DNA of 64,000 nucleotides from Phycisphaerales bacterium (lineage in GTDB: Bacteria > Planctomycetota > Phycisphaerae > Phycisphaerales > UBA1924), in assembly GCA_023382935.1 (NCBI GenBank), contig JAHDXL010000007.1, positions 1-64,000 on the forward strand, written 5' to 3'. Of this stretch, positions 1 through 64,000 are shown one piece after another. Every line of letters begins with the position of its first letter. The stretch's first letter is position 1. The position numbers and the translations under genes are program-made. The notes under the pieces are model-generated. The model was not told where the DNA came from, did no database searches, and worked only from the letters and a program-made list of their open reading frames with translations.

Positions 1-531
1 AACCGCAACGCCTGGGACGCCTGCGGCAACGTCGGCGGCACGCCCGGCTGCGTGATGCGGTCGGACATTCTGCGCCTGGAGATCCTGGCCCGCTTCGGAG
101 GGGTCTATCTCGACACCGACGTGAAGCCGATCCGCCCGCTCGACGAGATGTGCCCGCCCGAAGTCCGAGCGTGGGCTGCCTGCGAACAACTCGACATCGT
201 GTCCAACGCGGCGATGGGGTTCCCGCCCAACCACCCGGCGATGTGGCACGCGGTGGCGATGATCGAACAGTCGTTCTTCGAGCGCCGGTACGTTGGCGAT
301 CAGGCCGGTCCGGGGCTGATTGCTCGGGTGGTCACAAAGTACGACGATGTGGCGCTGTACCCGCCCGCGTACTTCCACCCGACCGTCGGAGAGTCGAAGT
401 CGAATCCGGACGCGCCGAGGTTCCTCATGGGCGCACACCTCTTCGCCGGCACCTGGGTGGAAGAGAACCGGTCACAACACCGCTCCCTATGGACCGCAAA
501 TCGACAGCGCTCCCGTGAGCCGATCGCGTGA
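1..531 (+). CDS. DXD-motif sugar transferase, 5' end outside window
   Basis: The reading frame is open from the first base, so the gene starts to the left; a GTG at 52 is the first possible start inside the window but is probably internal. The stretch SDILRLEILARFGGVYLDTD followed by V-K-P-I is the hallmark of the glycosyltransferase family with a DXD sugar-binding motif (Gly_transf_sug, GT32-like): an Arg-rich approach helix, then GG-Y-D-x-D that binds the nucleotide-sugar through a metal ion. Such enzymes transfer a sugar to a polysaccharide or lipid acceptor, usually at the cytoplasmic membrane. The donor and acceptor cannot be read from the sequence. The 3' end runs through a 13-bp tandem duplication that contains the stop codon, so the last residues may be recent. 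No partner gene is visible downstream on this strand. Confidence 0.75.
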   Translation, partial: NRNAWDACGNVGGTPGCVMRSDILRLEILARFGGVYLDTDVKPIRPLDEMCPPEVRAWAACEQLDIVSNAAMGFPPNHPAMWHAVAMIEQSFFERRYVGDQAGPGLIARVVTKYDDVALYPPAYFHPTVGESKSNPDAPRFLMGAHLFAGTWVEENRSQHRSLWTANRQRSREPIA

Positions 532-539
532 GCCGATCG
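514..539. repeat. 13-bp perfect tandem duplication over a stop codon
   Basis: The unit CGTGAGCCGATCG occurs twice in direct succession (514-526 and 527-539). The stop codon of the sugar-transferase gene lies inside the array. Because 13 is not a multiple of three, gain or loss of one copy would change the frame at the end of the protein. The gap from 540 to 691 shows no further gene. Confidence 0.8.
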
Positions 540-691
540 GTTGACTGCCAGACGCCGATAGACTTGTCCGCAATACGGCCCAGTTTTCGGTTCAGACCGA
601 GTTTGGGGTATTCAGCCGAGGTCAAGAAACGACCGATATTCATCCGGTGAACTTTCGGGCGTCCTGCCCGTATACACTCTTCTGGCCGTCC

Positions 692-1144
692 ATGACCCAA
701 CAATCGATCCAACGCCTGATTGCAATCCTGTGTCTCGTGGCCTTCGGCCTCGGGCAGACGGTGTTCGCGTCGATGGGTGTTCGGTGCACGGACGCTTCGG
801 GCAACACCCGAATTGAGTACGCCTGCATCAAGTCTTCCCAAGGCGAGTGTCTGACGCCATGCACAGAACCCGGTGTGCATGCGACCGATGAAGACCACGA
901 AGGGGACCCAGCGACCCCGACGCCCTGCGAAGACGAACCCCTTGGTTCGCAATTGTCGGCCGCGAAAGTGCTTCCCTCGAATGGGGCACTTGAACCGGTC
1001 TTCGCTGCGATCGCGGTAGCGTTCCTCTGGGATCAGTGGTCCTTTGCGGTCGAATTGCCCGTGCGGTGCGCTCGGCCTGCGCCGGATCGAGATCGACCGC
1101 CGGACTCACTGACGCGATTGCGGTCTGTGATCCTCATCGTGTAG
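692..1144 (+). CDS. small secreted protein, first gene of the metal-efflux cluster
   Basis: The ATG at 692 gives 150 residues beginning with a clean signal peptide (basic MTQQSIQRLI, then a hydrophobic run ending in VFA). A GTG at 647 would only add a charged extension in front of it. The mature part has several cysteines (two pairs within residues 30-60) and acidic, His-containing sequence (ATDEDHEGD). The C-terminus is proline- and arginine-rich and ends RLRSVILIV, a tail seen in small proteins that open CzcCBA-type operons in diverse bacteria; that family statement is from memory. The function is unknown; a periplasmic metal-handling role is inferred only from position and composition. The next gene starts 248 bases downstream. 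The stretch between (1145-1392) shows no recognisable gene. Confidence 0.6.
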   Translation: MTQQSIQRLIAILCLVAFGLGQTVFASMGVRCTDASGNTRIEYACIKSSQGECLTPCTEPGVHATDEDHEGDPATPTPCEDEPLGSQLSAAKVLPSNGALEPVFAAIAVAFLWDQWSFAVELPVRCARPAPDRDRPPDSLTRLRSVILIV

Positions 1145-1392
1145 CTGTGTTTCGGATCGATCGCCTGTCAACGCTTCAAGCGTGAAGGTGATCGTGTTGT
1201 CATTGCGCACCGGCCTAAGCGGCCCTGGTACCGCGTGACGATCGCATCCGCATCGCCACCCATCTCGCCAATCCAGTTCTCGTGACCCCAGCGGTCAGGC
1301 CACGCTCGGAATCGCTGCGATTCCAAACGCGACGCGGACGCCTGCGGGCGAGGGCGTTCCCGGTCCATCCAGCAGTAGCCCGAGGTCCAAAC

Positions 1393-2871
1393 ATGAACCC
1401 TAAGACCCTGCGAATCCCATCGTCATCCGCATCCCGCGTCGCCGCTCCTTTGGGACTGGTCATTACTCTCGCGGTATTCACTGGCTGTCAGTCCACGCCC
1501 CGAGCAGACGTTGATGCTGCTCGGAGTGCAGGGGAGGCCACCGGACTCTCCGCCCAGATCGAGTTCATCGCCGTTGGACCCGACGGCGGACCTCTCGACG
1601 AACCTGACGCGGCGGGAACCGTGCTCACGATGGCCGATGCCCTACGACGGGCTGTCACCACCGATCCCGGACTGCAGGCGGCGATGGCAAGAGTCCGCAT
1701 TGCCCTCGCCGACGCGGACCAGTCCAGGCTGCTCCCGAATCCAGTGCTGAACGTGGTGCTCCGTTGGGGGCCTGGGAAACCGCAGATTGAAGCGTCGTTA
1801 GCGCAGGACTTTGTGCAGGCGCTGCAAATTCCTCGACGTTCCAGCGCGGCCGACAACCGGCTGCGGCAGGCCGCGGCGGACGCTGTGACAGTGGCGATCG
1901 ACGTTGCGAGCGAGGTACAAGAGCGGTACGCGACGGCGCAGGCGTCGGCTGAGGTCGTGCCCTTGCTCCGCGACCGCATGGTGCTCCTCGAGCGATTGAC
2001 GGCGGTGGCCAAGTCCAGGCTCGATGCGGGCGAGGGGACGCGCAGCGACCTCGTCACCCTTCAATCCCAGCGGGTCGAACTGCAGGTGGAGATCGACCAA
2101 GCGGTGCTTTCTGAGCGGGAGGAACGCCTTCGGCTGGCACGCCTCATCGGCGAGCCTTCTTCGGCCGCATCGTGGTCGCTCGACGCATGGACCGCGCCGG
2201 GCAACGACCTTCAGCCAGAATCTCGCTGGGTTGACGCGGCGCTGTTACGCCGTCCGGAGATTCAGGCAGTCGCATGGAAGCTACGGGCGCTCGGTGATGA
2301 TGAAGCGATTGCCCGTCTACTTCCGTGGGAGGGAGCGAGCGTCGGCGTCGATGCTCAACGCGACGACAAGTGGTTTGCAGGACCGTCGGTATCCACACCG
2401 CTCCCCATCTTCGATATGGGCCAAGCCAAGAGGGCACGGGTCACCGCCGAGCAGTTGGAAGCGAGGCACGAACTGACGCTGACGCGCCGAAAGGTCGTGG
2501 AGGACGTTCGCGTCGCCTACCAGACCATGACCGCGAGTAACGCCAACCTCGCACGCATCCGTGACGAGTTGATCCCGCTCCAGCAGCAGCGCCGGACCCT
2601 CGCCGAAGACGCCTACCGAGCGGGACAGAGCGATGTCACCGCCCTGTTCCTAGCCGAACAGGACCTTCGGCTTACCCAGGCCAAAGCCATCGAGGTCGAG
2701 CGGCAGGCCGTAACTGCGTTCGTTCGTCTGCAGCGAGCCGTCGGCGGACCTGGCGTTGCATCGCCGCTGATGGCCGCTCCCACCTCAGCCATCCCAATCC
2801 AATCCGACGCGGCGGCTGGACGCACGAGTGCTTCGCCGCTCTCAGCCCTGCCCACGGTGTCGAACCGCTAA
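1393..2871 (+). CDS. czcC: outer-membrane efflux channel, TolC/CzcC family
   Basis: From the ATG at 1393 the product has 492 residues. It starts with a lipoprotein signal whose lipobox ends TGC at Cys32. Two long helical repeats follow (approximately residues 75-270 and 285-460), rich in Ala, Arg, Glu and Gln, as in outer-membrane efflux proteins. Recognisable family pieces are the 'ALADADQSRLLPNPVL' segment and 'SRLDAGEGTRSDLVTL', with their counterparts in the second half ('AYRAGQSDVTALF'). As a trimer it would form the exit duct through the outer membrane for the CzcB-CzcA pump encoded next. The open frame extends up to 1282, but the extension is Arg-rich and precedes a good signal peptide, so it was not used. 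The adaptor gene follows with about 50 bases between them. Confidence 0.9.
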   Translation: MNPKTLRIPSSSASRVAAPLGLVITLAVFTGCQSTPRADVDAARSAGEATGLSAQIEFIAVGPDGGPLDEPDAAGTVLTMADALRRAVTTDPGLQAAMARVRIALADADQSRLLPNPVLNVVLRWGPGKPQIEASLAQDFVQALQIPRRSSAADNRLRQAAADAVTVAIDVASEVQERYATAQASAEVVPLLRDRMVLLERLTAVAKSRLDAGEGTRSDLVTLQSQRVELQVEIDQAVLSEREERLRLARLIGEPSSAASWSLDAWTAPGNDLQPESRWVDAALLRRPEIQAVAWKLRALGDDEAIARLLPWEGASVGVDAQRDDKWFAGPSVSTPLPIFDMGQAKRARVTAEQLEARHELTLTRRKVVEDVRVAYQTMTASNANLARIRDELIPLQQQRRTLAEDAYRAGQSDVTALFLAEQDLRLTQAKAIEVERQAVTAFVRLQRAVGGPGVASPLMAAPTSAIPIQSDAAAGRTSASPLSALPTVSNR

Positions 2872-2920
2872 TACCGCCCGCCGCATCCCCCACAACAGCA
2901 CTCCAGACATGAGATCACCC

Positions 2921-4255
2921 ATGAACAACGCTCGAATGAATCGTCCACTTCTGACTCGACTCCATCTCCCGGCGATTGCCGCCGCAGTCATGACTTTGAC
3001 CCTGCTCGCCGGGTGCAAGAAGCACACCGAGGGTGATGGGCACGACCACGGCTCCAAACCACCGGCAAAGGCCGACGAGCACGCGGGTCACGACCACGGG
3101 TTGGAAGGTGGCGGCGCTGAAGGTCACGCCGACGAGGTCAAGCTCACCGCCGAAGCGATCGAGCGCTACGGGGTAAAGGTGCAGCCAGCGCAGCTTTGGG
3201 CGCTCAAGCCGACCTTCGTCGCGCCGGCCCGCGTTGGCTTCAACACTGAAGCGATGGCGCACGTTGGCTCCCCGCTGCGCGGCCGTGCGGTCGAGCTCAA
3301 GGTCCGCTTGGGCGACACTGTCAAGCGTGGAGATGCCCTGCTCGTGGTCGAAAGCCCGGAGCTCGGCGAGGCGCAGAACGACTTCTTCCAGAAGCGAATC
3401 GTCGCTCAGTCCGCATCACCCGCCGTGGACCTCGCCAGAGTTGCATGGGAGCGTGCAAAGGCACTACTCGAACAGTCCCAGGGCATTTCACTTACCGAAG
3501 TGCAAAAGCGCGAGGCGGAGTACAAGGCCGCGGTGGCTTCGCAGCGTGCGGCGGAAGCCGCTGTTGTCGGCTCGGAGAATCGCCTGCACCTGCTCGGCAT
3601 GTCTCAGGCATCGGTGGAAGTGCTCGCCAAGACCGGCGAGATATCGCCCAGATACACGGTGCATGCGCCGATCGACGGTCAGGTGGTGCAGCGTGAGGTT
3701 ACGTTGGGCGAACTGGTCAGCCCCGATCGCGAGGCGCTCCTGGTGCTGGCGGATACCAGCACGCTCTGGGTCCTGGCCGATGTCCCCGAGGCCCGGCTTC
3801 ATGAGATCGCCGTCGGGGCCAAGTCGTGGGTGACGGTCGGAACGACCGGTGCCCGGCGCTTCGAAGGGCAGGTCGCGTTCGTGGCCCCGCTGGTCGACGC
3901 CGCGACGCGGACCGCTCAAGTACGCATCGAGGTGCCCGCTGGCGCATTGACCCTCAAGCCGGGCATGTTCGCGCAGGTCGAGATCGTCGCAATCGACTCT
4001 GCCAATCCGGAGGCCGCGCCGATGGTGGCAGTCCCTGACGAGGCGGTGCAGACGGTCGAGGGCGGCCCGGCGGTCTTCGTCCCTGTGAAAGGCGAGCCCA
4101 ACACGTTTGCCAAGCGGGCGGTCACGGTCGGCCCCGCCGTCGGCGGGCTTGTGCCCATTCTCGGAGGGTTGGTCGAGGGCGAGGAGTTTGTGGTTGCTGG
4201 AACATTCATTCTGAAGGCTGAATTGGGCAAGGGCAGCGCGGCCCATGAGCACTGA
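2921..4255 (+). CDS. czcB: RND efflux periplasmic adaptor, CzcB-like, His-rich
   Basis: The membrane-fusion protein of a tripartite heavy-metal efflux pump, joining the inner-membrane pump (CzcA) to the outer-membrane channel (CzcC). From ATG 2921 (ATG 2909 is also possible) there is a lipoprotein signal with Cys32 in LLAGC. A His/Asp/Glu-rich metal-binding segment follows (about residues 35-70, with HGSK-flanked HDH clusters). Next come the barrel-sandwich/lipoyl halves ('VGSPLRGRAVELKVRLGDTV'), a helical hairpin with QRAAEAAV, the second lipoyl half ('YTVHAPIDGQVVQREVTLGE'), and a beta-barrel plus membrane-proximal domain ending about residue 435. The N-terminal His cluster points to a divalent metal (Zn, Co, Cd, Ni or Cu) rather than organic drugs; which one cannot be read. 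czcA starts 35 bases downstream. Confidence 0.92.
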   Translation: MNNARMNRPLLTRLHLPAIAAAVMTLTLLAGCKKHTEGDGHDHGSKPPAKADEHAGHDHGLEGGGAEGHADEVKLTAEAIERYGVKVQPAQLWALKPTFVAPARVGFNTEAMAHVGSPLRGRAVELKVRLGDTVKRGDALLVVESPELGEAQNDFFQKRIVAQSASPAVDLARVAWERAKALLEQSQGISLTEVQKREAEYKAAVASQRAAEAAVVGSENRLHLLGMSQASVEVLAKTGEISPRYTVHAPIDGQVVQREVTLGELVSPDREALLVLADTSTLWVLADVPEARLHEIAVGAKSWVTVGTTGARRFEGQVAFVAPLVDAATRTAQVRIEVPAGALTLKPGMFAQVEIVAIDSANPEAAPMVAVPDEAVQTVEGGPAVFVPVKGEPNTFAKRAVTVGPAVGGLVPILGGLVEGEEFVVAGTFILKAELGKGSAAHEH

Positions 4256-4290
4256 GCCATTCAACCGCATCTCATTAAGGAACCCCTGCC

Positions 4291-7200
4291 ATGCTTGAAT
4301 CCATCCTTCATTTCTCCATCAAGAACCGCTGGCTTGTACTGCTACTGACCGTGATGGTCGGAGCGTTGGGCGTGTACTCGCTCAAGAGGCTTCCGATCGA
4401 CGCGGTGCCCGACATCACCAACAACCAGGTGCAGATCAACGCCGTCGCGTCCAGCCTCTCGCCCATCGAGGTCGAGAAACAGGTGACGTTCACCATCGAG
4501 AACGCACTGGCCGGCATTCCCGGCCTTCAATCAACGCGCTCGCTCTCGCGGAACGGCTTCGCGCAGATCACCGCTGTCTTCGAGGATGATGTCAACATCT
4601 ACTTTGCCCGCCAGCAGGTCAGCGAACGCCTCGGCGAAGCCAAGGAGTCGCTCCCGCCGGGTGTCGAACCGGTCATGGGACCGATTGCCACGGGACTGGG
4701 CGAGATCTACATGTACACCGTCGAGTATGAGAAGCCGCACGGCAAGGGAGCCGCCTTTGCGCCGGGCAAGCCCGGCTGGCAGCGTGAGGGCGTGTACCTG
4801 ACACCCGAGGGACGCACGCTCACGAACGATCTGGAACTAGCCTCCTATCTCCGTGAGGTTCAAGACTGGATCATCCGGCCGCAGCTCAAGGGCGTGAAGG
4901 ACGTCGCGGGCGTGGAGGCAATTGGCGGGTACGTCAAGCAGTACCACATCCAGCCCGATCCGATGAAGCTCGTCTCCTACGGCCTGTCTTTCGCCGAAGT
5001 GATCGACGCCATCGAGAAGAACAACATCTCTACTGGCGCTGGGTACGTCGAGCATAAAGGCGAGAGCTACCTGGTGCGGGCTACGGGCCGGATCGAGAAG
5101 CCCGAGCAGATCGCCGAGATCGTGGTGGCGTCGCGCGGGGGCGTGCCCATCCGCGTCAAGGACATCGTCCAAGACGGAGGCGGAGGGATCGGAATCGGCC
5201 GCGAACTCCGCACGGGCTCGGCCAGCGAGAACGGTGAGGAAGTGGTCGTCGCCACGACGATCATGCTGCTCGGTGCCAACAGCCGCACCGTTGCCGCCAG
5301 CGTCGACGCGAAGATGGCGGAGGTGCAGCGATCGCTCCCGCCGGGGATCAACGCCAAGACCGTGCTCAACCGGACGAAGCTGGTCGACGCCACCATCGCC
5401 ACGGTGCAGAAGAACCTGCTCGAAGGCGCGGTGCTGGTCATCGTGGTGCTCCTACTCCTCCTGGGCAACGTCCGTGCAGCGCTCATCTGCGCCCTGGCAA
5501 TCCCGCTCTCCATGCTGATGACCGCGACCGGCATGGTCAAGGGCAACGTTAGCGGCAACCTCATGTCGCTGGGTGCGATCGACTTCGGGTTGATTGTCGA
5601 CGGCGCGGTCATCATCGTCGAGAACTGCTTGAGACGACTCGGCGAAGCTCAGCACCACAAGGGCCGCCTGCTCACGCTGCAGGAACGCCTGCACGAGGTC
5701 ATGGTGGCCGCCAAGGAGATGATCCAGCCATCGGTCTACGGACAGGCGATCATTGTGACGGTGTACTTCCCCATCCTGGCGTTGACCGGGGTCGAGGGCA
5801 AAATGTTCCAGCCGATGGCGCTCACCGTCATTTTCGCGCTGGTCGCGGCGTTCATCCTCTCGCTGACGTTCGTTCCGGCGATGGTCGCCATCCTCATCAC
5901 CGGCAAGGTCACGGAGAAGGACATGTTCCTGATCCGCTGGGCCAAGGCCGCGTATGAGCCGGTGCTCAAGAAGGCCGTGCAGTTCCGCTGGCCCGTCGCC
6001 GGCGCGGCGGTTCTGGCGTTCGCCGCGTCCGCGATCCTCTTCGCGCGACTCGGACAGGAGTTCGTTCCCACGCTCGACGAGAAGGACGTCGCGATGCACG
6101 CTATGCGCATTCCTTCGACGGGGATCACCCAGTCGCAGGCTATGCAGTTCGATGTGGAACGCGCCGTCTCGTCGATCCCCGAGGTCGCGTTCATCTACTC
6201 CAAGACCGGGACTGCCGAGATGGCGACAGATCCGATGCCGCCCAACGTCTCCGATACGTTCATCATCTTCAAGGACAAGAGCCAGTGGCGCAGCGAGGCG
6301 GAACTGGACCGGCTCATCGCTGAGAAGCAGGCAGCGATGGAGAAGATGGGCGCGCACGCGGGCGGGCATGATGAGCACGGCGGCGAGGCCGGAGGGCATG
6401 AAGAAGAGGCCGAACTGAAGATCGAGGGCCATAAGGGCAAGCTCATCCAGTTGATTCAGCTCACCGTGGCCGCTGTGCCCGGCAACAACTACGAGTTCAC
6501 GCAGCCCATCCAGATGCGATTCAACGAGCTCATCTCGGGAGTTCGCGGAGATGTGGCGGTCAAGGTCTACGGCGACGACTTTGACTCGATGGAGAAGACA
6601 GCCCAGCAGGTGCTCGCGGTGCTCCAGGGCATCCCCGGTGCGGCCGACGCCAAAGCCGAACAGACCGAGGGGCTGCCGGTCATGACGGTGGACATCGACC
6701 GCGCCGCGATCGCCCGCTACGGCCTCTCCGTGCACGATGTCCAGGAGGTCGTCGCGGTCGCCATGGGCGGACGTGAGGCCGGTCAGGTGTTTGAAGGGGA
6801 TCGCCGCTTCGATCTGGTCGTTCGACTTCCCGATGCACTCCGCGGCAAGATCGACACGCTCGGGCGGCTTCCGATCCCGCTTCCGAAAGTGATCGACGAA
6901 CGACAAGCCGTGCGTCTTGTGAGTGCGAACGGCGGCACCGGTCTGGGCGCGCCGATCGACGAGATGGGCTTCGTCCCGCTGGGCAACGTTGCCAAGATCG
7001 ATGTTGCTGAAGGCACCAACCAGATCAGCCGCGAGAACGGCAAGCGACGAATTGTGGTGCAGTGCAACGTGCGCGGCCGAGACCTAGGTTCGTTCGTCGA
7101 AGAAGCCCAGTTGAAGATGGCTTCGGTCCAGCTGCCCGCGGGCCAGTGGCTTGTCTGGGGCGGGCAGTTTGAGAACCTCGTTGCAGCCAAGCAGCGACTC

Positions 7201-7863
7201 ACGGTCGTGGTGCCGATCTGCTTCTTCCTGATCTTCCTCCTGCTCTTTTCAACGTTCAAGAGCGTCAAGTACGCGCTGCTGGTCTTCAGCGCCGTGCCGC
7301 TGGGCCTGACAGGCGGCATCGTCGCGCTCTGGCTACGCGATATGCCATTCTCCATCTCCGCAGCCGTGGGGTTCATCGCTCTCTCGGGCGTGGCCGTTCT
7401 CAACGGGCTCGTGATGGTGTCGTTCATCAACCAGTTGCGACGCGAGGGGCTCGGGCGCGACGCGGCGATCCTCCGAGGCTGCATCGTGCGGCTGAGGCCG
7501 GTGCTCATGACGGCGATGGTGGCATCGCTGGGCTTCGTACCGATGGCGCTCGCGCACGGCACCGGTGCCGAGGTACAAAAGCCGTTGGCAACAGTCGTCA
7601 TCGGCGGCCTGATTTCCAGCACGCTCTTGACGCTCGTTGTGCTCCCGGCGCTCTATCGCATCTTCACTGGACGAGAGCCCGGCGGCCAACTCGTCACGGC
7701 GGAACAGCCGTGGGAGAAACCCGAGACTGGACCGCTGGAAGTGAAGTCCACATACGCCGTCCCTGCGGCGACCAGTTCCACTGACGCTCCCACGCCCGCG
7801 GCGAGTTCTGCGGCCCAGCCCGACAACCCGGGGCGCGCAGCGCCAAGTGGCCCCGATCACTGA
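4291..7863 (+). CDS. czcA: heavy-metal RND pump, CzcA family
   Basis: An inner-membrane proton/metal antiporter of 1190 residues, somewhat longer than most CzcA proteins (about 1040-1070). The family features are clear: the N-terminal helix with the RLPIDAVPDITNNQVQIN segment, periplasmic porter domains, the TM4 motif DFGLIVDGAVIIVEN starting at residue 431 (the heavy-metal RND signature with the essential Asp), a second half with 'NGLVMVSFINQLRREG', and a C-terminal last helix near 'TLVVLPALYRIF'. Two things are extra: a His/Glu-rich insertion at about residues 689-705 in the second periplasmic loop (HAGGHDEHGGEAGGH) and a low-complexity Pro/Ala/Ser tail of about 55 residues. The insertion resembles the His cluster of the neighbouring adaptor and suggests local metal capture. 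It lies in an operon with czcC and czcB. Confidence 0.95.
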   Translation: MLESILHFSIKNRWLVLLLTVMVGALGVYSLKRLPIDAVPDITNNQVQINAVASSLSPIEVEKQVTFTIENALAGIPGLQSTRSLSRNGFAQITAVFEDDVNIYFARQQVSERLGEAKESLPPGVEPVMGPIATGLGEIYMYTVEYEKPHGKGAAFAPGKPGWQREGVYLTPEGRTLTNDLELASYLREVQDWIIRPQLKGVKDVAGVEAIGGYVKQYHIQPDPMKLVSYGLSFAEVIDAIEKNNISTGAGYVEHKGESYLVRATGRIEKPEQIAEIVVASRGGVPIRVKDIVQDGGGGIGIGRELRTGSASENGEEVVVATTIMLLGANSRTVAASVDAKMAEVQRSLPPGINAKTVLNRTKLVDATIATVQKNLLEGAVLVIVVLLLLLGNVRAALICALAIPLSMLMTATGMVKGNVSGNLMSLGAIDFGLIVDGAVIIVENCLRRLGEAQHHKGRLLTLQERLHEVMVAAKEMIQPSVYGQAIIVTVYFPILALTGVEGKMFQPMALTVIFALVAAFILSLTFVPAMVAILITGKVTEKDMFLIRWAKAAYEPVLKKAVQFRWPVAGAAVLAFAASAILFARLGQEFVPTLDEKDVAMHAMRIPSTGITQSQAMQFDVERAVSSIPEVAFIYSKTGTAEMATDPMPPNVSDTFIIFKDKSQWRSEAELDRLIAEKQAAMEKMGAHAGGHDEHGGEAGGHEEEAELKIEGHKGKLIQLIQLTVAAVPGNNYEFTQPIQMRFNELISGVRGDVAVKVYGDDFDSMEKTAQQVLAVLQGIPGAADAKAEQTEGLPVMTVDIDRAAIARYGLSVHDVQEVVAVAMGGREAGQVFEGDRRFDLVVRLPDALRGKIDTLGRLPIPLPKVIDERQAVRLVSANGGTGLGAPIDEMGFVPLGNVAKIDVAEGTNQISRENGKRRIVVQCNVRGRDLGSFVEEAQLKMASVQLPAGQWLVWGGQFENLVAAKQRLTVVVPICFFLIFLLLFSTFKSVKYALLVFSAVPLGLTGGIVALWLRDMPFSISAAVGFIALSGVAVLNGLVMVSFINQLRREGLGRDAAILRGCIVRLRPVLMTAMVASLGFVPMALAHGTGAEVQKPLATVVIGGLISSTLLTLVVLPALYRIFTGREPGGQLVTAEQPWEKPETGPLEVKSTYAVPAATSSTDAPTPAASSAAQPDNPGRAAPSGPDH

Positions 7864-7946
7864 GCCTTTCGGCCTGCATACCCGGCGCGTGCCGGTGCTC
7901 TGTGCAGAACTAAGTGTGTTCCGTGTCCATCAATAGGAGTTCTTCG

Positions 7947-8249
7947 ATGAATCAGCCCGCAGTCTCAACCGTTCGCCGTTCAAAGTCCATGATCGCTGGC
8001 CTCGTCGCCGGCGTTGGTCTCACCGCGCTTGCTGCCGTCATGATGGGTCAGGGCGCTTCGCAGCCTGTCAAGAGCGAGCCGCAGTACTTCGTCACCGCCG
8101 ACGGGGAGGGTGCGCACTTGTGGGTACGTGAAGGCACCGCTCTCCGCGTCGTCGGGCATGGCGAGTGCAAGGAGTGCAAAGCCAAGGGGCATGACGACCA
8201 CAAAGAAGGGGACGGTCACGACCACACGAAGGACGCCCCCAAGAAGTAA
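7947..8249 (+). CDS. small membrane-anchored His- and Cys-containing protein
   Basis: An AGGAG at 7935-7939 fixes the ATG at 7947 (100 residues). The protein has one N-terminal hydrophobic segment (about residues 15-34, IAGLVAGVGLTALAAVMMGQ), so it is exported or anchored. A short globular part of about 45 residues follows, then CKECK and a tail of His, Asp and Lys (HDDHKEGDGHDHTKD). The CxxC plus HDH clusters look like a metal-binding or metal-delivery tail, matching those of the adaptor and pump just upstream. No known family is recognised. It lies between czcA and the lipoprotein gene in the same transcription direction, so a periplasmic metal-chaperone role is an inference from composition and place. 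Confidence 0.65.
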   Translation: MNQPAVSTVRRSKSMIAGLVAGVGLTALAAVMMGQGASQPVKSEPQYFVTADGEGAHLWVREGTALRVVGHGECKECKAKGHDDHKEGDGHDHTKDAPKK

Positions 8250-8310
8250 ACCCTCCGCTTCGCGGCGTGCTCGCGCATGCCCGAAGCATTTCCTGTTCAT
8301 GGAGATCTTA

Positions 8311-8751
8311 ATGCGCCGAGTACTCCCTGTTGTCGCCGTTTCCTTCCTTCTTGCCGGTTGCGCGTCAAATCGTACCGATTTGGTGAAGACTGGCTATCTC
8401 TCCCTCCAACCCACGCTCACCGCTTCACTCTCGCATCCGCCCGAGGTGTACGAGCAAGACGGAGGTCTTGTCGTTGACGGCCGCCTCGACGCTGCGGAGG
8501 CAACAAAGGGCGGCCACGTTGACGTTCAGGTCGTTGGCCCCAATGGACAAGTCGTTTACGACGCATCGGTCAACTACCGCAAGCCTGTGGCCCAGACCCA
8601 AACCGGCCCGAGGGGTTCCTATCGTGGGCCGCGATCGGCGGCAGACAGCCACGCTACCTATTCGGTCCGCTTCCCCGGTTTGCCTCCGGAAGGCTCGGTG
8701 GTCCGAGTCAAATACGATTCCCAGCCGCATCAAGCGGAAGGATCGAAGTAA
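8311..8751 (+). CDS. lipoprotein of the metal-efflux cluster, function unknown
   Basis: A GGAG six bases upstream supports the ATG at 8311 (146 residues); an ATG at 8299 is less well placed. The N-terminus MRRVLPVVAVSFLLAGC is a textbook lipoprotein signal with Cys17. The rest is predicted beta-rich, with a segment 'GGHVDVQVVGPNGQVVYDAS' and 'ATYSVRFPGLPPEGSVVRV' reminiscent of small immunoglobulin-like periplasmic domains. It has no cysteines after the lipid anchor and few histidines, so it is unlikely to store metal itself. Only three bases separate its stop from the GTG start of the P-type ATPase, so the two are probably translationally linked. Confidence 0.65.
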   Translation: MRRVLPVVAVSFLLAGCASNRTDLVKTGYLSLQPTLTASLSHPPEVYEQDGGLVVDGRLDAAEATKGGHVDVQVVGPNGQVVYDASVNYRKPVAQTQTGPRGSYRGPRSAADSHATYSVRFPGLPPEGSVVRVKYDSQPHQAEGSK

Positions 8752-8754
8752 ACC

Positions 8755-10950
8755 GTGCCAGAAAGCGTCTACACCATCCCGGCGATGGACTGCCCTGCCG
8801 AAGAGGCGTTGATCCGGCGGCGGCTCGGGAAACTCGCGGCCATCTCGGATCTTCAGTTCGACCTGATGGGTCGTCGGCTGACAGTGGTTCACGATGGCAC
8901 CGCCGAAGCTGCTGTCGTCGCCGCGTTGACCGACATCGGTATGCCACCCGCACCGGCACCGCGTCCGTCGGCTGGGAGTTCGTCTGGAGCAGCGTGCGCG
9001 GATGGAGCGTGCGCCGCACATCCGCCTGCGGTCACGAGCCCGCAGCGTACCTGGTGGCGGCAGCACGGGGTCTTCGCCGTGTCGGGCGTACTCGCGACCG
9101 CCGCGGAAGCAATGTACTTCGGCGGCGTCAGGGAGACATCGGCTCCGGTGATCGCGGTATCGGCCCTTTCGATCCTGCTCGGCGGCCTGCCGACGCTCAA
9201 GAAGGGCTGGGTCGCACTTCGGACCTTCACGCTCAACATCAACTTCCTGATGACCGTCGCGATCATCGGCGGGGCAGTGATCGGCGCGTGGCCGGAGATC
9301 GCGCTGGTGACGTTCCTTTTCGGCCTGGCCGAGTTGATCGAGGCTAAGGCTCTTGATCGCGCGCGCAACGCCGTCAAGGGGCTCATGGCGATGGCCCCCG
9401 ATGAGGCGAGCGTCAAGCAGCCCGACGGATCGTGGAAGTTGACGCGCGCTGGCGAGGTGCCCGTGGGGGGCATCGTGCAGGTGAAGCCCGGCGAGCGGCT
9501 CGCGCTCGACGGCGTGGTGGTCGCGGGCGAGTCGAGCGTCAACCAGGCCCCGGTGACGGGCGAGTCCGTGCCAGTGGACAAGAAGGCGGGCGACAAGGTC
9601 TTCGCCGGGACCATCAACGATTCGGGCGTGCTCGAGTTCCGAACCACCGGCGGCAAAGACCAGACGACGCTCGCCAAGATCATCCGGACGGTGCAGGAGG
9701 CGCAAGCGAGCCGAGCGCCGACGCAGCGGTTCGTGGACAACTTCGCCCGGGTCTACACGCCGGTGGTGTGCATCGCGGCGGTGCTGGTCGCCGCGGTGCC
9801 GTGGTTCGCGTTCGGGCAGCCGTTCTACCCGTGGCTCTACAAAGCGCTGGTGCTGCTGGTGATCGCGTGCCCGTGTGCCTTGGTGATCTCAACACCGGTG
9901 ACGGTCGTCAGCGGCCTGACGGCGGCGGCGCGACGGGGCATCCTCATCAAGGGCGGCGTGCATCTGGAGAACGGCCGCAAGTTGAAGGTCGTCGCGCTGG
10001 ATAAGACCGGAACCATCACCGAGGGCAAGCCACGCGTGACAGACGTGCAGCCCATCGGCGGCGCGACCAAAGAAGAAGTGCTTCGCATCGCCGCGAGTCT
10101 GGACGTCCTCTCGCAACACCCGGTGGCGCTCGCGGTCGTCGCGGCGTGGAGCGGCGAGCGGGCAGGCGTCGAGAACTTCAAGTCGCTCACGGGCCGGGGC
10201 GTCGAAGGACGCATCGACGGTGTGGTGTACTTCGTCGGCAATCATCGTCTCGCCGAGGAGCGCAAGGTCTGTTCCTTGGAGATAGAGGCCGTTCTGAGTC
10301 GCTTTGAGGTGCAGGGCAAGACGACGGTGGTCGTCGCCTCTGAGAGCGCCGTGATGGGCGTCATCGCCGTGGCCGACACGCCCCGCCAGAGCAGCGTTAC
10401 CGCGATCAGGTCACTGCATGATCTGGGCATCAAGACGCTCATGCTCTCCGGCGACAACCAGACCACCGCCGCAGCGATCGCCAAGGCAGTCGGCATCGAC
10501 GAGGCCCGCGGCGGGATGCTCCCCGAGGACAAACTCGCCGAGATCGAGCGTCTGCTCCAGGAGCACGGCGACACTGTCGGTATGGTCGGTGACGGCGTGA
10601 ACGACGCCCCGGCCCTCGCCAGATCCACCATCGGCTTTGCGATGGGCGCGGCGGGCACCGACACGGCCCTCGAAACCGCTGACGTGGCACTCATGCAGGA
10701 CGACCTTCGCGGTCTGCCGGAATTCGTGCTGCTTTCTCGCCGCACCGGGGCGATTCTGACCCAGAACATCGCGCTGGCCATCGGCATCAAGGTGATCTTC
10801 TTCGGCCTGGCGGTGGGAGGGGGGGCCACGATGTGGATGGCTGTGGTGGCCGACGTTGGGGCCAGTGTGCTCGTGGTTGGGAATGGATTGAGAGTCCTGC
10901 GCTCTGACCGACTTTTCAAGATGCTCCGACCAGACAGCCCGCCGCATTGA
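8755..10950 (+). CDS. P1B-type heavy-metal-transporting ATPase
   Basis: An ATP-driven exporter of soft divalent metals (Zn, Cd, Pb class) across the inner membrane. It starts at a GTG (8755). A single N-terminal HMA-like domain carries MDCPAEE at residues 11-17, the Cys motif typical of ZntA/CadA relatives. Catalytic landmarks are all present: TGES actuator loop at residue 268, the ion-binding CPC at 372-374, DKTGT phosphorylation site at 416, the HP locus (SQHPVAL), and the GDGVND hinge at 612. Length (731) is normal. A Cys-rich stretch (CADGACAAH) lies between the HMA domain and the first helix. With czcCBA upstream, the pair would lift metal from cytoplasm to periplasm and then out of the cell. 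No ArsR- or MerR-like regulator is seen beside it. Confidence 0.95.
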   Translation: MPESVYTIPAMDCPAEEALIRRRLGKLAAISDLQFDLMGRRLTVVHDGTAEAAVVAALTDIGMPPAPAPRPSAGSSSGAACADGACAAHPPAVTSPQRTWWRQHGVFAVSGVLATAAEAMYFGGVRETSAPVIAVSALSILLGGLPTLKKGWVALRTFTLNINFLMTVAIIGGAVIGAWPEIALVTFLFGLAELIEAKALDRARNAVKGLMAMAPDEASVKQPDGSWKLTRAGEVPVGGIVQVKPGERLALDGVVVAGESSVNQAPVTGESVPVDKKAGDKVFAGTINDSGVLEFRTTGGKDQTTLAKIIRTVQEAQASRAPTQRFVDNFARVYTPVVCIAAVLVAAVPWFAFGQPFYPWLYKALVLLVIACPCALVISTPVTVVSGLTAAARRGILIKGGVHLENGRKLKVVALDKTGTITEGKPRVTDVQPIGGATKEEVLRIAASLDVLSQHPVALAVVAAWSGERAGVENFKSLTGRGVEGRIDGVVYFVGNHRLAEERKVCSLEIEAVLSRFEVQGKTTVVVASESAVMGVIAVADTPRQSSVTAIRSLHDLGIKTLMLSGDNQTTAAAIAKAVGIDEARGGMLPEDKLAEIERLLQEHGDTVGMVGDGVNDAPALARSTIGFAMGAAGTDTALETADVALMQDDLRGLPEFVLLSRRTGAILTQNIALAIGIKVIFFGLAVGGGATMWMAVVADVGASVLVVGNGLRVLRSDRLFKMLRPDSPPH

Positions 10951-11154
10951 GGGAGAGTGAGACAATCTGTGCTATGCAGAACGCTGACGAGCTGTGGCTG
11001 GAATCGTGCGGTATCCTGGACATCTCTGCCGCATCTCAGGCCCCCGGGCATAACCGGGACACGCCGTGCACCTCACCGGGTTTCGACATCCGGGCGTCGT
11101 GTCTCTGGGGCTCTGAAATCGACGCTGTCAGACCACCCCCCGTCCTCTATTGCC

Positions 11155-11188
11155 GGGCCGGTTGCGAAAGCAGCCGGCCCTTTGGTTT
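11155..11188 (+). terminator. intrinsic terminator after the metal-efflux cluster
   Basis: An 11-bp GC stem (GGGCCGGTTGC against GCAGCCGGCCC, one G-U pair) closed by a GAAA tetraloop at 11166-11169 and followed by TTTGGTTTT. It is the first of two hairpins in the gap 10951-11445. No convincing gene was seen in the rest of that gap. Confidence 0.75.
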
Positions 11189-11194
11189 TCAGGG

Positions 11195-11226
11195 AACGCC
11201 GCCGAGAGACCTCGGCGGCGTTTTCG
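11195..11226 (+). terminator. second tandem intrinsic terminator
   Basis: Stem AACGCCGCCGA with TCGGCGGCGTT around a 6-nt loop, then TTTTCG. Read from the minus strand the hairpin starts with AA and is less T-rich, so it mainly serves the plus strand. The convergent gene ends at 11446. Confidence 0.7.
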
Positions 11227-11445
11227 CGTTTTGGCCCACGTTCCGCGAGGGTCCGCGCGTGGCGGCGAGTCTCTCCGAGGCGCGTGGTCATCACCCGCCG
11301 GGCGGCAACCGGGTCGGCCGGACGCCCGATCCGGGCCGAAGTCTCTGAGTCTCTCCGCGAGACCCGTGCACGGGTTATGGCGGGGTTGTCTCCGGTCGAG
11401 CGGGCGCAACCTCCACCGTTGCGCTCGCGATGACGGCGCAACCCT

Positions 11446-12075
11446 TCATGTCGCCCGTACCGCCACGGTCAGGACGCGGAACTGTCCGCTCGCGCCGCCA
11501 ACATCGGAGTAGTCCACCCAACGCACCTGGTGGGTCCCGCAGAGACAGAGGAGGCTGGTGCGCCCAGACGTCGTACCCGGCGAAGCGTGCTCCCGCCAGG
11601 ACAGCTCGCCTTGAAGCACCGCACCGTCGTGCAGGCGGAACGCAGCATCAACGGTCCCGTCGCGGCCGCTGCGCTGCCAGTACCCGGGGTCGTTCGTCAG
11701 GAAGACCGCGTAGCCGACCAAGCCCGGATACGCCTTCACCAACTCCTCGACGCGGCACACGTCCTTGCAGACGTCGTACCGGGCCACATCGTGCGCGCCC
11801 TGGTTGAGCAGGTCGAACGACTCGCCGTGCGCCTTCGCGGTCAATCGACGAGTCTTGTACTTCAGCTCGATCGCGCAGATGGCGTCGGCATGTTCGAGCC
11901 AGATGTCGACGTAGACCTTGCGCCCGACGGCCGGTGGACGGTACTCAAGGCGCACCTTCACGTTGGGATGCCGCTCATGGATGTGCCAAGCCAGCGCGTG
12001 CTGGAAGTCGGCCTCGGAGTGGAACACCGGTCGGGTTGTCGCCAACGCGCGAAGTGTCGCACTGAGATCGATCAT
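11446..12075 (-). CDS. PD-(D/E)XK nuclease-like conserved protein
   Basis: A 209-residue soluble protein with no signal or membrane segment. The pattern Glu21 (HSEADFQ), Asp57 in YVDIWLE, then Glu70-Leu-Lys72 in AIELKYK spaced 13 residues later matches the core of the PD-(D/E)XK fold used by restriction-type and repair nucleases. The helix after the core carries DLLNQGAHDVARYD. The C-terminal third contains cysteines (LLCLCG) and a WVDYSD segment. No methylase, helicase or toxin-antitoxin partner is next to it, so a restriction system is not supported; it could be a solitary DNA-processing or defence remnant. The nuclease assignment comes from the motif only. It converges on the efflux cluster and is separated from it by the two terminators. 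Confidence 0.6.
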   Translation of the reverse strand: MIDLSATLRALATTRPVFHSEADFQHALAWHIHERHPNVKVRLEYRPPAVGRKVYVDIWLEHADAICAIELKYKTRRLTAKAHGESFDLLNQGAHDVARYDVCKDVCRVEELVKAYPGLVGYAVFLTNDPGYWQRSGRDGTVDAAFRLHDGAVLQGELSWREHASPGTTSGRTSLLCLCGTHQVRWVDYSDVGGASGQFRVLTVAVRAT

Positions 12076-12359
12076 GGGGGAGCCGCCGTGGCGCCGGCCC
12101 GATCGACGATCGAGCGGGCATCGGCGCGCCCACAGTATAGAGAACCCTTGGCGGCGCTGCGGTTATCGACGGCGCCCGCATTGACCTTGCCGAGGCGCTC
12201 TGTGGACACGATCCGCGATCCAATCAGCATGACCGCCGAGGAGCGCCGCGACGAGGTCGCGGGCATCTTGGCCCGCGGCCTCGTCCGGGCGGTTCGGGCG
12301 TCGCGTGCCCGCACATCGGCGAGCGTGGATTCGCCGCCAGCGTTTGCTATGGTCAAGGC
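12076..12359 (+). other. gap with a possible gene fragment
   Basis: Between two divergent genes lies an open frame whose part from the ATG at 12229 reads MTAEERRDEVAGILARGLVR, a helix of good protein composition. It resembles the small proteins found beside DUF2924/recombinase genes, although that likeness is from memory. The frame runs on into the next gene without a natural end and there is no ribosome binding site, so this is at best a remnant. Nothing else is visible here. Confidence 0.2.
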
Positions 12360-13604
12360 ATGCTTTGCCATGCCCGCGTCGCGATGTGGATTCTCTGCCT
12401 GCTGCAACTCGGCGCGCCCGCCGTGGCCGAACAGGCGCCACTGCCGGCGTGGGCGCTGGCGGAGAGTCCATATCAACTCGAAGTGACCATCCTGTCCGTC
12501 GAAGAGAAGAAGCAGGACGCTCGTACCACCAACGTCTGGCATCGCGTGCGCGTCGAGCGTGTGTTTGCCGGCGACAGGCTCAAGTCGGGTGACGAGACGG
12601 CCGTTGTTTCGCAGGTCTTTCGCAATTCCCCGGGCACGACCGGATCAAGCGGCGACCGCGGGCCGTTCAAGGGGCTCAACGGGCTGCCTGTCAAGGGTGA
12701 TCGGGCCCGTCTTTTCGCCGGCGGGAGCGCATCGACGCTCAAGACACGCTCGCCCAACGGTTGGCAAAACGCCGAGCGCACCATCTCCTTCGTCGCCGCC
12801 GACGACGAGTATCGCAGCGAAGTCACCATGCCATTCCTCGCGGGATTGGTCGAGGCGTCGAAGATTGGTCTGACCCGTGTGCACTTCGCAACCGGCGACG
12901 ATGGGCGTGGTTCTTCGGGCGACAAGCCCGACCTGAGCCAGCGCACCGGCTTGACAGACGACTCGCAACTGCGATTCGCGGATGCGGCAGTCCTCTTCAT
13001 GCGCTTCAGGGAACTGCACGGGAACTCGCTCACCAATTTCGAGGCCGCGGCGATGCACGGGCTGCCCCTCGTCGGCTTCCGCACGTCGACGCACGCCTTC
13101 CGCTATCCGGACGGACCGGGGGCCAAGCGTTGGAACGATGATTTTCCGGTCGAGACCTTCGGGACAGGCTGGAAGTTTCATCACGGGCACAAGTCTACGA
13201 CGCGCATCCTGCCACCCGACGCCGGCGCGCAAGAGCACGCCATCCTCGCGGGGATCGAGATTCCCACGGAAGGGGTCGTCGTGCCGAGTTGGCTCTATCA
13301 CGTCGAGCCGCTGCCGCCCGACTGCCGCGTCCTGCTGTGGGGCGAAGCGCTCGAGAGTGAATCCCCGGGCGCGCCGCAGCGCCAGCCATTGCTCTGGGTG
13401 CGAGAACGGCCTCGCAAGCAGGGCCTGCCGCCGCAGCGCATCGCCTTTACGACTCTTGGGCACCCTGGAGACTTTGCCAACCCGACAGTGCGTGTGCTGA
13501 CCGTGCAGATGATCGCATGGGCGATCGGCGAAGAAGAGCGCATGGGCGACGCGGCGCGCACAGCAATTGGCAGCGCCGAGTTTGACGCGCCGCCCACCAA
13601 CTGA
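12360..13604 (+). CDS. secreted ThuA-like (trehalose-utilisation fold) protein
   Basis: The product (414 residues from ATG 12360; ATG 12384 also possible) has a signal peptide ending AVAEQA. The N-terminal half is beta-rich with 'YQLEVTILSVEEKK'. The C-terminal half has the ThuA pattern common in planctomycetes: a helix 'FRELHGNSLTNFEAAAMHGL', then P-L-V-G-F-R-T-S-T-H-A-F-R-Y, a later 'WGEAL' strand, and the closing signature of LGHPGDF-x-NPTVRVL followed by MIAWAIGEE. The fold is class-I glutamine-amidotransferase-like but the catalytic Cys-His pair is not evident. ThuA-type proteins are linked to sugar metabolism, though the biochemical activity of the secreted ones is not established. The 3' end overlaps the position of a decayed gene on the other strand only if that gene's longest frame is taken. 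Confidence 0.7.
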   Translation: MLCHARVAMWILCLLQLGAPAVAEQAPLPAWALAESPYQLEVTILSVEEKKQDARTTNVWHRVRVERVFAGDRLKSGDETAVVSQVFRNSPGTTGSSGDRGPFKGLNGLPVKGDRARLFAGGSASTLKTRSPNGWQNAERTISFVAADDEYRSEVTMPFLAGLVEASKIGLTRVHFATGDDGRGSSGDKPDLSQRTGLTDDSQLRFADAAVLFMRFRELHGNSLTNFEAAAMHGLPLVGFRTSTHAFRYPDGPGAKRWNDDFPVETFGTGWKFHHGHKSTTRILPPDAGAQEHAILAGIEIPTEGVVVPSWLYHVEPLPPDCRVLLWGEALESESPGAPQRQPLLWVRERPRKQGLPPQRIAFTTLGHPGDFANPTVRVLTVQMIAWAIGEEERMGDAARTAIGSAEFDAPPTN

Positions 13605-13642
13605 CGCGATCGGGGCGCGATCTTCCAATCGGCTCGACTTGT

Positions 13643-14034
13643 TCACTCTGCTGGATCCGACGGATCGGGGTGGCCCGAGTCCGGATCGTCCCCACATCGC
13701 GCGCCGACCGCCTCCCAAAGCGGCCTGTCCTTCTCGATGTCCTAGACGCCGCCGCACTCCAGATTGATGCCCGACGCCGCGAGACTGGACACATCGTACG
13801 CGCAATGCGTGCGCAGCCGTCCGTCTGATTGGACGATTGCGCGGCGGATGTGCCGGGTGCCTGGCAGCCACAGCGGTCAGAGATGACGAACAGCACGGCC
13901 GCCAGAACCAATGCTCCGTATCGATGTGCAAACCTCCGGGGAACACCCGGCGATCCGCGGAGCACCACCCATGCGATCGACGCCACCGTGAAGAATGCCG
14001 ACAACTCCAGAAGCCACCACGCCCCGCGCCGCAT
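13643..14034 (-). pseudogene. broken small membrane protein with degenerate Cys motif
   Basis: From the ATG at 14034 the frame gives two hydrophobic helices (AWWLLELSAFFTVASIAWVV and ALVLAAVLFVISDRC), after which the same frame turns into low-quality sequence. In the neighbouring frame, the sense continues as AIVQSDGRLRTHCAYDVSSL, then A-A-S-G-I-N-L-E-C-G, then a TAG (13742-13744 on the plus strand), then DIEKDRPLWEAV and a TGA at 13643-13645. This is the layout of planctomycete membrane proteins that carry a C-x-x-C-x-YDL-x-G-L...CPECG ribbon, with two of the four cysteines lost. At least one frameshift near 13845 and one nonsense codon are needed to explain it. Confidence 0.5.
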
Positions 14035-14074
14035 CGCGGGGGAAAGACGCGCAGGTCAGATGCCGGTGGAATCG

Positions 14075-15046
14075 TCATTCGGCCCGCACAAACGCCCCTC
14101 GCAGAAGTCCCAGGCTCTTCGGAATGGCCGTCCGGTAGTCCTCCATCCCCTCAAACTCCAGCGAGATCCACCCGCGATACCCATGTTCGTTCAAGATGCG
14201 CCCGATGCGCGGATAGTCGAGGTCGAGGGTGTACCACTGCCCGCCGCCAAAGTAGGTTTTGGCCTGCACCAGCACCGTGTGCGGCGCCAGTGTGGACAGA
14301 CGCTCGTACGGGTCTTCCAGGAAGTTGCCGGTGTCGGTGGTGATGCGAAGCCACGGCGAGTCAACCCCGTTCACGATTCGCAGGATTCCCTCCGGCGTCA
14401 GGCCCAGCCCCCAGTGGTTTTCCAGTCCGAGCACGACGCCGCAGCGCTCGGCCGTCGGCAGGCACTTCTCAAACGCCTCGATCACCCACGGGAACGCGTC
14501 ATCATCGGTGTAGCCGGGCAGCGGCGATTCGATGCCACGGTGGGCCATCAGGTCGTCGAAGTTTTTCGAGGTGCCCCACGTACCGGTATTGACGCGCATG
14601 GTCGGAATGCCCAGGTCGTAGGCGATCTCGATCTGGGCAATGGTGCGGTCGATGTTGAACTGCCGCTTCTCGCGGTCGGGCGTGACGAAGCCCTGGTGTG
14701 TGGACAGCCCCATGATCGGAAGCCCCAGCCGCTGGCAGCGCCGCTTGTATTCCATGCGGCGTGAGCGGCTGAGCAGGTCATTCTGCTCGATCTGGTAGAG
14801 CAGAAACTCGATGCCGTCGAAACCGAACTGGTCGGCCAGGTCAATGCACCTGTCCATGTCGCGCAAGTCGTCGTTGCGAAAACGCCAGAGCGAGTATGTA
14901 GACAGTGCGATCGGGTGGGTCTTGCGCGGGCCCGCTTCCGCGGGCGCCAGCGAAGCGTCCTGTTTCGTGCGGGCCAGGGCGGCCGAAAGGGGAATCACGG
15001 ATGCCGCCGCACCGGCAGCCAGGAAATGACGACGGGATGCCGGCAT
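14075..15046 (-). CDS. exported sugar phosphate isomerase/epimerase-like TIM barrel
   Basis: The ATG at 15046 follows AGGGAG and gives 323 residues; the longer frame to 15160 was not used. The N-terminus has a twin-arginine-like signal (ASRRHFLAAGAAASVIPL), so the protein is probably exported folded. The body is an AP-endonuclease-2/xylose-isomerase-like barrel: 'GFDGIEFLLYQ' near the start, 'VVLGLENHWGLG' (metal-ligand Glu), 'RITTDTGNF' (Asp), and a final 'WISLEFEGME' (Glu). Planctomycetes have many Tat-exported members of this family acting on sugars or polyols; the substrate cannot be deduced. It stands alone, divergent from the tail-fibre-like gene downstream at 15331. Confidence 0.8.
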   Translation of the reverse strand: MPASRRHFLAAGAAASVIPLSAALARTKQDASLAPAEAGPRKTHPIALSTYSLWRFRNDDLRDMDRCIDLADQFGFDGIEFLLYQIEQNDLLSRSRRMEYKRRCQRLGLPIMGLSTHQGFVTPDREKRQFNIDRTIAQIEIAYDLGIPTMRVNTGTWGTSKNFDDLMAHRGIESPLPGYTDDDAFPWVIEAFEKCLPTAERCGVVLGLENHWGLGLTPEGILRIVNGVDSPWLRITTDTGNFLEDPYERLSTLAPHTVLVQAKTYFGGGQWYTLDLDYPRIGRILNEHGYRGWISLEFEGMEDYRTAIPKSLGLLRGAFVRAE

Positions 15047-15330
15047 GCGAACGCTCCCTTGGCATGGGGTCATCTTGATCGTATCGCCCTTGGCAAAGGA
15101 CACAGTCCACCGCCGCCTGGCGGGCTTCGTCGTGTTGGGCGGGCCGTCACGTCCGATCACCGCGCCGCCGACAGGTACATGGTCGGGTGCGTGGGGGAAA
15201 CGCGCTTGGCAAGTTTGCCGCTGGCGGCTATCTTGGCGTGGTCCGCCGCCGATGGAGTGGTCCGGTGCCGCGCGTTCCTCTCAGGGCGGCAGGGAGCCGG
15301 TCCGAGCCTCGTACACCCCAGGAGCCCGGA

Positions 15331-17052
15331 ATGTTCCGTGCGTTATTCGTGATCGCTGCGCTTGCCCCGCTGTCGATGGCCCAGCCGCTGTCCACCGTGT
15401 TCACCTATCAAGGCGAACTGCGGGCCAGCAACGCGCCGGCCAACGGAACCTACGACCTGCGCTTCACGCTCTACGCCCAGGCGGTTGATGGCGCGCCCAT
15501 CGCCGCAACCCAATGCCTGGACAACGTGACCGTGGATCAGGGAAAGTTCACAGCGTTACTCGACTTCGGCGACGTGTTCATCGGCGACGAGCGTTACCTT
15601 CAGATCGAGGTGCGTCCGGACACCGGGCTTGGCTGTGCATCGCTCACGGGGTTTGTCACGCTCGCGCCGCGCCAACGCCTCACCGCGGCCCCGCACTCCC
15701 TTCACGCGCTGACCGCCGGTCAGGCCGAATGGGCGGCCGACGCCACCACCTTCGGGGGCCAGCCGGCCTCTTTCTACACCAACGCTGCCAACATGAACGC
15801 GGGCACGCTGCCCGACGCTCGCCTGAGCGGCAACGTGAGCACGCTCTCGGGCGCACAGACGTTCCTCGGACCCAAGACCTTCAGTGCCGCGGCGTCTTTC
15901 AACTCGGCCGGCTCACCATTCACGGTGTCGAGCACCACGCGCGTCACCAACCTCAACGCCGACCTGCTCGACGGGCTCAACAGCACCGCCTTCGCCACCG
16001 CCAGTCACACGCACGACGCCTCAGGAATCACATCCGGCACGTTGGCCGATGCGCGCGTTCCCTCGACCATCCCGCGATTGAGCGACAACAACGTGTTCAT
16101 TGATACGCAGGTCATCAATGTGAGCAACCAGACGCCGCTCACGCTCATCGGGTCAAGCACCAGCGGTACGTGGATCAACCTTCAGAACACCGGGGGCGGG
16201 CGGGTGTGGAACCTGATCTCCACCGGCTCGGGCAATGGCGAGGGCGCCGGCAAGTTTCTGGTGCGCGACCAGACCGCCGGGGCCGTGCGCCTCACGCTCG
16301 ACACCGCCGGACGCATGGGGCTGGGCACCAGCACACCCGGATCGCTGCTCGAACTCTCGCAGGCCGACGCGGCCATGCGCATCCGCAACACGAATGACCC
16401 CGGCGGGGGGTATATCCAGGACACCTTCTCCACGCTGCAACTGGGCATGTACAACCCCACCGGAGCGGCCTGGGGGACCGTTCCAGCCGGCGGCACCCGC
16501 GCCATGTTCGGCATGCAGAACACCGGGCGCGTCGGCACCCTGACCAACACCACCGGCTCGCCCGTGTGGCGCAACACGCTCGACGACGGCAACGGCAACG
16601 CCTCTATTCAGGGCAACCTGACGGCCAACAACATGCCCGCCATCAAGTTCGCGTCGATCAGCGCCACCGGCTCGTTCGCCAATAACTCGGTCACGCTCAT
16701 TGAGAACATCACCGTCAACGTGCCGGCCTCGGGCTACCTGCGCATCACGGCTCGCTCGCCCATCTTCCTCCATGCCTACGACTTCTGGAACTCCACCGCC
16801 ACGCTCGAATTGAAGGAAACCACCTCGAACGAAGTCGTCATCAAGCAGACCGCACTCGGCATCGCCGACGGCGCCCCGACCGCGAGCGGAATGAACTGGC
16901 AGGGGGACATCACGCTCGAACACTCCACCGCTACAGGCGCCGGCACGCGCTCCTTCAAACTTCGACTGCTCCACAGCAGTCCGACGGCGGGGAACGCAGT
17001 CAGTTACTCTGGAGCCGAGATCACCGTCATGTACTTCCCCGCCGGGCTGTAG
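15331..17052 (+). CDS. secreted fibre-like protein with repeated-fold architecture
   Basis: An AGGAG at 15320-15324 marks the ATG at 15331 (573 residues; the open frame extends to 15187 but lacks a site). After the signal peptide (ending SMAQP) comes an N-terminal module starting 'TVFTYQGELRASNAPANGTY' that planctomycete and myxobacterial secreted proteins share. Next is a long Ser/Thr/Asn/Gly-rich region with 'DLLDGLNSTAFATASHTHDA' and 'GRMGLGTSTPGSLLEL', pieces seen in phage tail fibres and trimeric adhesin-like stalks. A beta-rich head follows from about residue 450. Few charged or aromatic residues and no cysteines occur in the stalk. A surface fibre or adhesin is the best guess; a phage origin is not supported because no other phage gene is near. 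Confidence 0.6.
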   Translation: MFRALFVIAALAPLSMAQPLSTVFTYQGELRASNAPANGTYDLRFTLYAQAVDGAPIAATQCLDNVTVDQGKFTALLDFGDVFIGDERYLQIEVRPDTGLGCASLTGFVTLAPRQRLTAAPHSLHALTAGQAEWAADATTFGGQPASFYTNAANMNAGTLPDARLSGNVSTLSGAQTFLGPKTFSAAASFNSAGSPFTVSSTTRVTNLNADLLDGLNSTAFATASHTHDASGITSGTLADARVPSTIPRLSDNNVFIDTQVINVSNQTPLTLIGSSTSGTWINLQNTGGGRVWNLISTGSGNGEGAGKFLVRDQTAGAVRLTLDTAGRMGLGTSTPGSLLELSQADAAMRIRNTNDPGGGYIQDTFSTLQLGMYNPTGAAWGTVPAGGTRAMFGMQNTGRVGTLTNTTGSPVWRNTLDDGNGNASIQGNLTANNMPAIKFASISATGSFANNSVTLIENITVNVPASGYLRITARSPIFLHAYDFWNSTATLELKETTSNEVVIKQTALGIADGAPTASGMNWQGDITLEHSTATGAGTRSFKLRLLHSSPTAGNAVSYSGAEITVMYFPAGL

Positions 17053-17115
17053 CCTCGTGGCGCGTGCTGGTGCAACGGCTCGCCCTAAGCACGGCCTCAA
17101 GGTAGACTGGCACGC

Positions 17116-17859
17116 ATGCACGTCCTTCTCATCGCCCGCCTGCTCGTTCTTGGTGCGCTGCTCGCCGCCTCGTGCCAAGGCGCCAGGACTCACGTCACAT
17201 CAGCCTCCGCCCGGCACGGCGACTCGAACGACGTGGTCCTGCCCGCTAGCGTCGACCTGCGGCCAACGCTCCTCGACCTCGGCCTGCCCCCGCGACCGCA
17301 GGGCGCCCGCGGCACGTGTTCCATTTTCACGACCTGCTCGGCCATCGAGTTCGCCTACGCCGGGCACACCGGCCAGCCCGTGCGCCTCAGCACCGAGTTC
17401 ATGAACTGGGCCGCAGGCCAGGCCGCCGGTCAACCATCTGACGGCAACTTCTTCCACAACGCGCTAGCCGGCTTCGCCCGCTTCGGTGTTTGCGCAGAAG
17501 CCGCAATGCCTTATGAGTCTGCCTTTGACGCCGCCCGACAGCCGTCGCCCGAGGCCCTTGAAGACGCGGCTGCGCTGCGACAACAATCCATCGGCACACT
17601 GATCGCGCACTGGATCGTGCCGTGGGAGCCGGACCGCTTCGGCCTCAGCGACGAGCATTTCGCCGAGATCAAGCGCGTGCTCGCGTCGGGCTACCCCGTC
17701 GCCGCCGGGTCGAGCCACAGCCGCCTGCTGGTCGGGTATCGCGATGACGACACCCAGCCCGGCGGCGGGGTGTTCTACACACAGGATTCGGCCATCAACC
17801 GCTTCGACGAGGTGACCTACGAATTCGTCCGCGCGCGTGGCCGATGCGTTCTGGGTTGA
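17116..17859 (+). CDS. papain-like (C1) cysteine peptidase, exported
   Basis: The product has 247 residues. Its N-terminus is hydrophobic and ends LLAASC, perhaps a lipid anchor at Cys20. The segment 'LPASVDLRP' followed by PQGARGTCSIFT is the papain active-site entry: Gln62 for the oxyanion hole and Cys68 as nucleophile. His201 in AGSSHSRLLVGY fits the catalytic His. Where papain has Asn in NSWG, this protein shows TQDS (Asp224), so the third residue is changed, which may lower or alter activity. There is no long prodomain, so any activation would not be papain-like. It is 63 bases downstream of the fibre-like gene, in the same direction. Confidence 0.6.
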   Translation: MHVLLIARLLVLGALLAASCQGARTHVTSASARHGDSNDVVLPASVDLRPTLLDLGLPPRPQGARGTCSIFTTCSAIEFAYAGHTGQPVRLSTEFMNWAAGQAAGQPSDGNFFHNALAGFARFGVCAEAAMPYESAFDAARQPSPEALEDAAALRQQSIGTLIAHWIVPWEPDRFGLSDEHFAEIKRVLASGYPVAAGSSHSRLLVGYRDDDTQPGGGVFYTQDSAINRFDEVTYEFVRARGRCVLG

Positions 17860-17961
17860 AGCCGCCTCGGGCAGTCGCGATTGAAACACCGGACCCCGGC
17901 GGGACGTGGTTGCGAGTGTCCGACCAAGTCCGTCCAGGTGCTCCTGTGCTATTCTGCACGC

Positions 17962-18762
17962 ATGTCGCCAGACGAGGTGTTTGCCTTTTTCATCGCGCTG
18001 GCTGTCGGCGCGTTCGCGTGGGTTCACTGGCTGCGCCGATCTCTGGCCGTGTCGGACTTCCTGAGTTCACGTGCCTCGCGCACCCCGTTGGTCCTCGCAC
18101 CGGTACTCTCGGCGGCGGCGCTCCTCGTCGTGCTGTTGTTTTTTGCTTCGCATGATGTGCGCGACAGCGTGCCGTACCTGGCGTTCTATGTCGTGTTGGG
18201 GGCCGCGTGGGTCGGGCTGGGCGTCGGGCTGCTGTCGTTGTTTGGGCTGCGCCCGCCGATCGACGTGGCCCAGCGCCGCAACCCGGCTGCCGGCATCGCC
18301 GGTCTCGGCGCGGTGCTCGGGCTCACTCTCGCATTCGCCGGCGCCAACATTGGCGACGGGCCGGGCTGGTGGGTCGTCCTTTATTCTTCGGCGCTCTCGA
18401 CGCTGGCTGTCTTTCTCATCTGGATGCTGGCCGACGCGGTCGCCGGCACCACCGACATGGTGACCATCGATCGTGACTTCGGCGCCGGTATTCGTCTGGC
18501 CTGCTTTCTGATCGCCGTCGGCGCCATCCAGGGGCGCGCCGTGGCCGGAAACTGGGTTTCCGCCGGCGCGACGGCCGCCGACTGGCTTGACATCGGCTGG
18601 CCTGCCTTGGGCCTGTGCGTCTTCGAGATGGTGGTCGGGCGGATGCACGCGGGCATGGCGCGGCGCGAGTCACCCCCGGCTGTGCTCGTCGGCGTCTTGC
18701 CGGGGCTGCTCTACCTGGCCGGTGCAGCCGCGTACAGCGTCAGTCTGGGGTGGTGGTCGTGA
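17962..18762 (+). CDS. DUF350-like integral membrane protein
   Basis: ATG 17962 gives 266 residues; the open frame to 17881 would prepend a soluble, Cys-rich stretch and was not used. About seven or eight hydrophobic segments are visible. The part 'DFGAGIRLACFLIAVGAIQG' followed by R-A-V-A-G-N-W closely fits the repeat of DUF350 proteins, which have two such repeats. Its stop overlaps the GTG start of the ATP-grasp gene by four bases (GTGA), showing translational coupling. In Escherichia coli the DUF350 protein YjfL and the glutathionylspermidine-synthase-like YjfC are encoded together, and the same association is seen here. The role of DUF350 is not established; membrane association of the enzyme is an inference. 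Confidence 0.65.
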   Translation: MSPDEVFAFFIALAVGAFAWVHWLRRSLAVSDFLSSRASRTPLVLAPVLSAAALLVVLLFFASHDVRDSVPYLAFYVVLGAAWVGLGVGLLSLFGLRPPIDVAQRRNPAAGIAGLGAVLGLTLAFAGANIGDGPGWWVVLYSSALSTLAVFLIWMLADAVAGTTDMVTIDRDFGAGIRLACFLIAVGAIQGRAVAGNWVSAGATAADWLDIGWPALGLCVFEMVVGRMHAGMARRESPPAVLVGVLPGLLYLAGAAAYSVSLGWWS

Positions 18763-19994
18763 ACGCGCCCCTCCGTTGTCCGCCGCCACTGGGCGACGAG
18801 GCTTACCTGGCGCTGCGCCGCCGCGTCATCTTCGAGTGCGGCAAGTGGGATCCGCAGTGCGAGGACGTGCAGGTGCTCGCACGCTTTCCCATCGTTATCA
18901 CGCAGCAGACATGGCACGACCTCGCCCACGCGGCCGAGGCACTCGACTCCGAAGCCCTCGACGCCGAGCGAGAAATTCTCGCCCGCCCCGATCTGCACGC
19001 ACACCTCGGTCTGCCGCGGGCCATCCGTCGCGCTCTCTCCGACGCCCGCATCGCCGACTCACCGCGTTGCACGCGATTTGACTTCCATCTTACGACCGAC
19101 GGCTGGCGCATTTCTGAAGCCAACAGCGACGTGCCCGGCGGCTTCATCGAGGGCGGGGCATTCCCGCGCCTCTTCAGCCAGATCGGCAAGTTCGGCCCGC
19201 CGGTGGCTGACCCGGCGCAGGCGCTGGCCGACGCCGTCCTCCGCCGCGCCGGACCGCGCATCGCGCTCGTCCACGCCACCGCCTACACCGACGACCGGCA
19301 GGTCATGCTTCACCTGGCACGCCTCTTCGAGCAGCGCGGGGCCGAACCGGTTCCACTCGCCCCCGACCGCATCCGCTGGAACACCAACCAGCCCGCCGAC
19401 GCGCTCCCCTTCGATTCGATCGTTCGCTTCTTCCCCGCCGAATGGCTGCCCAACCTGCCCCGTCGCGCCCAATGGCAACACTTCTTCGACGCAGGCGTGC
19501 CGCAGACCAACCCGCCCACGGCCCTGCTCACGCAGAGCAAGCGATTCCCCCTCGTGTGGGATCGCCTCGCCACCCCCATGCGACGCTGGCGCGAACTGCT
19601 GCCCGAAACCCGCGATCCGCGCGCGATCAATCCGAAGCATGAGGACTGGATTCTCAAGCCCGCGCTCGGGCGCGTCGGCGACGGCATCGGCATGCGCGGC
19701 GTCAATACGCCCCGCGAGTGGAGAGACATCGCCCGCGCCGCACGACGTTTCCCGCGCTGGTGGGCCGCCCAGCGCCGCTTTCAAGCCCTCGCCATCGAAA
19801 CGCCCGACGGCCCACGCTTCCCGTGTCTGGGCGTGTTCGTGATCGACGGCTTGGCCGCGGGCATCTATGCCCGAATGGCCACCCGACCGCTGATCGACGC
19901 TCGCGCTCAAGATGTACCCGTGCTGCTCAATCAGCCCGCGCACGCCCACTGCACCTGCGGAGAATCCCATGGACGACCGGCAATTGCTGTTTGA
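18759..19994 (+). CDS. glutathionylspermidine-synthase-like ATP-grasp enzyme
   Basis: GTG 18759 gives 411 residues and overlaps the membrane gene. The family pattern is clear: 'RFDFHLTTDGWRISEANSDV' with P-G-G-F-I-E (substrate loop), 'TAYTDDRQVM', a catalytic ATP-grasp lysine in 'WILKPALGRVGDGIGM', and a C-terminal 'PCLGVFVIDGLAAGIYARMA'. Enzymes of this ATP-grasp clan (GSP synthase, YgiC/YjfC) join a carboxylate to an amine using ATP. True glutathionylspermidine formation is unlikely here; the acceptor may be a peptide or polyamine. It overlaps the next gene by 26 bases. The cluster DUF350, ATP-grasp and a companion of unknown function is probably one transcription unit. Confidence 0.8.
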   Translation: MNAPLRCPPPLGDEAYLALRRRVIFECGKWDPQCEDVQVLARFPIVITQQTWHDLAHAAEALDSEALDAEREILARPDLHAHLGLPRAIRRALSDARIADSPRCTRFDFHLTTDGWRISEANSDVPGGFIEGGAFPRLFSQIGKFGPPVADPAQALADAVLRRAGPRIALVHATAYTDDRQVMLHLARLFEQRGAEPVPLAPDRIRWNTNQPADALPFDSIVRFFPAEWLPNLPRRAQWQHFFDAGVPQTNPPTALLTQSKRFPLVWDRLATPMRRWRELLPETRDPRAINPKHEDWILKPALGRVGDGIGMRGVNTPREWRDIARAARRFPRWWAAQRRFQALAIETPDGPRFPCLGVFVIDGLAAGIYARMATRPLIDARAQDVPVLLNQPAHAHCTCGESHGRPAIAV

Positions 19995-20727
19995 GTTGTG
20001 GACTCCGCCCAGCGCCCGCTACGCCCCCTGGGCAAAGCCCGTGCTTTTTGCGCAGATGGCCACGGGCGCGGCGCCGCCCGACTCGCAGGTGTCCGACCTG
20101 CCCGTGCAGCCCTGGGCCGACTTTCTCGAAGGACGCACCGCGGTCGTTCTCGATCTGCCCGGCGAATCTTCTGTCTCTCACGCGCTTGCGCTGGTTGCCC
20201 ACGGGCTTCAGCCGGTTCCACTCTTCAACGGGTGCGCGGGCCCGGGCGCCTGCATCGACGTCGAATCGATCATGATGGGCCTGCGCCGCGGCGCGGCGCA
20301 CCTGCGGCACTCCGTCCCCGCCGACGCGCCGCCCGCCTTCATGCTCGACTCCAATCGCACTGCCGGCAAGCCTCCGCCCGGTTCATTCGACAACCGCTGG
20401 GTGGTCTTTCCGCAGGACTTCCCATCCGGGCGCTTCCTTCTTGCGCACGGACTCGCGCGGGTGCTGGTGGTCCATCAACAGGCCTGCAAGCCGGCCGACG
20501 ACCTGAAACAGGTGCTCGCGGCCTGGAAGAAATCGGGCATCGAGATCTTCGGCGTCGAGGAGGCCCGCAAGTCGCCCGCTCCCCTGCCGGTGACCAAGCC
20601 CTGGCCCCTGAGGCCGTTTGCCGCCTTGGCCCTGCTTGCCCTAGGCCTGCGCTCCAACAGCGCCGGGGGTTTCGGCGCCAAGGTTCCCCTGCCCCCCGAG
20701 GGCGGCCGCTCCGGCGGGCTTGCCTGA
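19969..20727 (+). CDS. companion protein of the ATP-grasp enzyme, unknown function
   Basis: ATG 19969 (252 residues) lies inside the end of the ATP-grasp gene. The body looks like a soluble alpha/beta protein: 'TAVVLDLPGESSVSHALALV' then A-H-G-L-Q-P-V-P-L-F-N, 'RWVVFPQDFPSGRFLLAHGL', 'VLVVHQQACKPADDLKQVLA'. A short hydrophobic patch near residue 215 (PFAALALLALGL) and a Gly/Pro/Ser tail end it. No family is recognised. Overlap and conserved order with the upstream enzyme suggest a partner in the same reaction, for example a cofactor or substrate binder. Confidence 0.6.
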   Translation: MDDRQLLFELWTPPSARYAPWAKPVLFAQMATGAAPPDSQVSDLPVQPWADFLEGRTAVVLDLPGESSVSHALALVAHGLQPVPLFNGCAGPGACIDVESIMMGLRRGAAHLRHSVPADAPPAFMLDSNRTAGKPPPGSFDNRWVVFPQDFPSGRFLLAHGLARVLVVHQQACKPADDLKQVLAAWKKSGIEIFGVEEARKSPAPLPVTKPWPLRPFAALALLALGLRSNSAGGFGAKVPLPPEGGRSGGLA

Positions 20728-20818
20728 ATCCAACTCCCCTCCGCCCGCGAACTCGCTGTCAACCAGTCCCGGCTCGCTGCGGCGAGTCGGCCAAACACAC
20801 AGTGCAAGGGGTAAACAC

Positions 20819-21028
20819 ATGAAGTGGATGGGCATCATTGTCGGCATTCTCGTCATCGTCGGTGGCCTCAACTGGGGCCTCTGGGGGCTTTTCCAGTTTG
20901 ACCTCGTTGCCGCTCTCTTCGGGGGGAACGACGCAGGCCTGGCCCGGATCGTCTACAGCCTCGTCGGCGTCGCGGCTGTCGTCATGGCGGCCCTGCTTCC
21001 CAGGTTCGCCAAAGCCAGCGCCAACTGA
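20819..21028 (+). CDS. DUF378 small membrane protein
   Basis: 69 residues from ATG 20819, which has AAGGGG in front of it. Two transmembrane helices are separated by a short loop. The signature 'IVGGLNWGLWGLFQFDLVAA' followed by L-F-G-G and 'ARIVYSLVGVAAVV' defines the DUF378 (YuzA) family, which has no known biochemical role. It stands alone after the ATP-grasp operon. A 7-bp hairpin (21056-21073, GCCGCCC/GGGCGGC, loop CAAT) lies just beyond but lacks a T-tract, so it is only a weak terminator. Confidence 0.85.
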   Translation: MKWMGIIVGILVIVGGLNWGLWGLFQFDLVAALFGGNDAGLARIVYSLVGVAAVVMAALLPRFAKASAN

Positions 21029-21124
21029 CACCAGCCCCGTTTCTGACCCGTGCAAGCCGCCCCAATGGGCGGCCTTGCCGTGCGCCCACCGCGCCGAACC
21101 CGAGTGTGTGGATCTCGGTCCAGA

Positions 21125-21170
21125 CAAAAACGAAAAACCCCCCGGGCTGTGGTGGGAGGCGCCCGGGGGT
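21125..21170 (-). terminator. intrinsic terminator of dcd-nrdJ
   Basis: On the minus strand CCCCCGGGC, a loop of 13-14 nt, GCCCGGGGGG, then TTTTTCGTTTTT. It is located about 80 bases after the nrdJ stop codon and is the only T-rich hairpin facing this operon. Confidence 0.8.
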
Positions 21171-21252
21171 GGGAGGCGTGGTGTCAGGAGCGTGCGTTGG
21201 GAGGCGCAGGTGGGTGCTCCCGACACCAACAGTGGGAACCGGATTTATCCGC

Positions 21253-24200
21253 TCAACTGCATCCCATGCTGTTGCCGCAGTTCATGCACTTGTAACAGGT
21301 GCCGCTGCGCACCGTGATCTCGCCGCACACATCGCAAGGTGGTGCGTCGCCCGAAGCCTCCATCGACTCCATCGCCAGCGACAGAGTCGATGTCTGCACG
21401 CGAGCGCCCGTGGCGCCCGCTCGCACGTCCGTCGTCTCCCTTGCGGTACGGTGCGTGCGTGACGACGCGCTCGATGGTCCGGGCGTCGTCTCCGTGTCGG
21501 AAAGGTGTTCGTCTGCGTTCCAACGCGTCTCTCCCTTCTGCGTCATGCGCAGCGACTTCTGCTCGACCCGATGCTCAACCTCCGAACCCCGCGACTCGCT
21601 CGGGCGCTGCGGAGCGTTCGCCTCGCGGAAGCCCGGCAGGAACTCCATCCCCAGCCATCGGAAGATGTAATCGACCAAACTGCGTGCAAACGGAATGTCG
21701 CGGTTGGTCGTCATCCCCGCAGGCTCGAATCGCTGGTGCGTGAACTTCCGCACCAGGCTCTCCAGCGGCACGCCGTACTGCAGCGCCACGCTCGTCGCCG
21801 TCCCCAGCGAGTCCATCAGCCCGCCGATCGTCGATCCTTCCTTGGCCATGGTGATGAACAACTCGCCCGGCTTCCCGTCCTCATACAGCCCGACGGTCAG
21901 GTACCCCTCGTGCCCGGCCACGTTGAACTTGTGAGTCAGGGACATGCGCGTTTCCGGCAGGCGCCTGCGCATCGGCCTCTGGACAATCTTCTCGACGATC
22001 TCGACGACCTTTTGCGTGTCCTCAGCCGCAGCCGCCGAAGCCGCCCGGCCCACAGCCTCGCTCACTTCCTCGCGGGCCGCTGACTCCCCCGCCTCGTCCA
22101 CCTCCTCTTCGAGGTCGACTTCGCTCTCCACCTTCGTGTTCAGCGGCTGCGACAACTTGCACCCGTCGCGATACAGCGCGTTCGCCTTCAGGCCCAGTTC
22201 CCAACTCATGCGGTACGCCGCCTTGATGTCGCTCACGCTCGCTTCGTTCGGAAGGTTGATCGTCTTCGAGATCGCGCCCGAGATGAACGGCTGAGCGGCC
22301 GCCATCATCCGGATGTGCCCCTCGGGCCTGATGAACCGCTTGCCCGTCCTTCCGCACTTGTTCGCGCAGTCAAAGATCGCCAGGTGCTCGCTCTTCACGT
22401 GCGGCGCGCCTTCGATCGTCTGTGTCCCGCACACCAGCGTGTTCAACTCCTCGATCGCCGTCGGCGTCAGCCCCAACTCCTTGAGCACGTTGAAGCCCGG
22501 AGTGACGCGCACTTCGGCCGGCACCAGCCCGATCCGCTTGAGCGTTTCGTCCGAAAGCGCCCACGGGGCAAACGCGAACGACAACTCGAACACCCCCGGC
22601 AACTGGTTCTGGATCTTCTCCAGATCCTCCGGATCAAAACCCTTGCCGATCAGCCACTGGGCAAAAGTCTGCCCCTCCTGCACACCCACAATCGACGTCG
22701 GCATCGGCACCGACAGATCCAACGTCCCCAGGATGTACGTCAGAATCTCACGCACCTGTTCGCCGGTGTAGCCCAGCGACCGCAGCGCCGGCCTCAGCGA
22801 CGCATTGGCAATCTTGAAATAGCCACCACCCGCCAGTTTCTTGAACTTCACCAGCGCAAAGTCGGGCTCGACGCCCGTGGTGTCGCAGTCCATCAGCAGT
22901 CCGATGGTGCCCGTCGGCGCAATCACCGTCGTCTGCGCATTGCGATACCCGTGCTCGATGCCCAGCGACAGCGCTTCGTCCCACACATGCGTCGCGTGCG
23001 TCAGCACGTTCTCGATGTTCGCGATCCGCACCCGGCCCGACCGGATCAGCGCGTGGTCGATCGGCACCGGGCGGATCTTGAGGTCGCCGTAGGCCGTCGA
23101 TGACCGCGCCGTCCCGTGCGCCGCCAGCCGGTGATTGCGGATCACCCGCAGCATGTTCGACCGGTCGGCCTCGTAGCCTGGAAAGGCTCCCAACTCGCGG
23201 GCCATCAGCGCCGACATACGGTAACTCCGCCCCGTCAGCACCGCCGTCAGACACGCGCACACCGCCCGTGCCTCGTCCGAGTCGTACGCGATCCCCGCCT
23301 GCATCAGCATCGCGCCCAGGTTCGCATAGCCCAGCCCCAGCGTGCGATACCGGTAACTCAACTCGGCGATCCGGCGGCTGGGGAACGCAGCCATCAGCAC
23401 GCTGATTTCCAGCACCACCGTCCAGAGGTCCACCGCATGCTCGTAGGCCGCCACGTCAAACGACCGCATCTCCGCGTCGTAGAACTTCAGCACATTGAGC
23501 GATGCCAGGTTGCACGCCGTGTCATCGAGGAACATGTACTCGCTGCACGGGTTGCTCGCGTTGATCCGTCCCCCGTTCGGGCATGTGTGCCACGCGTTGA
23601 TCGTCGAGTCAAACTGCACGCCCGGGTCGGCGCAGCGCCACGCCGCGTACCCGATCTGCTCCCACAACTCACGTGCGTCAAAGGTCCGCGCCACCTCGCC
23701 GCTGGTGCGCCAATAGGTGTTCCAACTCGTGCCCTTGTCCACGGCCTCGAAGAACGAGTCGGGAATCCGGATCGAGTTGTTCGAGTTCTGACCGCTGACG
23801 GTGAGATACGCCTCACCATTGAAGTCGTAGTCGAGTTTCAGCCCCAGCCGCCTGGCTGTCTCCCCGATCGTCTCGCTGTCCTTCAGCGAAGTCTTCTGAC
23901 CCGCGATGGCCTTGAGCCCCTCGACCATCGCCGCGACCTTGATCTCTTCGCGCACTTTCCAGTTCACGAAGGTCAGAATGTCCGGGTGGTCCATGTCCAG
24001 GCACACCATCTTGGCTGCCCGGCGCGTCGTCCCCCCGCTCTTGATGGCCGCCGCCGCTCGGTCCCCGATCTTCAGCCACGACATCAGCCCGCTGCTCTTT
24101 CCCCCGCCCGAGAGCGGCTCGCCCTCGGCCCGCAACTTGCTGAAATTCGTCCCCGTCCCCGACCCATACTTGAACAGACGCGCCTCGCGCGTCCACAGGT

Positions 24201-24819
24201 CCATGATCCCGCCTTCGTTCACCAGGTCATCGCTGATCGACTGGATGAAGCAGGCGTGCGGCTGCGGGTGTGTATAGGCGTCATCCGACTCCCTGCACTC
24301 TCCCGTCATCGGGTCGCAGTAGTAGTGCCCCTGCGCCGGCCCGCTGATGCCATAGGCCCAGTTCAGTCCGGTGTTGAACCACTGCGGGCTGTTCGGCGCG
24401 CACATCTGGTGCACCAGCATGTAAACCAGTTCGTCATAGAACGCCTGCGCATCGCCCGCCGAGTCAAAGTACCCGTGCTTTTCGCCCCACGCACGCCAGC
24501 AACCCGCCAGCCGGTGAATCACCTGCCGCGCCGACTTCTCAGGCCCCGTCTCGACTCCGTTTGCCACACCAGCGTCGGCGGTATATCCGGGACTCGCCAG
24601 CCCGTTCGGCCCGCCGTCCTGCGGCACCCCAGCCTTGCGGAAGTACTTGCTCACCATGATGTCCGTGGCCAACTGGCTCCACGTCTTGGGCACCTCCGCG
24701 TCATTCATCTCGAAGACAATCGACCCGTCCGGGTTCGAAATCTTCGACGACCGCGTCGTCCACTCGACCGTGTCGAACGGGTTCTGACCTTCCCTGGTAA
24801 AGCGGCGCGTGATCTTCAT
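21253..24819 (-). CDS. nrdJ: adenosylcobalamin-dependent ribonucleotide reductase (class II)
   Basis: Makes deoxyribonucleotides from ribonucleotides using a radical generated from coenzyme B12, without needing oxygen. ATG 24819 (1188 residues) follows GGAAG; a TTG at 24834 is less likely. Core motifs: NPCSEYMFLDDTACNLASLN with the thiyl/radical region cysteines, 'RRAAKMVCLDMDHPDI', and 'APTGTIGLLMDCDTTGVEPD' for the finger loop. Residues from about 880 form an acidic linker. The C-terminus has a zinc-ribbon-like tail, CDVCGEITVRSG then TCYKCMNCGNSMGCS, typical of large class II enzymes that regenerate via redox-active cysteines. dcd lies 108 bases upstream on the same strand. A B12-dependent enzyme fits the cobalamin-riboswitch-like element and cobalamin-binding protein elsewhere in this window. 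Confidence 0.95.
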   Translation of the reverse strand: MKITRRFTREGQNPFDTVEWTTRSSKISNPDGSIVFEMNDAEVPKTWSQLATDIMVSKYFRKAGVPQDGGPNGLASPGYTADAGVANGVETGPEKSARQVIHRLAGCWRAWGEKHGYFDSAGDAQAFYDELVYMLVHQMCAPNSPQWFNTGLNWAYGISGPAQGHYYCDPMTGECRESDDAYTHPQPHACFIQSISDDLVNEGGIMDLWTREARLFKYGSGTGTNFSKLRAEGEPLSGGGKSSGLMSWLKIGDRAAAAIKSGGTTRRAAKMVCLDMDHPDILTFVNWKVREEIKVAAMVEGLKAIAGQKTSLKDSETIGETARRLGLKLDYDFNGEAYLTVSGQNSNNSIRIPDSFFEAVDKGTSWNTYWRTSGEVARTFDARELWEQIGYAAWRCADPGVQFDSTINAWHTCPNGGRINASNPCSEYMFLDDTACNLASLNVLKFYDAEMRSFDVAAYEHAVDLWTVVLEISVLMAAFPSRRIAELSYRYRTLGLGYANLGAMLMQAGIAYDSDEARAVCACLTAVLTGRSYRMSALMARELGAFPGYEADRSNMLRVIRNHRLAAHGTARSSTAYGDLKIRPVPIDHALIRSGRVRIANIENVLTHATHVWDEALSLGIEHGYRNAQTTVIAPTGTIGLLMDCDTTGVEPDFALVKFKKLAGGGYFKIANASLRPALRSLGYTGEQVREILTYILGTLDLSVPMPTSIVGVQEGQTFAQWLIGKGFDPEDLEKIQNQLPGVFELSFAFAPWALSDETLKRIGLVPAEVRVTPGFNVLKELGLTPTAIEELNTLVCGTQTIEGAPHVKSEHLAIFDCANKCGRTGKRFIRPEGHIRMMAAAQPFISGAISKTINLPNEASVSDIKAAYRMSWELGLKANALYRDGCKLSQPLNTKVESEVDLEEEVDEAGESAAREEVSEAVGRAASAAAAEDTQKVVEIVEKIVQRPMRRRLPETRMSLTHKFNVAGHEGYLTVGLYEDGKPGELFITMAKEGSTIGGLMDSLGTATSVALQYGVPLESLVRKFTHQRFEPAGMTTNRDIPFARSLVDYIFRWLGMEFLPGFREANAPQRPSESRGSEVEHRVEQKSLRMTQKGETRWNADEHLSDTETTPGPSSASSRTHRTARETTDVRAGATGARVQTSTLSLAMESMEASGDAPPCDVCGEITVRSGTCYKCMNCGNSMGCS

Positions 24820-24927
24820 CGTCTTCTTCCGCAAGACGCTTCGTGCGTCTCAAATGTGTGTGTTGCTGAAATGCCCTTCCGACAACGGGCTGCCCATGCG
24901 GCCAAGAGCAGCACAGGCTCTCGTTCG

Positions 24928-25518
24928 TCAATCCACCTTCGGCAGCGTCAACCCGCCCTGGTCCTGGTACTTCCCCTGCTTGTCCGCGTAACTCACCGCG
25001 CACACCCGGTCCGCCTTGAGAAACACCAGTTGCGCAATGCCCTCGTTCGCGTACACCTTCGCCGGCAGCGGCGTCGTGTTGCTGATCTCCAGCGTCACCT
25101 TTCCGCGCCATTCCGGCTCCAGCGGCGTCACGTTCACGATCAGCCCGCACCGCGCGTACGTGCTCTTGCCCACGCACAGCACCAGCACATCACGCGGAAT
25201 GTTGAACCACTCCACCGTCTCGCACAGCGCGAAGGAGTTGGGCGGGATGATCACATGGTCGGTGGGACGGCCGTCCTGGCCGTCCGCTTCCTGCGTATCC
25301 ACCTCGACCATGAACCGGTCGTCGAACCGCTTGGGGTCCACGACCGCGACGCCGCCTCCTCTGGGGGTCGGTGAAAAAATCTGGAACTTCGTCCCCACCC
25401 GCACGTCGTACCCGTAACTCGACACGCCGTACGAGATGGTCCCGGGACGCTTGCGAGCCTCTTCAAATGGCTCAATCCCGATCAGTTCACGAATCTGCGT
25501 ATCACAAAGGACCGGCAT
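24928..25518 (-). CDS. dcd: dCTP deaminase
   Basis: Deaminates dCTP to dUTP, feeding dTTP synthesis. 196 residues, the usual length. The family fingerprint is complete: '[16 protein letters not shown]' at the N-terminus, '[19 protein letters not shown]', the substrate loop '[20 protein letters not shown]' with Ser and Arg, '[20 protein letters not shown]' with the catalytic Glu, and the C-terminal '[20 protein letters not shown]'. An ATG start at 25518 fits the family length exactly. It is the first gene of a two-gene minus-strand unit with nrdJ, so both enzymes of deoxynucleotide supply are co-expressed. Confidence 0.95.
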
Positions 25519-25702
25519 GGCCCGTTGCCTCCCCGGCGCGCCCGCACGCGCCGCACCGCCTCACCGAAGAAGGGCAGGGATCGGCCTCCACTGTCTTTCC
25601 CTGCTCGTCCTCATTCGCCTCATCCCCGACACCAAACAGACGTTCGGTCCCACTTGCTTGTCCCGCGGAGCCTCGAGAAGAACTCATCGGGCTCGGGTGC
25701 AC

Positions 25703-25730
25703 ACGATACCACAACCCATCGTACAGACAA
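25703..25730 (-). promoter_or_regulatory. candidate sigma-70-type promoter for dcd-nrdJ
   Basis: On the minus strand TTGTCT (25725-25730) and TATCGT (25703-25708) are separated by 16 bases, giving a fair match to -35/-10 boxes. It would place the transcript start about 180 bases before the dcd start codon. No protein gene was seen in the gap 25519-26128. Confidence is low because the boxes are only 4/6 matches each. Confidence 0.3.
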
Positions 25731-25771
25731 GCACGAAGAACACAAAATGCGGTAGATGACGAGTGAACAAC

Positions 25772-25798
25772 CTGTCAAACACTGTCAACTCCTGTGGA
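25772..25798. repeat. three 10-bp-phased CTGT repeats
   Basis: CTGTCAA at 25772-25778 and 25782-25788 and CTGTGGA at 25792-25798 recur every 10 bp, one DNA helical turn, in a locally AT-richer intergenic region between divergent operons. This could be a regulator-binding array. No known consensus is matched. Confidence 0.35.
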
Positions 25799-25887
25799 AA
25801 CCAGCGGTTATGAACGACCGGGTTGCCACGTGGTACCTCTTTGCACCGCTACGCATTGTAGAAAATCACAAAAAAGTTCAACTTAAC

Positions 25888-25903
25888 ACACCATATCTTG
25901 GGG
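25888..25903. promoter_or_regulatory. candidate NrdR box
   Basis: ACACCATATCTTGGGG matches 12 of 16 positions of the NrdR-box consensus as I recall it (a palindrome with core C-w-A-t-A-T-a-T-w-G). NrdR represses ribonucleotide reductase operons in many bacteria. The site is 370 bases from the dcd start, and no second box at the usual helical spacing was found, so the call is tentative. Confidence 0.25.
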
Positions 25904-26128
25904 CTTGCTTCGCACGCTCACCCAACCGTCGCAGAAATCCATCATGTCAAGGTTTTGTTTGGATTTCCAGCGGTGGCTGAGGTTCCCACCCGCCGCCAGC
26001 GCGCGCCGATTCCTGCGCCTTCCAGTGGAACGCCGCCAGGCTTTCCGGCGAACCGCGTATAGTGGCTTGGGAACCCCTCCCGCCCGGCGCGAAGAATGCG
26101 CGCCCCACGGAGCCGACCGGAGATGTCC

Positions 26129-28177
26129 ATGCAAGGCACGCGCCCGTGTGCCGCCCGCGCTCTGTCGCGGGTGGTCGTCAACATCCTGATCCTCGCCGTT
26201 GTCGCACTGCTGGTCGTTCCGGGCTGCAACTCCAACAAGCGCCCGCCACGCGCGCAGCAGGTGCGCCCGGCCATCGTCCGCGACGTGCCGACGCCCCTCC
26301 GCGGCACCATCAGCGCTGTCTGCCGGTTCGAAGGGGCCAAGCCTGTGCTGGTCTCAGGCATCGGGTTCGTCGTCGGGCTCAACGGCACCGGCGGGCTCCC
26401 CCTCCCGGCCGACATCGCTGCCACCATGGAGCGCCAGATGCGCCTCAATGGCATCGGGCCCTCCAACGACCTGCCCGGCACGCCCTTCGAGGGCATGACC
26501 GCCGCCCAACTGCTGCGCGATCCCAATACCGCCGTCGTTGTGGTGCAGGGAGCCGTTCCTCCGGGTTCCCCCGAAGGCAGCACGTTGGATGTCTACGTCC
26601 GCGCCCTCAACGCCACCAGCCTCGAGGGAGGCTCGCTGTGGACCACTGAACTGCGCCTCGGGCTGCCCAGCCAGTTCGGCGCCGTGCAGGCCCGCGTCAT
26701 CGGCCAGGCCAAGGGTCCCATCTTCATCAATCCCTTTGCCGAGCCCGGTGCCGAGGCCGACGGCGTCACCCGCACCGCCGGACGCATCCTCGACGGCGGA
26801 ACCGTCACACTGACCACCCAACTCCTTCTGGCGCTGGATAACCCGTCGCACTCCATGGCCCGCGCCGTCACCGAAGCGATTAACAATCGCTTTCCCCGCG
26901 GGCGCAGCGATGACGGGCCTATCGCCTCCGGACGCGATTCCGAGTTCATCAAACTCCGCATTCCCTACGCTTACCGCGATCGTCAGGGCGAGTTCATCGA
27001 GCTGGTCCGCTACACCGCCGTCGATCAGAGTTATCCCGAAGCCAACGCCAAGCGCTTCGCCGACGCATTGCTTGTCGATGCTTCGCTGAGCGACGAACTG
27101 AGTTGGGCTCTCCAGGCCGTTGGCCCCCAGGCCAAGCCTTTCCTCCGCAACCTCTACGGGCTGGCCGACATGATGCCGCGGCTGGCCGCCCTTCGCGCCG
27201 GCGCCGGCCTGAACGACCCGCGCGTCGTCCCCTATCTGGTTGATCTGGCCAGCACGGGCCCGTCGCGCTATCGAACCGCCGCCATTGCCCTGATGGCCAA
27301 GGTTGACGGCGGCCCGGAGATCGAGAACACGCTTCAGAAACTCCTGGCTTCGGAAGAACTGCCGGTCCGCATCGCCGCCTACGAGGCCCTGGCCAGCCGC
27401 GCCGAGGCCGCGCAACTCCGCCGACTCGTCCTCTCCGAGCGTGCGGAAAAGAACCCCGTGTCGCGGCGCCCCTACGACGTCCTCCAGGCCATTTCTCGCA
27501 GTTATCTGCCCGAGAACACCATCCAGGGCGTCAGCCGCGAACTGGTTGAGGGCAAGTTCTTCCTCGACCGAGTGCCCGTCGGACAGCCGCTGATCTACAT
27601 CACTCAGCAGCGCGTGCCCCGCATCGTCCTCTTCGGCGAGCAACTCAGCCTTGACAAGCCGCTCCTCTCGACCATGTGGTCGGACCGGCTCATGTTCGTC
27701 TGCAACTCGCCCGAAGACCCCACCCGCATTTACTACCGTACCCTCCCGCAGATGCGTTCGGGCGAACCGGTTGATGGCACCGGGCGGACCATCCTCCAGG
27801 AGGTTCAGGGCGATCTGCCGGCCATCATCAAGTTCCTCGCCCACACCCCCACCCCCGAACGCCCCCATCCGGGGTTGTCCTTCAGTTATTCCGAGGTGGT
27901 GGGGGCCCTTTACGGGCTGTACAAGGACCGCGCCATGAGTGCCGCCTTTTCCACTGAGCGCGATCGCCTCTTGGCCGACATCGTCAGTCTGCTCTCCCAG
28001 CAGGAGATCGAGGTTCGACCCGAGCGCATCGGGCAGGAGACGCAACTGGTGGTCTTTGACGACCCGCGCAATCTCCCCGCCGAACGCAGCGAACTCCGCG
28101 ACGACGCCAACGGCATCCTCGTTCCCCTCCGCCCGGTGGTGGCCGAGCAGCCCGGTTCACCCGCCAGCGGCGGGTAA
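26129..28177 (+). CDS. lipoprotein with FlgI-like domain plus helical repeats
   Basis: The GGAG at 26119-26122 favours ATG 26129 (682 residues) over ATG 26123 or 26096. A long hydrophobic signal ends VVPGC (lipid anchor). Residues about 45-280 follow the P-ring protein FlgI: 'VLVSGIGFVVGLNGTGGLPL', 'NTAVVVVQGAVPPGSPEGST' then L-D-V-Y-V, 'LRLGLPSQFG' and 'IFINPFAEPG' and 'SHSMARAVTEAINNRF'. The second half is predicted helical, with HEAT-like pieces ('RYRTAAIALMAKVDGG', 'LPVRIAAYEALASRAEAAQL'), followed by a beta-rich end. No other flagellar gene is in the window. FlgI itself is 350-370 residues and not a lipoprotein, so this is a planctomycete FlgI-domain relative of unknown role. Confidence 0.65.
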   Translation: MQGTRPCAARALSRVVVNILILAVVALLVVPGCNSNKRPPRAQQVRPAIVRDVPTPLRGTISAVCRFEGAKPVLVSGIGFVVGLNGTGGLPLPADIAATMERQMRLNGIGPSNDLPGTPFEGMTAAQLLRDPNTAVVVVQGAVPPGSPEGSTLDVYVRALNATSLEGGSLWTTELRLGLPSQFGAVQARVIGQAKGPIFINPFAEPGAEADGVTRTAGRILDGGTVTLTTQLLLALDNPSHSMARAVTEAINNRFPRGRSDDGPIASGRDSEFIKLRIPYAYRDRQGEFIELVRYTAVDQSYPEANAKRFADALLVDASLSDELSWALQAVGPQAKPFLRNLYGLADMMPRLAALRAGAGLNDPRVVPYLVDLASTGPSRYRTAAIALMAKVDGGPEIENTLQKLLASEELPVRIAAYEALASRAEAAQLRRLVLSERAEKNPVSRRPYDVLQAISRSYLPENTIQGVSRELVEGKFFLDRVPVGQPLIYITQQRVPRIVLFGEQLSLDKPLLSTMWSDRLMFVCNSPEDPTRIYYRTLPQMRSGEPVDGTGRTILQEVQGDLPAIIKFLAHTPTPERPHPGLSFSYSEVVGALYGLYKDRAMSAAFSTERDRLLADIVSLLSQQEIEVRPERIGQETQLVVFDDPRNLPAERSELRDDANGILVPLRPVVAEQPGSPASGG

Positions 28178-28263
28178 CGTGTGCGGACAGGCCGACCATT
28201 CGCTATGATGCCCGCTGTCGGCAGCCATGAAGGCTGCTCGCCCGCGTGCGGCGAGAGGTGAGC

Positions 28264-31200
28264 ATGGACCGCGATACGACCGAGACGCCGCTGGTGGTCA
28301 CAGTGCCTTCCCATCCCGATGTTTCGACGGTCGGCCTGCGCCTGACGCGGCTGGTGCTGGTTGGTTTCAAGTCCTTCGCCGACCGCACCGAGTTCACGTT
28401 TGAAGACCCCATCACCGGCGTGGTCGGGCCCAACGGATGTGGGAAGAGCAACCTGGTCGATGCGGTCAAGTGGGTGCTCGGCGAACGCTCGAGCAAGAAC
28501 CTGCGCGGCAAGGAGATGATCGACGTCATCTTCGCCGGCTCGGCCGGACGCAAACCCAGCGGCATGGCGTCGGTCACGCTGACCTTTGAGAACCCGCGAC
28601 AGGCGCCCGCCGCCGCCGGAGTTCCAGCAGCGACGGCTTCTGCACTGGACGGGAGCGTGCGCGAGGCAGAGGGGGCGGCTTCCGGCCGCCTGTCGCCGGA
28701 ACCCGGTTCTGACAACGCAGCGGTGCCCGGGCTGGAACTGCAGCCCGACGAAGTATCGGGCGACGCGCTGGGTGACGAGCGCCCCGAGCACGACATCCAT
28801 GTGTCAGACGAGGGCGCCGAGATCGCCGCCGAGGAAGGCGCCAGCGAGGCCAGCGCCATCATCACCGAGCGACGACGCATTGGTCGTCCGCTTCCTATCG
28901 ACGCCGACGAGGTCGAGGTCGAGCGTCGGCTGTATCGTGACGGCAGGAGCCAGTACCTGATCAACGGCAGACTGGCCCGGCTGCGCGACATCCGTGACCT
29001 GTTCCTCGACACCGGCGTGGGCGCCGACGCGTACTCGATCATCGAACAGGGCAAGGTCGACGCCATGCTGCTGGCCAGTCCGAGCGAGCGACGGACGATC
29101 TTTGAAGAGGCGGCCGGCATCGCCAAGTACAAGCAGCGCCGAATCGAGGCGCAGCGCAAGCTTGAGCGCACCGAGGCCAATCTTGTCCGCACACGCGAGC
29201 AACTGGATTCCACCGAGCGGCGCCTGCGTTTCGTGCGCGGGCAGGCCGCCAAGGCACGCCGCTTCAAGGAACTTGACGCCGAGCATCGCGCGCTGCGCAT
29301 GCTGCTGGCCTTCGATCAGTACGATTCGATTCGGCGCGACCTGCACGAAGTTGAGTCGAGCATTGACCAGACCGAGTCGGCCCGCCACGAGGCGGCCGCG
29401 GCGCTCGAGCAGATCGAATCCGCCAAGCAGCACGCCGAACTGGACCGGCACGACCTGCTGCAGAAGCAGCGGCGCGCGGAGGATGAACTGCGCGCCGCCG
29501 AGCACGAGCGAGCCTCGGCCGAGCAGCGCGGTTCGATGGCTTCCCGTTCGGTTGAAGAAGCCATCCGCCAACTCGAATTAGAGCGACACCGCCTAGACGA
29601 GACGGCCGCGCAGATGAATGCGCTCGAATCGGCTCTGGAGCGTCGGCGCGAGGAGATCGGCGCGCTGGGTGAATCACTCTTCGAGTCTGAGCAGCGGCTG
29701 GATGTGGAAACTCGACGGCGTGCCGAGGCTTCCAGTGCCCTGGTCGAGCATCGCAACGAACTGGCCGAGCAGCGCAGCGTGCAGGCCGAGATGGAGCACA
29801 ACCTCGCGTCTGTGCGCGGGTCGATCCACGCGGACGACCACAAGATCCAGTCTCTCGGCGAGCAGAAGGTGGCGCTGGAGAAGCGCCGCGCCGCCCGCGC
29901 CGCCGAACGCGAGAGCATCGAGTCGCAACTGGGCGACGGGGCGGCCCGTCTGGGCGCCATCGAGTCGCGCATCGCCACCCTCGAAGGCCGCCTTTCCCAA
30001 CTGCGCGCGCGGGCCGCCGCGTTGAGCGAAGACCGACGGGCCCGAAGCAAGCGCGTCGCGGACCTCGATCAGTCGGTGGTGCGGCTGGATTCCCGCCGCG
30101 CCACGCTTGAAGAAATGGCCCGTTCGCGCGTCGGGCTGGCCGAGGCCGTGAAGGCAGTCTTCGATCGCCGGCAATCCGGGCAGGGTTTCGGGGCTGCCAT
30201 CGCGCCACTGGCCGAACTGATCGAAACCGACGGCCAGCATGCGTTGCAGGTCGAACTAGCGCTGGGCCCGCTGCTGCAGGCCGTGCTGGTGCCCGACGTG
30301 GCTTCGACGCCCTCGCAGGAAGAATGCGAGCAGTTACCGGGGCGTGTGACGTTCCTGCCGCTTCAGCCTCTGGAGATCGAGCCAGAAGCCGAGCGCCGCA
30401 TGGGCGACCTGCTGCTGATGGCGGGCTCGCGCCTGGTTGCACTTCGCCCGCTGGTGCGCGTACGCGAGGGTGCGCCTCACCTCGAACTCGTGTCCGCCCT
30501 GCTCGATCGACTTGTGGGGCGCACGATGCTCGTGGATTCGGTGGACGCGGCCCTGTTGTTGGCAGCCGGACCACTGCCCGCACACCGCTTCGTTACCGCC
30601 GACGGGGCGCTGGTGGAAAGTGATGGGCGAGTGACGGCTGGCCCGCCGGATGCCGTTGATGAAGGCATGGGCCTTCTGCAGCGTCACAGCGAACTGTCGG
30701 CGCTGGTGGCCGAACTGGCCGACCTTCGCGAACGGCTGGCAGTCGAGCGCCGCGGGCTCTCGTCGGTGGACACGGAAGTGGCGCAACTCGAGTCGGAGCG
30801 TTCATCGCTGGAAAGCGAACTGGCCGAGGCACGCCGCCGCCTGGTTGCCGAGCAGACGCTGTCTGATCGACTGACGGCCGACCTAGGGCGTTGCGAGCGG
30901 GAACTCACGGCGCTCGAAGCGGAGATGGGGCAGTTTGCGGCGCGGATCGACGCCGCCGAGCACAACCGCGCCGCTCTGCGCGAGCGGGCCGCCAGGCTCG
31001 AGCGATTGCTGGCCGAGCATTCTGAGCGTGTGGCCCACCTGGAGTCGGCGCTGGAGGCGCTCGATCTCACGCTGCACGAGGCCAGCGAGCGCATGAGCGC
31101 CGCCCGGGTGGAAGTGGGGCGGCTGGGCGAACAGTTGGCTTCGGCCCGCCGCGAAGTGAGCCGGCTGGAGGCCGAGTCGGACGCGCTGGAGCGCCGGCGC

Positions 31201-32439
31201 GACGAGGTCGAGCGTCATCTCGAACAGGCCACCCAGCGTGCCGAGCACTACCGCTTCGTGATTGAAGAGGCCGGTGTGCAGGCTCGCGCCTCGGCCGAGG
31301 CCGCCGCGCAGGCTCGGGCGGCCCTGGGTTTGCTGAATCGGCGCGCGGAGGAGGCGACGCTGCGCGTCGGTGCGCTGTCGCGTGATCTGGCCGAAGGGCG
31401 CCGCGTCGCCTCGATCGCCGACGCGGCCTGGCATGAGCAGGACGCGTGCCGTCGCGAACTCCAGGTCCGCCGCGAAACGCTCGAAGAGCGCACGCGCGAG
31501 GAACTGGGCCTCGATCTGGACGGCGAGTATGAAGACTACCGAGCCCTGATGGCCGAGCCCGACCTGGACGCCTTCGACACGCGCGAAGGCGCGGCCCGCG
31601 CCAACGTGCTGCGCGACGAGATCAAGCGACTGGGCAACGTCAATCTCGACGCGATCGAGGAAGAAGCCCAACTTGAGCAGAAGAACGAGGAACTCGTTGC
31701 GCAGGTTGCCGACATCGACGAGGCCCGCATTCGCCTGGCCACGCTTATCGAGCGCCTCAACATCGCCAGCCGCGAGCAGTTCGCCGAGGTCTTCGACCGG
31801 ATTCGCGAAAACTTCGGCGGGCGCGACGGCATGTTCCGGCGCCTCTTCGGCGGCGGACGCGCCGAAGTCCGCCTCATGGGTCTTACTAGGGAAATCGACG
31901 GTCAGAGGGTCCAGACCGACGAAATCGACCTGCTTGAAAGCGGCATCGAGGTTGTCGCCAAGCCTCCGGGCAAGGAGCCGCGGTCGATCAGCCAACTCTC
32001 CGGTGGAGAAAGGACGCTCACCGCGGTCGCGCTGCTCATGTCCATCTTCCGCAGCAAGCCCAGTTGCTTCTGTATTCTCGACGAAGTTGACGCCGCGCTC
32101 GACGAGGCCAACGTCGGGCGCTTCTGCGCGACCGTTCGCGAATTCACCGACATGAGCCGCTTCATCGTCATCACACACAACAAGCGCACCATGCAGATGG
32201 CCGACCACCTCTACGGCGTGACGCAGCAGGAGCGCGGCGTCTCCAAGCGCGTGTCTGTCCGCTTCGACCAGGTGGAAGACGACGGGCGCATCGCCGCGAC
32301 GAACGAAGAAGTACCGCCTGCCGTTTCCGCCGCGGCGGTGCCAGCGGCAACATCGAGCAATCGGCCGAGTTCTCATCTGCGCAGGGCTCTGGCCGAGATG
32401 CGAGAGGCGCCGGTCGATGCAACTCCGTCCGGCAACTGA
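28264..32439 (+). CDS. smc: chromosome segregation/condensin SMC protein with a large insertion
   Basis: Structural maintenance of chromosomes ATPase of bacterial condensin. ATG 28264 follows GAGAGG (1391 residues; about 1180 is usual). Walker A GPNGCGKS is at 55-62 after GFKSFADRTEF. The segment YLINGRLARLRDIRDLFLDT and the VGADAYSIIEQGKVD loop are normal, but between 'SVTLTFENPRQ' and 'RRIGRPLPIDADEVEVERR' about 95 acidic, Ala/Gly/Ser/Pro-rich residues (roughly 114-208) are inserted. Two long coiled coils flank the hinge (about 620-800). The C-terminal head carries the signature LSGGE at 1245 and Walker B 'CILDEVDAALDEAN' at about 1272. A short Ala/Pro/Ser tail of low complexity ends the protein. 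It is 86 bases from the FlgI-like gene; no ScpA/ScpB gene is visible here. Confidence 0.95.
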   Translation: MDRDTTETPLVVTVPSHPDVSTVGLRLTRLVLVGFKSFADRTEFTFEDPITGVVGPNGCGKSNLVDAVKWVLGERSSKNLRGKEMIDVIFAGSAGRKPSGMASVTLTFENPRQAPAAAGVPAATASALDGSVREAEGAASGRLSPEPGSDNAAVPGLELQPDEVSGDALGDERPEHDIHVSDEGAEIAAEEGASEASAIITERRRIGRPLPIDADEVEVERRLYRDGRSQYLINGRLARLRDIRDLFLDTGVGADAYSIIEQGKVDAMLLASPSERRTIFEEAAGIAKYKQRRIEAQRKLERTEANLVRTREQLDSTERRLRFVRGQAAKARRFKELDAEHRALRMLLAFDQYDSIRRDLHEVESSIDQTESARHEAAAALEQIESAKQHAELDRHDLLQKQRRAEDELRAAEHERASAEQRGSMASRSVEEAIRQLELERHRLDETAAQMNALESALERRREEIGALGESLFESEQRLDVETRRRAEASSALVEHRNELAEQRSVQAEMEHNLASVRGSIHADDHKIQSLGEQKVALEKRRAARAAERESIESQLGDGAARLGAIESRIATLEGRLSQLRARAAALSEDRRARSKRVADLDQSVVRLDSRRATLEEMARSRVGLAEAVKAVFDRRQSGQGFGAAIAPLAELIETDGQHALQVELALGPLLQAVLVPDVASTPSQEECEQLPGRVTFLPLQPLEIEPEAERRMGDLLLMAGSRLVALRPLVRVREGAPHLELVSALLDRLVGRTMLVDSVDAALLLAAGPLPAHRFVTADGALVESDGRVTAGPPDAVDEGMGLLQRHSELSALVAELADLRERLAVERRGLSSVDTEVAQLESERSSLESELAEARRRLVAEQTLSDRLTADLGRCERELTALEAEMGQFAARIDAAEHNRAALRERAARLERLLAEHSERVAHLESALEALDLTLHEASERMSAARVEVGRLGEQLASARREVSRLEAESDALERRRDEVERHLEQATQRAEHYRFVIEEAGVQARASAEAAAQARAALGLLNRRAEEATLRVGALSRDLAEGRRVASIADAAWHEQDACRRELQVRRETLEERTREELGLDLDGEYEDYRALMAEPDLDAFDTREGAARANVLRDEIKRLGNVNLDAIEEEAQLEQKNEELVAQVADIDEARIRLATLIERLNIASREQFAEVFDRIRENFGGRDGMFRRLFGGGRAEVRLMGLTREIDGQRVQTDEIDLLESGIEVVAKPPGKEPRSISQLSGGERTLTAVALLMSIFRSKPSCFCILDEVDAALDEANVGRFCATVREFTDMSRFIVITHNKRTMQMADHLYGVTQQERGVSKRVSVRFDQVEDDGRIAATNEEVPPAVSAAAVPAATSSNRPSSHLRRALAEMREAPVDATPSGN

Positions 32440-32448
32440 ACGCGCCCG

Positions 32449-33933
32449 TCACAAGATCAGCGGCCGCAGCACCTGGCCCGAAACGTCGGTCAGGCGGAAG
32501 CGGCGGCCCTGGAACTTGTAGGTCAGTCGCTCGTGGTCGATGCCCAGCAGGTGCAGCATCGTCGCGTGCAGATCGTGCACGCTCACCGGGTTCTCGAGGA
32601 TGTTGTACCCGAAATCATCGGTGAGTCCCCACGTCACACCGGGCTTGACGCCTCCACCGGCCATCCACACGGTGAAGGCCTTAGGGTGGTGGTCGCGCCC
32701 GTAGTTGTCCTTGCTCAGCGGGCCCTGGCAATACACGGTCCGCCCGAACTCGCCCGCCCACACGATCAGCGTTTCATCGAGCAGGCCGCGTCGGCGCAGA
32801 TCCTTGATCAGCGCCGCCTGGGGCTGGTCGGTCAGTTTGCACTGCTCGCGGATCTCCACCGGCAGGTTTCCGTGCGCGTCCCAGCCGCGCTGATACAACT
32901 GGATGAACCGAACCCCGCGCTCGGCCATGCGCCGCGCCAGCAGGCAGTTGGCCGCAAACGTCCCCGGAGTCCGCGAGTTCGGTCCGTAGAGATCAAACAC
33001 TTCGTCCGGCTCGTCCGAAAGGTCGGTCAGGTCGGGCACCGACATCTGCATGCGGTAGGCCATCTCGTACTGCGACACGCGGGTGAGAATCTCCGGATCG
33101 GCACTGCGCTCAAACTCCTTCTGGTTCAGCGCCGCCACGGCGTCGAGCATGCGGCGGCGATCATCGCGCACCATCCCCTTCGGATTGTGCAGGAACAACA
33201 CGGGATCAGTCGCGGCCCGGAACTGCACCCCCTGGTGCTCGCTGGGCAGGAAGCCCGACCCCCACAGCCGGCTGAACAGCGCCTGGCTGTTGCCGAAGCC
33301 TTGGCTGATGAGCACCACAAACGTCGGCAGGCTGTCGTTTTCGCTGCCCAGTCCGTAACTGAGCCACGCGCCCATGCTGGGGCGGCCCGGCTGCTGGTGT
33401 CCCGTCTGGAAGAAGGTAATGCCGGGGTCGTGATTGATCGCGTCGGTGTGCATCGAGTAGATCACACACAGTTCCCTTGCCACCGTGGCCGTGTGCGGAA
33501 ACAACTCGCTCACCCACAACCCGTCCTGGTTGTTGGCATACTTCTGGAACTTGAAGATCGACGGCGCTACCGGCAGACGCGCCTGTCCGCTGGTCATGGT
33601 CGTAATGCGCTGCCCCATTCGAATGGAATCGGGCAGATCCTGGTCGAAGTACTCGGCCAGTCGCGGCTTGTAGTCGAACAGATCCAACTGCGACGGCGCG
33701 CCGTCCATGTGCAGGAAGATCACCCGCTTGGCCTTGGGCGCAAAGTGAGGAAGGCCCACAGCGCTCAGGCCGGTCGGAAATCCGCCTCCGCGCGGGTCGC
33801 CGACCCCGCCGGCCGCCAGCGCCGTTCGGGCCAGGAGCGAACTCAGCGCCGCTGCACCGATTCCGCGCGCCGCGCGACCGAAAAACTGCCGGCGTGTCAC
33901 GTTCAGCAGGTAATTCTCCACGGGGTCCATCAC
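32449..33933 (-). CDS. DUF1501 protein, Tat-exported, sulfatase-fold
   Basis: 494 residues from the double ATG at 33933. The N-terminus carries RRQFFGRAARGIGAAALSSL, a twin-arginine signal. The alkaline-phosphatase-like body has 'KAKRVIFLHMDGAPSQLDLF' and D-Y-K-P-x-L, 'AINHDPGITFFQTGHQQPGR' then P-S-M-G-A-W-L-S-Y-G-L-G, and 'LIVWAGEFGRTVYCQGPLSK' followed by D-N-Y-G-R-D-H-H-P, all DUF1501 hallmarks. In planctomycetes these proteins are nearly always encoded beside a DUF1549/DUF1553 cytochrome-c protein, as here. They are believed to help break down polysaccharides or sulfated glycans, but the reaction is not established. It is downstream of its partner in the same transcription unit (77 bases between them). 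Confidence 0.9.
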   Translation of the reverse strand: MMDPVENYLLNVTRRQFFGRAARGIGAAALSSLLARTALAAGGVGDPRGGGFPTGLSAVGLPHFAPKAKRVIFLHMDGAPSQLDLFDYKPRLAEYFDQDLPDSIRMGQRITTMTSGQARLPVAPSIFKFQKYANNQDGLWVSELFPHTATVARELCVIYSMHTDAINHDPGITFFQTGHQQPGRPSMGAWLSYGLGSENDSLPTFVVLISQGFGNSQALFSRLWGSGFLPSEHQGVQFRAATDPVLFLHNPKGMVRDDRRRMLDAVAALNQKEFERSADPEILTRVSQYEMAYRMQMSVPDLTDLSDEPDEVFDLYGPNSRTPGTFAANCLLARRMAERGVRFIQLYQRGWDAHGNLPVEIREQCKLTDQPQAALIKDLRRRGLLDETLIVWAGEFGRTVYCQGPLSKDNYGRDHHPKAFTVWMAGGGVKPGVTWGLTDDFGYNILENPVSVHDLHATMLHLLGIDHERLTYKFQGRRFRLTDVSGQVLRPLIL

Positions 33934-34010
33934 GTCACGTTCCTCGTTTCTCGCTTCAGGTCACAAGCCCGGCACACCCACTCTTCGCCGATCGTTCGGG
34001 CACCCGCCCG

Positions 34011-37000
34011 TCAATCCCGCGTCATCGTCTGGTCGAGGTTGAGCACGATGTTTGCCACGATGGTCGCCGCCGCGTGCTCTTCCATGTCGATCGTCTCGCT
34101 GCGCGGCGCCTCGCCATATGACAGCAGCGCGGCCGCATCCTCCGGCCGCTGGCGGTACTGCCGCAGCGCCATGCGGTAACTGGCCTCCAGCACCCGCACC
34201 TGGCTCTCGTCGGGCCTGCGCCCGGTCGCAAGACGGAACATCCGTTCCATTCTCGCTCGCAGCGCGCCCTCTCCCTGCCCGGGAAACTCCTCAAAAACCC
34301 GCTGCGCCAAGGCCCGCGCCATCTCCAGGAACGCTTCGTCGTTCATCAGCGTCAGCGCCTGCAGTGGCGTGTTCGTCAGCCCGCGCCGCGCCACGCAGAA
34401 CTCGCGTTCGGGCGCGTCAAACGTGGCCATCTGCGGCGGGGGCGCCGACCGCTTCCAGAACGAGTACATCCCACGCCGGTACAACACTTCCCCCGTGTCG
34501 CGCTTGAAGAACCGAGTGTTCGACGCTGGCATCGCCCGCTCTTCCCAAAGCCCGGCCGGCTGATACAGCCGCACGCTCGGACCGCCGATCACATCGTTGA
34601 GCAGGCCCGAGGCCGACAGCGCGTTGTCGCGCACAAACTCGGCCGGCAGGCGGTAGCGCGGCGCTCGCGCCAGCAGTCGATTCTCAGGATCGATTTCCGC
34701 CACATCCTCGCGCCAGCGCGAACTCTGTCGATAGGTCGCGCTGGTCACGATCTGCCGCACCATGCGCTTCACGTCCCACCCGCTCTGACGGAAGTCCACC
34801 GCCAGCCAGTCGAGCAACTCCGGATGGCTCGGCCACTCGCCCTGCGAGCCGAAGTCGCCCGCGGTCTTTACGATGCCGATGCCGAAGATCATCTGCCAGA
34901 ACCGGTTGACCGCGACCCGCGCCGTCAGCGGGTTCTCCTCCGATGTCAACCACATGCCCAATCCCAGCCGGTTCCGCGGCGCTTCGCTCGGCCAGGCGCC
35001 CAGCAGCGCCGGTGTCTGGCGGCTCACCGGCTTCTGCTTGTCCGGATGGTCATACAGCCCGCGTGACAGCACCCATGTCGGCGTCACCTCGCCCTTCTCC
35101 TCCATCACCATCACGTTCGGCACACTCGCCATTGCCCTATCCAGATCGGCCTCGGCTGCAGCCAACTCCTCGCGCATGTGGCGATACTCAGGGCTGATCC
35201 GTTCGCGATAACCCTGCCGTAGCGCTGTCTCGTGCGCCTCCAAACGGTGCGACGGCTCCATCAACGCAATCGGCGCCACCGCCAGCGGTATCTCGTCGGC
35301 CCTTCGCGCATAGAACCCGCCCGGTCCACCTTCATTCACCACCTTGGCCACGATCACGCTCTCGCCGGGCGGCAGATCGAATTTTACCCGCTCCTGGTCG
35401 GGCGCCACGCCGCGCCGCGCGTTGTTGCTCAGCACTTCGATGCCGTTGACGAACACCCTGATCGCGTCGTCCGAACCGAGAGAGAGTTCGATCGACCGCG
35501 ATTCCGGGCTGAACACCGACCGCGCGTAATACACCGCCGCATTCGTCGCGCCAAACAGGTGCGTCCCGCCCTCGACCAACTCCGGACGGTGCGACCACCC
35601 GATCGACCCCTCGCCGAACCGTTGTTCGAGACGCAACGGCCCGATAGACTCGGGCCCGTACGCGGTGGCAAACGCGGTCGCGGCGCTCTCCGCCCTGAAG
35701 TCACCCGCGCTGAACCATGCTCCCTGTGCCACCGGCAGCACGGCACGCAACTGCTCGCCGTGCCCCGCGCTGAGGCGCACGCGGCCAAACGTGTGCTGCG
35801 CGTATACCGACTCATACAACAGCGTCACGCGCAGTTCCGTTCCGCCCTCGAAGCCGAACTCCTCGTCGGCCAGAAACATCGCCACCCGAGGCCCCGGCAC
35901 GTTGTGCCCGTCCACCGCCCAGCCGAGCGCTTCGCCCGGGCGCAACACGTTCATCACGTCGAAGTCGCCGTTTTGCTGCTCCAGGTCGGCCCACGCATAA
36001 CTCAGCGTCACCGCTTTCCGCCGCGTCGGATCGGCCATGGACACCGCCTCGACCTCGATGCCGCTGAGTACCGCGTTGCCGTTCGGCGCACGCCCGAGTC
36101 GCCCCTCGTACATGCTGGCATCGGGCAGTGCCTCCAGTGCGATGATGTTCAGCCGATCGCTCGCGGCCCGCAGTACGATGGTGTGCCGGTCGCGATCCGG
36201 GTTGGCCCCCCCGACCAGCACCGAGCCGTCGTCGAGTATCGTCATCACCGCTCCGCCGCTCGATGACGCCTCGACCACGCTCGTCGCCGCCCAAGTCATC
36301 GCGTGCCCGGACCGCAGTTCCTCTTCCCAACGGCGCTGCGCTTTGTCCAGCCCCGCAATCGGTCCCTCCATGCGCTGCTTCGTTGCGTTCACCCGCTCCT
36401 CCAGCGCGACGATCTGTGCCTGCTGTTCGCGCGTCGGCGCCTTGATGAACGGCGGAAACGCCTTGTCACGGTCCCCCTGTGCTAGGTCGTACAGTCCGCG
36501 CTCGTTGATGTTGTTGAAGAACGAAAACAGACTGTAATAGTCCTTCTGCGTGAACGGGTCATACTTATGATCGTGGCACCGCACGCAGTTCATCGTGATC
36601 GCAAGAAAGGCCGTCGACATCGTCTCGACCCGGTCGGCCGCATACTCGACGCGGTATTCCTCGTCGATCACGCCGCCCTCGTCGGTCATCGGGTGGTTGC
36701 GGCAGAAGCCCGTGGCGATCCGCTGCTCCCGCGTCGCCTCCGGCAGCAGGTCGCCGCCGATCTGCTCGATGATGAAGCGGTCATACGGCATGTTGGCGTT
36801 GAACGCAGCGATCACCCAGTCGCGCCAGGGCCACTGTGACCGCTCGTTGTCGTGGTGATAGCCCATCGTGTCGGCGTAGCGTGCCACGTCCAGCCACGCC
36901 AACGCCATCCGCTCCCCGTAGTGCTCCGACGCGAGCAGGCGATCGACCACCCGCTCGTACGCATCCGGACGTTCATCCTGCACAAACGCATCGACCGCTT

Positions 37001-37655
37001 CCGGGCTGGGCGGCAGCCCGGTCAGGTCCAGCGACACCCGGCGGATCAGCGTCTCCCGGTCGGCCTCCCGCGAAGGCGCGATCCCCTTGCTCTCCAGCGT
37101 CGCCAGGATGAACCTATCGATCGGCCCGCGACACCACGACTCGTCCGCGACCTCCGGCAAGTCCGCCTTCTTCGGCGGCACATACGACCAGTGCGGCGAA
37201 TACTTGGCCCCCTCCTCGATCCACCGCGCGATCAGCGCGATCTCCTCCGCCGACACCGCCAACTTGGTCTCCGGAGGCGGCATCCGGTGCGCCGGGTTTC
37301 CCTCCAACATCCGCTGCATCACCAGGCTCTTGGCCGGGTCGCCCGGCACGATCGCCCGCTTCCCTTCCCCAAGGTCGGCCGTCGCCCCCTCGAACGAATC
37401 CAGCCGCAGCCCGCCCGTCTCCTCGCGCACCCGCTCGTCCGGCCCGTGGCACAGGAAGCAACGGTCCGATAGGATCGGCTTGATGTCGCGCGCGAAATTG
37501 ACCTTCGGCTCCGCTTTGACCGCTGCCGCCCGCAACATCACCGGCTCGATCACGTCCGGGGCGCCCTTGCCCCGCCACGGCCCGATCGCCGCGACCCCGG
37601 CCGCCCCGACCAACACCGCCGCCGCCCCGACCCAGATGCGCTCACCCATCGTCAT
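34011..37655 (-). CDS. planctomycete cytochrome-c protein with DUF1549 and DUF1553
   Basis: 1214 residues (ATG 37655; ATG 37649 equally possible). An N-terminal membrane anchor is followed by a PSD1-type cytochrome c domain with the heme motif CFLCH (Cys66, Cys69, His70) in 'ILSDRCFLCHGPDERVREE'. DUF1549 follows (about 165-390), including 'ALAWLDVARYADTMGYHHDN' and a second CxxCH, CVRCHDHKYDPF. The middle (about 430-780) is a beta-rich lectin-like or carbohydrate-binding module with 'RSVFSPESRSIELSLGSDDA'. DUF1553 closes the protein (about 860-1140, 'FWQMIFGIGIVKTAGDFGSQ'). Two heme motifs make it a periplasmic electron carrier attached to a presumed hydrolytic system with the DUF1501 protein. 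It fits the cytochrome c maturation genes at 46142-50472. Confidence 0.9.
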   Translation of the reverse strand: MTMGERIWVGAAAVLVGAAGVAAIGPWRGKGAPDVIEPVMLRAAAVKAEPKVNFARDIKPILSDRCFLCHGPDERVREETGGLRLDSFEGATADLGEGKRAIVPGDPAKSLVMQRMLEGNPAHRMPPPETKLAVSAEEIALIARWIEEGAKYSPHWSYVPPKKADLPEVADESWCRGPIDRFILATLESKGIAPSREADRETLIRRVSLDLTGLPPSPEAVDAFVQDERPDAYERVVDRLLASEHYGERMALAWLDVARYADTMGYHHDNERSQWPWRDWVIAAFNANMPYDRFIIEQIGGDLLPEATREQRIATGFCRNHPMTDEGGVIDEEYRVEYAADRVETMSTAFLAITMNCVRCHDHKYDPFTQKDYYSLFSFFNNINERGLYDLAQGDRDKAFPPFIKAPTREQQAQIVALEERVNATKQRMEGPIAGLDKAQRRWEEELRSGHAMTWAATSVVEASSSGGAVMTILDDGSVLVGGANPDRDRHTIVLRAASDRLNIIALEALPDASMYEGRLGRAPNGNAVLSGIEVEAVSMADPTRRKAVTLSYAWADLEQQNGDFDVMNVLRPGEALGWAVDGHNVPGPRVAMFLADEEFGFEGGTELRVTLLYESVYAQHTFGRVRLSAGHGEQLRAVLPVAQGAWFSAGDFRAESAATAFATAYGPESIGPLRLEQRFGEGSIGWSHRPELVEGGTHLFGATNAAVYYARSVFSPESRSIELSLGSDDAIRVFVNGIEVLSNNARRGVAPDQERVKFDLPPGESVIVAKVVNEGGPGGFYARRADEIPLAVAPIALMEPSHRLEAHETALRQGYRERISPEYRHMREELAAAEADLDRAMASVPNVMVMEEKGEVTPTWVLSRGLYDHPDKQKPVSRQTPALLGAWPSEAPRNRLGLGMWLTSEENPLTARVAVNRFWQMIFGIGIVKTAGDFGSQGEWPSHPELLDWLAVDFRQSGWDVKRMVRQIVTSATYRQSSRWREDVAEIDPENRLLARAPRYRLPAEFVRDNALSASGLLNDVIGGPSVRLYQPAGLWEERAMPASNTRFFKRDTGEVLYRRGMYSFWKRSAPPPQMATFDAPEREFCVARRGLTNTPLQALTLMNDEAFLEMARALAQRVFEEFPGQGEGALRARMERMFRLATGRRPDESQVRVLEASYRMALRQYRQRPEDAAALLSYGEAPRSETIDMEEHAAATIVANIVLNLDQTMTRD

Positions 37656-37776
37656 GCTTCCCCCAAGAGGCTTGGTGCACAGACTACCAGAAACGCCCGC
37701 CCGCTCCGATCGCCCGCCGCCGCGATTCTCCGGTATTCAGTGAGAATGACGGGCTTCCGGAGGCTGCCGGACCGGT

Positions 37777-37881
37777 CTGCGGGAGCACGCGAGCGGTCTG
37801 CGGGAGCACGCGAGCGGTCGGCGAGAGCATGGGAGCGGTCGATGAGAGCGCGAGACCGGTCTATGAGAGTGCCAGACCGCG
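37777..37881. repeat. five-copy 21-bp tandem repeat encoding heptapeptides
   Basis: Five units of 21 bp run without a gap from 37777 (boundaries 37797, 37818, 37839, 37860, 37881). The first two are identical and the rest differ at a few positions. Read on the minus strand, in an open frame between 37652 and 38068, each unit encodes seven residues of the pattern D-R-S-x-A-x-x (DRSRALI, DRSHALA, DRSRAPA, DRSRAPA, DRSGSLR). The whole gap 37656-38232 contains no other convincing gene. A similar 21-bp array occurs at 60705-60872. Confidence 0.8.
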
Positions 37882-38232
37882 CAGGATTGAGCATGGAACG
37901 GGCTTCGCGGGCTCGATAGTGCGGTTGCGACCTTTTCGACCATGACCCGGGCTGCCACAGGCCTGTGGTTTCAGGGCCGGAGAGCCCGCATAGTTGTTGT
38001 ACTATGTATGGAAAAACAACGTGAAATGTCCGAATAAGACTTGCTCGTAGGGGTCGTGTGCGGCACACTGCGCAGTGGTTCGCCTCGCCGACGCACGGGT
38101 CGGCGCGAGAGGGCGCAGGGCGAGCGTCGGAGCGCTTGCCGCGATCCCAGTTCCCATTCCGGGGAAGTGCGTGATGTCATTGAGCGCGATTCGCGATTGG
38201 TGCGTCCGGTCGGCCCGCGGCGGCGCCTTGAG

Positions 38233-39342
38233 ATGAGCCTCGCGATGGCTCTCGGACTTGGGGGCGCGCTGGCCAAAGCCGGTCCGGTGCCGGACTACGG
38301 GCACGACTTCGGCGTCATCGGCGATCCGGGCAATCGGCCGGCGAACATCGAAGAGGGGCGGAGGTTTTTTCCGCCATACGCGCCCGAGGGGTTTTCAGCG
38401 GGGCGTGTCGACTATCGCTACCGCGTCGCCCGCACCGAAGTGACCGTGGGCCAGTGGCTCGAGTTCGTCAATGCCTACGCGCCGTACTACGACGGGCCCG
38501 CGCACAGCCTCGCCTTCACGGGCGACTGGATCGTCTACGCGGGAAGCGGATCGTACCGGGCCATTGAAGGCAGCGAGAACTTCGCGACCAACATGGCGTG
38601 GCGCTTTGCTGCTCGCTACTGCAACTGGCTACACAACGGCAAGAGTCTCGAACAGGCGGCGTTCGAAAACGGGGCGTACGACACGTCCACGTTTGGGCAG
38701 GATGCCAACAGCTACTACACCGATCAGCGAACGCACAACCCTGACGCCCTGTTCTGGATCCCGACGCTCGACGAGTGGACCAAGGCCATGCACTGGGATC
38801 TGACGAAGAACAACGGCGAAGGCGGGTACTGGCGCTACCCGACGTCGAGCGACACCGCGCCGATCATCGGGCCGCCGGGATTCGGCCAGACCAATGCCGG
38901 ATCAGGCGCGACGTACGACGTGGGTGCCTACACGGACGTGATGAGTCCATGGGAACTGTTCGATGGCTCGGGCGGCGAAAGCGAGTGGCTTGAGTTTGCT
39001 ACGACTGAGAGCGGTTGGCGCTACGCCCGAGGAACGAGCTGGGCACTAGGTCCGTCCTTCGACGAGATCGATCGCCTTGGCGCTGGGCCTCCGATCACCG
39101 GCTCGGGCGGCCTTCGCCTTATCTCGCCGATCCCGGCGCCGGGGGCGCCAGCAACGTTGTTCATCATCGCTGCCTTCACCCCGCGCTCGCGTGGAGGGCG
39201 CGGACCACAGCGAGGAAACTCCCGTACGGGAGAACACCATGACCAAACGTTGCAACATCCTCGGCGTGGCCCTCTTCTGTTGCGTTCTCATGCTTGTGCC
39301 GAGGCTTGCGAGCGGGCAGCCGTTCACGGTCACCAGCGATGA
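38233..39342 (+). CDS. secreted FGE-sulfatase-like protein with PEP-CTERM-like end
   Basis: Start uncertain: ATG 38233 gives a short signal; GTG 38200 would give a basic start before the hydrophobic LEMSLAMALGLGGALAKA. The body matches formylglycine-generating-enzyme-like (SUMF1-type) secreted proteins of planctomycetes: 'YRYRVARTEVTVGQWLEFVN', 'NMAWRFAARYCNWLHNGKS', 'FWIPTLDEWTKAMHW', 'GGLRLISPI'. The catalytic cysteine pair of true FGE is not evident. The end reads IPAPGAPATLFIIAAFTPRS, a PEP-CTERM-like helix and Arg stretch. No stop follows at the expected place; the frame runs on to 39342 and overlaps the next gene by 104 bases. Loss of a stop or a frameshift near 39190 is likely. No exosortase gene is in the window. 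Confidence 0.65.
   Translation: MSLAMALGLGGALAKAGPVPDYGHDFGVIGDPGNRPANIEEGRRFFPPYAPEGFSAGRVDYRYRVARTEVTVGQWLEFVNAYAPYYDGPAHSLAFTGDWIVYAGSGSYRAIEGSENFATNMAWRFAARYCNWLHNGKSLEQAAFENGAYDTSTFGQDANSYYTDQRTHNPDALFWIPTLDEWTKAMHWDLTKNNGEGGYWRYPTSSDTAPIIGPPGFGQTNAGSGATYDVGAYTDVMSPWELFDGSGGESEWLEFATTESGWRYARGTSWALGPSFDEIDRLGAGPPITGSGGLRLISPIPAPGAPATLFIIAAFTPRSRGGRGPQRGNSRTGEHHDQTLQHPRRGPLLLRSHACAEACERAAVHGHQR
39219..39232 (+). promoter_or_regulatory. ribosome binding site inside a perfect palindrome
   Basis: CTCCCGTACGGGAG is a perfect 14-bp palindrome, and its right arm GGGAG is the Shine-Dalgarno sequence of the gene starting at 39239, seven bases further on. In RNA the stem (5 bp, loop GTAC) would cover that site. 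The upstream gene's frame passes through it, so translating ribosomes could unfold it. Confidence 0.5.
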
Positions 39343-41035
39343 CCCCGGAATCAACGTCGTGCCGACGTTTACGTATGTGAGCGGAGACACCTGGGATCTT
39401 CATGTTCTTGTCGAACACGCGGTATCGACGGCGACCGTCGACATCATCGTCAGCAAGACGCAAGGCGGTCAGCGGCCTTCACTTCGCGACCTCACCTTCG
39501 ACCTCGTGGCCACGTCGACGGCGTACCTCTCGGTGTCTCTGAACGTCCTTGGCGAACTCGGGGAGGTGAATCTAGACTCTCTCGATTCACTCTACTTCGA
39601 CCCTCCGTACGACCCCTATGAAACCACGCCAGACCGGGAGCTCATCATTGCCCAGCTGGAAGTGTACGACGATGTCGTGTTCATCGAGTGCCACGGAGTG
39701 GGGCGAGCAAGGATTGGCGGCGACCTCATCGGCGGCCTCTGGCTCTTCGAGCGAAACGGATTCTATAACAAGCCGCGCATCGACGACTTGGTGATCGCCG
39801 GAGACCTTTTCGATGATGTCTGGTTGGTCACGCAGCACGCCGAGGTCAATAAGTTCACGGTTGGCGGCAATGTGGGGACCGCGCTGAACCCGGTCACAGT
39901 TTTTGCCAGCGTGTACGGTCGGATCGGGACATTCGAGTGCAACAACTTCTTCGGCGAGTTCCGAGCCGAGCAGGGCCTTCGGCGGTTCGTGGCCAACGGC
40001 TCATTCGTCGGCGACTTCTACGCGGCCAACATCAACGTCACGGACCTGGGAGAAGGCGATCTCGGCGCGGTCATCAACGACTTTGACGGTACCTTCAGCA
40101 CCTACGGGACACTCGCCGGCGACATCGTGATCGGAGGCGACCTTGCCAGCGCCAGCTACATTTTCCTTCGCTCCGTGCTTCCATCGACATCGACAGTGTC
40201 GATCGGCGGCGCGTTGGACGGCCAACTCTTCATGAACGAAGACGAGGGAATCGAAGGTCAGATCCTCATCAACGCGGCGGGAGCCTCCGACCCCAACCAT
40301 GAACTTTGGGGCGGAACGGTGCACGTTTGGGACGAGGCCACCCAAGAGTTCTTCCAACTTTCGCCCGACGAAACTGGCGACAACGAGGCTCCGTACTATG
40401 GCGTCCTCAGTGCCGATTTTGGCGGCGGCGCGATTGGCCTTGTGCCGTTCATGTACCACGCCAAGGACAGCACCCCCGACCACGACACCGTGATCACCAC
40501 CGGCGCGTTCACCGGCACCGTCACAGTCGAGCACTATGGCCCAGTGGCCGATGTGGATGACGACACCAGCACCACCCCGCCCGTGACGGTCTACCAACTT
40601 GCGCTGATGGTCCCACCGCCCGGCACCGTGCCTGACCCCAGGACCACCGAGGTCTGCGACAACCGCTGGACGGATGTCACGGGCAACTACACCTATGGCG
40701 TCAGCGGCCGCAACGTCACCGTCAGCGGCACCTTCGCCAACTGGCGGGCCTACCAGATCATCCCAAACGACCTCGTGTGCAACATCGACGGCACGCCGGA
40801 CGTGGTCTACGCCCAAGGCTGGCAGGGCACCATCGGCTGCACCGGGCTCGACCAGACTTATGGCTGCGGCTTCCAGGTCAAGACCGGCTTCGACCTCAAC
40901 CAGAACCAGGTGGTCGAGTCGGGCGACGTAGAAACGTGGCTCATCGAACCGGCCGACTTCGACGGCGACGACAATGCCCACGTCATCGACCTCAGCCTCC
41001 TCGTCGATGCGGCCGTCAACGGCGACGATGAGTGA
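39239..41035 (+). CDS. secreted protein with dockerin-like C-terminus
   Basis: 598 residues from ATG 39239. Signal peptide MTKRCNILGVALFCCVLMLV ending ASG. The middle is built of repeated beta strands with 'GGDL', 'GGNV' and 'GGAL' turns ('IDDLVIAGDLFDDVWLV', 'VNKFTVGGNVGTALNPVTV', 'GDIVIGGDLASASYIF'), like a parallel-beta or lectin-type domain. The last 60 residues carry two EF-hand-like dockerin loops: 'DLNQNQVVESGDVETWLI' and 'DFDGDDNAHVIDLSLLVDAA'. These calcium-binding loops suggest attachment to a cohesin-type partner at the surface. The only cysteines are an early cluster in the signal and a few near the end (CDNRW, CGF). Terminator 41085-41112 follows. Confidence 0.65.
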   Translation: MTKRCNILGVALFCCVLMLVPRLASGQPFTVTSDDPGINVVPTFTYVSGDTWDLHVLVEHAVSTATVDIIVSKTQGGQRPSLRDLTFDLVATSTAYLSVSLNVLGELGEVNLDSLDSLYFDPPYDPYETTPDRELIIAQLEVYDDVVFIECHGVGRARIGGDLIGGLWLFERNGFYNKPRIDDLVIAGDLFDDVWLVTQHAEVNKFTVGGNVGTALNPVTVFASVYGRIGTFECNNFFGEFRAEQGLRRFVANGSFVGDFYAANINVTDLGEGDLGAVINDFDGTFSTYGTLAGDIVIGGDLASASYIFLRSVLPSTSTVSIGGALDGQLFMNEDEGIEGQILINAAGASDPNHELWGGTVHVWDEATQEFFQLSPDETGDNEAPYYGVLSADFGGGAIGLVPFMYHAKDSTPDHDTVITTGAFTGTVTVEHYGPVADVDDDTSTTPPVTVYQLALMVPPPGTVPDPRTTEVCDNRWTDVTGNYTYGVSGRNVTVSGTFANWRAYQIIPNDLVCNIDGTPDVVYAQGWQGTIGCTGLDQTYGCGFQVKTGFDLNQNQVVESGDVETWLIEPADFDGDDNAHVIDLSLLVDAAVNGDDE

Positions 41036-41084
41036 GCACGGCGGCCTGAGCGGAAGTCATTCCAGAAGCCATTGAGCATGACGG

Positions 41085-41112
41085 GGGGCGGCGACGGACC
41101 GCCCCTTCTGTT
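41085..41112 (+). terminator. terminator after the dockerin-like gene
   Basis: GGGGCGG and CCGCCCC (7 bp) around a 7-nt loop, then TTCTGTT. It is placed directly before the 3' end of the convergent DUF2238 gene. Confidence 0.6.
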
Positions 41113-41720
41113 CACGTGCCCGGCCTGGTCCTCCCAAACCGCCACCAACTCAGCGGGGCTCCAACCACCGCCCCGATCCCGTTGCACACCAGGTCCCATC
41201 CGGTGTTGATATATCCGCCGACTCCTGTCTCGGGCATCACCAGCACGGCCACGAACTCCACGATCTCATTGACCGCCCCCAGCCCCATCCCCATCAGCGC
41301 GCATCCGATCGCCAGTCCAGCGGATAATTGTGTCTTGATTGCCGCCCGCAGAGCCTCGGCGCACACCACTGTGGCGGCGAAGAACCCGAACGTGTGCACC
41401 ACCTGGTCATACCGCGGCAGCCAGTCGACCACGCGCAGCGCGTAGAGCACCGGCTTTTCGCCGTCCATCCAGGCCTCGGGGATCGGCACCACTCCCCCGG
41501 CCATGTGCAGCAGCCCCCAAATCGCCAACAGCCAGAAGCCCAGTGTGGACAGATGGATGCGCGAGTCCAGCCACAAGACCCCCCCAATGTACAGCACCAT
41601 CGCCACGGTGTAGAACACGAACTCGTCGTTCCCCTGCGACAGCGCGATCCCGCCAAAGACCAGCGTGTAGAGCAGGACGAACCCGGTCAGCAGCGGGCGT
41701 CGTTTCAGCCAGTGGAGCAT
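41112..41720 (-). CDS. DUF2238 integral membrane protein
   Basis: 202 residues with about six hydrophobic segments and short loops. Conserved pieces identify the DUF2238/YjdF family: 'DWLPRYDQVVHTFGFFAATV' and 'GAVNEIVEFVAVLVMPETGV' with G-G-Y-I-N-T-G-W-D-L-V-C-N-G-I-G-A. Polar Asp, His and Glu residues lie within or next to helices (Tyr-Asp-Gln, Asn-Glu), so it could bind a metal or lipid headgroup. The function of the family is not established. It is a single gene, convergent with the dockerin-like gene. The stretch between its start and 41924 has no further gene. Confidence 0.8.
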   Translation of the reverse strand: MLHWLKRRPLLTGFVLLYTLVFGGIALSQGNDEFVFYTVAMVLYIGGVLWLDSRIHLSTLGFWLLAIWGLLHMAGGVVPIPEAWMDGEKPVLYALRVVDWLPRYDQVVHTFGFFAATVVCAEALRAAIKTQLSAGLAIGCALMGMGLGAVNEIVEFVAVLVMPETGVGGYINTGWDLVCNGIGAVVGAPLSWWRFGRTRPGT

Positions 41721-41924
41721 GAAGTGGACTATCGACCCCCGCTGTGGTCCCGCTCAAAATCCGCAAGGATTCGCGCGAGCGTGCCGCAGAACTAGCGTGT
41801 AATCCCAATCGACAGGAACACGCACCCAACCGGTTGCCACTTTCCCAAACCTGTGGCACACTGTCTTCTGCCTTCGGCTGTGAAATCAGTCGGAGTCACA
41901 ATGTGGATTGAGGAAGACACAAAT

Positions 41925-42608
41925 ATGCGTGCATTCGTCGTTGCGGGCGTTTTCGTGGCGTTTTCGTCAGTCGCTCTGGCTCAGGAAGTTCAAGTCTTCT
42001 ACACCGACTTCGATTCTGGCCTGGCCCCGGAAATCACTGGTGTGGCCAGCATCGAAAGCGTCCAGGGCTTCGCAGGCTTGGGCAACACTGGTAACATCTT
42101 CTCTGGCAATCTGTTGCGCAATGACGCCGTCAACGGCGCCACCGTCATCACTCTGACCAACCTGCCCACCCACGAGGCCATCTCCATCTCTTTCCTGCTG
42201 GCCGTTCTGGACAGTTGGGACAGCATCAATGGCAGCCGGTCGCCGGACTACTTCAACGTCATCGTCGATGGCGTCACCGTCTTCCAAACCACCTTCGCGC
42301 AGGCTTCCGGCAACGTCAACTACCAGCCCCCGGCGGGCGGTCTGATCGCCCCGCTGGCTAACCGGGGATGGAACAGCAGTTGGGGCGATGCCGGATACGA
42401 CATGTCCTTCGAACCGGCTCTGTCCCTGATTCCTCACACCGCCAGCACCGTGGTCGTACAGATCGTTGCCAACGGCGCTGGATACCAGGGCGGCAATGAC
42501 GAGTCTTTCGGGATCGACAACCTTTCCATCAGTGTGACCATCCCCACGCCAGGCAGCCTCGTCGGGCTCGCCGGCCTGGGTCTGGTCGGCCTCCGCCGCC
42601 GTCGCTGA
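41925..42608 (+). CDS. PEP-CTERM-type secreted protein
   Basis: AGGAAG at 41911-41916 fixes ATG 41925 (227 residues). Signal peptide MRAFVVAGVFVAFSSVALAQ. The body is a beta-rich, Ser/Thr/Asn-rich domain ('YTDFDSGLAPEITGVAS', 'FNVIVDGVTVFQTTF', 'DESFGIDNLSISVTI'), like a concanavalin- or jelly-roll-type module. The end, IPTPGSLVGLAGLGLVGLRR then RR, has the proline-rich turn, one hydrophobic helix and terminal arginines of exosortase substrates. Ligand not predictable. Terminator 42634-42665 follows at once. Confidence 0.75.
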   Translation: MRAFVVAGVFVAFSSVALAQEVQVFYTDFDSGLAPEITGVASIESVQGFAGLGNTGNIFSGNLLRNDAVNGATVITLTNLPTHEAISISFLLAVLDSWDSINGSRSPDYFNVIVDGVTVFQTTFAQASGNVNYQPPAGGLIAPLANRGWNSSWGDAGYDMSFEPALSLIPHTASTVVVQIVANGAGYQGGNDESFGIDNLSISVTIPTPGSLVGLAGLGLVGLRRRR

Positions 42609-42633
42609 ACCGTTCAATCACACAACCAAGCGC

Positions 42634-42665
42634 ACGGCCCGGATCACCTCCGGGCCGTTTCGTCT
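42634..42665 (+). terminator. intrinsic terminator after the PEP-CTERM gene
   Basis: ACGGCCCGG and CCGGGCCGT form a 9-bp stem with a 7-nt loop, followed by TTCGTCTTT. It lies just before the end of the convergent bioY gene. Confidence 0.75.
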
Positions 42666-42682
42666 TTGTGCCTTGGTTCCAC

Positions 42683-43276
42683 TCACCACGCATGCCGCGA
42701 CGACAGTGGGGCGGCCATGCGCCCGATCAGCACCGACAGCGCCGACTTGACCACGGTTCCGGGAAGGAACGGATACAGCCCGCCCTCGAGCGCGCGCGAC
42801 ATCGGATATTCGTTGACCAGCGCCAGCCACGGCACGCCCAGCGCGAAGATGATGCCCTCGCCCGCCAGCACCGCGACGATCATCGCCAGCCATCCACGCA
42901 CTGAGCCATCGCGCCGCCGCGCGATCGACGCCACCACGGGCTGGCACACCACGAAACCGACGAGATAGCCCCCCGTCTGCCCCAGAATGGCCTCGATGCC
43001 CTTCTCACCCTCGGCGAAAACACCCGCGCCGATCATGCCGACAACCACGTAGATCAGCATGCTCGCCATGCCCAGCCGCGGGCCCAGGCACAGCGCGCTG
43101 AGCAGCACCGCCAACGTCTGCAAGGTCATCGGCACGCCGTCGGGCGGCAGCGGAACCGCGATCACCGCTCCCAACGACGTAAAGCAGGTGAACAGCAACG
43201 CCAGCAGCGCGCGCATCAACACCCGCTCACGCGCTTCGGACCCGTCTCTGGCAACGTCAATCGCAGGCCGCGCCAT
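42683..43276 (-). CDS. bioY: BioY biotin transporter substrate-binding subunit
   Basis: 197 residues from ATG 43276 (the longer frame to 43882 overlaps a bactofilin in another frame). Six hydrophobic helices. The BioY pattern is plain: 'SLGAVIAVPLPPDGVPMTLQ' followed by T-L-A-V-L-L-S-A-L-C-L-G, then 'GQTGGYLVGFVVCQPVVASI'. BioY is the S-component of ECF-type transporters and binds biotin in the membrane. Neither the EcfA/EcfT energy unit nor biotin genes are here, so it would use a shared module or act alone. Confidence 0.88.
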   Translation of the reverse strand: MARPAIDVARDGSEARERVLMRALLALLFTCFTSLGAVIAVPLPPDGVPMTLQTLAVLLSALCLGPRLGMASMLIYVVVGMIGAGVFAEGEKGIEAILGQTGGYLVGFVVCQPVVASIARRRDGSVRGWLAMIVAVLAGEGIIFALGVPWLALVNEYPMSRALEGGLYPFLPGTVVKSALSVLIGRMAAPLSSRHAW

Positions 43277-43479
43277 AGGCCCCAAGCCTACGCCGCGAAC
43301 TTCCTTCAGGGTGCTATGCCTTGTCCGAGTCTTCGAGGCAGGGCGTGAATTTGGCGCCCGACACACGCCCACGATGCCCAGAGGAGGACGGCCATGGCAT
43401 GGCGCCCGACGAATGACACAAAAAACAGCAAAGCGTCGAGTCAGCCTCGACGCTCCGCCGGAGTCAACATTTCTCGCTT

Positions 43480-43944
43480 TCATCCCATGCTCGCCGCCGC
43501 CGGCTGCACCTTCACCGGGTCGATGAACGCTCCGGGCACCACGAAGGGCCCGCCGCTCACCTCCGCCCCCGGATCGACCACCAGTTTCGCCGCTCGCACC
43601 GCACCCTTGAGCACGGCCTCGGGCCCGACGTACACCGTTCCTCCGCTGCGCACTTCCGCTTCCAGGTGCCCGAGGATGCGAACGTCGCCGGAAGCGATCA
43701 CGCTCTGGCACACCACCCGCGCCTTGCGGTGGATGACGATCTCTCCGCAGGTGCGCAAACCTCCACCCCAGTGCATGGCCCGCACGCCGATGTCGGGAAT
43801 GCTCAACTGCTTGAAGCACGCCAGGCAGGTGATCGTCTGAGCCCGCCCGGGCACCTCCTGCTCGTGCCCGCAGTGGTAGCACCGCACTGCCCGCAGCCCG
43901 TCGCGCCCGAACAGCGCCGAGCGCGTCACGATTGTTTCGCTCAT
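43480..43944 (-). CDS. bactofilin with N-terminal zinc ribbon
   Basis: 154 residues. The C-terminal half is the right-handed beta-helix of bactofilins ('VRILGHLEAEVRSGGTVYVG', 'GAVRAAKLVVDPGAEVSGGP'), which polymerise into cytoskeletal filaments without nucleotides. Unusually, residues about 22-46 form a treble-clef-like ribbon: CYHCGHEQEV ... TCLACFKQL (four cysteines). This module could sense metal or bind another protein. It follows the second bactofilin gene by only 13 bases, in the same operon; their products may co-assemble and shape the cell. Confidence 0.75.
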   Translation of the reverse strand: MSETIVTRSALFGRDGLRAVRCYHCGHEQEVPGRAQTITCLACFKQLSIPDIGVRAMHWGGGLRTCGEIVIHRKARVVCQSVIASGDVRILGHLEAEVRSGGTVYVGPEAVLKGAVRAAKLVVDPGAEVSGGPFVVPGAFIDPVKVQPAAASMG

Positions 43945-43957
43945 GGTCGCCCCTTCT

Positions 43958-44449
43958 TCAGGCGACTTCGGTCGTCAGTTCCTCGGCCGGAAGTTCGAGT
44001 TCACGCGGCGGACGCGCCGCGGTCGGCTTGAACTCGGACACCGGGCGGGCGGGGCGAGCCGGCAGCGTCGTCAAGGGAGTGGCCGCCGTGGAAGCGCGCG
44101 AGTTCGTCGCGGCCGCGGCGTTCGGGCCCACCCGGCAGTGCCCGACAAACGTCGCGCCTTCGCTGACGATCAACTTGCCTGCTGTCACGTCGCCTTGGAT
44201 GTGCGCCGCTGCGTTCAGCGTCAGCAACTCGGCCGCCGCGATGTCCCCGGTGATGTTCCCATCCACCGTCACGCGGCTGGCCTCGATCGAGGCTTGGCAG
44301 TTGGCCCCCGCCCCGATCTGCACCTCGCCCGCCGACGAAATCTTGCCCTCGAACGACCCCAGGATCCGCGCTCCGCTCTCAAAGAACATCTCGCCCTTGA
44401 TCCGCGTGTCTCGCCCGATCACCGTCATTTCGCTGTTGTTCTGCGCCAT
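43958..44449 (-). CDS. bactofilin, simple form
   Basis: 163 residues from ATG 44449. 'MTVIGRDTRIKGEMFFESGA' and R-I-L-G-S-F-E-G open the protein; the central beta-helix shows regular turns with 'GEVQIGAGANCQASIEASRV' and 'AAHIQGDVTAGKLIVSEGA'. A disordered Ala/Pro/Arg-rich tail follows (from about residue 125), likely a membrane- or partner-binding tail. It is first of a tandem bactofilin pair on this strand. The stretch 44450-44647 between it and the next gene holds no convincing gene. Confidence 0.8.
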   Translation of the reverse strand: MAQNNSEMTVIGRDTRIKGEMFFESGARILGSFEGKISSAGEVQIGAGANCQASIEASRVTVDGNITGDIAAAELLTLNAAAHIQGDVTAGKLIVSEGATFVGHCRVGPNAAAATNSRASTAATPLTTLPARPARPVSEFKPTAARPPRELELPAEELTTEVA

Positions 44450-44647
44450 GGTTGACTCCTTCTCGCATGGTTGCGGCGGGGCGTCCCGCACGCCCGCGAC
44501 TCCCGCAGGCGTTTCCAGTCACGAGACCCCCGGTTGGATCGCATCGGCCTCCCGTGCACGCAATGGATCGACCGCGCCGCGCCACTCCGGTGAATTGCTC
44601 GCCGTTTCCTGCGCCCGGGCGCAAAAACCGCCTGCCCGGCCTCAACA

Positions 44648-46108
44648 TCACCGCCTCAGTGGGAGGAAGTCCTCGGCCCGGCCGTCGGCCCACGCTTTGA
44701 ACCGAGGCCAGGCCAGTTCCTCGATCACGATCTTCAGGCACGCTGCGATCGGTATGGCGATCAACAATCCGAACACGCCGAACAGCGCGCCCCCCGCCAG
44801 CGAGGCGAAAAGGATCATCGGCGTCGACATGCCCGTCTCCTTGCCCTGAATCGCCGGCGTCCACACGTAGTCGTCCAGTGCCTGCGCCACGAAGTAGAAG
44901 GCCGTCGGCGCTCCGATCACCCAAAGGATGTTCCCGCGCATCCCGCTGTGATTCTCCAGCCACAGCAGCACGATTGTCACCGGCACGCCCACCAGTGCCA
45001 GGTACGGCACGATCGAAAGCACAGCCACGATCGGCCCGAGCACAAACGCCGCCGGCACGCCGATCAGGAAGTACCCGACCGTGAACACGATCGATTGGAG
45101 GAACGCAATGGTCAACCGTCCGCGCACGAAGCCCGAGATCACCCGGTCAAACTTCACGGCCAGGTCGAGCGTCCTGGCCTTGTGCCTGCTCGGAACGAAG
45201 CGCGTCGTGAAGTCCTTGAACCGCGTCCACTCGTTGGAAATGAAGAAGAAGAAGAACCCCGTCAGAAACGCCATGAACAGCAGCGCCATCGTATTCGATA
45301 CCAGCCGCACGCCGGTCTGGAACACGCTCGCCCCCGCCGCTGCTGCCGAGGCTGCCAGCCGGTCTGCGTTGGCTTCCAGCCGGTTCTGCACCTGCATCAA
45401 CACCGCCGCCAGCCCTGCCCGCGCGCTCTCGTCGAGCAGCAACTCCCGCATCTTCACCCACGATGATCCGGGGCCCTCGCGCAGCGCCTGCAGCGCCAGC
45501 GCCGCCCTGGTATCCGCCTCGATCAGGTCCGCCCTGGCCTTTTCCAGATCGGCCCGCAGCCTGGTCAGCACCTGCTCGATGTCCGCTTGCGACGGCGTTC
45601 CTTCCGCAGGCGGCGCTTCCTCCGACTTTGCCTTCTCCAACTTCGATTCGCCCTCGTCGATCGCCGCCCCCAACTCAGTCACGCGCCCCCTCACCGCGTC
45701 GAGCGCGACCTGCGTCTCGACGCTCTCGTTGAGCACGCCCACCTTCTCACCAAGACTGGTCAGCAGCCCCACCCCCTGCACCACCCCGTACGTGAGCCCG
45801 AACGTGATCGGCACGGCCACGAACAGCACCGTGCCTGCCAGAATCCCCGCCACCACCGTCCGCCGCTGAATGTTCGACCTGCCCGTCACCCACCGGATCA
45901 CCGGCTCGAACAGGTAGGCCAGCATGATCGCAAGCAGCACCGGCACCGTCACGATGCTGATCTTCTGCCCAAGCCACAACAGCCCCAGCACCACCAGCAC
46001 CACCAGCACGTCTCGCAACGGCTGGAACTGCCACAGGTGCATCTTCGACCACTGCGGACGCCAGGGCTCGGGCTTGGTCGCCGGTTGCGGGCTGGATGGC
46101 TCAGACAT
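44648..46108 (-). CDS. AI-2E family transporter (PF01594) with a coiled-coil insert
   Basis: 486 residues. Typical helices are at both ends: 'RDVLVVLVVLGLLWLGQKI', then 'VPVLLAIMLAYLFEPVIRWV', and the C-terminal set with 'GPIVAVLSIVPYLALVGVPV' and 'MILFASLAGGALFGVFGLLI'. Between about residues 135 and 260, where relatives are shorter, lies a highly charged region of Glu, Lys, Ala and Leu ('LGAAIDEGESKLEKAKSEEA' and 'ADIEQVLTRLRADLEKARAD'), predicted to be a long antiparallel coiled coil. Members export small molecules or use a sodium gradient; the substrate is unknown. It stands 33 bases from ccsA, in the same direction. Confidence 0.85.
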   Translation of the reverse strand: MSEPSSPQPATKPEPWRPQWSKMHLWQFQPLRDVLVVLVVLGLLWLGQKISIVTVPVLLAIMLAYLFEPVIRWVTGRSNIQRRTVVAGILAGTVLFVAVPITFGLTYGVVQGVGLLTSLGEKVGVLNESVETQVALDAVRGRVTELGAAIDEGESKLEKAKSEEAPPAEGTPSQADIEQVLTRLRADLEKARADLIEADTRAALALQALREGPGSSWVKMRELLLDESARAGLAAVLMQVQNRLEANADRLAASAAAAGASVFQTGVRLVSNTMALLFMAFLTGFFFFFISNEWTRFKDFTTRFVPSRHKARTLDLAVKFDRVISGFVRGRLTIAFLQSIVFTVGYFLIGVPAAFVLGPIVAVLSIVPYLALVGVPVTIVLLWLENHSGMRGNILWVIGAPTAFYFVAQALDDYVWTPAIQGKETGMSTPMILFASLAGGALFGVFGLLIAIPIAACLKIVIEELAWPRFKAWADGRAEDFLPLRR

Positions 46109-46141
46109 GCTCCCAGATTAGCACCGCTGCCCGACGCCCGC

Positions 46142-47896
46142 CTAGGCGTACGCGTGCAGCCCCGGAAGCAGAAGGTTGACGCCGAAGTATGTCCACAGCA
46201 TCACGAAAAACCCCGCCACGCTCAGCCAGGCCGTCGTCAGCCCGCGATCGCGGACCCCGCCCATGCGCACGTGAATCACGATCAGGTACACGATCCACGT
46301 CACCAGCGCCCAGGTTTCCTTGGGATCAAACGCCCACCAGCGGCCCCACGAGTGGTCGGCCCACCACGCGCCCAGCAGAATCCCCACCCCCAGCGTCCAA
46401 AACGCCAGTTGCAGGATCGTCATCTGTGCCTTGTCCAGGTCGCGCAGCGTCCTCGCGGGGCCGATGTTGACTTCAGAGTCGCCTGCGCCGCCCCCACCCA
46501 CCGCTGCCGACGCCATCGCCACCACGTCGGCCTCCTTGCCCGCCAACCGGTGCGCGTAGTGCGTCCCCAGGTAGAAAAGCGACACGATGAACCCCAGCGT
46601 GATCAAGCCGTAACTGGTCAGCACCGTCGTCACGTGATACTTCAGCAGCACCGACGTGTTCAGAATCGCCGCCTCGCGCTCGATGCTTGCGCCCGGAATC
46701 CCCGTCTGCGTGGCCATGATGAGCACCAGGAAGCCCGTTCCCGCCGCCGCCGCGCCGAACAACCACTGCCGACGCACCAGCATTACCCCCAGCCCAACCA
46801 GCGCCGCAAACAGACTCACACCCGTCATCGACTCAAACTGGTTCTGAATCGCGAATCGCTCGGCGATGAAGCAGCGCGTGACAAACCCGAAAGCATGCAG
46901 GCCGATTGCCGCCACCAGCAGCGCGATGCCCGCCGCCACCAGCCAGCGCCGCCCCGTGCCAAAGGCCAGCAGCATCATCAGCAGACTCACGCCATACGTC
47001 CAGTAGCCCCACTCAAACGCATTGGAGCGGTTGTAGGCCAGTTCGATCGAGCGCCGACCCTGCGGATACACGTCCGTGTGGATCGTCGGCAGCACCGCCG
47101 CCAGCGCTGCCGCCGCCTCGTTCACTCCCGCCGCGTCCTGCGCCCGCCATGCCGCGCCCAAGGCCTCGGCCGCGCGCCGCGCCGGCGCATCGGGCGGCAG
47201 GTCGCCCAGGTGCTCCCACGGCTTGGTGCGCTCGGGCGGCGCCACCAACAGCAGGTTGCTCTCCCCGTTCAGATACAACCCCAGAGCCCGCTCCACAGTC
47301 TGCAGACCCCGGCGCATCTCCGGCGAATCGCCCACTTCGTTGAAGATGGCCGTCGAGTGCCGCTCCACCATCACCGGCGTCACCCGCGTCAACGTCATCA
47401 GCCGCTTCCTCGCCACCGCATCATCCGGCAACGCCCTATCCAGATACTCCTCGCGCAGCGGCAGAAAACCCACATGAATCACCGGCTTGTCCGCGTAGTA
47501 GACCGGGTCGATTATCATGTCCAGCAGCGTGAACATCGAGTCATACTTCACCTTCTTCACCCGGTTCCCGCCCGCCGGCGCCAGGTCAAAGTACGACCGG
47601 CTGCCCGTCATTGAAAACACCGTCTCTCGCGCCAGCGTGTCGAGAATCTTCACCCGACCGTTGTGAAACACCGCCAGATCCCGAAGCGGCTCGAGATCCA
47701 CCTGCCCGGCGAAGGCATGCTTCTGCTCGACCGTCACGCGCGCCTGCAGATCAACGTGCCCGAACACCCCGTGCGGCCCGCGCACACCGTTCACCAACTG
47801 CGTGCTTGCCCGCTCGTTGCCCGCCGGCGCCTGCTGCGCCCACGTTCCCGGGCTCCATGCCAGCACCGCCGCCATCATCAACCACCAACGCATCAT
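46142..47896 (-). CDS. ccsA: cytochrome c biogenesis protein CcsA
   Basis: Start ATG 47896 overlaps the ResB stop (ATGA), leaving 584 residues. It has a long soluble N-terminal part (about 300 residues, exported by a signal peptide) followed by eight or so helices. The heme-handling motif near the end reads 'ADHSWGRWWAFDPKETWALV', the System II tryptophan-rich loop with WWAFD in place of the usual WxWD. Flanking histidines ('YHVTTVLTSYGLITL' and 'THYAHRLAG') are likely heme ligands. With ResB it moves heme out and ligates it to apocytochromes. The large periplasmic N-terminal part is not present in short CcsA proteins. Confidence 0.88.
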   Translation of the reverse strand: MMRWWLMMAAVLAWSPGTWAQQAPAGNERASTQLVNGVRGPHGVFGHVDLQARVTVEQKHAFAGQVDLEPLRDLAVFHNGRVKILDTLARETVFSMTGSRSYFDLAPAGGNRVKKVKYDSMFTLLDMIIDPVYYADKPVIHVGFLPLREEYLDRALPDDAVARKRLMTLTRVTPVMVERHSTAIFNEVGDSPEMRRGLQTVERALGLYLNGESNLLLVAPPERTKPWEHLGDLPPDAPARRAAEALGAAWRAQDAAGVNEAAAALAAVLPTIHTDVYPQGRRSIELAYNRSNAFEWGYWTYGVSLLMMLLAFGTGRRWLVAAGIALLVAAIGLHAFGFVTRCFIAERFAIQNQFESMTGVSLFAALVGLGVMLVRRQWLFGAAAAGTGFLVLIMATQTGIPGASIEREAAILNTSVLLKYHVTTVLTSYGLITLGFIVSLFYLGTHYAHRLAGKEADVVAMASAAVGGGGAGDSEVNIGPARTLRDLDKAQMTILQLAFWTLGVGILLGAWWADHSWGRWWAFDPKETWALVTWIVYLIVIHVRMGGVRDRGLTTAWLSVAGFFVMLWTYFGVNLLLPGLHAYA

Positions 47897-50472
47897 GTCA
47901 CACCCCCGGACCAGCACCCAGAACCATTGCCCGCGCTCGTCGTCTCGGTTCCGACTTCGACTACCCGTTCCGCCTCTACTGCCGACCGTGACGCCAGCGA
48001 CTTCTGAATCTTCACTTTCTCACGCCGCACCAGCCACGGCTTGACGTAAAACGCCCACGGAATCCCCAATGCCATCAGCACGCTTCCGGCCGCGATGATG
48101 TGGATGCCCGGGTTGTTCCCCACGCCCAGGATCGTGAAGCGCACGAAAGGCCTCTCCAGTGCGCCCTGGTCCACCAACTGCTGTGACTGAGCCCAACCCT
48201 GCTGGTCCCATCCGGCCTGGCTCATCTTGAACTGGTTGGGGTTGATCCCCGCCGCCAGCCGTCGCAGCATGTTGCTCATCCACGACGCCTGCTCGTCCCA
48301 ATGAAAAGGCGCCCGCAGCGGCGCGTTCAACTTGCACACATGCGTGTACGCGTCGAACGCGGCCTCGTTCCTCGGCTTCGGACTCACCCGCAGCACGCTC
48401 TGGTAGTCCCGCGGCGCGCCCCGGTGGTCATAGGCAATCATCTCGAAGTTCACCAGTTGCACCTGGAAACCCGGGAACGGATGTTGCAGGCGTGCGAAGG
48501 CCAGTTCGATCAGCCGACCGTCGGGCAGGCGCACCGATCGCTTCTCTTCCCCGCTCACGCCCATGTACTGCGTGAAAGGCACCCATACTGTCTTCCGCCA
48601 GTCTCCCACGCTTACTTCCACCGCGATCGACGCCCGCGCGTGCGAGCCGACTTCGCGCTTGTCCTGCTCATCCCCGGGCACCGGTCGAGGGCGCTCCATC
48701 ACTTCCCCATGCTCCCACCGCTCCGTCAGCGCCACGTCAAAACGCCCGTCGATCCCGGTCAACTTCGCGCCCGGTTCGTTCAGTTCGGCCACGCGCAGCG
48801 CCCCACCTGGCTCACGCACCGCCGCACGCAGCGTCCCGTCCGCGCGTTCATCCATGTTCACCCGCGTCACCGATGCGTCGATGTATCCCACGCGAATGGC
48901 GCTGTCCGCATCACGCCGAATCGGCCGCCCGGCTGCGCCCGCCGCATCGAGTATGTCCTGGTTCAACTCCGGGAATCGGCTGTACACCCAACGCTGAAAC
49001 CCGCGCCCGTCCGGCGTGGTGATTCGCACGATGGCCACGCTGCTCGTCGCGCCCTCATACCCGCGTGTGATGATCGACATCGGCGGCGTCGGGCTCAGGC
49101 GCTCCACTCTCACCCGATACCCGGTCTGGCCGAACGAGACCTCCGCTCCCTCGCTGACCGGCGCCACCAGCCGCAGCCCCTCAACCCCCGGCACTTCGAT
49201 CACCAGCGCGTGCCGCGTCCCCTCCGGCAACGGCTCTGTCAGATCGCGCCAGCGCCCCTCGTCCATCGATAGCGTGTACTCGAAACTCAATTGCGCGCCC
49301 TCGCGCACACGCATCCCCGGCACGCTCGGCATCATCGCAAAAGACGCCAGCGCGTCGCCCAGCGCGTTCCCTTCCTGCCCGCTTCCGAAGATCGATACCA
49401 CCCGCAAAGGCCTCAGATCGCCCGGCACCTCCTCGGGCTCCCGGCGAATCCAGTCGGCCTCCAGTTCCGCATACGTCGCATAGCCCACCACCCGAAACCC
49501 GATGTCCGGGTCGATCAGTTCGCTCGTCGCTGGCGCCACGATCGACAGTGTGCGTCCACCGTCCGCTTCCGCCGCCACCTCCCGCCCGGTCAACCCCCAA
49601 AGCGTCAGACCGTCAGGCGGCACCCCCGCCTCCAACCCGTAGTCGTTGTACCGCGGCAATCCGCGCAGAGGCCTCTGCTCCCACGCCGCGGCGCCCATCC
49701 CCGTCCGGTCCTGCCGCACGTCCAGCACCACGCGCGTGCCGTCAAAGAATGCCCCCTGCGGCGGCCCGATCCCCTGCACCCCCGACGAAGGGTCCACCCC
49801 CGCCGCCAGCAGCGTGTTTCCCTCCTTCTTCAGTGACTGGTAATACACGCTCCCCAGCGCGATCACGATGATCCCCGTGTGCACTGTCAACACGCCGATG
49901 TTCTTGAAGCAGAACTCGATGCGCCGCACCGTCGCCACGATCATGTTCACCACGAACGCCAGCAGCGCCACCCGCATCGGCCACCACGAGTAGAACTCCA
50001 GTTCAGTCATCTCGAACGCCGGCAGCCGGCGCAGCGTGGTCGACGCGTACTGCTCCACCGCGCGCGCAAAGAAGCGCACACCCGAGCCGTCGATCGGGTT
50101 GTAGCGCATCATCGGCCACGCGAACCTCCACCACATCCACGCCACCACGAGCCCGATCACGATCACCGCCGCCACCGACGCGGCGAATCGCGCTCCACGC
50201 CCCTTCACCTTCCGGCTCACCACGCCCACCCCGATCACCCACGCCACCGCTAGCGGGAGCAGCAGAGTCATCGCATAGAACACATACGTCGGCGCCAGCA
50301 CCATCAGCCCCACCGGCACCGACGCCAGCGTCGCGTACACCGACACGAACACCAGCAGGACCACGGCCAGCGTGATCGAACTGAACGCTTGCAACAGGAA
50401 CTTGACGCCAAACGCCCACGACGGGATGTGCTGTTCATCCCACGCCTTGCTTCGCTGCCACTTCCGACTCAT
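47893..50472 (-). CDS. resB: ResB-like cytochrome c biogenesis protein
   Basis: 859 residues. Membrane helices are grouped at the N-terminus (about 25-250: 'SSITLAVVLLVFVSVYATLA' in the classical ResB position; 'FKNIGVLTVHTGIIVIALGS') and one at the C-terminus ('NNPGIHIIAAGSVLMALGIP'), with a large periplasmic domain between them. This is the Ccs1/ResB partner that feeds reduced apocytochrome to CcsA. Translational overlap with ccsA shows a fixed complex. It is larger than ResB of Gram-positives because of the extended soluble domain, as common in this phylum. Confidence 0.85.
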   Translation of the reverse strand: MSRKWQRSKAWDEQHIPSWAFGVKFLLQAFSSITLAVVLLVFVSVYATLASVPVGLMVLAPTYVFYAMTLLLPLAVAWVIGVGVVSRKVKGRGARFAASVAAVIVIGLVVAWMWWRFAWPMMRYNPIDGSGVRFFARAVEQYASTTLRRLPAFEMTELEFYSWWPMRVALLAFVVNMIVATVRRIEFCFKNIGVLTVHTGIIVIALGSVYYQSLKKEGNTLLAAGVDPSSGVQGIGPPQGAFFDGTRVVLDVRQDRTGMGAAAWEQRPLRGLPRYNDYGLEAGVPPDGLTLWGLTGREVAAEADGGRTLSIVAPATSELIDPDIGFRVVGYATYAELEADWIRREPEEVPGDLRPLRVVSIFGSGQEGNALGDALASFAMMPSVPGMRVREGAQLSFEYTLSMDEGRWRDLTEPLPEGTRHALVIEVPGVEGLRLVAPVSEGAEVSFGQTGYRVRVERLSPTPPMSIITRGYEGATSSVAIVRITTPDGRGFQRWVYSRFPELNQDILDAAGAAGRPIRRDADSAIRVGYIDASVTRVNMDERADGTLRAAVREPGGALRVAELNEPGAKLTGIDGRFDVALTERWEHGEVMERPRPVPGDEQDKREVGSHARASIAVEVSVGDWRKTVWVPFTQYMGVSGEEKRSVRLPDGRLIELAFARLQHPFPGFQVQLVNFEMIAYDHRGAPRDYQSVLRVSPKPRNEAAFDAYTHVCKLNAPLRAPFHWDEQASWMSNMLRRLAAGINPNQFKMSQAGWDQQGWAQSQQLVDQGALERPFVRFTILGVGNNPGIHIIAAGSVLMALGIPWAFYVKPWLVRREKVKIQKSLASRSAVEAERVVEVGTETTSAGNGSGCWSGGVT

Positions 50473-50511
50473 CGAACTCCCCGAGCAACCAGTCTGAGCG
50501 CGAGGCAGGGG

Positions 50512-51810
50512 TCAGACCACTACTCGCACCGGCGCTTCCCCACCGCCAAACAACTCGCTCAGCGGATCCACATGTCCGCTCCGAACCGCCACCACTCCAG
50601 CCACCGCCCGGCCCGATTCAAACCTGTATCGGCTCGCATCCATTCCCAATGCGCGCGCGCCGTTGGTGGTCATCATCGCCAGCAGCGTCGACCCTGCGAC
50701 CCCGTCCTCCCGATAGAGCACCCGTGCTTCGTCCAGCACGCTCATCCGTCCTCGGCGCGGGTCATCCGCTTCCCGTGGAAGGTTGATGATCGAATCGGTC
50801 CCCAGGCATACGCACACGCCGCGCTCCATCATCACCCGATAGCGGTGGGGGCCGATACTCGCACCAAACCCAAAGTACCGGTGCGCCCGCGGACAATAGA
50901 CCACGCTTGCCCCAGTGCGCGCCAGCGTCTGGATTGCATCGTCCGGGCAGTCATTGACGTGCGCGAGCATCCATCGTCGACGTGAAAGCACCGGTTCCAG
51001 GTGCTCAACCGGATGCCGCCCACGCCCCACGTGTGCCAACTCGTCCTCATCCCAGATTCCAAGGGACTCCAGGAGGGTGCGCTGGGGCCCGGCCGCGTCG
51101 GCTACAAACAGTCGCTCATCCACCGATTCGGCCAGATGGGTACAGACCGGGAGGTTCCACCGTTCAGCCAGTTCGGTCGCGCGCTGGTAGGCCGGCAGGT
51201 TCACGCTGTAGGGTGCATGGGGTTGAAGCCCCAGCATGGTTCGGTCTTCACCCGCCCTTTGCAGGGCACGCTCGACCAGTTGTAGACGCGCCTCGACGCT
51301 ACGCCCAAAAGCAAAAAACTCGACGAAACTGATACCCTCAAGTGGGGACTGGCGCAGTGTGCGCCAAGGTGTCAGAGTCGGACCGCTCTGCACGCACCCA
51401 GCGATGTCGCCGACCGCCACAACTCCGCCCGCCAGCGAGAGTTCGACGCCTCGGCGCACCGAAGCAGCAATCGTGCCATCGTCTTGCGGGCGATTGGCCC
51501 GTACTTTTTGCAACCAGTCGGCAAAGTCCTCGCCCTGAGGTCTGGCCAGGGGGCCGACGCTGGTCAGGTCCAAGTGACAGTGGGCATTGACCATCCCGGG
51601 GACGAGAATGTGATCACGGAGATCCACAACCCGATCGGCCCCGGCCTGGGCGTGACCCTCGACCAACTGATGCACCAACATCCCGTCCGGGGCTTTTTCG
51701 ACGAGAAGGCCGCCGGGCGCAACCAGCAAGCCGCGCTCGTCGGCCACGCCCGAAGCCCGGATCAACGTCGTTGGTCCTGAGGCATTTGTGCGCGGGGGCG
51801 GGTCTTTCAT
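50512..51810 (-). CDS. metal-dependent amidohydrolase, deaminase type
   Basis: 432 residues from ATG 51810 (the frame is open to 51894). Fold: metal-dependent TIM barrel of the chlorohydrolase/adenosine-deaminase-like group. Ligand motifs: VPGMVNAHCHLDLTSV (HxH), 'LQPHAPYSVN', 'PVCTHLAESVDE' (His), 'RWMLAHVNDCPDDA' (His), and 'CLGTDSIINLPRE' (Asp). Members deaminate or dechlorinate N-heterocycles; aminodeoxyfutalosine deaminase of the futalosine menaquinone pathway is one possibility, in keeping with the UbiE/MenG gene at 55266, but the substrate is not proven. It lies 39 bases from resB in the same direction. Confidence 0.8.
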   Translation of the reverse strand: MKDPPPRTNASGPTTLIRASGVADERGLLVAPGGLLVEKAPDGMLVHQLVEGHAQAGADRVVDLRDHILVPGMVNAHCHLDLTSVGPLARPQGEDFADWLQKVRANRPQDDGTIAASVRRGVELSLAGGVVAVGDIAGCVQSGPTLTPWRTLRQSPLEGISFVEFFAFGRSVEARLQLVERALQRAGEDRTMLGLQPHAPYSVNLPAYQRATELAERWNLPVCTHLAESVDERLFVADAAGPQRTLLESLGIWDEDELAHVGRGRHPVEHLEPVLSRRRWMLAHVNDCPDDAIQTLARTGASVVYCPRAHRYFGFGASIGPHRYRVMMERGVCVCLGTDSIINLPREADDPRRGRMSVLDEARVLYREDGVAGSTLLAMMTTNGARALGMDASRYRFESGRAVAGVVAVRSGHVDPLSELFGGGEAPVRVVV

Positions 51811-51912
51811 GGTTCTGCGCCGGACAGTCCGATATGGTTGTTGATCCGAGGGTACCATCATCGCACGTTCGGCCCGGAGGATCCGGGTGCCCAAGGTCCA
51901 GGAGTTCTACCC

Positions 51913-52776
51913 ATGCGGAGCATTGTGACTCGAATCATCGCCGGCGGCCTTGGTGCCTGCCTCATGGCCGGGGGGCTCGGAGGCTGCGTCAGTCAGCAGG
52001 AGTATGACCGGCTGGTGGACACCAACCGGAGTCTGAGCGCGACCAATGCCGATCTTCAGGCCCAGATTGATGACTGCAACCGCCTGGTTTCGACGCTGAG
52101 GGGTCAGACCGGCAGTGCGTCGGACACCATTGTTTCGCTCCAGCAGGCCAACGATGCACTGAAGCGTCAACTGGCCGAGACGCAGGCCAAACTTGCCCAG
52201 TTCGAGAACGATCTGGCGGGCATGTCTTTCGCACGGCTCGACCCGGTGACAGACAAGGCCCTGCGTGACCTGGCGGCCCGCTACCCCGGGCTGGTGTCCT
52301 ACGACGCCGACCGCGGCATGCTGCGCTTCGCCAGCGACCTGACGTTTGACTCCGGGTCGGCGGTGGTCCGCCCTGACGCGGCCGAGAGCCTGCGCGCCCT
52401 GGCACAGATCCTCAACACGCCGGACGCGCTGCCCTACGACGTGCGCATCGTCGGGCACACCGACACGCAGCCGATCAGTGCTCGCACCGCGGCCCTGCAC
52501 CCGACCAACATGCACCTGTCCGTACACCGTGCCATCTCGGTGCGCGACGAACTCCGCGGGCTGGGCGTCCAGTCGGACCGCATGGAGGCTGCCGGATGGG
52601 GCGAGTTCCGCCCGGCCGTTCCCAACACTGCCAGCGGCAACACCCCGCAGAACCGGCGTGTCGAGATTTACCTGGTCCGCGGCGGCCCGCGCGGGTTCAC
52701 CGGCTCGGCGGCCTCGGAGCGTGCGGCCCCGGTTGATCGCGCCCGCGGCGCCGAGGCCTTCGAACCCATCAAGTGA
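51913..52776 (+). CDS. OmpA-family peptidoglycan-binding lipoprotein
   Basis: AGGAG at 51900-51904 precedes ATG 51913 (287 residues). Lipoprotein signal with Cys25 (LGGC). A coiled coil (about 30-120; 'DRLVDTNRSLSATNADLQAQ') leads to the OmpA C-terminal domain (about 140-255): 'RFASDLTFDSGSAVVRPDAA', 'VRIVGHTDTQPIS', then N-x-x-L-S-x-x-R-A-x-x-V, the diaminopimelate-binding motif. It probably anchors the outer membrane to peptidoglycan. A proline/alanine/arginine tail ends it. The terminator 52805-52834 follows immediately. Confidence 0.9.
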   Translation: MRSIVTRIIAGGLGACLMAGGLGGCVSQQEYDRLVDTNRSLSATNADLQAQIDDCNRLVSTLRGQTGSASDTIVSLQQANDALKRQLAETQAKLAQFENDLAGMSFARLDPVTDKALRDLAARYPGLVSYDADRGMLRFASDLTFDSGSAVVRPDAAESLRALAQILNTPDALPYDVRIVGHTDTQPISARTAALHPTNMHLSVHRAISVRDELRGLGVQSDRMEAAGWGEFRPAVPNTASGNTPQNRRVEIYLVRGGPRGFTGSAASERAAPVDRARGAEAFEPIK

Positions 52777-52804
52777 ACTTGGTTCGAAGTCACGAAGAAC
52801 GACT

Positions 52805-52834
52805 AGGAGTCCGGTGCAATGCCGGACTCCTTTT
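52805..52834 (+). terminator. strong intrinsic terminator
   Basis: Perfect 10-bp stem AGGAGTCCGG and CCGGACTCCT, loop of seven bases (TGCAATG), then TTTT and CATTTG. It serves the OmpA gene. Confidence 0.9.
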
Positions 52835-52995
52835 CATTTGAGCACCGCGTGCTGTCACGCTCATCGGTCGGCTCAAGCGTCCCTTTCACGATCCTCGATC
52901 AGTGGAACCGGCATCCTGCCGTTGGTTCCCGCAGCCCGCCGCGCGTGTGCAGACACAGTCCTCCTGTGCCGAAGTCGGCGAGCCTTGACACTTGG

Positions 52996-53589
52996 TCACT
53001 GACCCGCGTGACTGTCAAGGAAGATGGTGAGGTCGCCTGCAGTTTGGATCGTGTCGCGGTTCAGGTCGGACGTCACATCGGCGTTGGTGTAGTCAATGAG
53101 GTAGAGCGCTGCGTCGAGGGTTTCGATGTTCCAGTCGGCGGGCCGGGTCAGTTTCATCGCGAAGGTTACCGCCTTCTGGGCGTTGACGGTATAACCGAAG
53201 GGCGGACGCGAGGTGTCACGATCGCAGTACAGCGATGGATTGGACGGCGGGCCGTTCAATAGAACCGAGTGGCTTTCCGAGTGAGGCTTGTTCGCGAACT
53301 CCGGATCGTCCACTTGAATGCCCGTGTCGATGAGGGCGATCGTCGAGATCGGGTCGCCGTGCAGCACGGTGTACCCGAGGTGATAGCCGACGAGGCGTCA
53401 CGTGTGATCGACTCGTGTGGTCGCAATCCAGTGCTGCCCGAGCGGGAACTGCGGCGACGGCTGGTACAGGGGGTAGTTGGGCGGAAGGGCTGCGGGTCAT
53501 ACCCGATCTGTCCGACCTCCCCGAACGCACACGGAGATCAGGACGATTGCCGCTGCGAATGCGCCATTTCGATGGATCGCGTTGGCCAC
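52996..53589 (-). pseudogene. decayed subtilisin-like protease fragment
   Basis: The start is excellent: GGAGGAGT seven bases before GTG 53589, and a signal-like MANAIHRNGAFAAAIVLISV when read from there. Frame changes then become necessary: CAFGEVGQIGYDPQPF in one frame, 'PPNYPLYQPSPQFPLGQHWI' and A-T-T-R-V-D-H-T in another, then a TGA, then 'LHGDPISTIALIDTGIQVDD' and P-E-F. The last piece has the subtilase Asp-region (ALIDTGIQVD, the catalytic Asp). His- and Ser-regions are missing; the remainder is a beta-rich tail to the stop at 52996. At least two frameshifts, one nonsense codon and an internal deletion are needed. Confidence 0.6.
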
Positions 53590-53617
53590 GGCACTCCTCC
53601 GGTGTTAGATTGACGGC

Positions 53618-54320
53618 ATGACACGAACGACATCGACCGTCAGTTCTATCAGAGATGCGCCAACGCGGCAAGTGCTCACATCGCGGGCTGCCGTGGCCAC
53701 GCGCCAGCCGCTCCTGGCGTCGGCGCAATCTGTCTGCTCGGCCGGTGTATTCGCGCGCTTTGATATATGAGTCGAGGCTCCGTCGGTCGTGCATGCTGGC
53801 GATGTCGTGGACATCCAGGTTTGGGCACAACTTTCGGGCCCCGTGCTCGACCTAGGCACGAGCGCCACGGCCGGCTTCAGGATGGACCTTCCGATAGTGG
53901 ACTCACTCAATCTCGAAACAGCGGTGGCAGAACCAGTATTCGGACTGCCGTATTTCCACCAATGGTTCGATTTTGTCAGCGCCGCCGGGCTGTTCGATGT
54001 CTGCGCACGCCAGCCCGATTTGCTGGACCTTCCGATATTCACAGACTACCCGATTCTGCTTTTCACCACGCGCCAGCGCACAGCCGTAGGTGCCGCGGGG
54101 TCGCTCGAACTTGTCCCCAAACGGCATGATTCTGTTCCAGTAATTATCGCCTGGTGGATCGAATTGACGATCCCAGTCACCCAGTCACCCAGTCATCATC
54201 GACCACGATCCGGACACTGAGCTACACATCGCCAGCGCAACGATCCGCGTCATCCCCGCGCCAGCGGGCGTGGCGCTGCTGGCGTTGGGCGCGGTTTGCG
54301 TCGCTCTGTCGCCGCTCACC
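53618..54320 (+). pseudogene. decayed PEP-CTERM secreted protein
   Basis: Frame 2 from ATG 53618 reads a poor signal-like start, then an in-frame TGA at 53768-53770, then VEAPSVVHAGDVVDIQVWAQ, a common opening of planctomycete PEP-CTERM proteins. It continues as a beta-rich domain (ATG 53789 gives 143 residues: 'TAGFRMDLPIVDSLNLETAV', 'VFGLPYFHQWFDFVSAAGLF'). At 54172-54195 three copies of an 8-bp unit throw the frame off. In the other frame the protein goes on as IIDHDPDTELHIASATIRVI, then PAPAGVALLALGAVCVA, the exosortase-type tail. The end point is approximate, since no clear stop is found before the next gene. Confidence 0.55.
54172..54195. repeat. three-copy 8-bp tandem repeat causing a frameshift
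   Basis: CCCAGTCA is repeated three times without a gap. Removing two copies, or adding one, puts the body of the PEP-CTERM gene into the same frame as its C-terminal signature (TIPVIIDHDPD when one copy remains). This is the expected signature of slipped-strand mispairing and would act as an on/off switch. Confidence 0.8.
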
Positions 54321-54398
54321 GCGCCCACGCGCGAAGCAAAGGTTGGTCGGCTCGATTCTGGGCCGCCCGCAAGGAAGGGCATGCAGAGTGGTTGTCGT

Positions 54399-55112
54399 TT
54401 AGGCCGCGGCGCGGGTCTTGCGCTTGCGTCCGACGGTGCGCTGCTCGGGCTCGGCGCGCCGGTCACTTTCATGGACCAGCATCTCGACCAGTTCGAGCGG
54501 GTCTTCGGCCCAGAGGTCGGCGCCGATTTCCTCGGCCAGGCCCTCAGCGCGGTTGAACACGCCCCCGCCGACGGCGATCTGCACGTTGGGGCACGCGCCG
54601 ATCTCGCGCAGCGTGTCGATCAGGGCCCGAATGTTCGGCAGGTCGGAGGGGGCCGAGCAGAAGGCCAGAAGTGTGTTCGGACGCTCCTCGTGCGTCTGCG
54701 CCAGAATCTCGTCGTTGGCGATGTCGCCTCCGGCGAACTGGACACGGAAACCGGCGGCTTCGAGCAGGTCAACCGCCATCTGGGCGCCGAGTTCGTCGGC
54801 GTCGGTGGGCCCGCAGAAGGCGAAAATGGTGCGTCCGGCGCCCGGACCCTGGCCGGTCAGAGGCAGGGCGGCGGCCACCTGATCCACCAGCACGCGCAGC
54901 AGGCGCGTGGCCAACTGATAACTGAGGCGGCTCAACTTGTCTGCCCGGTGCAGGCGTTCGATCATGTCGTAGGTGGGCCAGAAGAGGTCGCAGATGAGCG
55001 TCTGTGCATCGGCGCCGTCGGCGGCCTGCGAGTGGACGATGTGGCGAGAGGCCGGACGATCGCCGGCAATCAATGCGGCAAAGAACTGCTCAATCAGGGG
55101 TTCCGAACGCAT
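54399..55112 (-). CDS. cobalamin-binding-domain-like protein without the His ligand
   Basis: 237 residues from ATG 55112. A helical N-terminal domain (about 1-95) is followed by a Rossmann-like B12-binding domain: 'TIFAFCGPTDADELGAQMAV', 'LLEAAGFRVQFAGGDI', 'ERPNTLLAFCSAPSDLPN', and 'NVQIAVGGGVFNRAEGLAEE'. In true B12 enzymes the first loop contains DxHxxG; here the corresponding residues read T-D-A-D-E-L-G, so the base-off His is absent. It ends in a basic Arg/Lys tail. It probably resembles sensor or regulator proteins (for example, CarH- or MerR-linked domains) rather than a methyltransferase. No methyltransferase is alongside; ubiE is its upstream neighbour on the strand. Confidence 0.75.
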   Translation of the reverse strand: MRSEPLIEQFFAALIAGDRPASRHIVHSQAADGADAQTLICDLFWPTYDMIERLHRADKLSRLSYQLATRLLRVLVDQVAAALPLTGQGPGAGRTIFAFCGPTDADELGAQMAVDLLEAAGFRVQFAGGDIANDEILAQTHEERPNTLLAFCSAPSDLPNIRALIDTLREIGACPNVQIAVGGGVFNRAEGLAEEIGADLWAEDPLELVEMLVHESDRRAEPEQRTVGRKRKTRAAA

Positions 55113-55265
55113 GGCGGTGGTGCTCCGACAAACTCGTCGGTCGGCGGTTCCACCGCGACACGGATTGTTTGAGTGGATCGGTCGAATCCCCTCGACCGGC
55201 TGGGACGGCATCCGTGCCGCCCCGGCTGCACCATCATCGGAGACCGTCGGCCTGCGAATGGAGAA

Positions 55266-56105
55266 TCAGGGCTTGGCGCGGCACGCGCAATCTCCGGCCG
55301 CGCAGCCCCGATAAGCCTCGCCCTCAGCCTCGCGTACGCCCCAATAAAGCCTGACAATGCCCATCGAGAGCCCGCGTGAGCGCACCTGGGCAAACCCACT
55401 CTGCTGGAGAAGCCGCGTGAAGGCCTCCCGCGACATGAATGTGCCCACTGAACGAGGGAGGTATCGATACGCTCCGGACCGATCGCGGCTGATCAACGTG
55501 GCCGTTCGGGGCATCACCCAGCCCGAGTAGAAGTTGTTGAACCAGCGGACCGGTGAAAGCGGAGGCTGGTCAAACTCGAGCACCACCACCCGCCCGCCCG
55601 GTCGCAGCACCCGGGCGAACTCCCGCAGGGCCTTTCCGGGGTCCATCACGTTGCGGATGCCGAACGCGATCGACACCACGTCGACCGAGGAGTCGCCCAG
55701 CGGCAGGGCCTGCGCGTCGGCCTCGTGATAAGTCACCCGCGCGGGGCCCGGCACGTTCCGGGTCCGCAATTTGTGCTCGGCCAAGTCGAGCATCGCGCGC
55801 GTGAAGTCGAGTCCGATGATCCGGCTTGCGCCGGTGTGGGCGAAGGCCTCGGTGAGGTCACCGGTGCCGCAGGCAACGTCGGCCACCACCTCGCCGGGGC
55901 GTACCGCGGCGGTTTTCACGGCGATGCGGCGCCACCGCTGGTCCTGCCACAGGGAGTGGAGGCGGTTATTGAGGTCGTAACTGCGTGCGATTGCACTGAA
56001 CATTGCCCGCACCCGTTCGGGCTTGTCGGCCTCGGCGTGCGGGTCGCGCAGCGTCTGGGGTGTCCAGGCCGGCTGTTCGGTGGTAGGCTTGGTGGAGACG
56101 TTCAC
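55266..56105 (-). CDS. ubiE: demethylmenaquinone/ubiquinone methyltransferase
   Basis: Transfers a methyl group from S-adenosylmethionine to (demethyl)menaquinone in quinone synthesis. GTG 56105 starts 279 residues; the intergenic space to the divergent M48 gene is 40 bases. Signatures: 'MFSAIARSYDLNNRLHSLWQ' with D-Q-R-W-R-R (N-terminal UbiE box), 'VVADVACGTGDLTEAF' (SAM pocket), 'VDVVSIAFGIRNVMDPGKAL', and 'ARVLRPGGRVVVLEFDQP' (C-terminal box). The C-terminus is unusual, with cysteines in CAAGDCAC. As planctomycetes of this type use menaquinone, MenG is the likely role. Confidence 0.93.
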   Translation of the reverse strand: MNVSTKPTTEQPAWTPQTLRDPHAEADKPERVRAMFSAIARSYDLNNRLHSLWQDQRWRRIAVKTAAVRPGEVVADVACGTGDLTEAFAHTGASRIIGLDFTRAMLDLAEHKLRTRNVPGPARVTYHEADAQALPLGDSSVDVVSIAFGIRNVMDPGKALREFARVLRPGGRVVVLEFDQPPLSPVRWFNNFYSGWVMPRTATLISRDRSGAYRYLPRSVGTFMSREAFTRLLQQSGFAQVRSRGLSMGIVRLYWGVREAEGEAYRGCAAGDCACRAKP

Positions 56106-56145
56106 GCCGCATGGTAGTCGAACGTTACCCTCGGAGGTTGTCCAG

Positions 56146-57126
56146 ATGCGATCCCTGAAGTTTCTGACGGCTCTTTCGCTGCTCGCTTTCGGTGCTGCGC
56201 TGGTCGGGTGTTCGAGCAATCCGACCACGGGGCGCAGCCAGTTCAACCTGCTGTCGCGCGACCAGGAGATCGCCATCGGCGAGGAAGCCAAGGGGCAACT
56301 CACGGCCGAGTATGGCGGCGCCGTGGCGGATGCACAGGCGCAGGCCTATTTGAAAGAGGTCGGATCGAAACTGGCCGCCCAGACAGAGGGTGATTCGCCG
56401 TCCCTCCCGTGGGAGTTCACGCTGCTGGATTCGGCCGTGGTCAATGCCTTTGCGCTGCCCGGAGGCAAGACGTTCATCTCGCGCGGGCTGGCCGAGAAGT
56501 TCACTTCCGAGGCCGAACTGGCCTTTGTCATGGGGCACGAGGTCGGGCATGTGACGGCCCGTCACCAGAACCAGCAGATCAGCCGGCAGATCGCCGCGTC
56601 GATCGTGGTGGCCGGCATCGGCATCGCCGCCAACGAATCCGATTCGGATGTGGTGAAGGCCGGTGTGCCGGTGGTGGTGGGGGCCGGCACCGGGTTGTAC
56701 CTGCTGCGTTTCGGTCGCGGGCAGGAACTCGAAGCCGACGAACTGGGGATGCGCTACATGACCAAGGTCGGTTACGACCCGGCGGCGGCGCGCGACGCGA
56801 TGAATGTGCTCAAGGAACTCTCGGCCGGTGGCGAACGCCCGCCCGAACTGCTCTCAACGCACCCGTATCCGGAAAACCGGCTGGACCAGATCAACCACCG
56901 CCTGCGCACTATCTACGCCGAGCAGGTTGGCAACCCTGATTACAAGCGATACGAGACCGAATACAAGCGGCGCATGCTCAATCGGCTGGTGATGCTGCCT
57001 CCGGCGCCAGATGCAGAACAAGCCATCGTGCTGACCGATCCTTCGACATGGTGTGCCCTGTGCGCCCACGAGGACGAGCCGGCCGAGGCGACGGGCGAAC
57101 TGGCTTCGGCAGGGTCGCGGCCATGA
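56146..57126 (+). CDS. M48 family zinc metalloprotease lipoprotein
   Basis: GGAGG at 56133-56137 before ATG 56146 (326 residues). Signal MRSLKFLTALSLLAFGAALV then GC22: a lipoprotein. The M48 catalytic region is complete: HEVGH at 131-135 (zinc ligands His131 and His135, Glu132 base) in AFVMGHEVGHVTARHQNQQI, followed by the third ligand in 'GQELEADELGMRYM'. Family relatives (LoiP, YcaL, BepA) degrade misfolded outer-membrane proteins. A Cys-containing C-terminal tail (CALCAHEDEP) is added. Its stop overlaps the next start (ATGA). Confidence 0.92.
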   Translation: MRSLKFLTALSLLAFGAALVGCSSNPTTGRSQFNLLSRDQEIAIGEEAKGQLTAEYGGAVADAQAQAYLKEVGSKLAAQTEGDSPSLPWEFTLLDSAVVNAFALPGGKTFISRGLAEKFTSEAELAFVMGHEVGHVTARHQNQQISRQIAASIVVAGIGIAANESDSDVVKAGVPVVVGAGTGLYLLRFGRGQELEADELGMRYMTKVGYDPAAARDAMNVLKELSAGGERPPELLSTHPYPENRLDQINHRLRTIYAEQVGNPDYKRYETEYKRRMLNRLVMLPPAPDAEQAIVLTDPSTWCALCAHEDEPAEATGELASAGSRP

Positions 57127-57926
57127 AATTCGGACCCCGGGCCTCGCTCGCCGCCGTCGGCGCGCTGTGCGTCCTTCCACTCTGCTCGTGCCGGCTGGGT
57201 GAGAAGCGACAGGAGCCGCGCGTGTATGACAACGGGCAGTGGGTCGCCCGCACGGTTGAAGTCGACAATACGACGTACCCCGTGAGTTTCTGGGTGCCGC
57301 AGGGCTGGAAGAAGCCCGGTCCGGCAGTGGTGTTTCTCCACGGCATGGGCGAGTGTGGCGTCGATGGTCGCAGGCAACTGACGGTCGGGCTGCCGCCGGC
57401 GATCGAAGATGATCCGCAGCGATGGCCTTTCGTGGTCATCTGCCCGCAAAAGCCGACCGCTCCGAGTCAGTGGGAGGATCACGCCGGTGCGGTGTTTGCC
57501 GCGCTGGATTGGGCGGTCGCGGAGGGGCTGGTCGATCCGAAGCGTGTGGCCATCACCGGGCTGAGCCAGGGTGGGCACGGGACGATTCAGATTGCGGCGA
57601 TGGAGCCGTCGCGTTTTCGAGCGGCCGCGCCGGTGTGTGGATACATCGTCCGCCCCGGGCCGCAGCGTCACGCTGGCTGGTCGAGTGCCGACGATCCGGC
57701 GGTGCGTGAAGTGGCGGGCAAACTCGCGGACATGCCCGTATGGATCTTCCACGGGGGACAGGATGGCGTGGTGCCGCCGGGCGAAAGCCGCCTGCTCCAC
57801 GACCTGCTGGTGTCGTGCCGGGCCGATGTGCAACTGACCATCTTCGAGCACGACAACCACAACTCGTGGGACTCGGCGTATCGGAGGACCGACCTCGACC
57901 GCTGGCTGGTCGAGCATACGCGCTGA
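57123..57926 (+). CDS. exported alpha/beta hydrolase, esterase-like
   Basis: ATG 57123 overlaps the M48 stop by four bases; 267 residues. The N-terminus reads VGALCVLPLCSC, a likely lipid anchor. The fold shows 'GPAVVFLHGMGECGVDGRRQ' (oxyanion loop), the nucleophile Ser in GLSQGGHG, the acid in 'IFHGGQDGVVPPGESR' and the His in 'EHDNHNSWDSAY'. It resembles phospholipase/carboxylesterase-like hydrolases (PF02230 type). Substrate unknown, but polymer side chains (acetyl or feruloyl esters) are possible for this fold. It converges on the MFS gene with one base between the stop codons. Confidence 0.85.
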   Translation: MKFGPRASLAAVGALCVLPLCSCRLGEKRQEPRVYDNGQWVARTVEVDNTTYPVSFWVPQGWKKPGPAVVFLHGMGECGVDGRRQLTVGLPPAIEDDPQRWPFVVICPQKPTAPSQWEDHAGAVFAALDWAVAEGLVDPKRVAITGLSQGGHGTIQIAAMEPSRFRAAAPVCGYIVRPGPQRHAGWSSADDPAVREVAGKLADMPVWIFHGGQDGVVPPGESRLLHDLLVSCRADVQLTIFEHDNHNSWDSAYRRTDLDRWLVEHTR

Positions 57927-57927
57927 G

Positions 57928-59250
57928 TCACTTGGCTGAATCCTGCATGGACGGCAGAACCGGTCGATCGTCCGGACCGGCGTTGGGGCGAATGGAGATG
58001 GGGCGCAACACCAGTTGACGCAGTTTCGGCATCCTGGGCACATGCACCCAGAGCAGCATGGGCACGGTCAGCAGCCGGGCCGCGGAACTGATGAGAAAGA
58101 TGAGGTGGTAGGCCTGCACATCGTCGCCGAAACGATGAAGTAGGGTCGCGCCCACGGCTGCGCCACCCGTCACGCAGACCGCGTTGAGCAGGTTGTAGAG
58201 CGTCAACATGCCGGTGCGCCGTTCGGGCGGAATGGTGTCGAAGAGCAGCAGGAAGGTAGCCAGTTCGTAGGCCGCCCAGGCGAAGCCCGCGATGATCTGG
58301 ATGACCACCAGCCACAGGGGGTCGCTGGTCAGGGCCCACACGCCGGCCAGCGGGACGATGCCGATGCCGCCTGACCAGAGGACCGCCCGTGGCCCGAACT
58401 TCTGGGAGACCCGTCCGAGGAAGGGCAGCGCGAGCACCTTGCCCATGAAAGCCGCTACCAGCACGATGGCGTACACCGGGTATGAGTACTCGAGTTCACC
58501 GAGCAGAAAGGGCGTGAAGAAGGGGGCAGCCACGTTGCAGGTCGCCTGCACACAGAGCATGTAGAGCAGCAGTCGTCCGCCCGAGGCCGATGTTTTTCCG
58601 AACACCAGTTCGCGAATGGGCATACGCCTATCGGGCGTGGGGATGGGACGCCTCTCGGCGATGCCCGCGTGGAGAAACACGCAGGCGAAGCGAGCCAGCA
58701 TCGCTACTCCGAAGGGCAGGAGGAACAACGCCGCCTTGCCGTTGCCCTCGCCCGATCGGAGCAGCAGTCCGGTGGCGACCAGCCCGATGATGAGCCCGAA
58801 CTGGGCGATGCGGGTGCGCTGGGCGAAGTAGCGAGAACGGACCGGCTTGGGGACGACGGTGCCGATCCATGTGTTCCACGCCGGACCGGTCGCCAGGTTA
58901 GCGCCCCAATAAAGGCCCGCCGCCAGGAACACCAGCCAGGCCGCCCCCGCCCCCTGCCATGCCATGAACATGAGCGGCAGGAAGGCCGCCGCCTGAAGGC
59001 CCGTGCACAGGATGACCCAATGCTTGTGCGAGTTGAACAGCCGCACGCCTCGCGGCGTGAGCAACTGGAGAATCGCGCCGATGAGCAGTGGCACCGGGCC
59101 GATCAGCCCGACCTGCACCTCGGTCATGCCGATGGCCAAGGCGAACGCCCCGATGTACGCCTCGCCGCAGCCCACCATGACGGTGAACAGCAGCGCGTCC
59201 ATGGTCGAGAGGTGCAGGTGAAGTCGGGTGCGTGTGGGCTGGCGAGACAT
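57928..59250 (-). CDS. major facilitator superfamily transporter
   Basis: 440 residues, about 12 hydrophobic helices. N-terminal half: 'EAYIGAFALAIGMTEVQVGL', 'FLAAGLYWGANLATGPAWNT', and 'VVPKPVRSRYFAQRTRIAQF' (loop 2-3-like Arg motif). C-terminal half: 'AAFMGKVLALPFLGRVSQKF', and 'TIPPERRTGMLTLYNLLNAV'. Such features match the MFS exporters of unknown cargo. The gap 59251-59531 beyond its start contains no recognisable gene. Confidence 0.85.
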   Translation of the reverse strand: MSRQPTRTRLHLHLSTMDALLFTVMVGCGEAYIGAFALAIGMTEVQVGLIGPVPLLIGAILQLLTPRGVRLFNSHKHWVILCTGLQAAAFLPLMFMAWQGAGAAWLVFLAAGLYWGANLATGPAWNTWIGTVVPKPVRSRYFAQRTRIAQFGLIIGLVATGLLLRSGEGNGKAALFLLPFGVAMLARFACVFLHAGIAERRPIPTPDRRMPIRELVFGKTSASGGRLLLYMLCVQATCNVAAPFFTPFLLGELEYSYPVYAIVLVAAFMGKVLALPFLGRVSQKFGPRAVLWSGGIGIVPLAGVWALTSDPLWLVVIQIIAGFAWAAYELATFLLLFDTIPPERRTGMLTLYNLLNAVCVTGGAAVGATLLHRFGDDVQAYHLIFLISSAARLLTVPMLLWVHVPRMPKLRQLVLRPISIRPNAGPDDRPVLPSMQDSAK

Positions 59251-59531
59251 GGTGGGGCGAGAAAAGTGGTGTCAAAGGGTGAATCGTAGCCGCGCGCTCT
59301 CCGGGCGCGCCATCGTGGTGCGTTGACAAATCCCTGTGGGGCCCCGTCCACTTTCCCGGCACGAGCGCCCGTCAGTTCTTTCGGCCCGGAGCCGGGAAAC
59401 CGTGCAACTTCGAGTCCCGACTGGTCAAGCCGCAAAACGCAAAGGGGACGGCGCACTGGCGTGGGTCGTCCCGCCGAAGAACTCAGAATTGCTGACGCGC
59501 GGCCACTTGGCCCGCGACTGGCGATCAATCG

Positions 59532-60208
59532 TCAGGCCGCCAGGCTCAGCCCGTTGTTGCCGCTGGCCGTGTTGTTCTGGCTGCTGGTGTTGCCGAGAAG
59601 GACGCTGACGGACGCGGAGGGCGTGCTGCTGCCGCCGGCGCGGCTGGCGATGACGCGGTAACTGATCGCGTCCACGCCGCGCGGCACGGCCACGTCGAGG
59701 AAGGAGCGCTCTTCGCTGACGCCGACGATGCTCCACGGGCCGGTCGAGCCGGTGAGGGAGCGTTCGACGGTGAAGGAGGTTCCGCCGACGCGGCTTCCTT
59801 CCCATTTGACGGTGATCTGCCCGGCGGTGTCGAGCGTGGCGACGAGCGCCGTCGGCGTGGCGGGCGGGCCGAGGGGAGTAGGTGCGGCCGGTGGCGGGAC
59901 GTTGGCGGCCGCGTAGACGGACGGGTTGTTGGTGGTTTCGGCGGAGGCCTTGATGGTCTTGATCAGGTCGCTGCCGTAGTCGCGCAGTTGTCGCTGCTGT
60001 TGTAATAGTTGAGGGTGGCGCTCTTCGAGGCGATGCGGGCCGCGAAGGCCGCGTCCTGGTCATTGCCGGCGTCGTTGAGCATGGTGGCAAGCGTGGTCAT
60101 CTGGGCGGCGGTCAGGCCGATGGCGGTCGGGGTTGCCGCCCACGTGGTGATGCGCGGCTCGAACCACTGGATCATGGCTTGGCGGGAGTTGGGCAGAACC
60201 GGCGGCAT
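59532..60208 (-). pseudogene. planctomycete FN3-domain protein, single-base frameshift
   Basis: AGGAG and ATG 60208 are well spaced; the N-terminus reads MPPVLPNSRQAMIQWFEPRI and TTWAATPTAIGLTAAQMTTL, which is the opening of a family restricted to planctomycetes. After 'KSATLNYYNSSDN' the frame is lost; inserting one C between 59987 and 59986 reads LRDYGSDLIKTIKASAETTN, then 'NPSVYAAANVPPPAAPTPLG' and a fibronectin-III domain ('VKWEGSRVGGTSFTVERSLT') to the stop at 59532. Repaired length is about 225 residues. Whether this is a sequencing error or a true mutation cannot be told. The gap 60209-60704 shows no other gene. Confidence 0.65.
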
Positions 60209-60704
60209 GGGCGGGCTCCTTTGCGTCTTGAGGTTGTTCCACGCGCTCGCCCGGCACGTCACCGGGCCTGTCGATGAGAGTGATCGACGGGGAGATAAGG
60301 GGAATGTAAAGGAACTCGCAAGAAGTGGCAAAGATGCAGTCCGACTCGTTGCTGCACGAGCCTGTGCCACGGACGGTGACTCTCGACGGCCAAGTTCTGT
60401 CAAGCGGCAGTGGCCGCCCCGTCAAGGCCGACCCCCGGCCCCGGAGACGATCGCTGCCGGGCCGCCCTCCGCTTCGCTCCGGTCGGTCCAGCAGCGGGGT
60501 GCGGCAGTGCTCGAACCCTCATAGACTCTGGTACGTCAAACGGGGAAAGGTCACTCGCGGCGACGCGCCTCGGGCCCACGGCCACGCCTGCTTCCACGTC
60601 CGCCATAAAACGCGGACTTTGGCACGCGAAAGGGCGTTCCGCCTGTCGACGCGCCATTTCCGTCACCCGCCTTGCGGGGAGGCGCGAGCCATCTTCAACA
60701 GTTG

Positions 60705-60872
60705 ATCATCGATGCGAAACTACTTTTTATCGAAGATCAGAAGTGCATCGTCGATGCGAAAGAACAGATCATCGATGTCAAAAAGCCCAACATCGACGCG
60801 CCATCATTCGCCATCGATGCGAAACCCTTGCTCACCGATGCGGAAGAGCAGGTCGTCGATGGGAGGGCACTG
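60705..60872. repeat. eight-copy 21-bp tandem repeat encoding heptapeptides
   Basis: Eight units of exactly 21 bp run from 60705 to 60872. In a plus-strand open frame (60672-60887, 71 codons) they read IIDAKLL, FIEDQKC, IVDAKEQ, IIDVKKP, NIDAPSF, AIDAKPL, LTDAEEQ, VVDGRAL. The consensus is x-(I/V)-D-A-K-x-x. The frame has no ribosome binding site, so expression is doubtful, but base-level period and residue-level period agree exactly. It parallels the array at 37777-37881. Confidence 0.8.
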
Positions 60873-60968
60873 GGCATGAGGCAATAGGGATAGAGGAAGA
60901 GGCCTGAGGCATCAGCGATCACGCACTCACACGTAGCCAGATCACCAATCACCAATTCTCAAATCCCC

Positions 60969-61046
60969 CTCCGTGCAACTCCGTGAAACTCCGTGTTGAA
61001 AAAAGAAAAGAGAGGCATCTCTCTGTGCCCCTCTGTGCTCTCTGTG
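60969..61046. repeat. short CTCCGTG/CTCTGTG repeat cluster
   Basis: CTCCGTG at 60969, 60979 and 60989 (10-bp period), then CTCTGTG at 61021, 61031 and 61040. This motif type is scattered through intergenic DNA of planctomycetes and relatives in my recollection. It lies between the array at 60705-60872 and the thrS 3' end. No gene is seen in 60888-61067. Confidence 0.6.
60998..61024 (-). terminator. intrinsic terminator of thrS
   Basis: On the minus strand AGAGAG, loop ATGC, CTCTCT, followed by TTTCTTTTTT. The stem is only A-T/G-C alternating six pairs but the T-tract is long. It lies 44 bases after the thrS stop and overlaps the short repeat cluster. Confidence 0.6.
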
Positions 61047-61067
61047 GTTCAAAACTCCGGCCCAGGC

Positions 61068-63242
61068 TCACTGGAACCGCGCCGCCACCGTGCTCGCCCC
61101 GCGGTTGCGGTATTCCTCCGCCGCGGCCGTCACGAACTCGTCGACCGGCATCGCCCCCAGGTCCTTCTCGATGCCGAAGGCCCGCACCGACACCGTCCCG
61201 CTCTCCGCGTCGCGCGGGCCGACCACCAGCAGGTACGGCACCTTCATCTCCGACCCGTGCTTGATCTTCGCCTGCACGCGCTCGTTGCTTTCATCGAGCG
61301 ATGACCGCAGACCGGCGCTCGCCAGTTTGTACTGCACGCTCCGCGCATAGTCCAGGCTCTTTTCGCTGATCGGCAGCACGCGGATCTGCTCGGGGGACAG
61401 CCACAGCGGGAAGGCGCCGGCGAAATGCTCGATCAGCACGCCGCAGAAACGCTCCATCGAGCCGAACGGCGCGCGGTGGATCACCACCGGCCGGTGCGGC
61501 TTGTTGTCCGGCCCGATATAAGAAAGATCGAACCGGTTGCCCATGTTGTAATCGACCTGCACGGTGCCCAACTGCCACTCGCGACCGATGACGTCCTTGA
61601 CGACGAAATCGATCTTGGGTCCGTAGAACGCGGCCTCGCCCGGCTCGCGGCTGAACGGCACGCCGAGCGACTCGGCCGCCGCGAGGCACGCGGCCTCGGC
61701 CTTGTCCCAACTTTCCTTGCTCCCCGTGTACTTGTTGCTGTCCGGGTCGCGCAGGCCCACGCGCACGCGGTAGTCTGTCATGCCCAAGGTGGCGAAGATG
61801 ATCTTCACCAGCGACAGGCACCCCTGCACTTCCGCCGGGATCTGCTCCTCGGTGCAGAACAGGTGCGCGTCGTCCTGGGTGAAGCCGCGCACGCGGGTCA
61901 TGCCGTTGAGTTCGCCCGACTGCTCCCAGCGGTACACCGTGCCGAACTCGGCCAGTCGCACCGGCATGTCGCGATACGAGTGGGGGCTGCTGGCGAAGAT
62001 TTTCGCGTGATGTGGGCAGTTCATCGGTTTGAGCATGAAGCCCTCGATCAAACGGTCGTCCGGAAGCACGCGGTCGGGAGTAATGGTCTCGGCGCCGGTG
62101 CGCTCGTTGATCCCGGCCGCGAGGCGCGCCGACACGCCTTCGACGCGATGAATCATCTCCGCGCACGAACACCCCTCGGCGCAGAGCGTGTCCAGAGTGT
62201 TGCGCTCGATGATCGGCGCAAACTGCGAATCCTTGTAATACGGGAAGTGCCCGCTGGTCTTGTACAACTCCAGCGAGCCGATGTGCGGCGTGAACACCTC
62301 GGTGTAGCCCTGCTTCTTCAACTCAGCGGCGATGAAGTTCTGCAACTCCTTGCGCACGATCGACCCTCGCGGCGTCCAGAGGATCAGTCCCTGCCCGACC
62401 GTGTCGTCGATGTGGAAAAGCCGCAACTGCTTGCCCAGCACGCGATGATCACGCTTCTTCGCCTCGTCGAGCCGGTGCAGATACTCATCGAGTTCCTTCT
62501 TGCTGAAGAAGGCCGTGCCATAAACCCGCGTGAGCCGATCGCTGGTCTCGTCGCCGTGCCAGTAACTCGAGGCCAGGCTCATGATCTTGAACGCGCCGAT
62601 GCGGCCCGTGCTCGGCACGTGCGGCCCGCGGCACAGGTCTTCCCAGTTCTTCCCCGGCTCGCCCGTGGCGTACCAAGACAGCCTCACCGCGTTGTGTGCG
62701 ACGGCCGTGCCGGCCGTGCTCGCCGCGATGGCGCGTTCGGCGTTGTCGATCTTGTACTTGCTGCCCTCGCTGCGGAGTTTGGCCAGACCCTCGTCGACGG
62801 GCAGTTCATACCGCGTGAAAGGCCGATCCTCCCGGACGATTTTGGCCATCTCGGCCTCGATGGCCTCGAAGTCGCCCTCCTTCAGCGGCCGGTCCTCCGG
62901 AAAAGCGATGTCGTAGTAAAACCCTGTGTCGAGCGGCGGCCCGTACACCAGTTGCGCGCCGGGCACCACGCGCTGGATCGCCTCGGCCATCACGTGGGCC
63001 GTCGAGTGCCGCAGCAGGAACAGCGCGTCCGGGTCCGGCCGTTTGTCCCGCGTCTGCTCGGTCACGATCGACAGCGTGCAGTCGCGGTCGAGCATCGTTG
63101 AAAGATCGGCCAGTTGTCCATCGACCTTGGCGCCCACCGCCGCTTGGGCCAGCCGCGAGCCGATCGACTCGGCCACCGCGAGGGCGGACACGGGCTGGGC
63201 AAACTCCTTCGCGGAACCATCGGGCAGCGTGATGCGGGGCAT
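61068..63242 (-). CDS. thrS: threonyl-tRNA synthetase
   Basis: Charges tRNA-Thr with threonine. 724 residues, slightly longer than most (about 640). Domains in order: TGS (1-65, 'ITLPDGSAKEFAQPVSALAV'); second additional domain with the editing HxxxH 'RHSTAHVMAEAI' and 'YYDIAFPEDRPLKEGDFEAI'; class II core with zinc Cys409 in MNCPHHAKIF, motif 2 'EFGTVYRWEQSGELNG', 'RGFTQDDAHLFCTEEQIPAE' and motif 3 'PFGSMERFCGVLIEHFAGAF'; anticodon-binding domain with 'QIRVLPISEKSLDYARSVQY' at the end. An insertion of about 70 residues lies between the editing and core domains ('TLDTLCAEGCSCAEMIHRVE'). It is preceded by a threonine-rich leader peptide and an attenuator. Confidence 0.96.
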   Translation of the reverse strand: MPRITLPDGSAKEFAQPVSALAVAESIGSRLAQAAVGAKVDGQLADLSTMLDRDCTLSIVTEQTRDKRPDPDALFLLRHSTAHVMAEAIQRVVPGAQLVYGPPLDTGFYYDIAFPEDRPLKEGDFEAIEAEMAKIVREDRPFTRYELPVDEGLAKLRSEGSKYKIDNAERAIAASTAGTAVAHNAVRLSWYATGEPGKNWEDLCRGPHVPSTGRIGAFKIMSLASSYWHGDETSDRLTRVYGTAFFSKKELDEYLHRLDEAKKRDHRVLGKQLRLFHIDDTVGQGLILWTPRGSIVRKELQNFIAAELKKQGYTEVFTPHIGSLELYKTSGHFPYYKDSQFAPIIERNTLDTLCAEGCSCAEMIHRVEGVSARLAAGINERTGAETITPDRVLPDDRLIEGFMLKPMNCPHHAKIFASSPHSYRDMPVRLAEFGTVYRWEQSGELNGMTRVRGFTQDDAHLFCTEEQIPAEVQGCLSLVKIIFATLGMTDYRVRVGLRDPDSNKYTGSKESWDKAEAACLAAAESLGVPFSREPGEAAFYGPKIDFVVKDVIGREWQLGTVQVDYNMGNRFDLSYIGPDNKPHRPVVIHRAPFGSMERFCGVLIEHFAGAFPLWLSPEQIRVLPISEKSLDYARSVQYKLASAGLRSSLDESNERVQAKIKHGSEMKVPYLLVVGPRDAESGTVSVRAFGIEKDLGAMPVDEFVTAAAEEYRNRGASTVAARFQ

Positions 63243-63260
63243 GTCGGTTTCCTTTGGATC

Positions 63261-63290
63261 AAAAAACGCCCGGGCGGGGCCGGGCGTTCG
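63261..63290 (-). terminator. attenuator hairpin before thrS
   Basis: On the minus strand AACGCCCGG and CCGGGCGTT (9 bp) close a short loop (CCCCGC) and run into TTTTTT, ending 18 bases before the thrS ATG. The 5' arm (CCCGGCC) can instead pair with GGCCGG at 63312-63317, right after the leader stop codon. Confidence 0.85.
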
Positions 63291-63318
63291 GTCAGTTACA
63301 CGAGGGCAGAGCCGGCCG

Positions 63319-63378
63319 TCACCCTCGACAAGGCGTCGGAGTCGTCGTGGTGCTGGTCTGGCTCATCACACTCTTCAT
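63319..63378 (-). CDS. threonine-rich leader peptide of thrS
   Basis: A 19-codon frame reads MKSVMSQTSTTTTPTPCRG and stops with TGA at 63319-63321. Six of 19 codons are Thr (two ACC, three ACG, one ACT) clustered at positions 8-15. An internal ATG (codon 5, after GAAGAG) would give a 15-residue version. Downstream pieces are: CGAGGG in the last leader codons pairing with CCCTCG (63301-63306) to form hairpin 1:2; the loop of that hairpin contains GGCCGG (63312-63317), which can pair with CCGGCC (63278-63283) as antiterminator 2:3; and the terminator 3:4. Ribosome stalling at Thr codons would cover CGAGGG and so favour the antiterminator. This is the classical arrangement of Thr-codon attenuation, read directly from the sequence; the regulatory role is inferred. 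Confidence 0.75.
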   Translation of the reverse strand: MKSVMSQTSTTTTPTPCRG

Positions 63379-63385
63379 CGGGCGG

Positions 63386-63391
63386 ATGATA
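63386..63391 (-). promoter_or_regulatory. candidate -10 box of the thrS leader
   Basis: TATCAT, five of six matches to TATAAT, lies eight bases before the first leader ATG on the minus strand. No convincing -35 box was found 17 bases upstream, so this is a weak call. Confidence 0.3.
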
Positions 63392-63394
63392 GCG

Positions 63395-63535
63395 GGGATG
63401 AAGGAGCCGGGCACCGGGAAAGCCCACCAGGAAAAGAGCCCGGGTTCCCCGACCAAATCCGCAGCAACCCGCAACTGTGCGCCCGTGCGGCGCATTCGGG
63501 TCGCTTGACAGGATACTCAGGACTTGGTATCTTGC
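63395..63535 (+). promoter_or_regulatory. cobalamin riboswitch-like element
   Basis: Plus-strand sequence contains AAATCCGCAGCAACCCGCAA then CTGTG (63455-63479), closely resembling the conserved core of Rfam cobalamin riboswitches (..AATCC..GC.G.CCCGC.ACTGT). A later ACAGGATACTCAG (63508-63520) fits the B12 box (CAGGAnAC). GC-rich helical arms are possible around 63401-63450 (GCCGGGC/GCCC). A 6-bp hairpin (CACCCG/CGGGTG at 63535-63550) sits before the downstream start and may be the expression platform. The 5' end is approximate. Family and ligand are inferred from these motifs. Confidence 0.7.
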
Positions 63536-63602
63536 ACCCGTCTTCGGGTGAATTCTCGAAAGAACGCATCATGACGCATCGGGTATTCAACTGCTTGCGG
63601 CG

Positions 63603-63842
63603 TTGGCGCTGGTTGGAACGGCCATTTCAATCGCGGTGGCGCAGGCAGGTGGCCCGCTGATCGCTCCGGCATGCACCTGCCTCAACTCGCAGTGCGGAGG
63701 TGCGAAGATTACTGCCCGTGACTGCCCGTGTTGCTTGAATGGTACCACAGGTGGCTGGTCTTGCGAGGACTGTAACGCTCCGGTCGGCGACTGCTTCAAT
63801 CCGTCCGCACCCTTCACCCGATGCGTCGCGGGCCTGAACTGA
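63603..63842 (+). CDS. small Cys-rich secreted protein, 5' end frameshifted
   Basis: In this frame the sequence reads IQLLAALALVGTAISIAVAQ then AGGPLIAPACTCLNSQCGGA, a signal peptide followed by ten cysteines in about 60 residues (CTC, CPCC, CEDC patterns). No standard start codon with a ribosome binding site is in frame; TTG 63603 is the first usable one. ATG 63571 is in the neighbouring frame and gives THRV, so a single-base deletion near 63584 would join MTHRV to IQLLAAL. The protein has no known family. A riboswitch-like element immediately upstream suggests B12-controlled expression. Metal- or thiol-binding is a guess from the cysteine count. Confidence 0.5.
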   Translation: MALVGTAISIAVAQAGGPLIAPACTCLNSQCGGAKITARDCPCCLNGTTGGWSCEDCNAPVGDCFNPSAPFTRCVAGLN

Positions 63843-63863
63843 ACGCGCGTACGGAGTCCCGGC

Positions 63864-64000
63864 ATGGGCAGGCGCATTGTGGTCGCAGCCGCGCCCGGAG
63901 GGGCCGTGTTGAGCATCGGCGTCGGGCTCTACAGGAGCGGCGTCCTTCGCTCAGCGACTCCCTCGCAAAGAGAGATCCAGGCGCAGGCCGCCGACACACG
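63864..64000 (+). CDS. N-terminal part of an exported or membrane protein
   Basis: ACGGAG seven bases before ATG 63864. The frame runs off the window; visible residues MGRRIVVAAAPGGAVLSIGV and GLYRSGVLRSATPSQREIQA suggest a signal or anchor followed by a polar region. It is 21 bases after the Cys-rich gene and probably in the same riboswitch-controlled unit. Function unknown. Confidence 0.45.
   Translation, partial: MGRRIVVAAAPGGAVLSIGVGLYRSGVLRSATPSQREIQAQAADT

Follow-up and report, generated by a model that had tools for sequence, protein, structure and literature searches.

The stretch of DNA analysed here, 64,000 nucleotides long and referred to below as the window, lies on C7, one of the 35 contigs that make up a 3.72 Mb genome. 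Its minus strand carries thrS (61068-63242), which encodes a threonyl-tRNA synthetase of 724 amino acids (TIGR00418, E = 2.7e-185, 617.5 bits, cut-off 383.65). Upstream of thrS, on the same strand, lies a short open reading frame, MKSVMSQTSTTTTPTPCRG, of 19 codons plus TGA (63319-63378; ATG at 63378, stop codon at 63321-63319), in which codons 8, 10-13 and 15 are threonine codons and codon 5 is a second in-frame ATG. A first-pass annotation, made from the letters of the window, had described a 19-codon leader with six threonine codons and a terminator with a U-tract ending 18 bases ahead of thrS, and we found both as described. The intrinsic terminator (63261-63289) has a 10-bp stem with a 6-nt loop (63289-63264) and a T run that extends to 63261. 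Since only 18 bases separate this T run from the thrS ATG at 63242, there is little room for another promoter between them. The distance from the leader start to the terminator is about 90 nt, two thirds of which are taken up by the reading frame, and a -10-like hexamer, TATCAT (63386-63391), ends 7 nt before the leader ATG.

Two further pairings had been proposed for this region. The segment CGAGGG (63322-63327) can fold with CCCTCG (63301-63306) into a pause-type or protector hairpin, and GGCCGG (63312-63317), located one base past the leader stop codon, can pair with CCGGCC (63278-63283), which overlaps the 5' arm of the terminator, to form a putative antiterminator. The latter pair is present where it had been placed (63317-63312 with 63283-63278). 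The assertion that all three pairings are mutually exclusive was correct for the antiterminator pair and the terminator, which share bases, but CGAGGG/CCCTCG and GGCCGG/CCGGCC share none; GGCCGG/CCGGCC reaches across the loop of the CGAGGG hairpin, so that the conflict between them is steric only.

Folding of the window RNA gave a terminator of -17.9 kcal/mol (z -1.85). A simple terminator scan did not pick it up in the window; the pairing of part of the T run within the stem possibly explains this. When the whole leader was folded (-46, z -2.27), the terminator was present and the CGAGGG hairpin absent, whereas in RNA that begins after the last threonine codon both form (-29.7, z -0.96). When the 3' arm of the terminator was removed from this shorter RNA, GGCCGG settled on CCGGCC (minimum -18.4, centroid -15.8 kcal/mol). 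The fold containing this pair was no more stable than shuffled versions of the window sequence (z 0.41), and the antiterminator duplex of the window likewise did not outperform shuffles (z -0.35, p = 0.32; p = 0.08 by a simpler score). For the window taken alone, the bases fit and shuffles are equally good; the antiterminator signal resides in the group of leaders described below.

Regions upstream of thrS were collected from relatives. Most of the best 80 named records for the window ThrS, with identities between 83% and 57%, carry titles of metagenome assemblies from Phycisphaerales, Phycisphaeraceae or Planctomycetota. With duplicates removed the collection comprised 142, then 216 and then 241 regions, and 25 of the 57 genomes with a ThrS match were taken in from a sample of the phylum. 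Most of the 241 regions extend about 500 nt upstream, so that leaders located farther out are missed. Among these regions we looked for runs in which at least five of 10 codons specify the same residue. Within 300 nt they were found for threonine in 40/142 cases, with arginine following at 12; within 400 nt the corresponding numbers were 52 and 26 of 216. Requiring at least six in 10 codons within 400 nt left threonine at 45/216, with glycine next at 4, and arginine at this threshold fell to 2/142 and 1/216. A short reading frame enriched in the codons of the cognate amino acid thus precedes thrS in many of these genomes.

Of the leaders found with at least five threonines in 10 codons, numbering 52, one (G005) was dropped for having no terminator by script, leaving 51. 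Three more (G199, G147 and G081) were set aside as doubtful, and the remaining 48 were used for the counts of arm exchange, codons, -10 boxes and geometry. Threonine in the 48 leaders is encoded by ACC (164), ACG (163), ACT (38) and ACA (15), and adjacent threonine codons are identical in 99/254 cases, with 97 expected. With synonymous codons mixed and neighbours identical only as often as expected, the threonine run is not a simple repeat.

We then combined the features of the locus into a composite detector, which accepts TAnnnT ending 4-12 nt before an ATG or GTG, a reading frame of 8-32 codons with at least four of one residue in 10 codons, and a terminator after the stop codon. Upstream of thrS it detected threonine leaders in 51/241 regions, leucine and arginine once each, and none of the other 17 residues. 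By family, the threonine matches came from f1 (24/57), f2 (1/12), f3 (1/1), f4 (5/6), f5 (1/8), f6 (4/12) and f11 (3/9), with 12/57 in named loci without family assignment; the detector was silent in 17 other sampled families of the class and in the rest of the phylum (0/25). We designed the detector with the leaders already in view, which makes its rate descriptive; what serves as the test is the contrast with the 19 other residues and with background DNA.

Applied to both strands of the whole window for all 20 residues, with the residue threshold relaxed to 3, the detector found only the thrS leader. In the best 80 named loci, of which 1.19 million bases were read on both strands and 77/80 hold a thrS start, it gave 25 threonine matches, all of them upstream of thrS and on its strand, ending 72 to 1,513 nt before the gene. 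Other residues in these loci yielded arginine 3, proline 2, and alanine, histidine, valine and serine 1 each, of which the alanine, the histidine and one arginine match overlap the threonine leader of locus L050, in other frames or in the same reading frame. In 400 kb of a relative (G130) the detector returned the thrS leader and nine other reading frames (alanine, glycine, leucine, proline, arginine or serine), one of which carries five alanines in a row. Flanking DNA (about 0.6 Mb) and 0.4 Mb of a relative held no further threonine match.

Simpler patterns were less discriminating. A looser pattern matched two places in the whole 3.72 Mb genome, the thrS leader and one other, versus 2 for the reversed control, and is therefore not significant by itself. 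A -10 box followed by an ATG and five ACN codons matched in 86/251 genomes of the order and 103/347 of the class, a weak signal since the reversed control also matches often. The evidence beyond chance is mainly comparative. Among the 54 loci listed from these searches (2 from the genome, 30 from the order and 22 new from the class), the detector fires on 28, and 26 of these lead into thrS; roughly half of the 28 belong to genomes that the first set also contained. One threonine match (L353) is located inside an open frame of 248 residues and looks like a chance occurrence.

In a single genome (G349, 78% complete), a threonine leader, MLSCAMMTTTTTTTTTPSPSGAARG, with a terminator is found directly before the gene for threonine synthase, thrC (locus L330, reverse strand from about 893, G349:C151:2811-2870; TIGR00260, E = 2.1e-91). 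The next gene is the start of a homoserine dehydrogenase, with 81 residues in the locus (NF004976, E = 6.7e-13, below the model cut-off). No single finding supports threonine as the signal better than this leader, which turned up unasked ahead of genes of threonine synthesis. In seven other loci (L033, L042, L044, L050, L052, L054 and L101) the threonine leader ends at least 392 nt before thrS, and an open frame between the two encodes a small CxxC...CxxC protein; the proteins of L052 and L054, the two tested, match DUF6487 (PF20097) weakly, above the cut-off. The leader may head an operon of the small CxxC protein and thrS in these loci. A reasonably probable reading is that several families of the class Phycisphaerae share one lineage-wide kind of leaderless threonine attenuator, serving thrS, CxxC-thrS operons and, at least once, thrC-hom.

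TAnnnT ends 4-12 nt before the in-frame leader ATG in 43/48 leaders, versus 2/156 other ATGs of the same regions, a count that accepted any in-frame ATG ahead of the threonine run and so somewhat favours the leaders; in two further leaders of the 48 (G008 and L038) it precedes a GTG instead. A sigma-70-type promoter scan returned no promoter on the minus strand at the leader of the window, which therefore has no clear -35 box. A -10 box 4-12 nt ahead of an ATG would place the start of the RNA at or beside that ATG, and in the window the position of TATCAT suggests that the transcript starts at the ATG or within a few nucleotides of it. Given this spacing, a leaderless transcript is probable; the first-pass annotation had overlooked the -10 box beside the start codon.

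For the antiterminator, an initial scoring of the 51 leaders confined to a narrow region gave only 8/51 at p<=0.05, with own arms at 15.0 versus 14.5 for swapped ones. The scoring adopted once this result was known took the 5' region from after the last threonine codon and used duplex energies. By this measure the antiterminator duplexes were on average stronger than shuffles (mean z -1.38; 16/51 at p<=0.05; z below zero in 47/51). When arms were exchanged among species in the 48 leaders, own pairs averaged -17.13 versus -15.39 kcal/mol for exchanged pairs, and 0/20,000 permutations were as low, a figure inflated by relatedness among the leaders. Removal of 11 near relatives left 37 non-redundant leaders with -16.76 versus -15.06 and 1/20,000 permutations as low. 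After row and column means were removed, the own pair was better than average in only 33/48 and 25/37 leaders. These numbers indicate that, as a group, the leaders carry an antiterminator that excludes the terminator.

Its position is also characteristic, with the reservation that the arms, being the best duplexes by energy, have selected positions: the arm competing with the terminator starts a median of 8 nt past the last threonine codon in the 48 leaders; in 37/48 this start falls in the interval -10..+3 relative to the base that follows the stop codon, and in 9/48 the arm lies wholly before the stop codon. The two arms change together, as in GGCTGG/CCAGCC (L041), GCCGGGC/GCCCGGC (G003) and CCGGG/CCCGG (G019), and in the f4 member G067 TCGGCTGGTGCG pairs, with a bulge, with CGCACGGCCGA. 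RNAalifold gave no consensus structure on a free MAFFT alignment of 36 of the 48 leaders. The 12 omitted (G008, G034 and L038; G064, G087 and G093 of f5; G077, G085, G094 and G096 of f6; G167 and G193 of f11) were left out since most have the arm inside the reading frame or a long linker, and duplex energies with shuffles and arm permutation replaced consensus folding.

The first hairpin behaved differently from the antiterminator. The window, G001 and G002 all have CGAGGG/CCCTCG in identical form, which leaves no covariation by which to judge it. A pause hairpin as a general part of these leaders was rejected: own arms scored 11.33 versus 11.25 in the 48 leaders, with 8,098/20,000 permutations as high, and widening the 3' region in a second test changed this to 12.62 versus 12.64 (10,340/20,000 as high). 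The hairpin that the first-pass annotation placed directly after the threonine run thus has its bases where claimed, but it is missing from the full-leader fold and gives no signal beyond the genus. The same division holds for the conservation in relatives on which that reading had been made to depend: the threonine run and the terminator/antiterminator pair are kept, with changing sequence, in many Phycisphaerales, and the pause-type hairpin gives no signal outside the genus. In its general form the switch would therefore have two states, with a third helix as an option.

We consider it highly likely that thrS expression is set by a ribosome-mediated (leader-peptide) transcription attenuator responding to the supply of charged Thr-tRNA. 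RNA polymerase would start at or beside the leader ATG and a ribosome would start on the nearly leaderless RNA. If the terminator forms, transcription would end before thrS. When charged Thr-tRNA is short, the ribosome would stall in the threonine run and leave the antiterminator segment free, which would then pair with the 5' arm of the terminator and allow the polymerase to read into thrS. More ThrS would very probably be made under such a shortage, a response that we infer from the conserved arrangement and that is likely because the same arrangement recurs in many relatives. The core of the original proposal, threonine attenuation by a stalled ribosome before thrS, is thus supported by the threonine run and the terminator/antiterminator pair kept in relatives.

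In the genus of the window, the antiterminator segment may additionally be kept inside the loop of CGAGGG/CCCTCG. A stalled ribosome covers about 12 nt of RNA ahead, so that one stalled at the last threonine codon (codon 15) would cover 63333-63322, including CGAGGG, and would thereby release the antiterminator segment. If real in the genus, the CGAGGG hairpin would correspond to the protector hairpin of trp-type leaders.

Several other explanations have to be weighed against this attenuator. The terminator might damp expression constitutively or mark where a small RNA ends, with the threonine run arising by chance or as low-complexity sequence, given that runs of ACC and ACG form easily in GC-rich DNA and that the looser pattern described above matched the genome no more often than its reversed control, which is frequent in the order and class as well. 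This is highly improbable: threonine stands out in the thrS set, its codons are mixed and in frame with a start beside a -10 box, the leader stop codon falls just before the terminator, and the flanking DNA and that of the relative hold no threonine match elsewhere. A leader acting mainly by translational coupling or Rho-dependent termination, not through the intrinsic terminator, would accommodate the short leaders of three f15 genomes (G147, G199 and G205), which have 5 or 6 threonines and lack the usual arm geometry. We regard it as very unlikely in view of the T-tailed hairpin in the window and in the 48 leaders and of the terminator-excluding arm that they display as a group.

Sensing might also bypass the ribosome. 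In many Firmicutes thrS is under the control of a T-box, and such an element or another riboswitch-like RNA could sense uncharged tRNA-Thr or threonine directly. An Rfam search of 60000-64000 at E<=5 gave no match to a T-box (Stem I with specifier loop, antiterminator bulge) or to another riboswitch; its two matches were far below their cut-offs, one of them AgvB over the leader (19.4 bits versus 56). With the short distance between leader start and terminator largely occupied by the reading frame, we give this explanation almost no credence. The ThrS protein of E. coli exerts translational control by binding its own mRNA, and a planctomycete ThrS could do the same, with the leader being secondary. 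The E. coli precedent for a threonyl-tRNA synthetase regulating its own expression is noted by Naville and Gautheret, but autoregulation of this kind would leave the threonine run, its -10 box and the thrC case unexplained, and it appears extremely improbable. The attenuator driven by a stalled ribosome therefore remains our preferred reading.

Its parts have clear counterparts in known systems. The trp and his leaders likewise combine a run of cognate codons, an intrinsic terminator and an exclusive antiterminator, and share the logic by which the antiterminator is blocked once the ribosome reaches the stop codon (PMC1183508). Compared with the classical attenuators (trp, his and thr of enteric bacteria, and pheST), the target here is thrS, the phylum is Planctomycetota, the leader appears to be leaderless, and a pause hairpin is not a general part. 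Aminoacyl-tRNA synthetase genes are themselves documented targets of attenuation, for other amino acids and phyla: leader-peptide attenuators are reported before pheST and, in Streptomyces, before trpS and leuS (PMC1262725), and a histidine leader before hisS copies in bacilli (PMC2965389). For threonine operons in Actinobacteria, PMC1262725 reports no conserved RNA structure upstream.

The closest precedent is a thrL-thrS leader proposed in Streptomyces lividans TK24 (PMC8079986), which also places threonine codons before thrS and is reported there to be transcribed leaderless, on the basis of RNA-seq. Its leader, MKRVRPFLETTPGFVPAR, has only two threonine codons, one hairpin and no uridine run, and as presented there the proposal comes without a comparative test (PMC8079986); it is weaker than the planctomycete leader. 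For planctomycetes, where no thrS case was known to the first-pass annotation, our literature search, in which subscription papers were scarcely covered, found none either, so that this statement stands for the phylum but not for thrS in general, given the S. lividans proposal. A Vibrio fischeri paper that had come up as a candidate turned out to be unrelated. Short leader genes in Planctomycetes are counted in PMC4833913, the main text of which does not contain "thrS" or "threon". Leader-peptide attenuation is thus a known mechanism, and the phylum and the gene are probably new as far as the literature found goes. Two earlier studies may list thrS: one by Lopatovskaya et al. from 2010 (doi 10.1134/S0026893310010164), reportedly a comparative survey of amino-acid and aminoacyl-tRNA operons, and one by Vitreschak et al. 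from 2004.

If the reading is correct, a promoter, a start codon, a sensor and a terminator are packed in about 130 bp, with the ribosome starting at the very 5' end, and the same module serves thrS, CxxC-protein/thrS operons and, at least once, thrC-hom. It would be the first well-supported case of leader-peptide attenuation in Planctomycetota and the first strong case for thrS known to us; this gene, with its strong threonine run, would join the aminoacyl-tRNA synthetase genes that leader peptides control. To our knowledge, the control of translation genes in planctomycetes has hardly been described. The unusual cell plan of planctomycetes has raised the question of whether transcription and translation are coupled. 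Since the switch needs a ribosome close behind RNA polymerase, its conservation would be evidence for coupling in Phycisphaerae, and the locus would offer a small, testable reporter for it.

Two groups of leaders depart from the common form. In the three f15 genomes mentioned above, G147 (L212), G199 (L210) and G205 (L211), the leaders before thrS are very short and lack the usual terminator/antiterminator geometry (the placement of that of G205 before thrS is by position), which possibly points to another mode of control. In f6, the leaders of L337, L339, L340, L341 and L342 share a C-terminal tail after the threonine run that ends in VVC or VAC, perhaps because the antiterminator arm lies inside the reading frame there.
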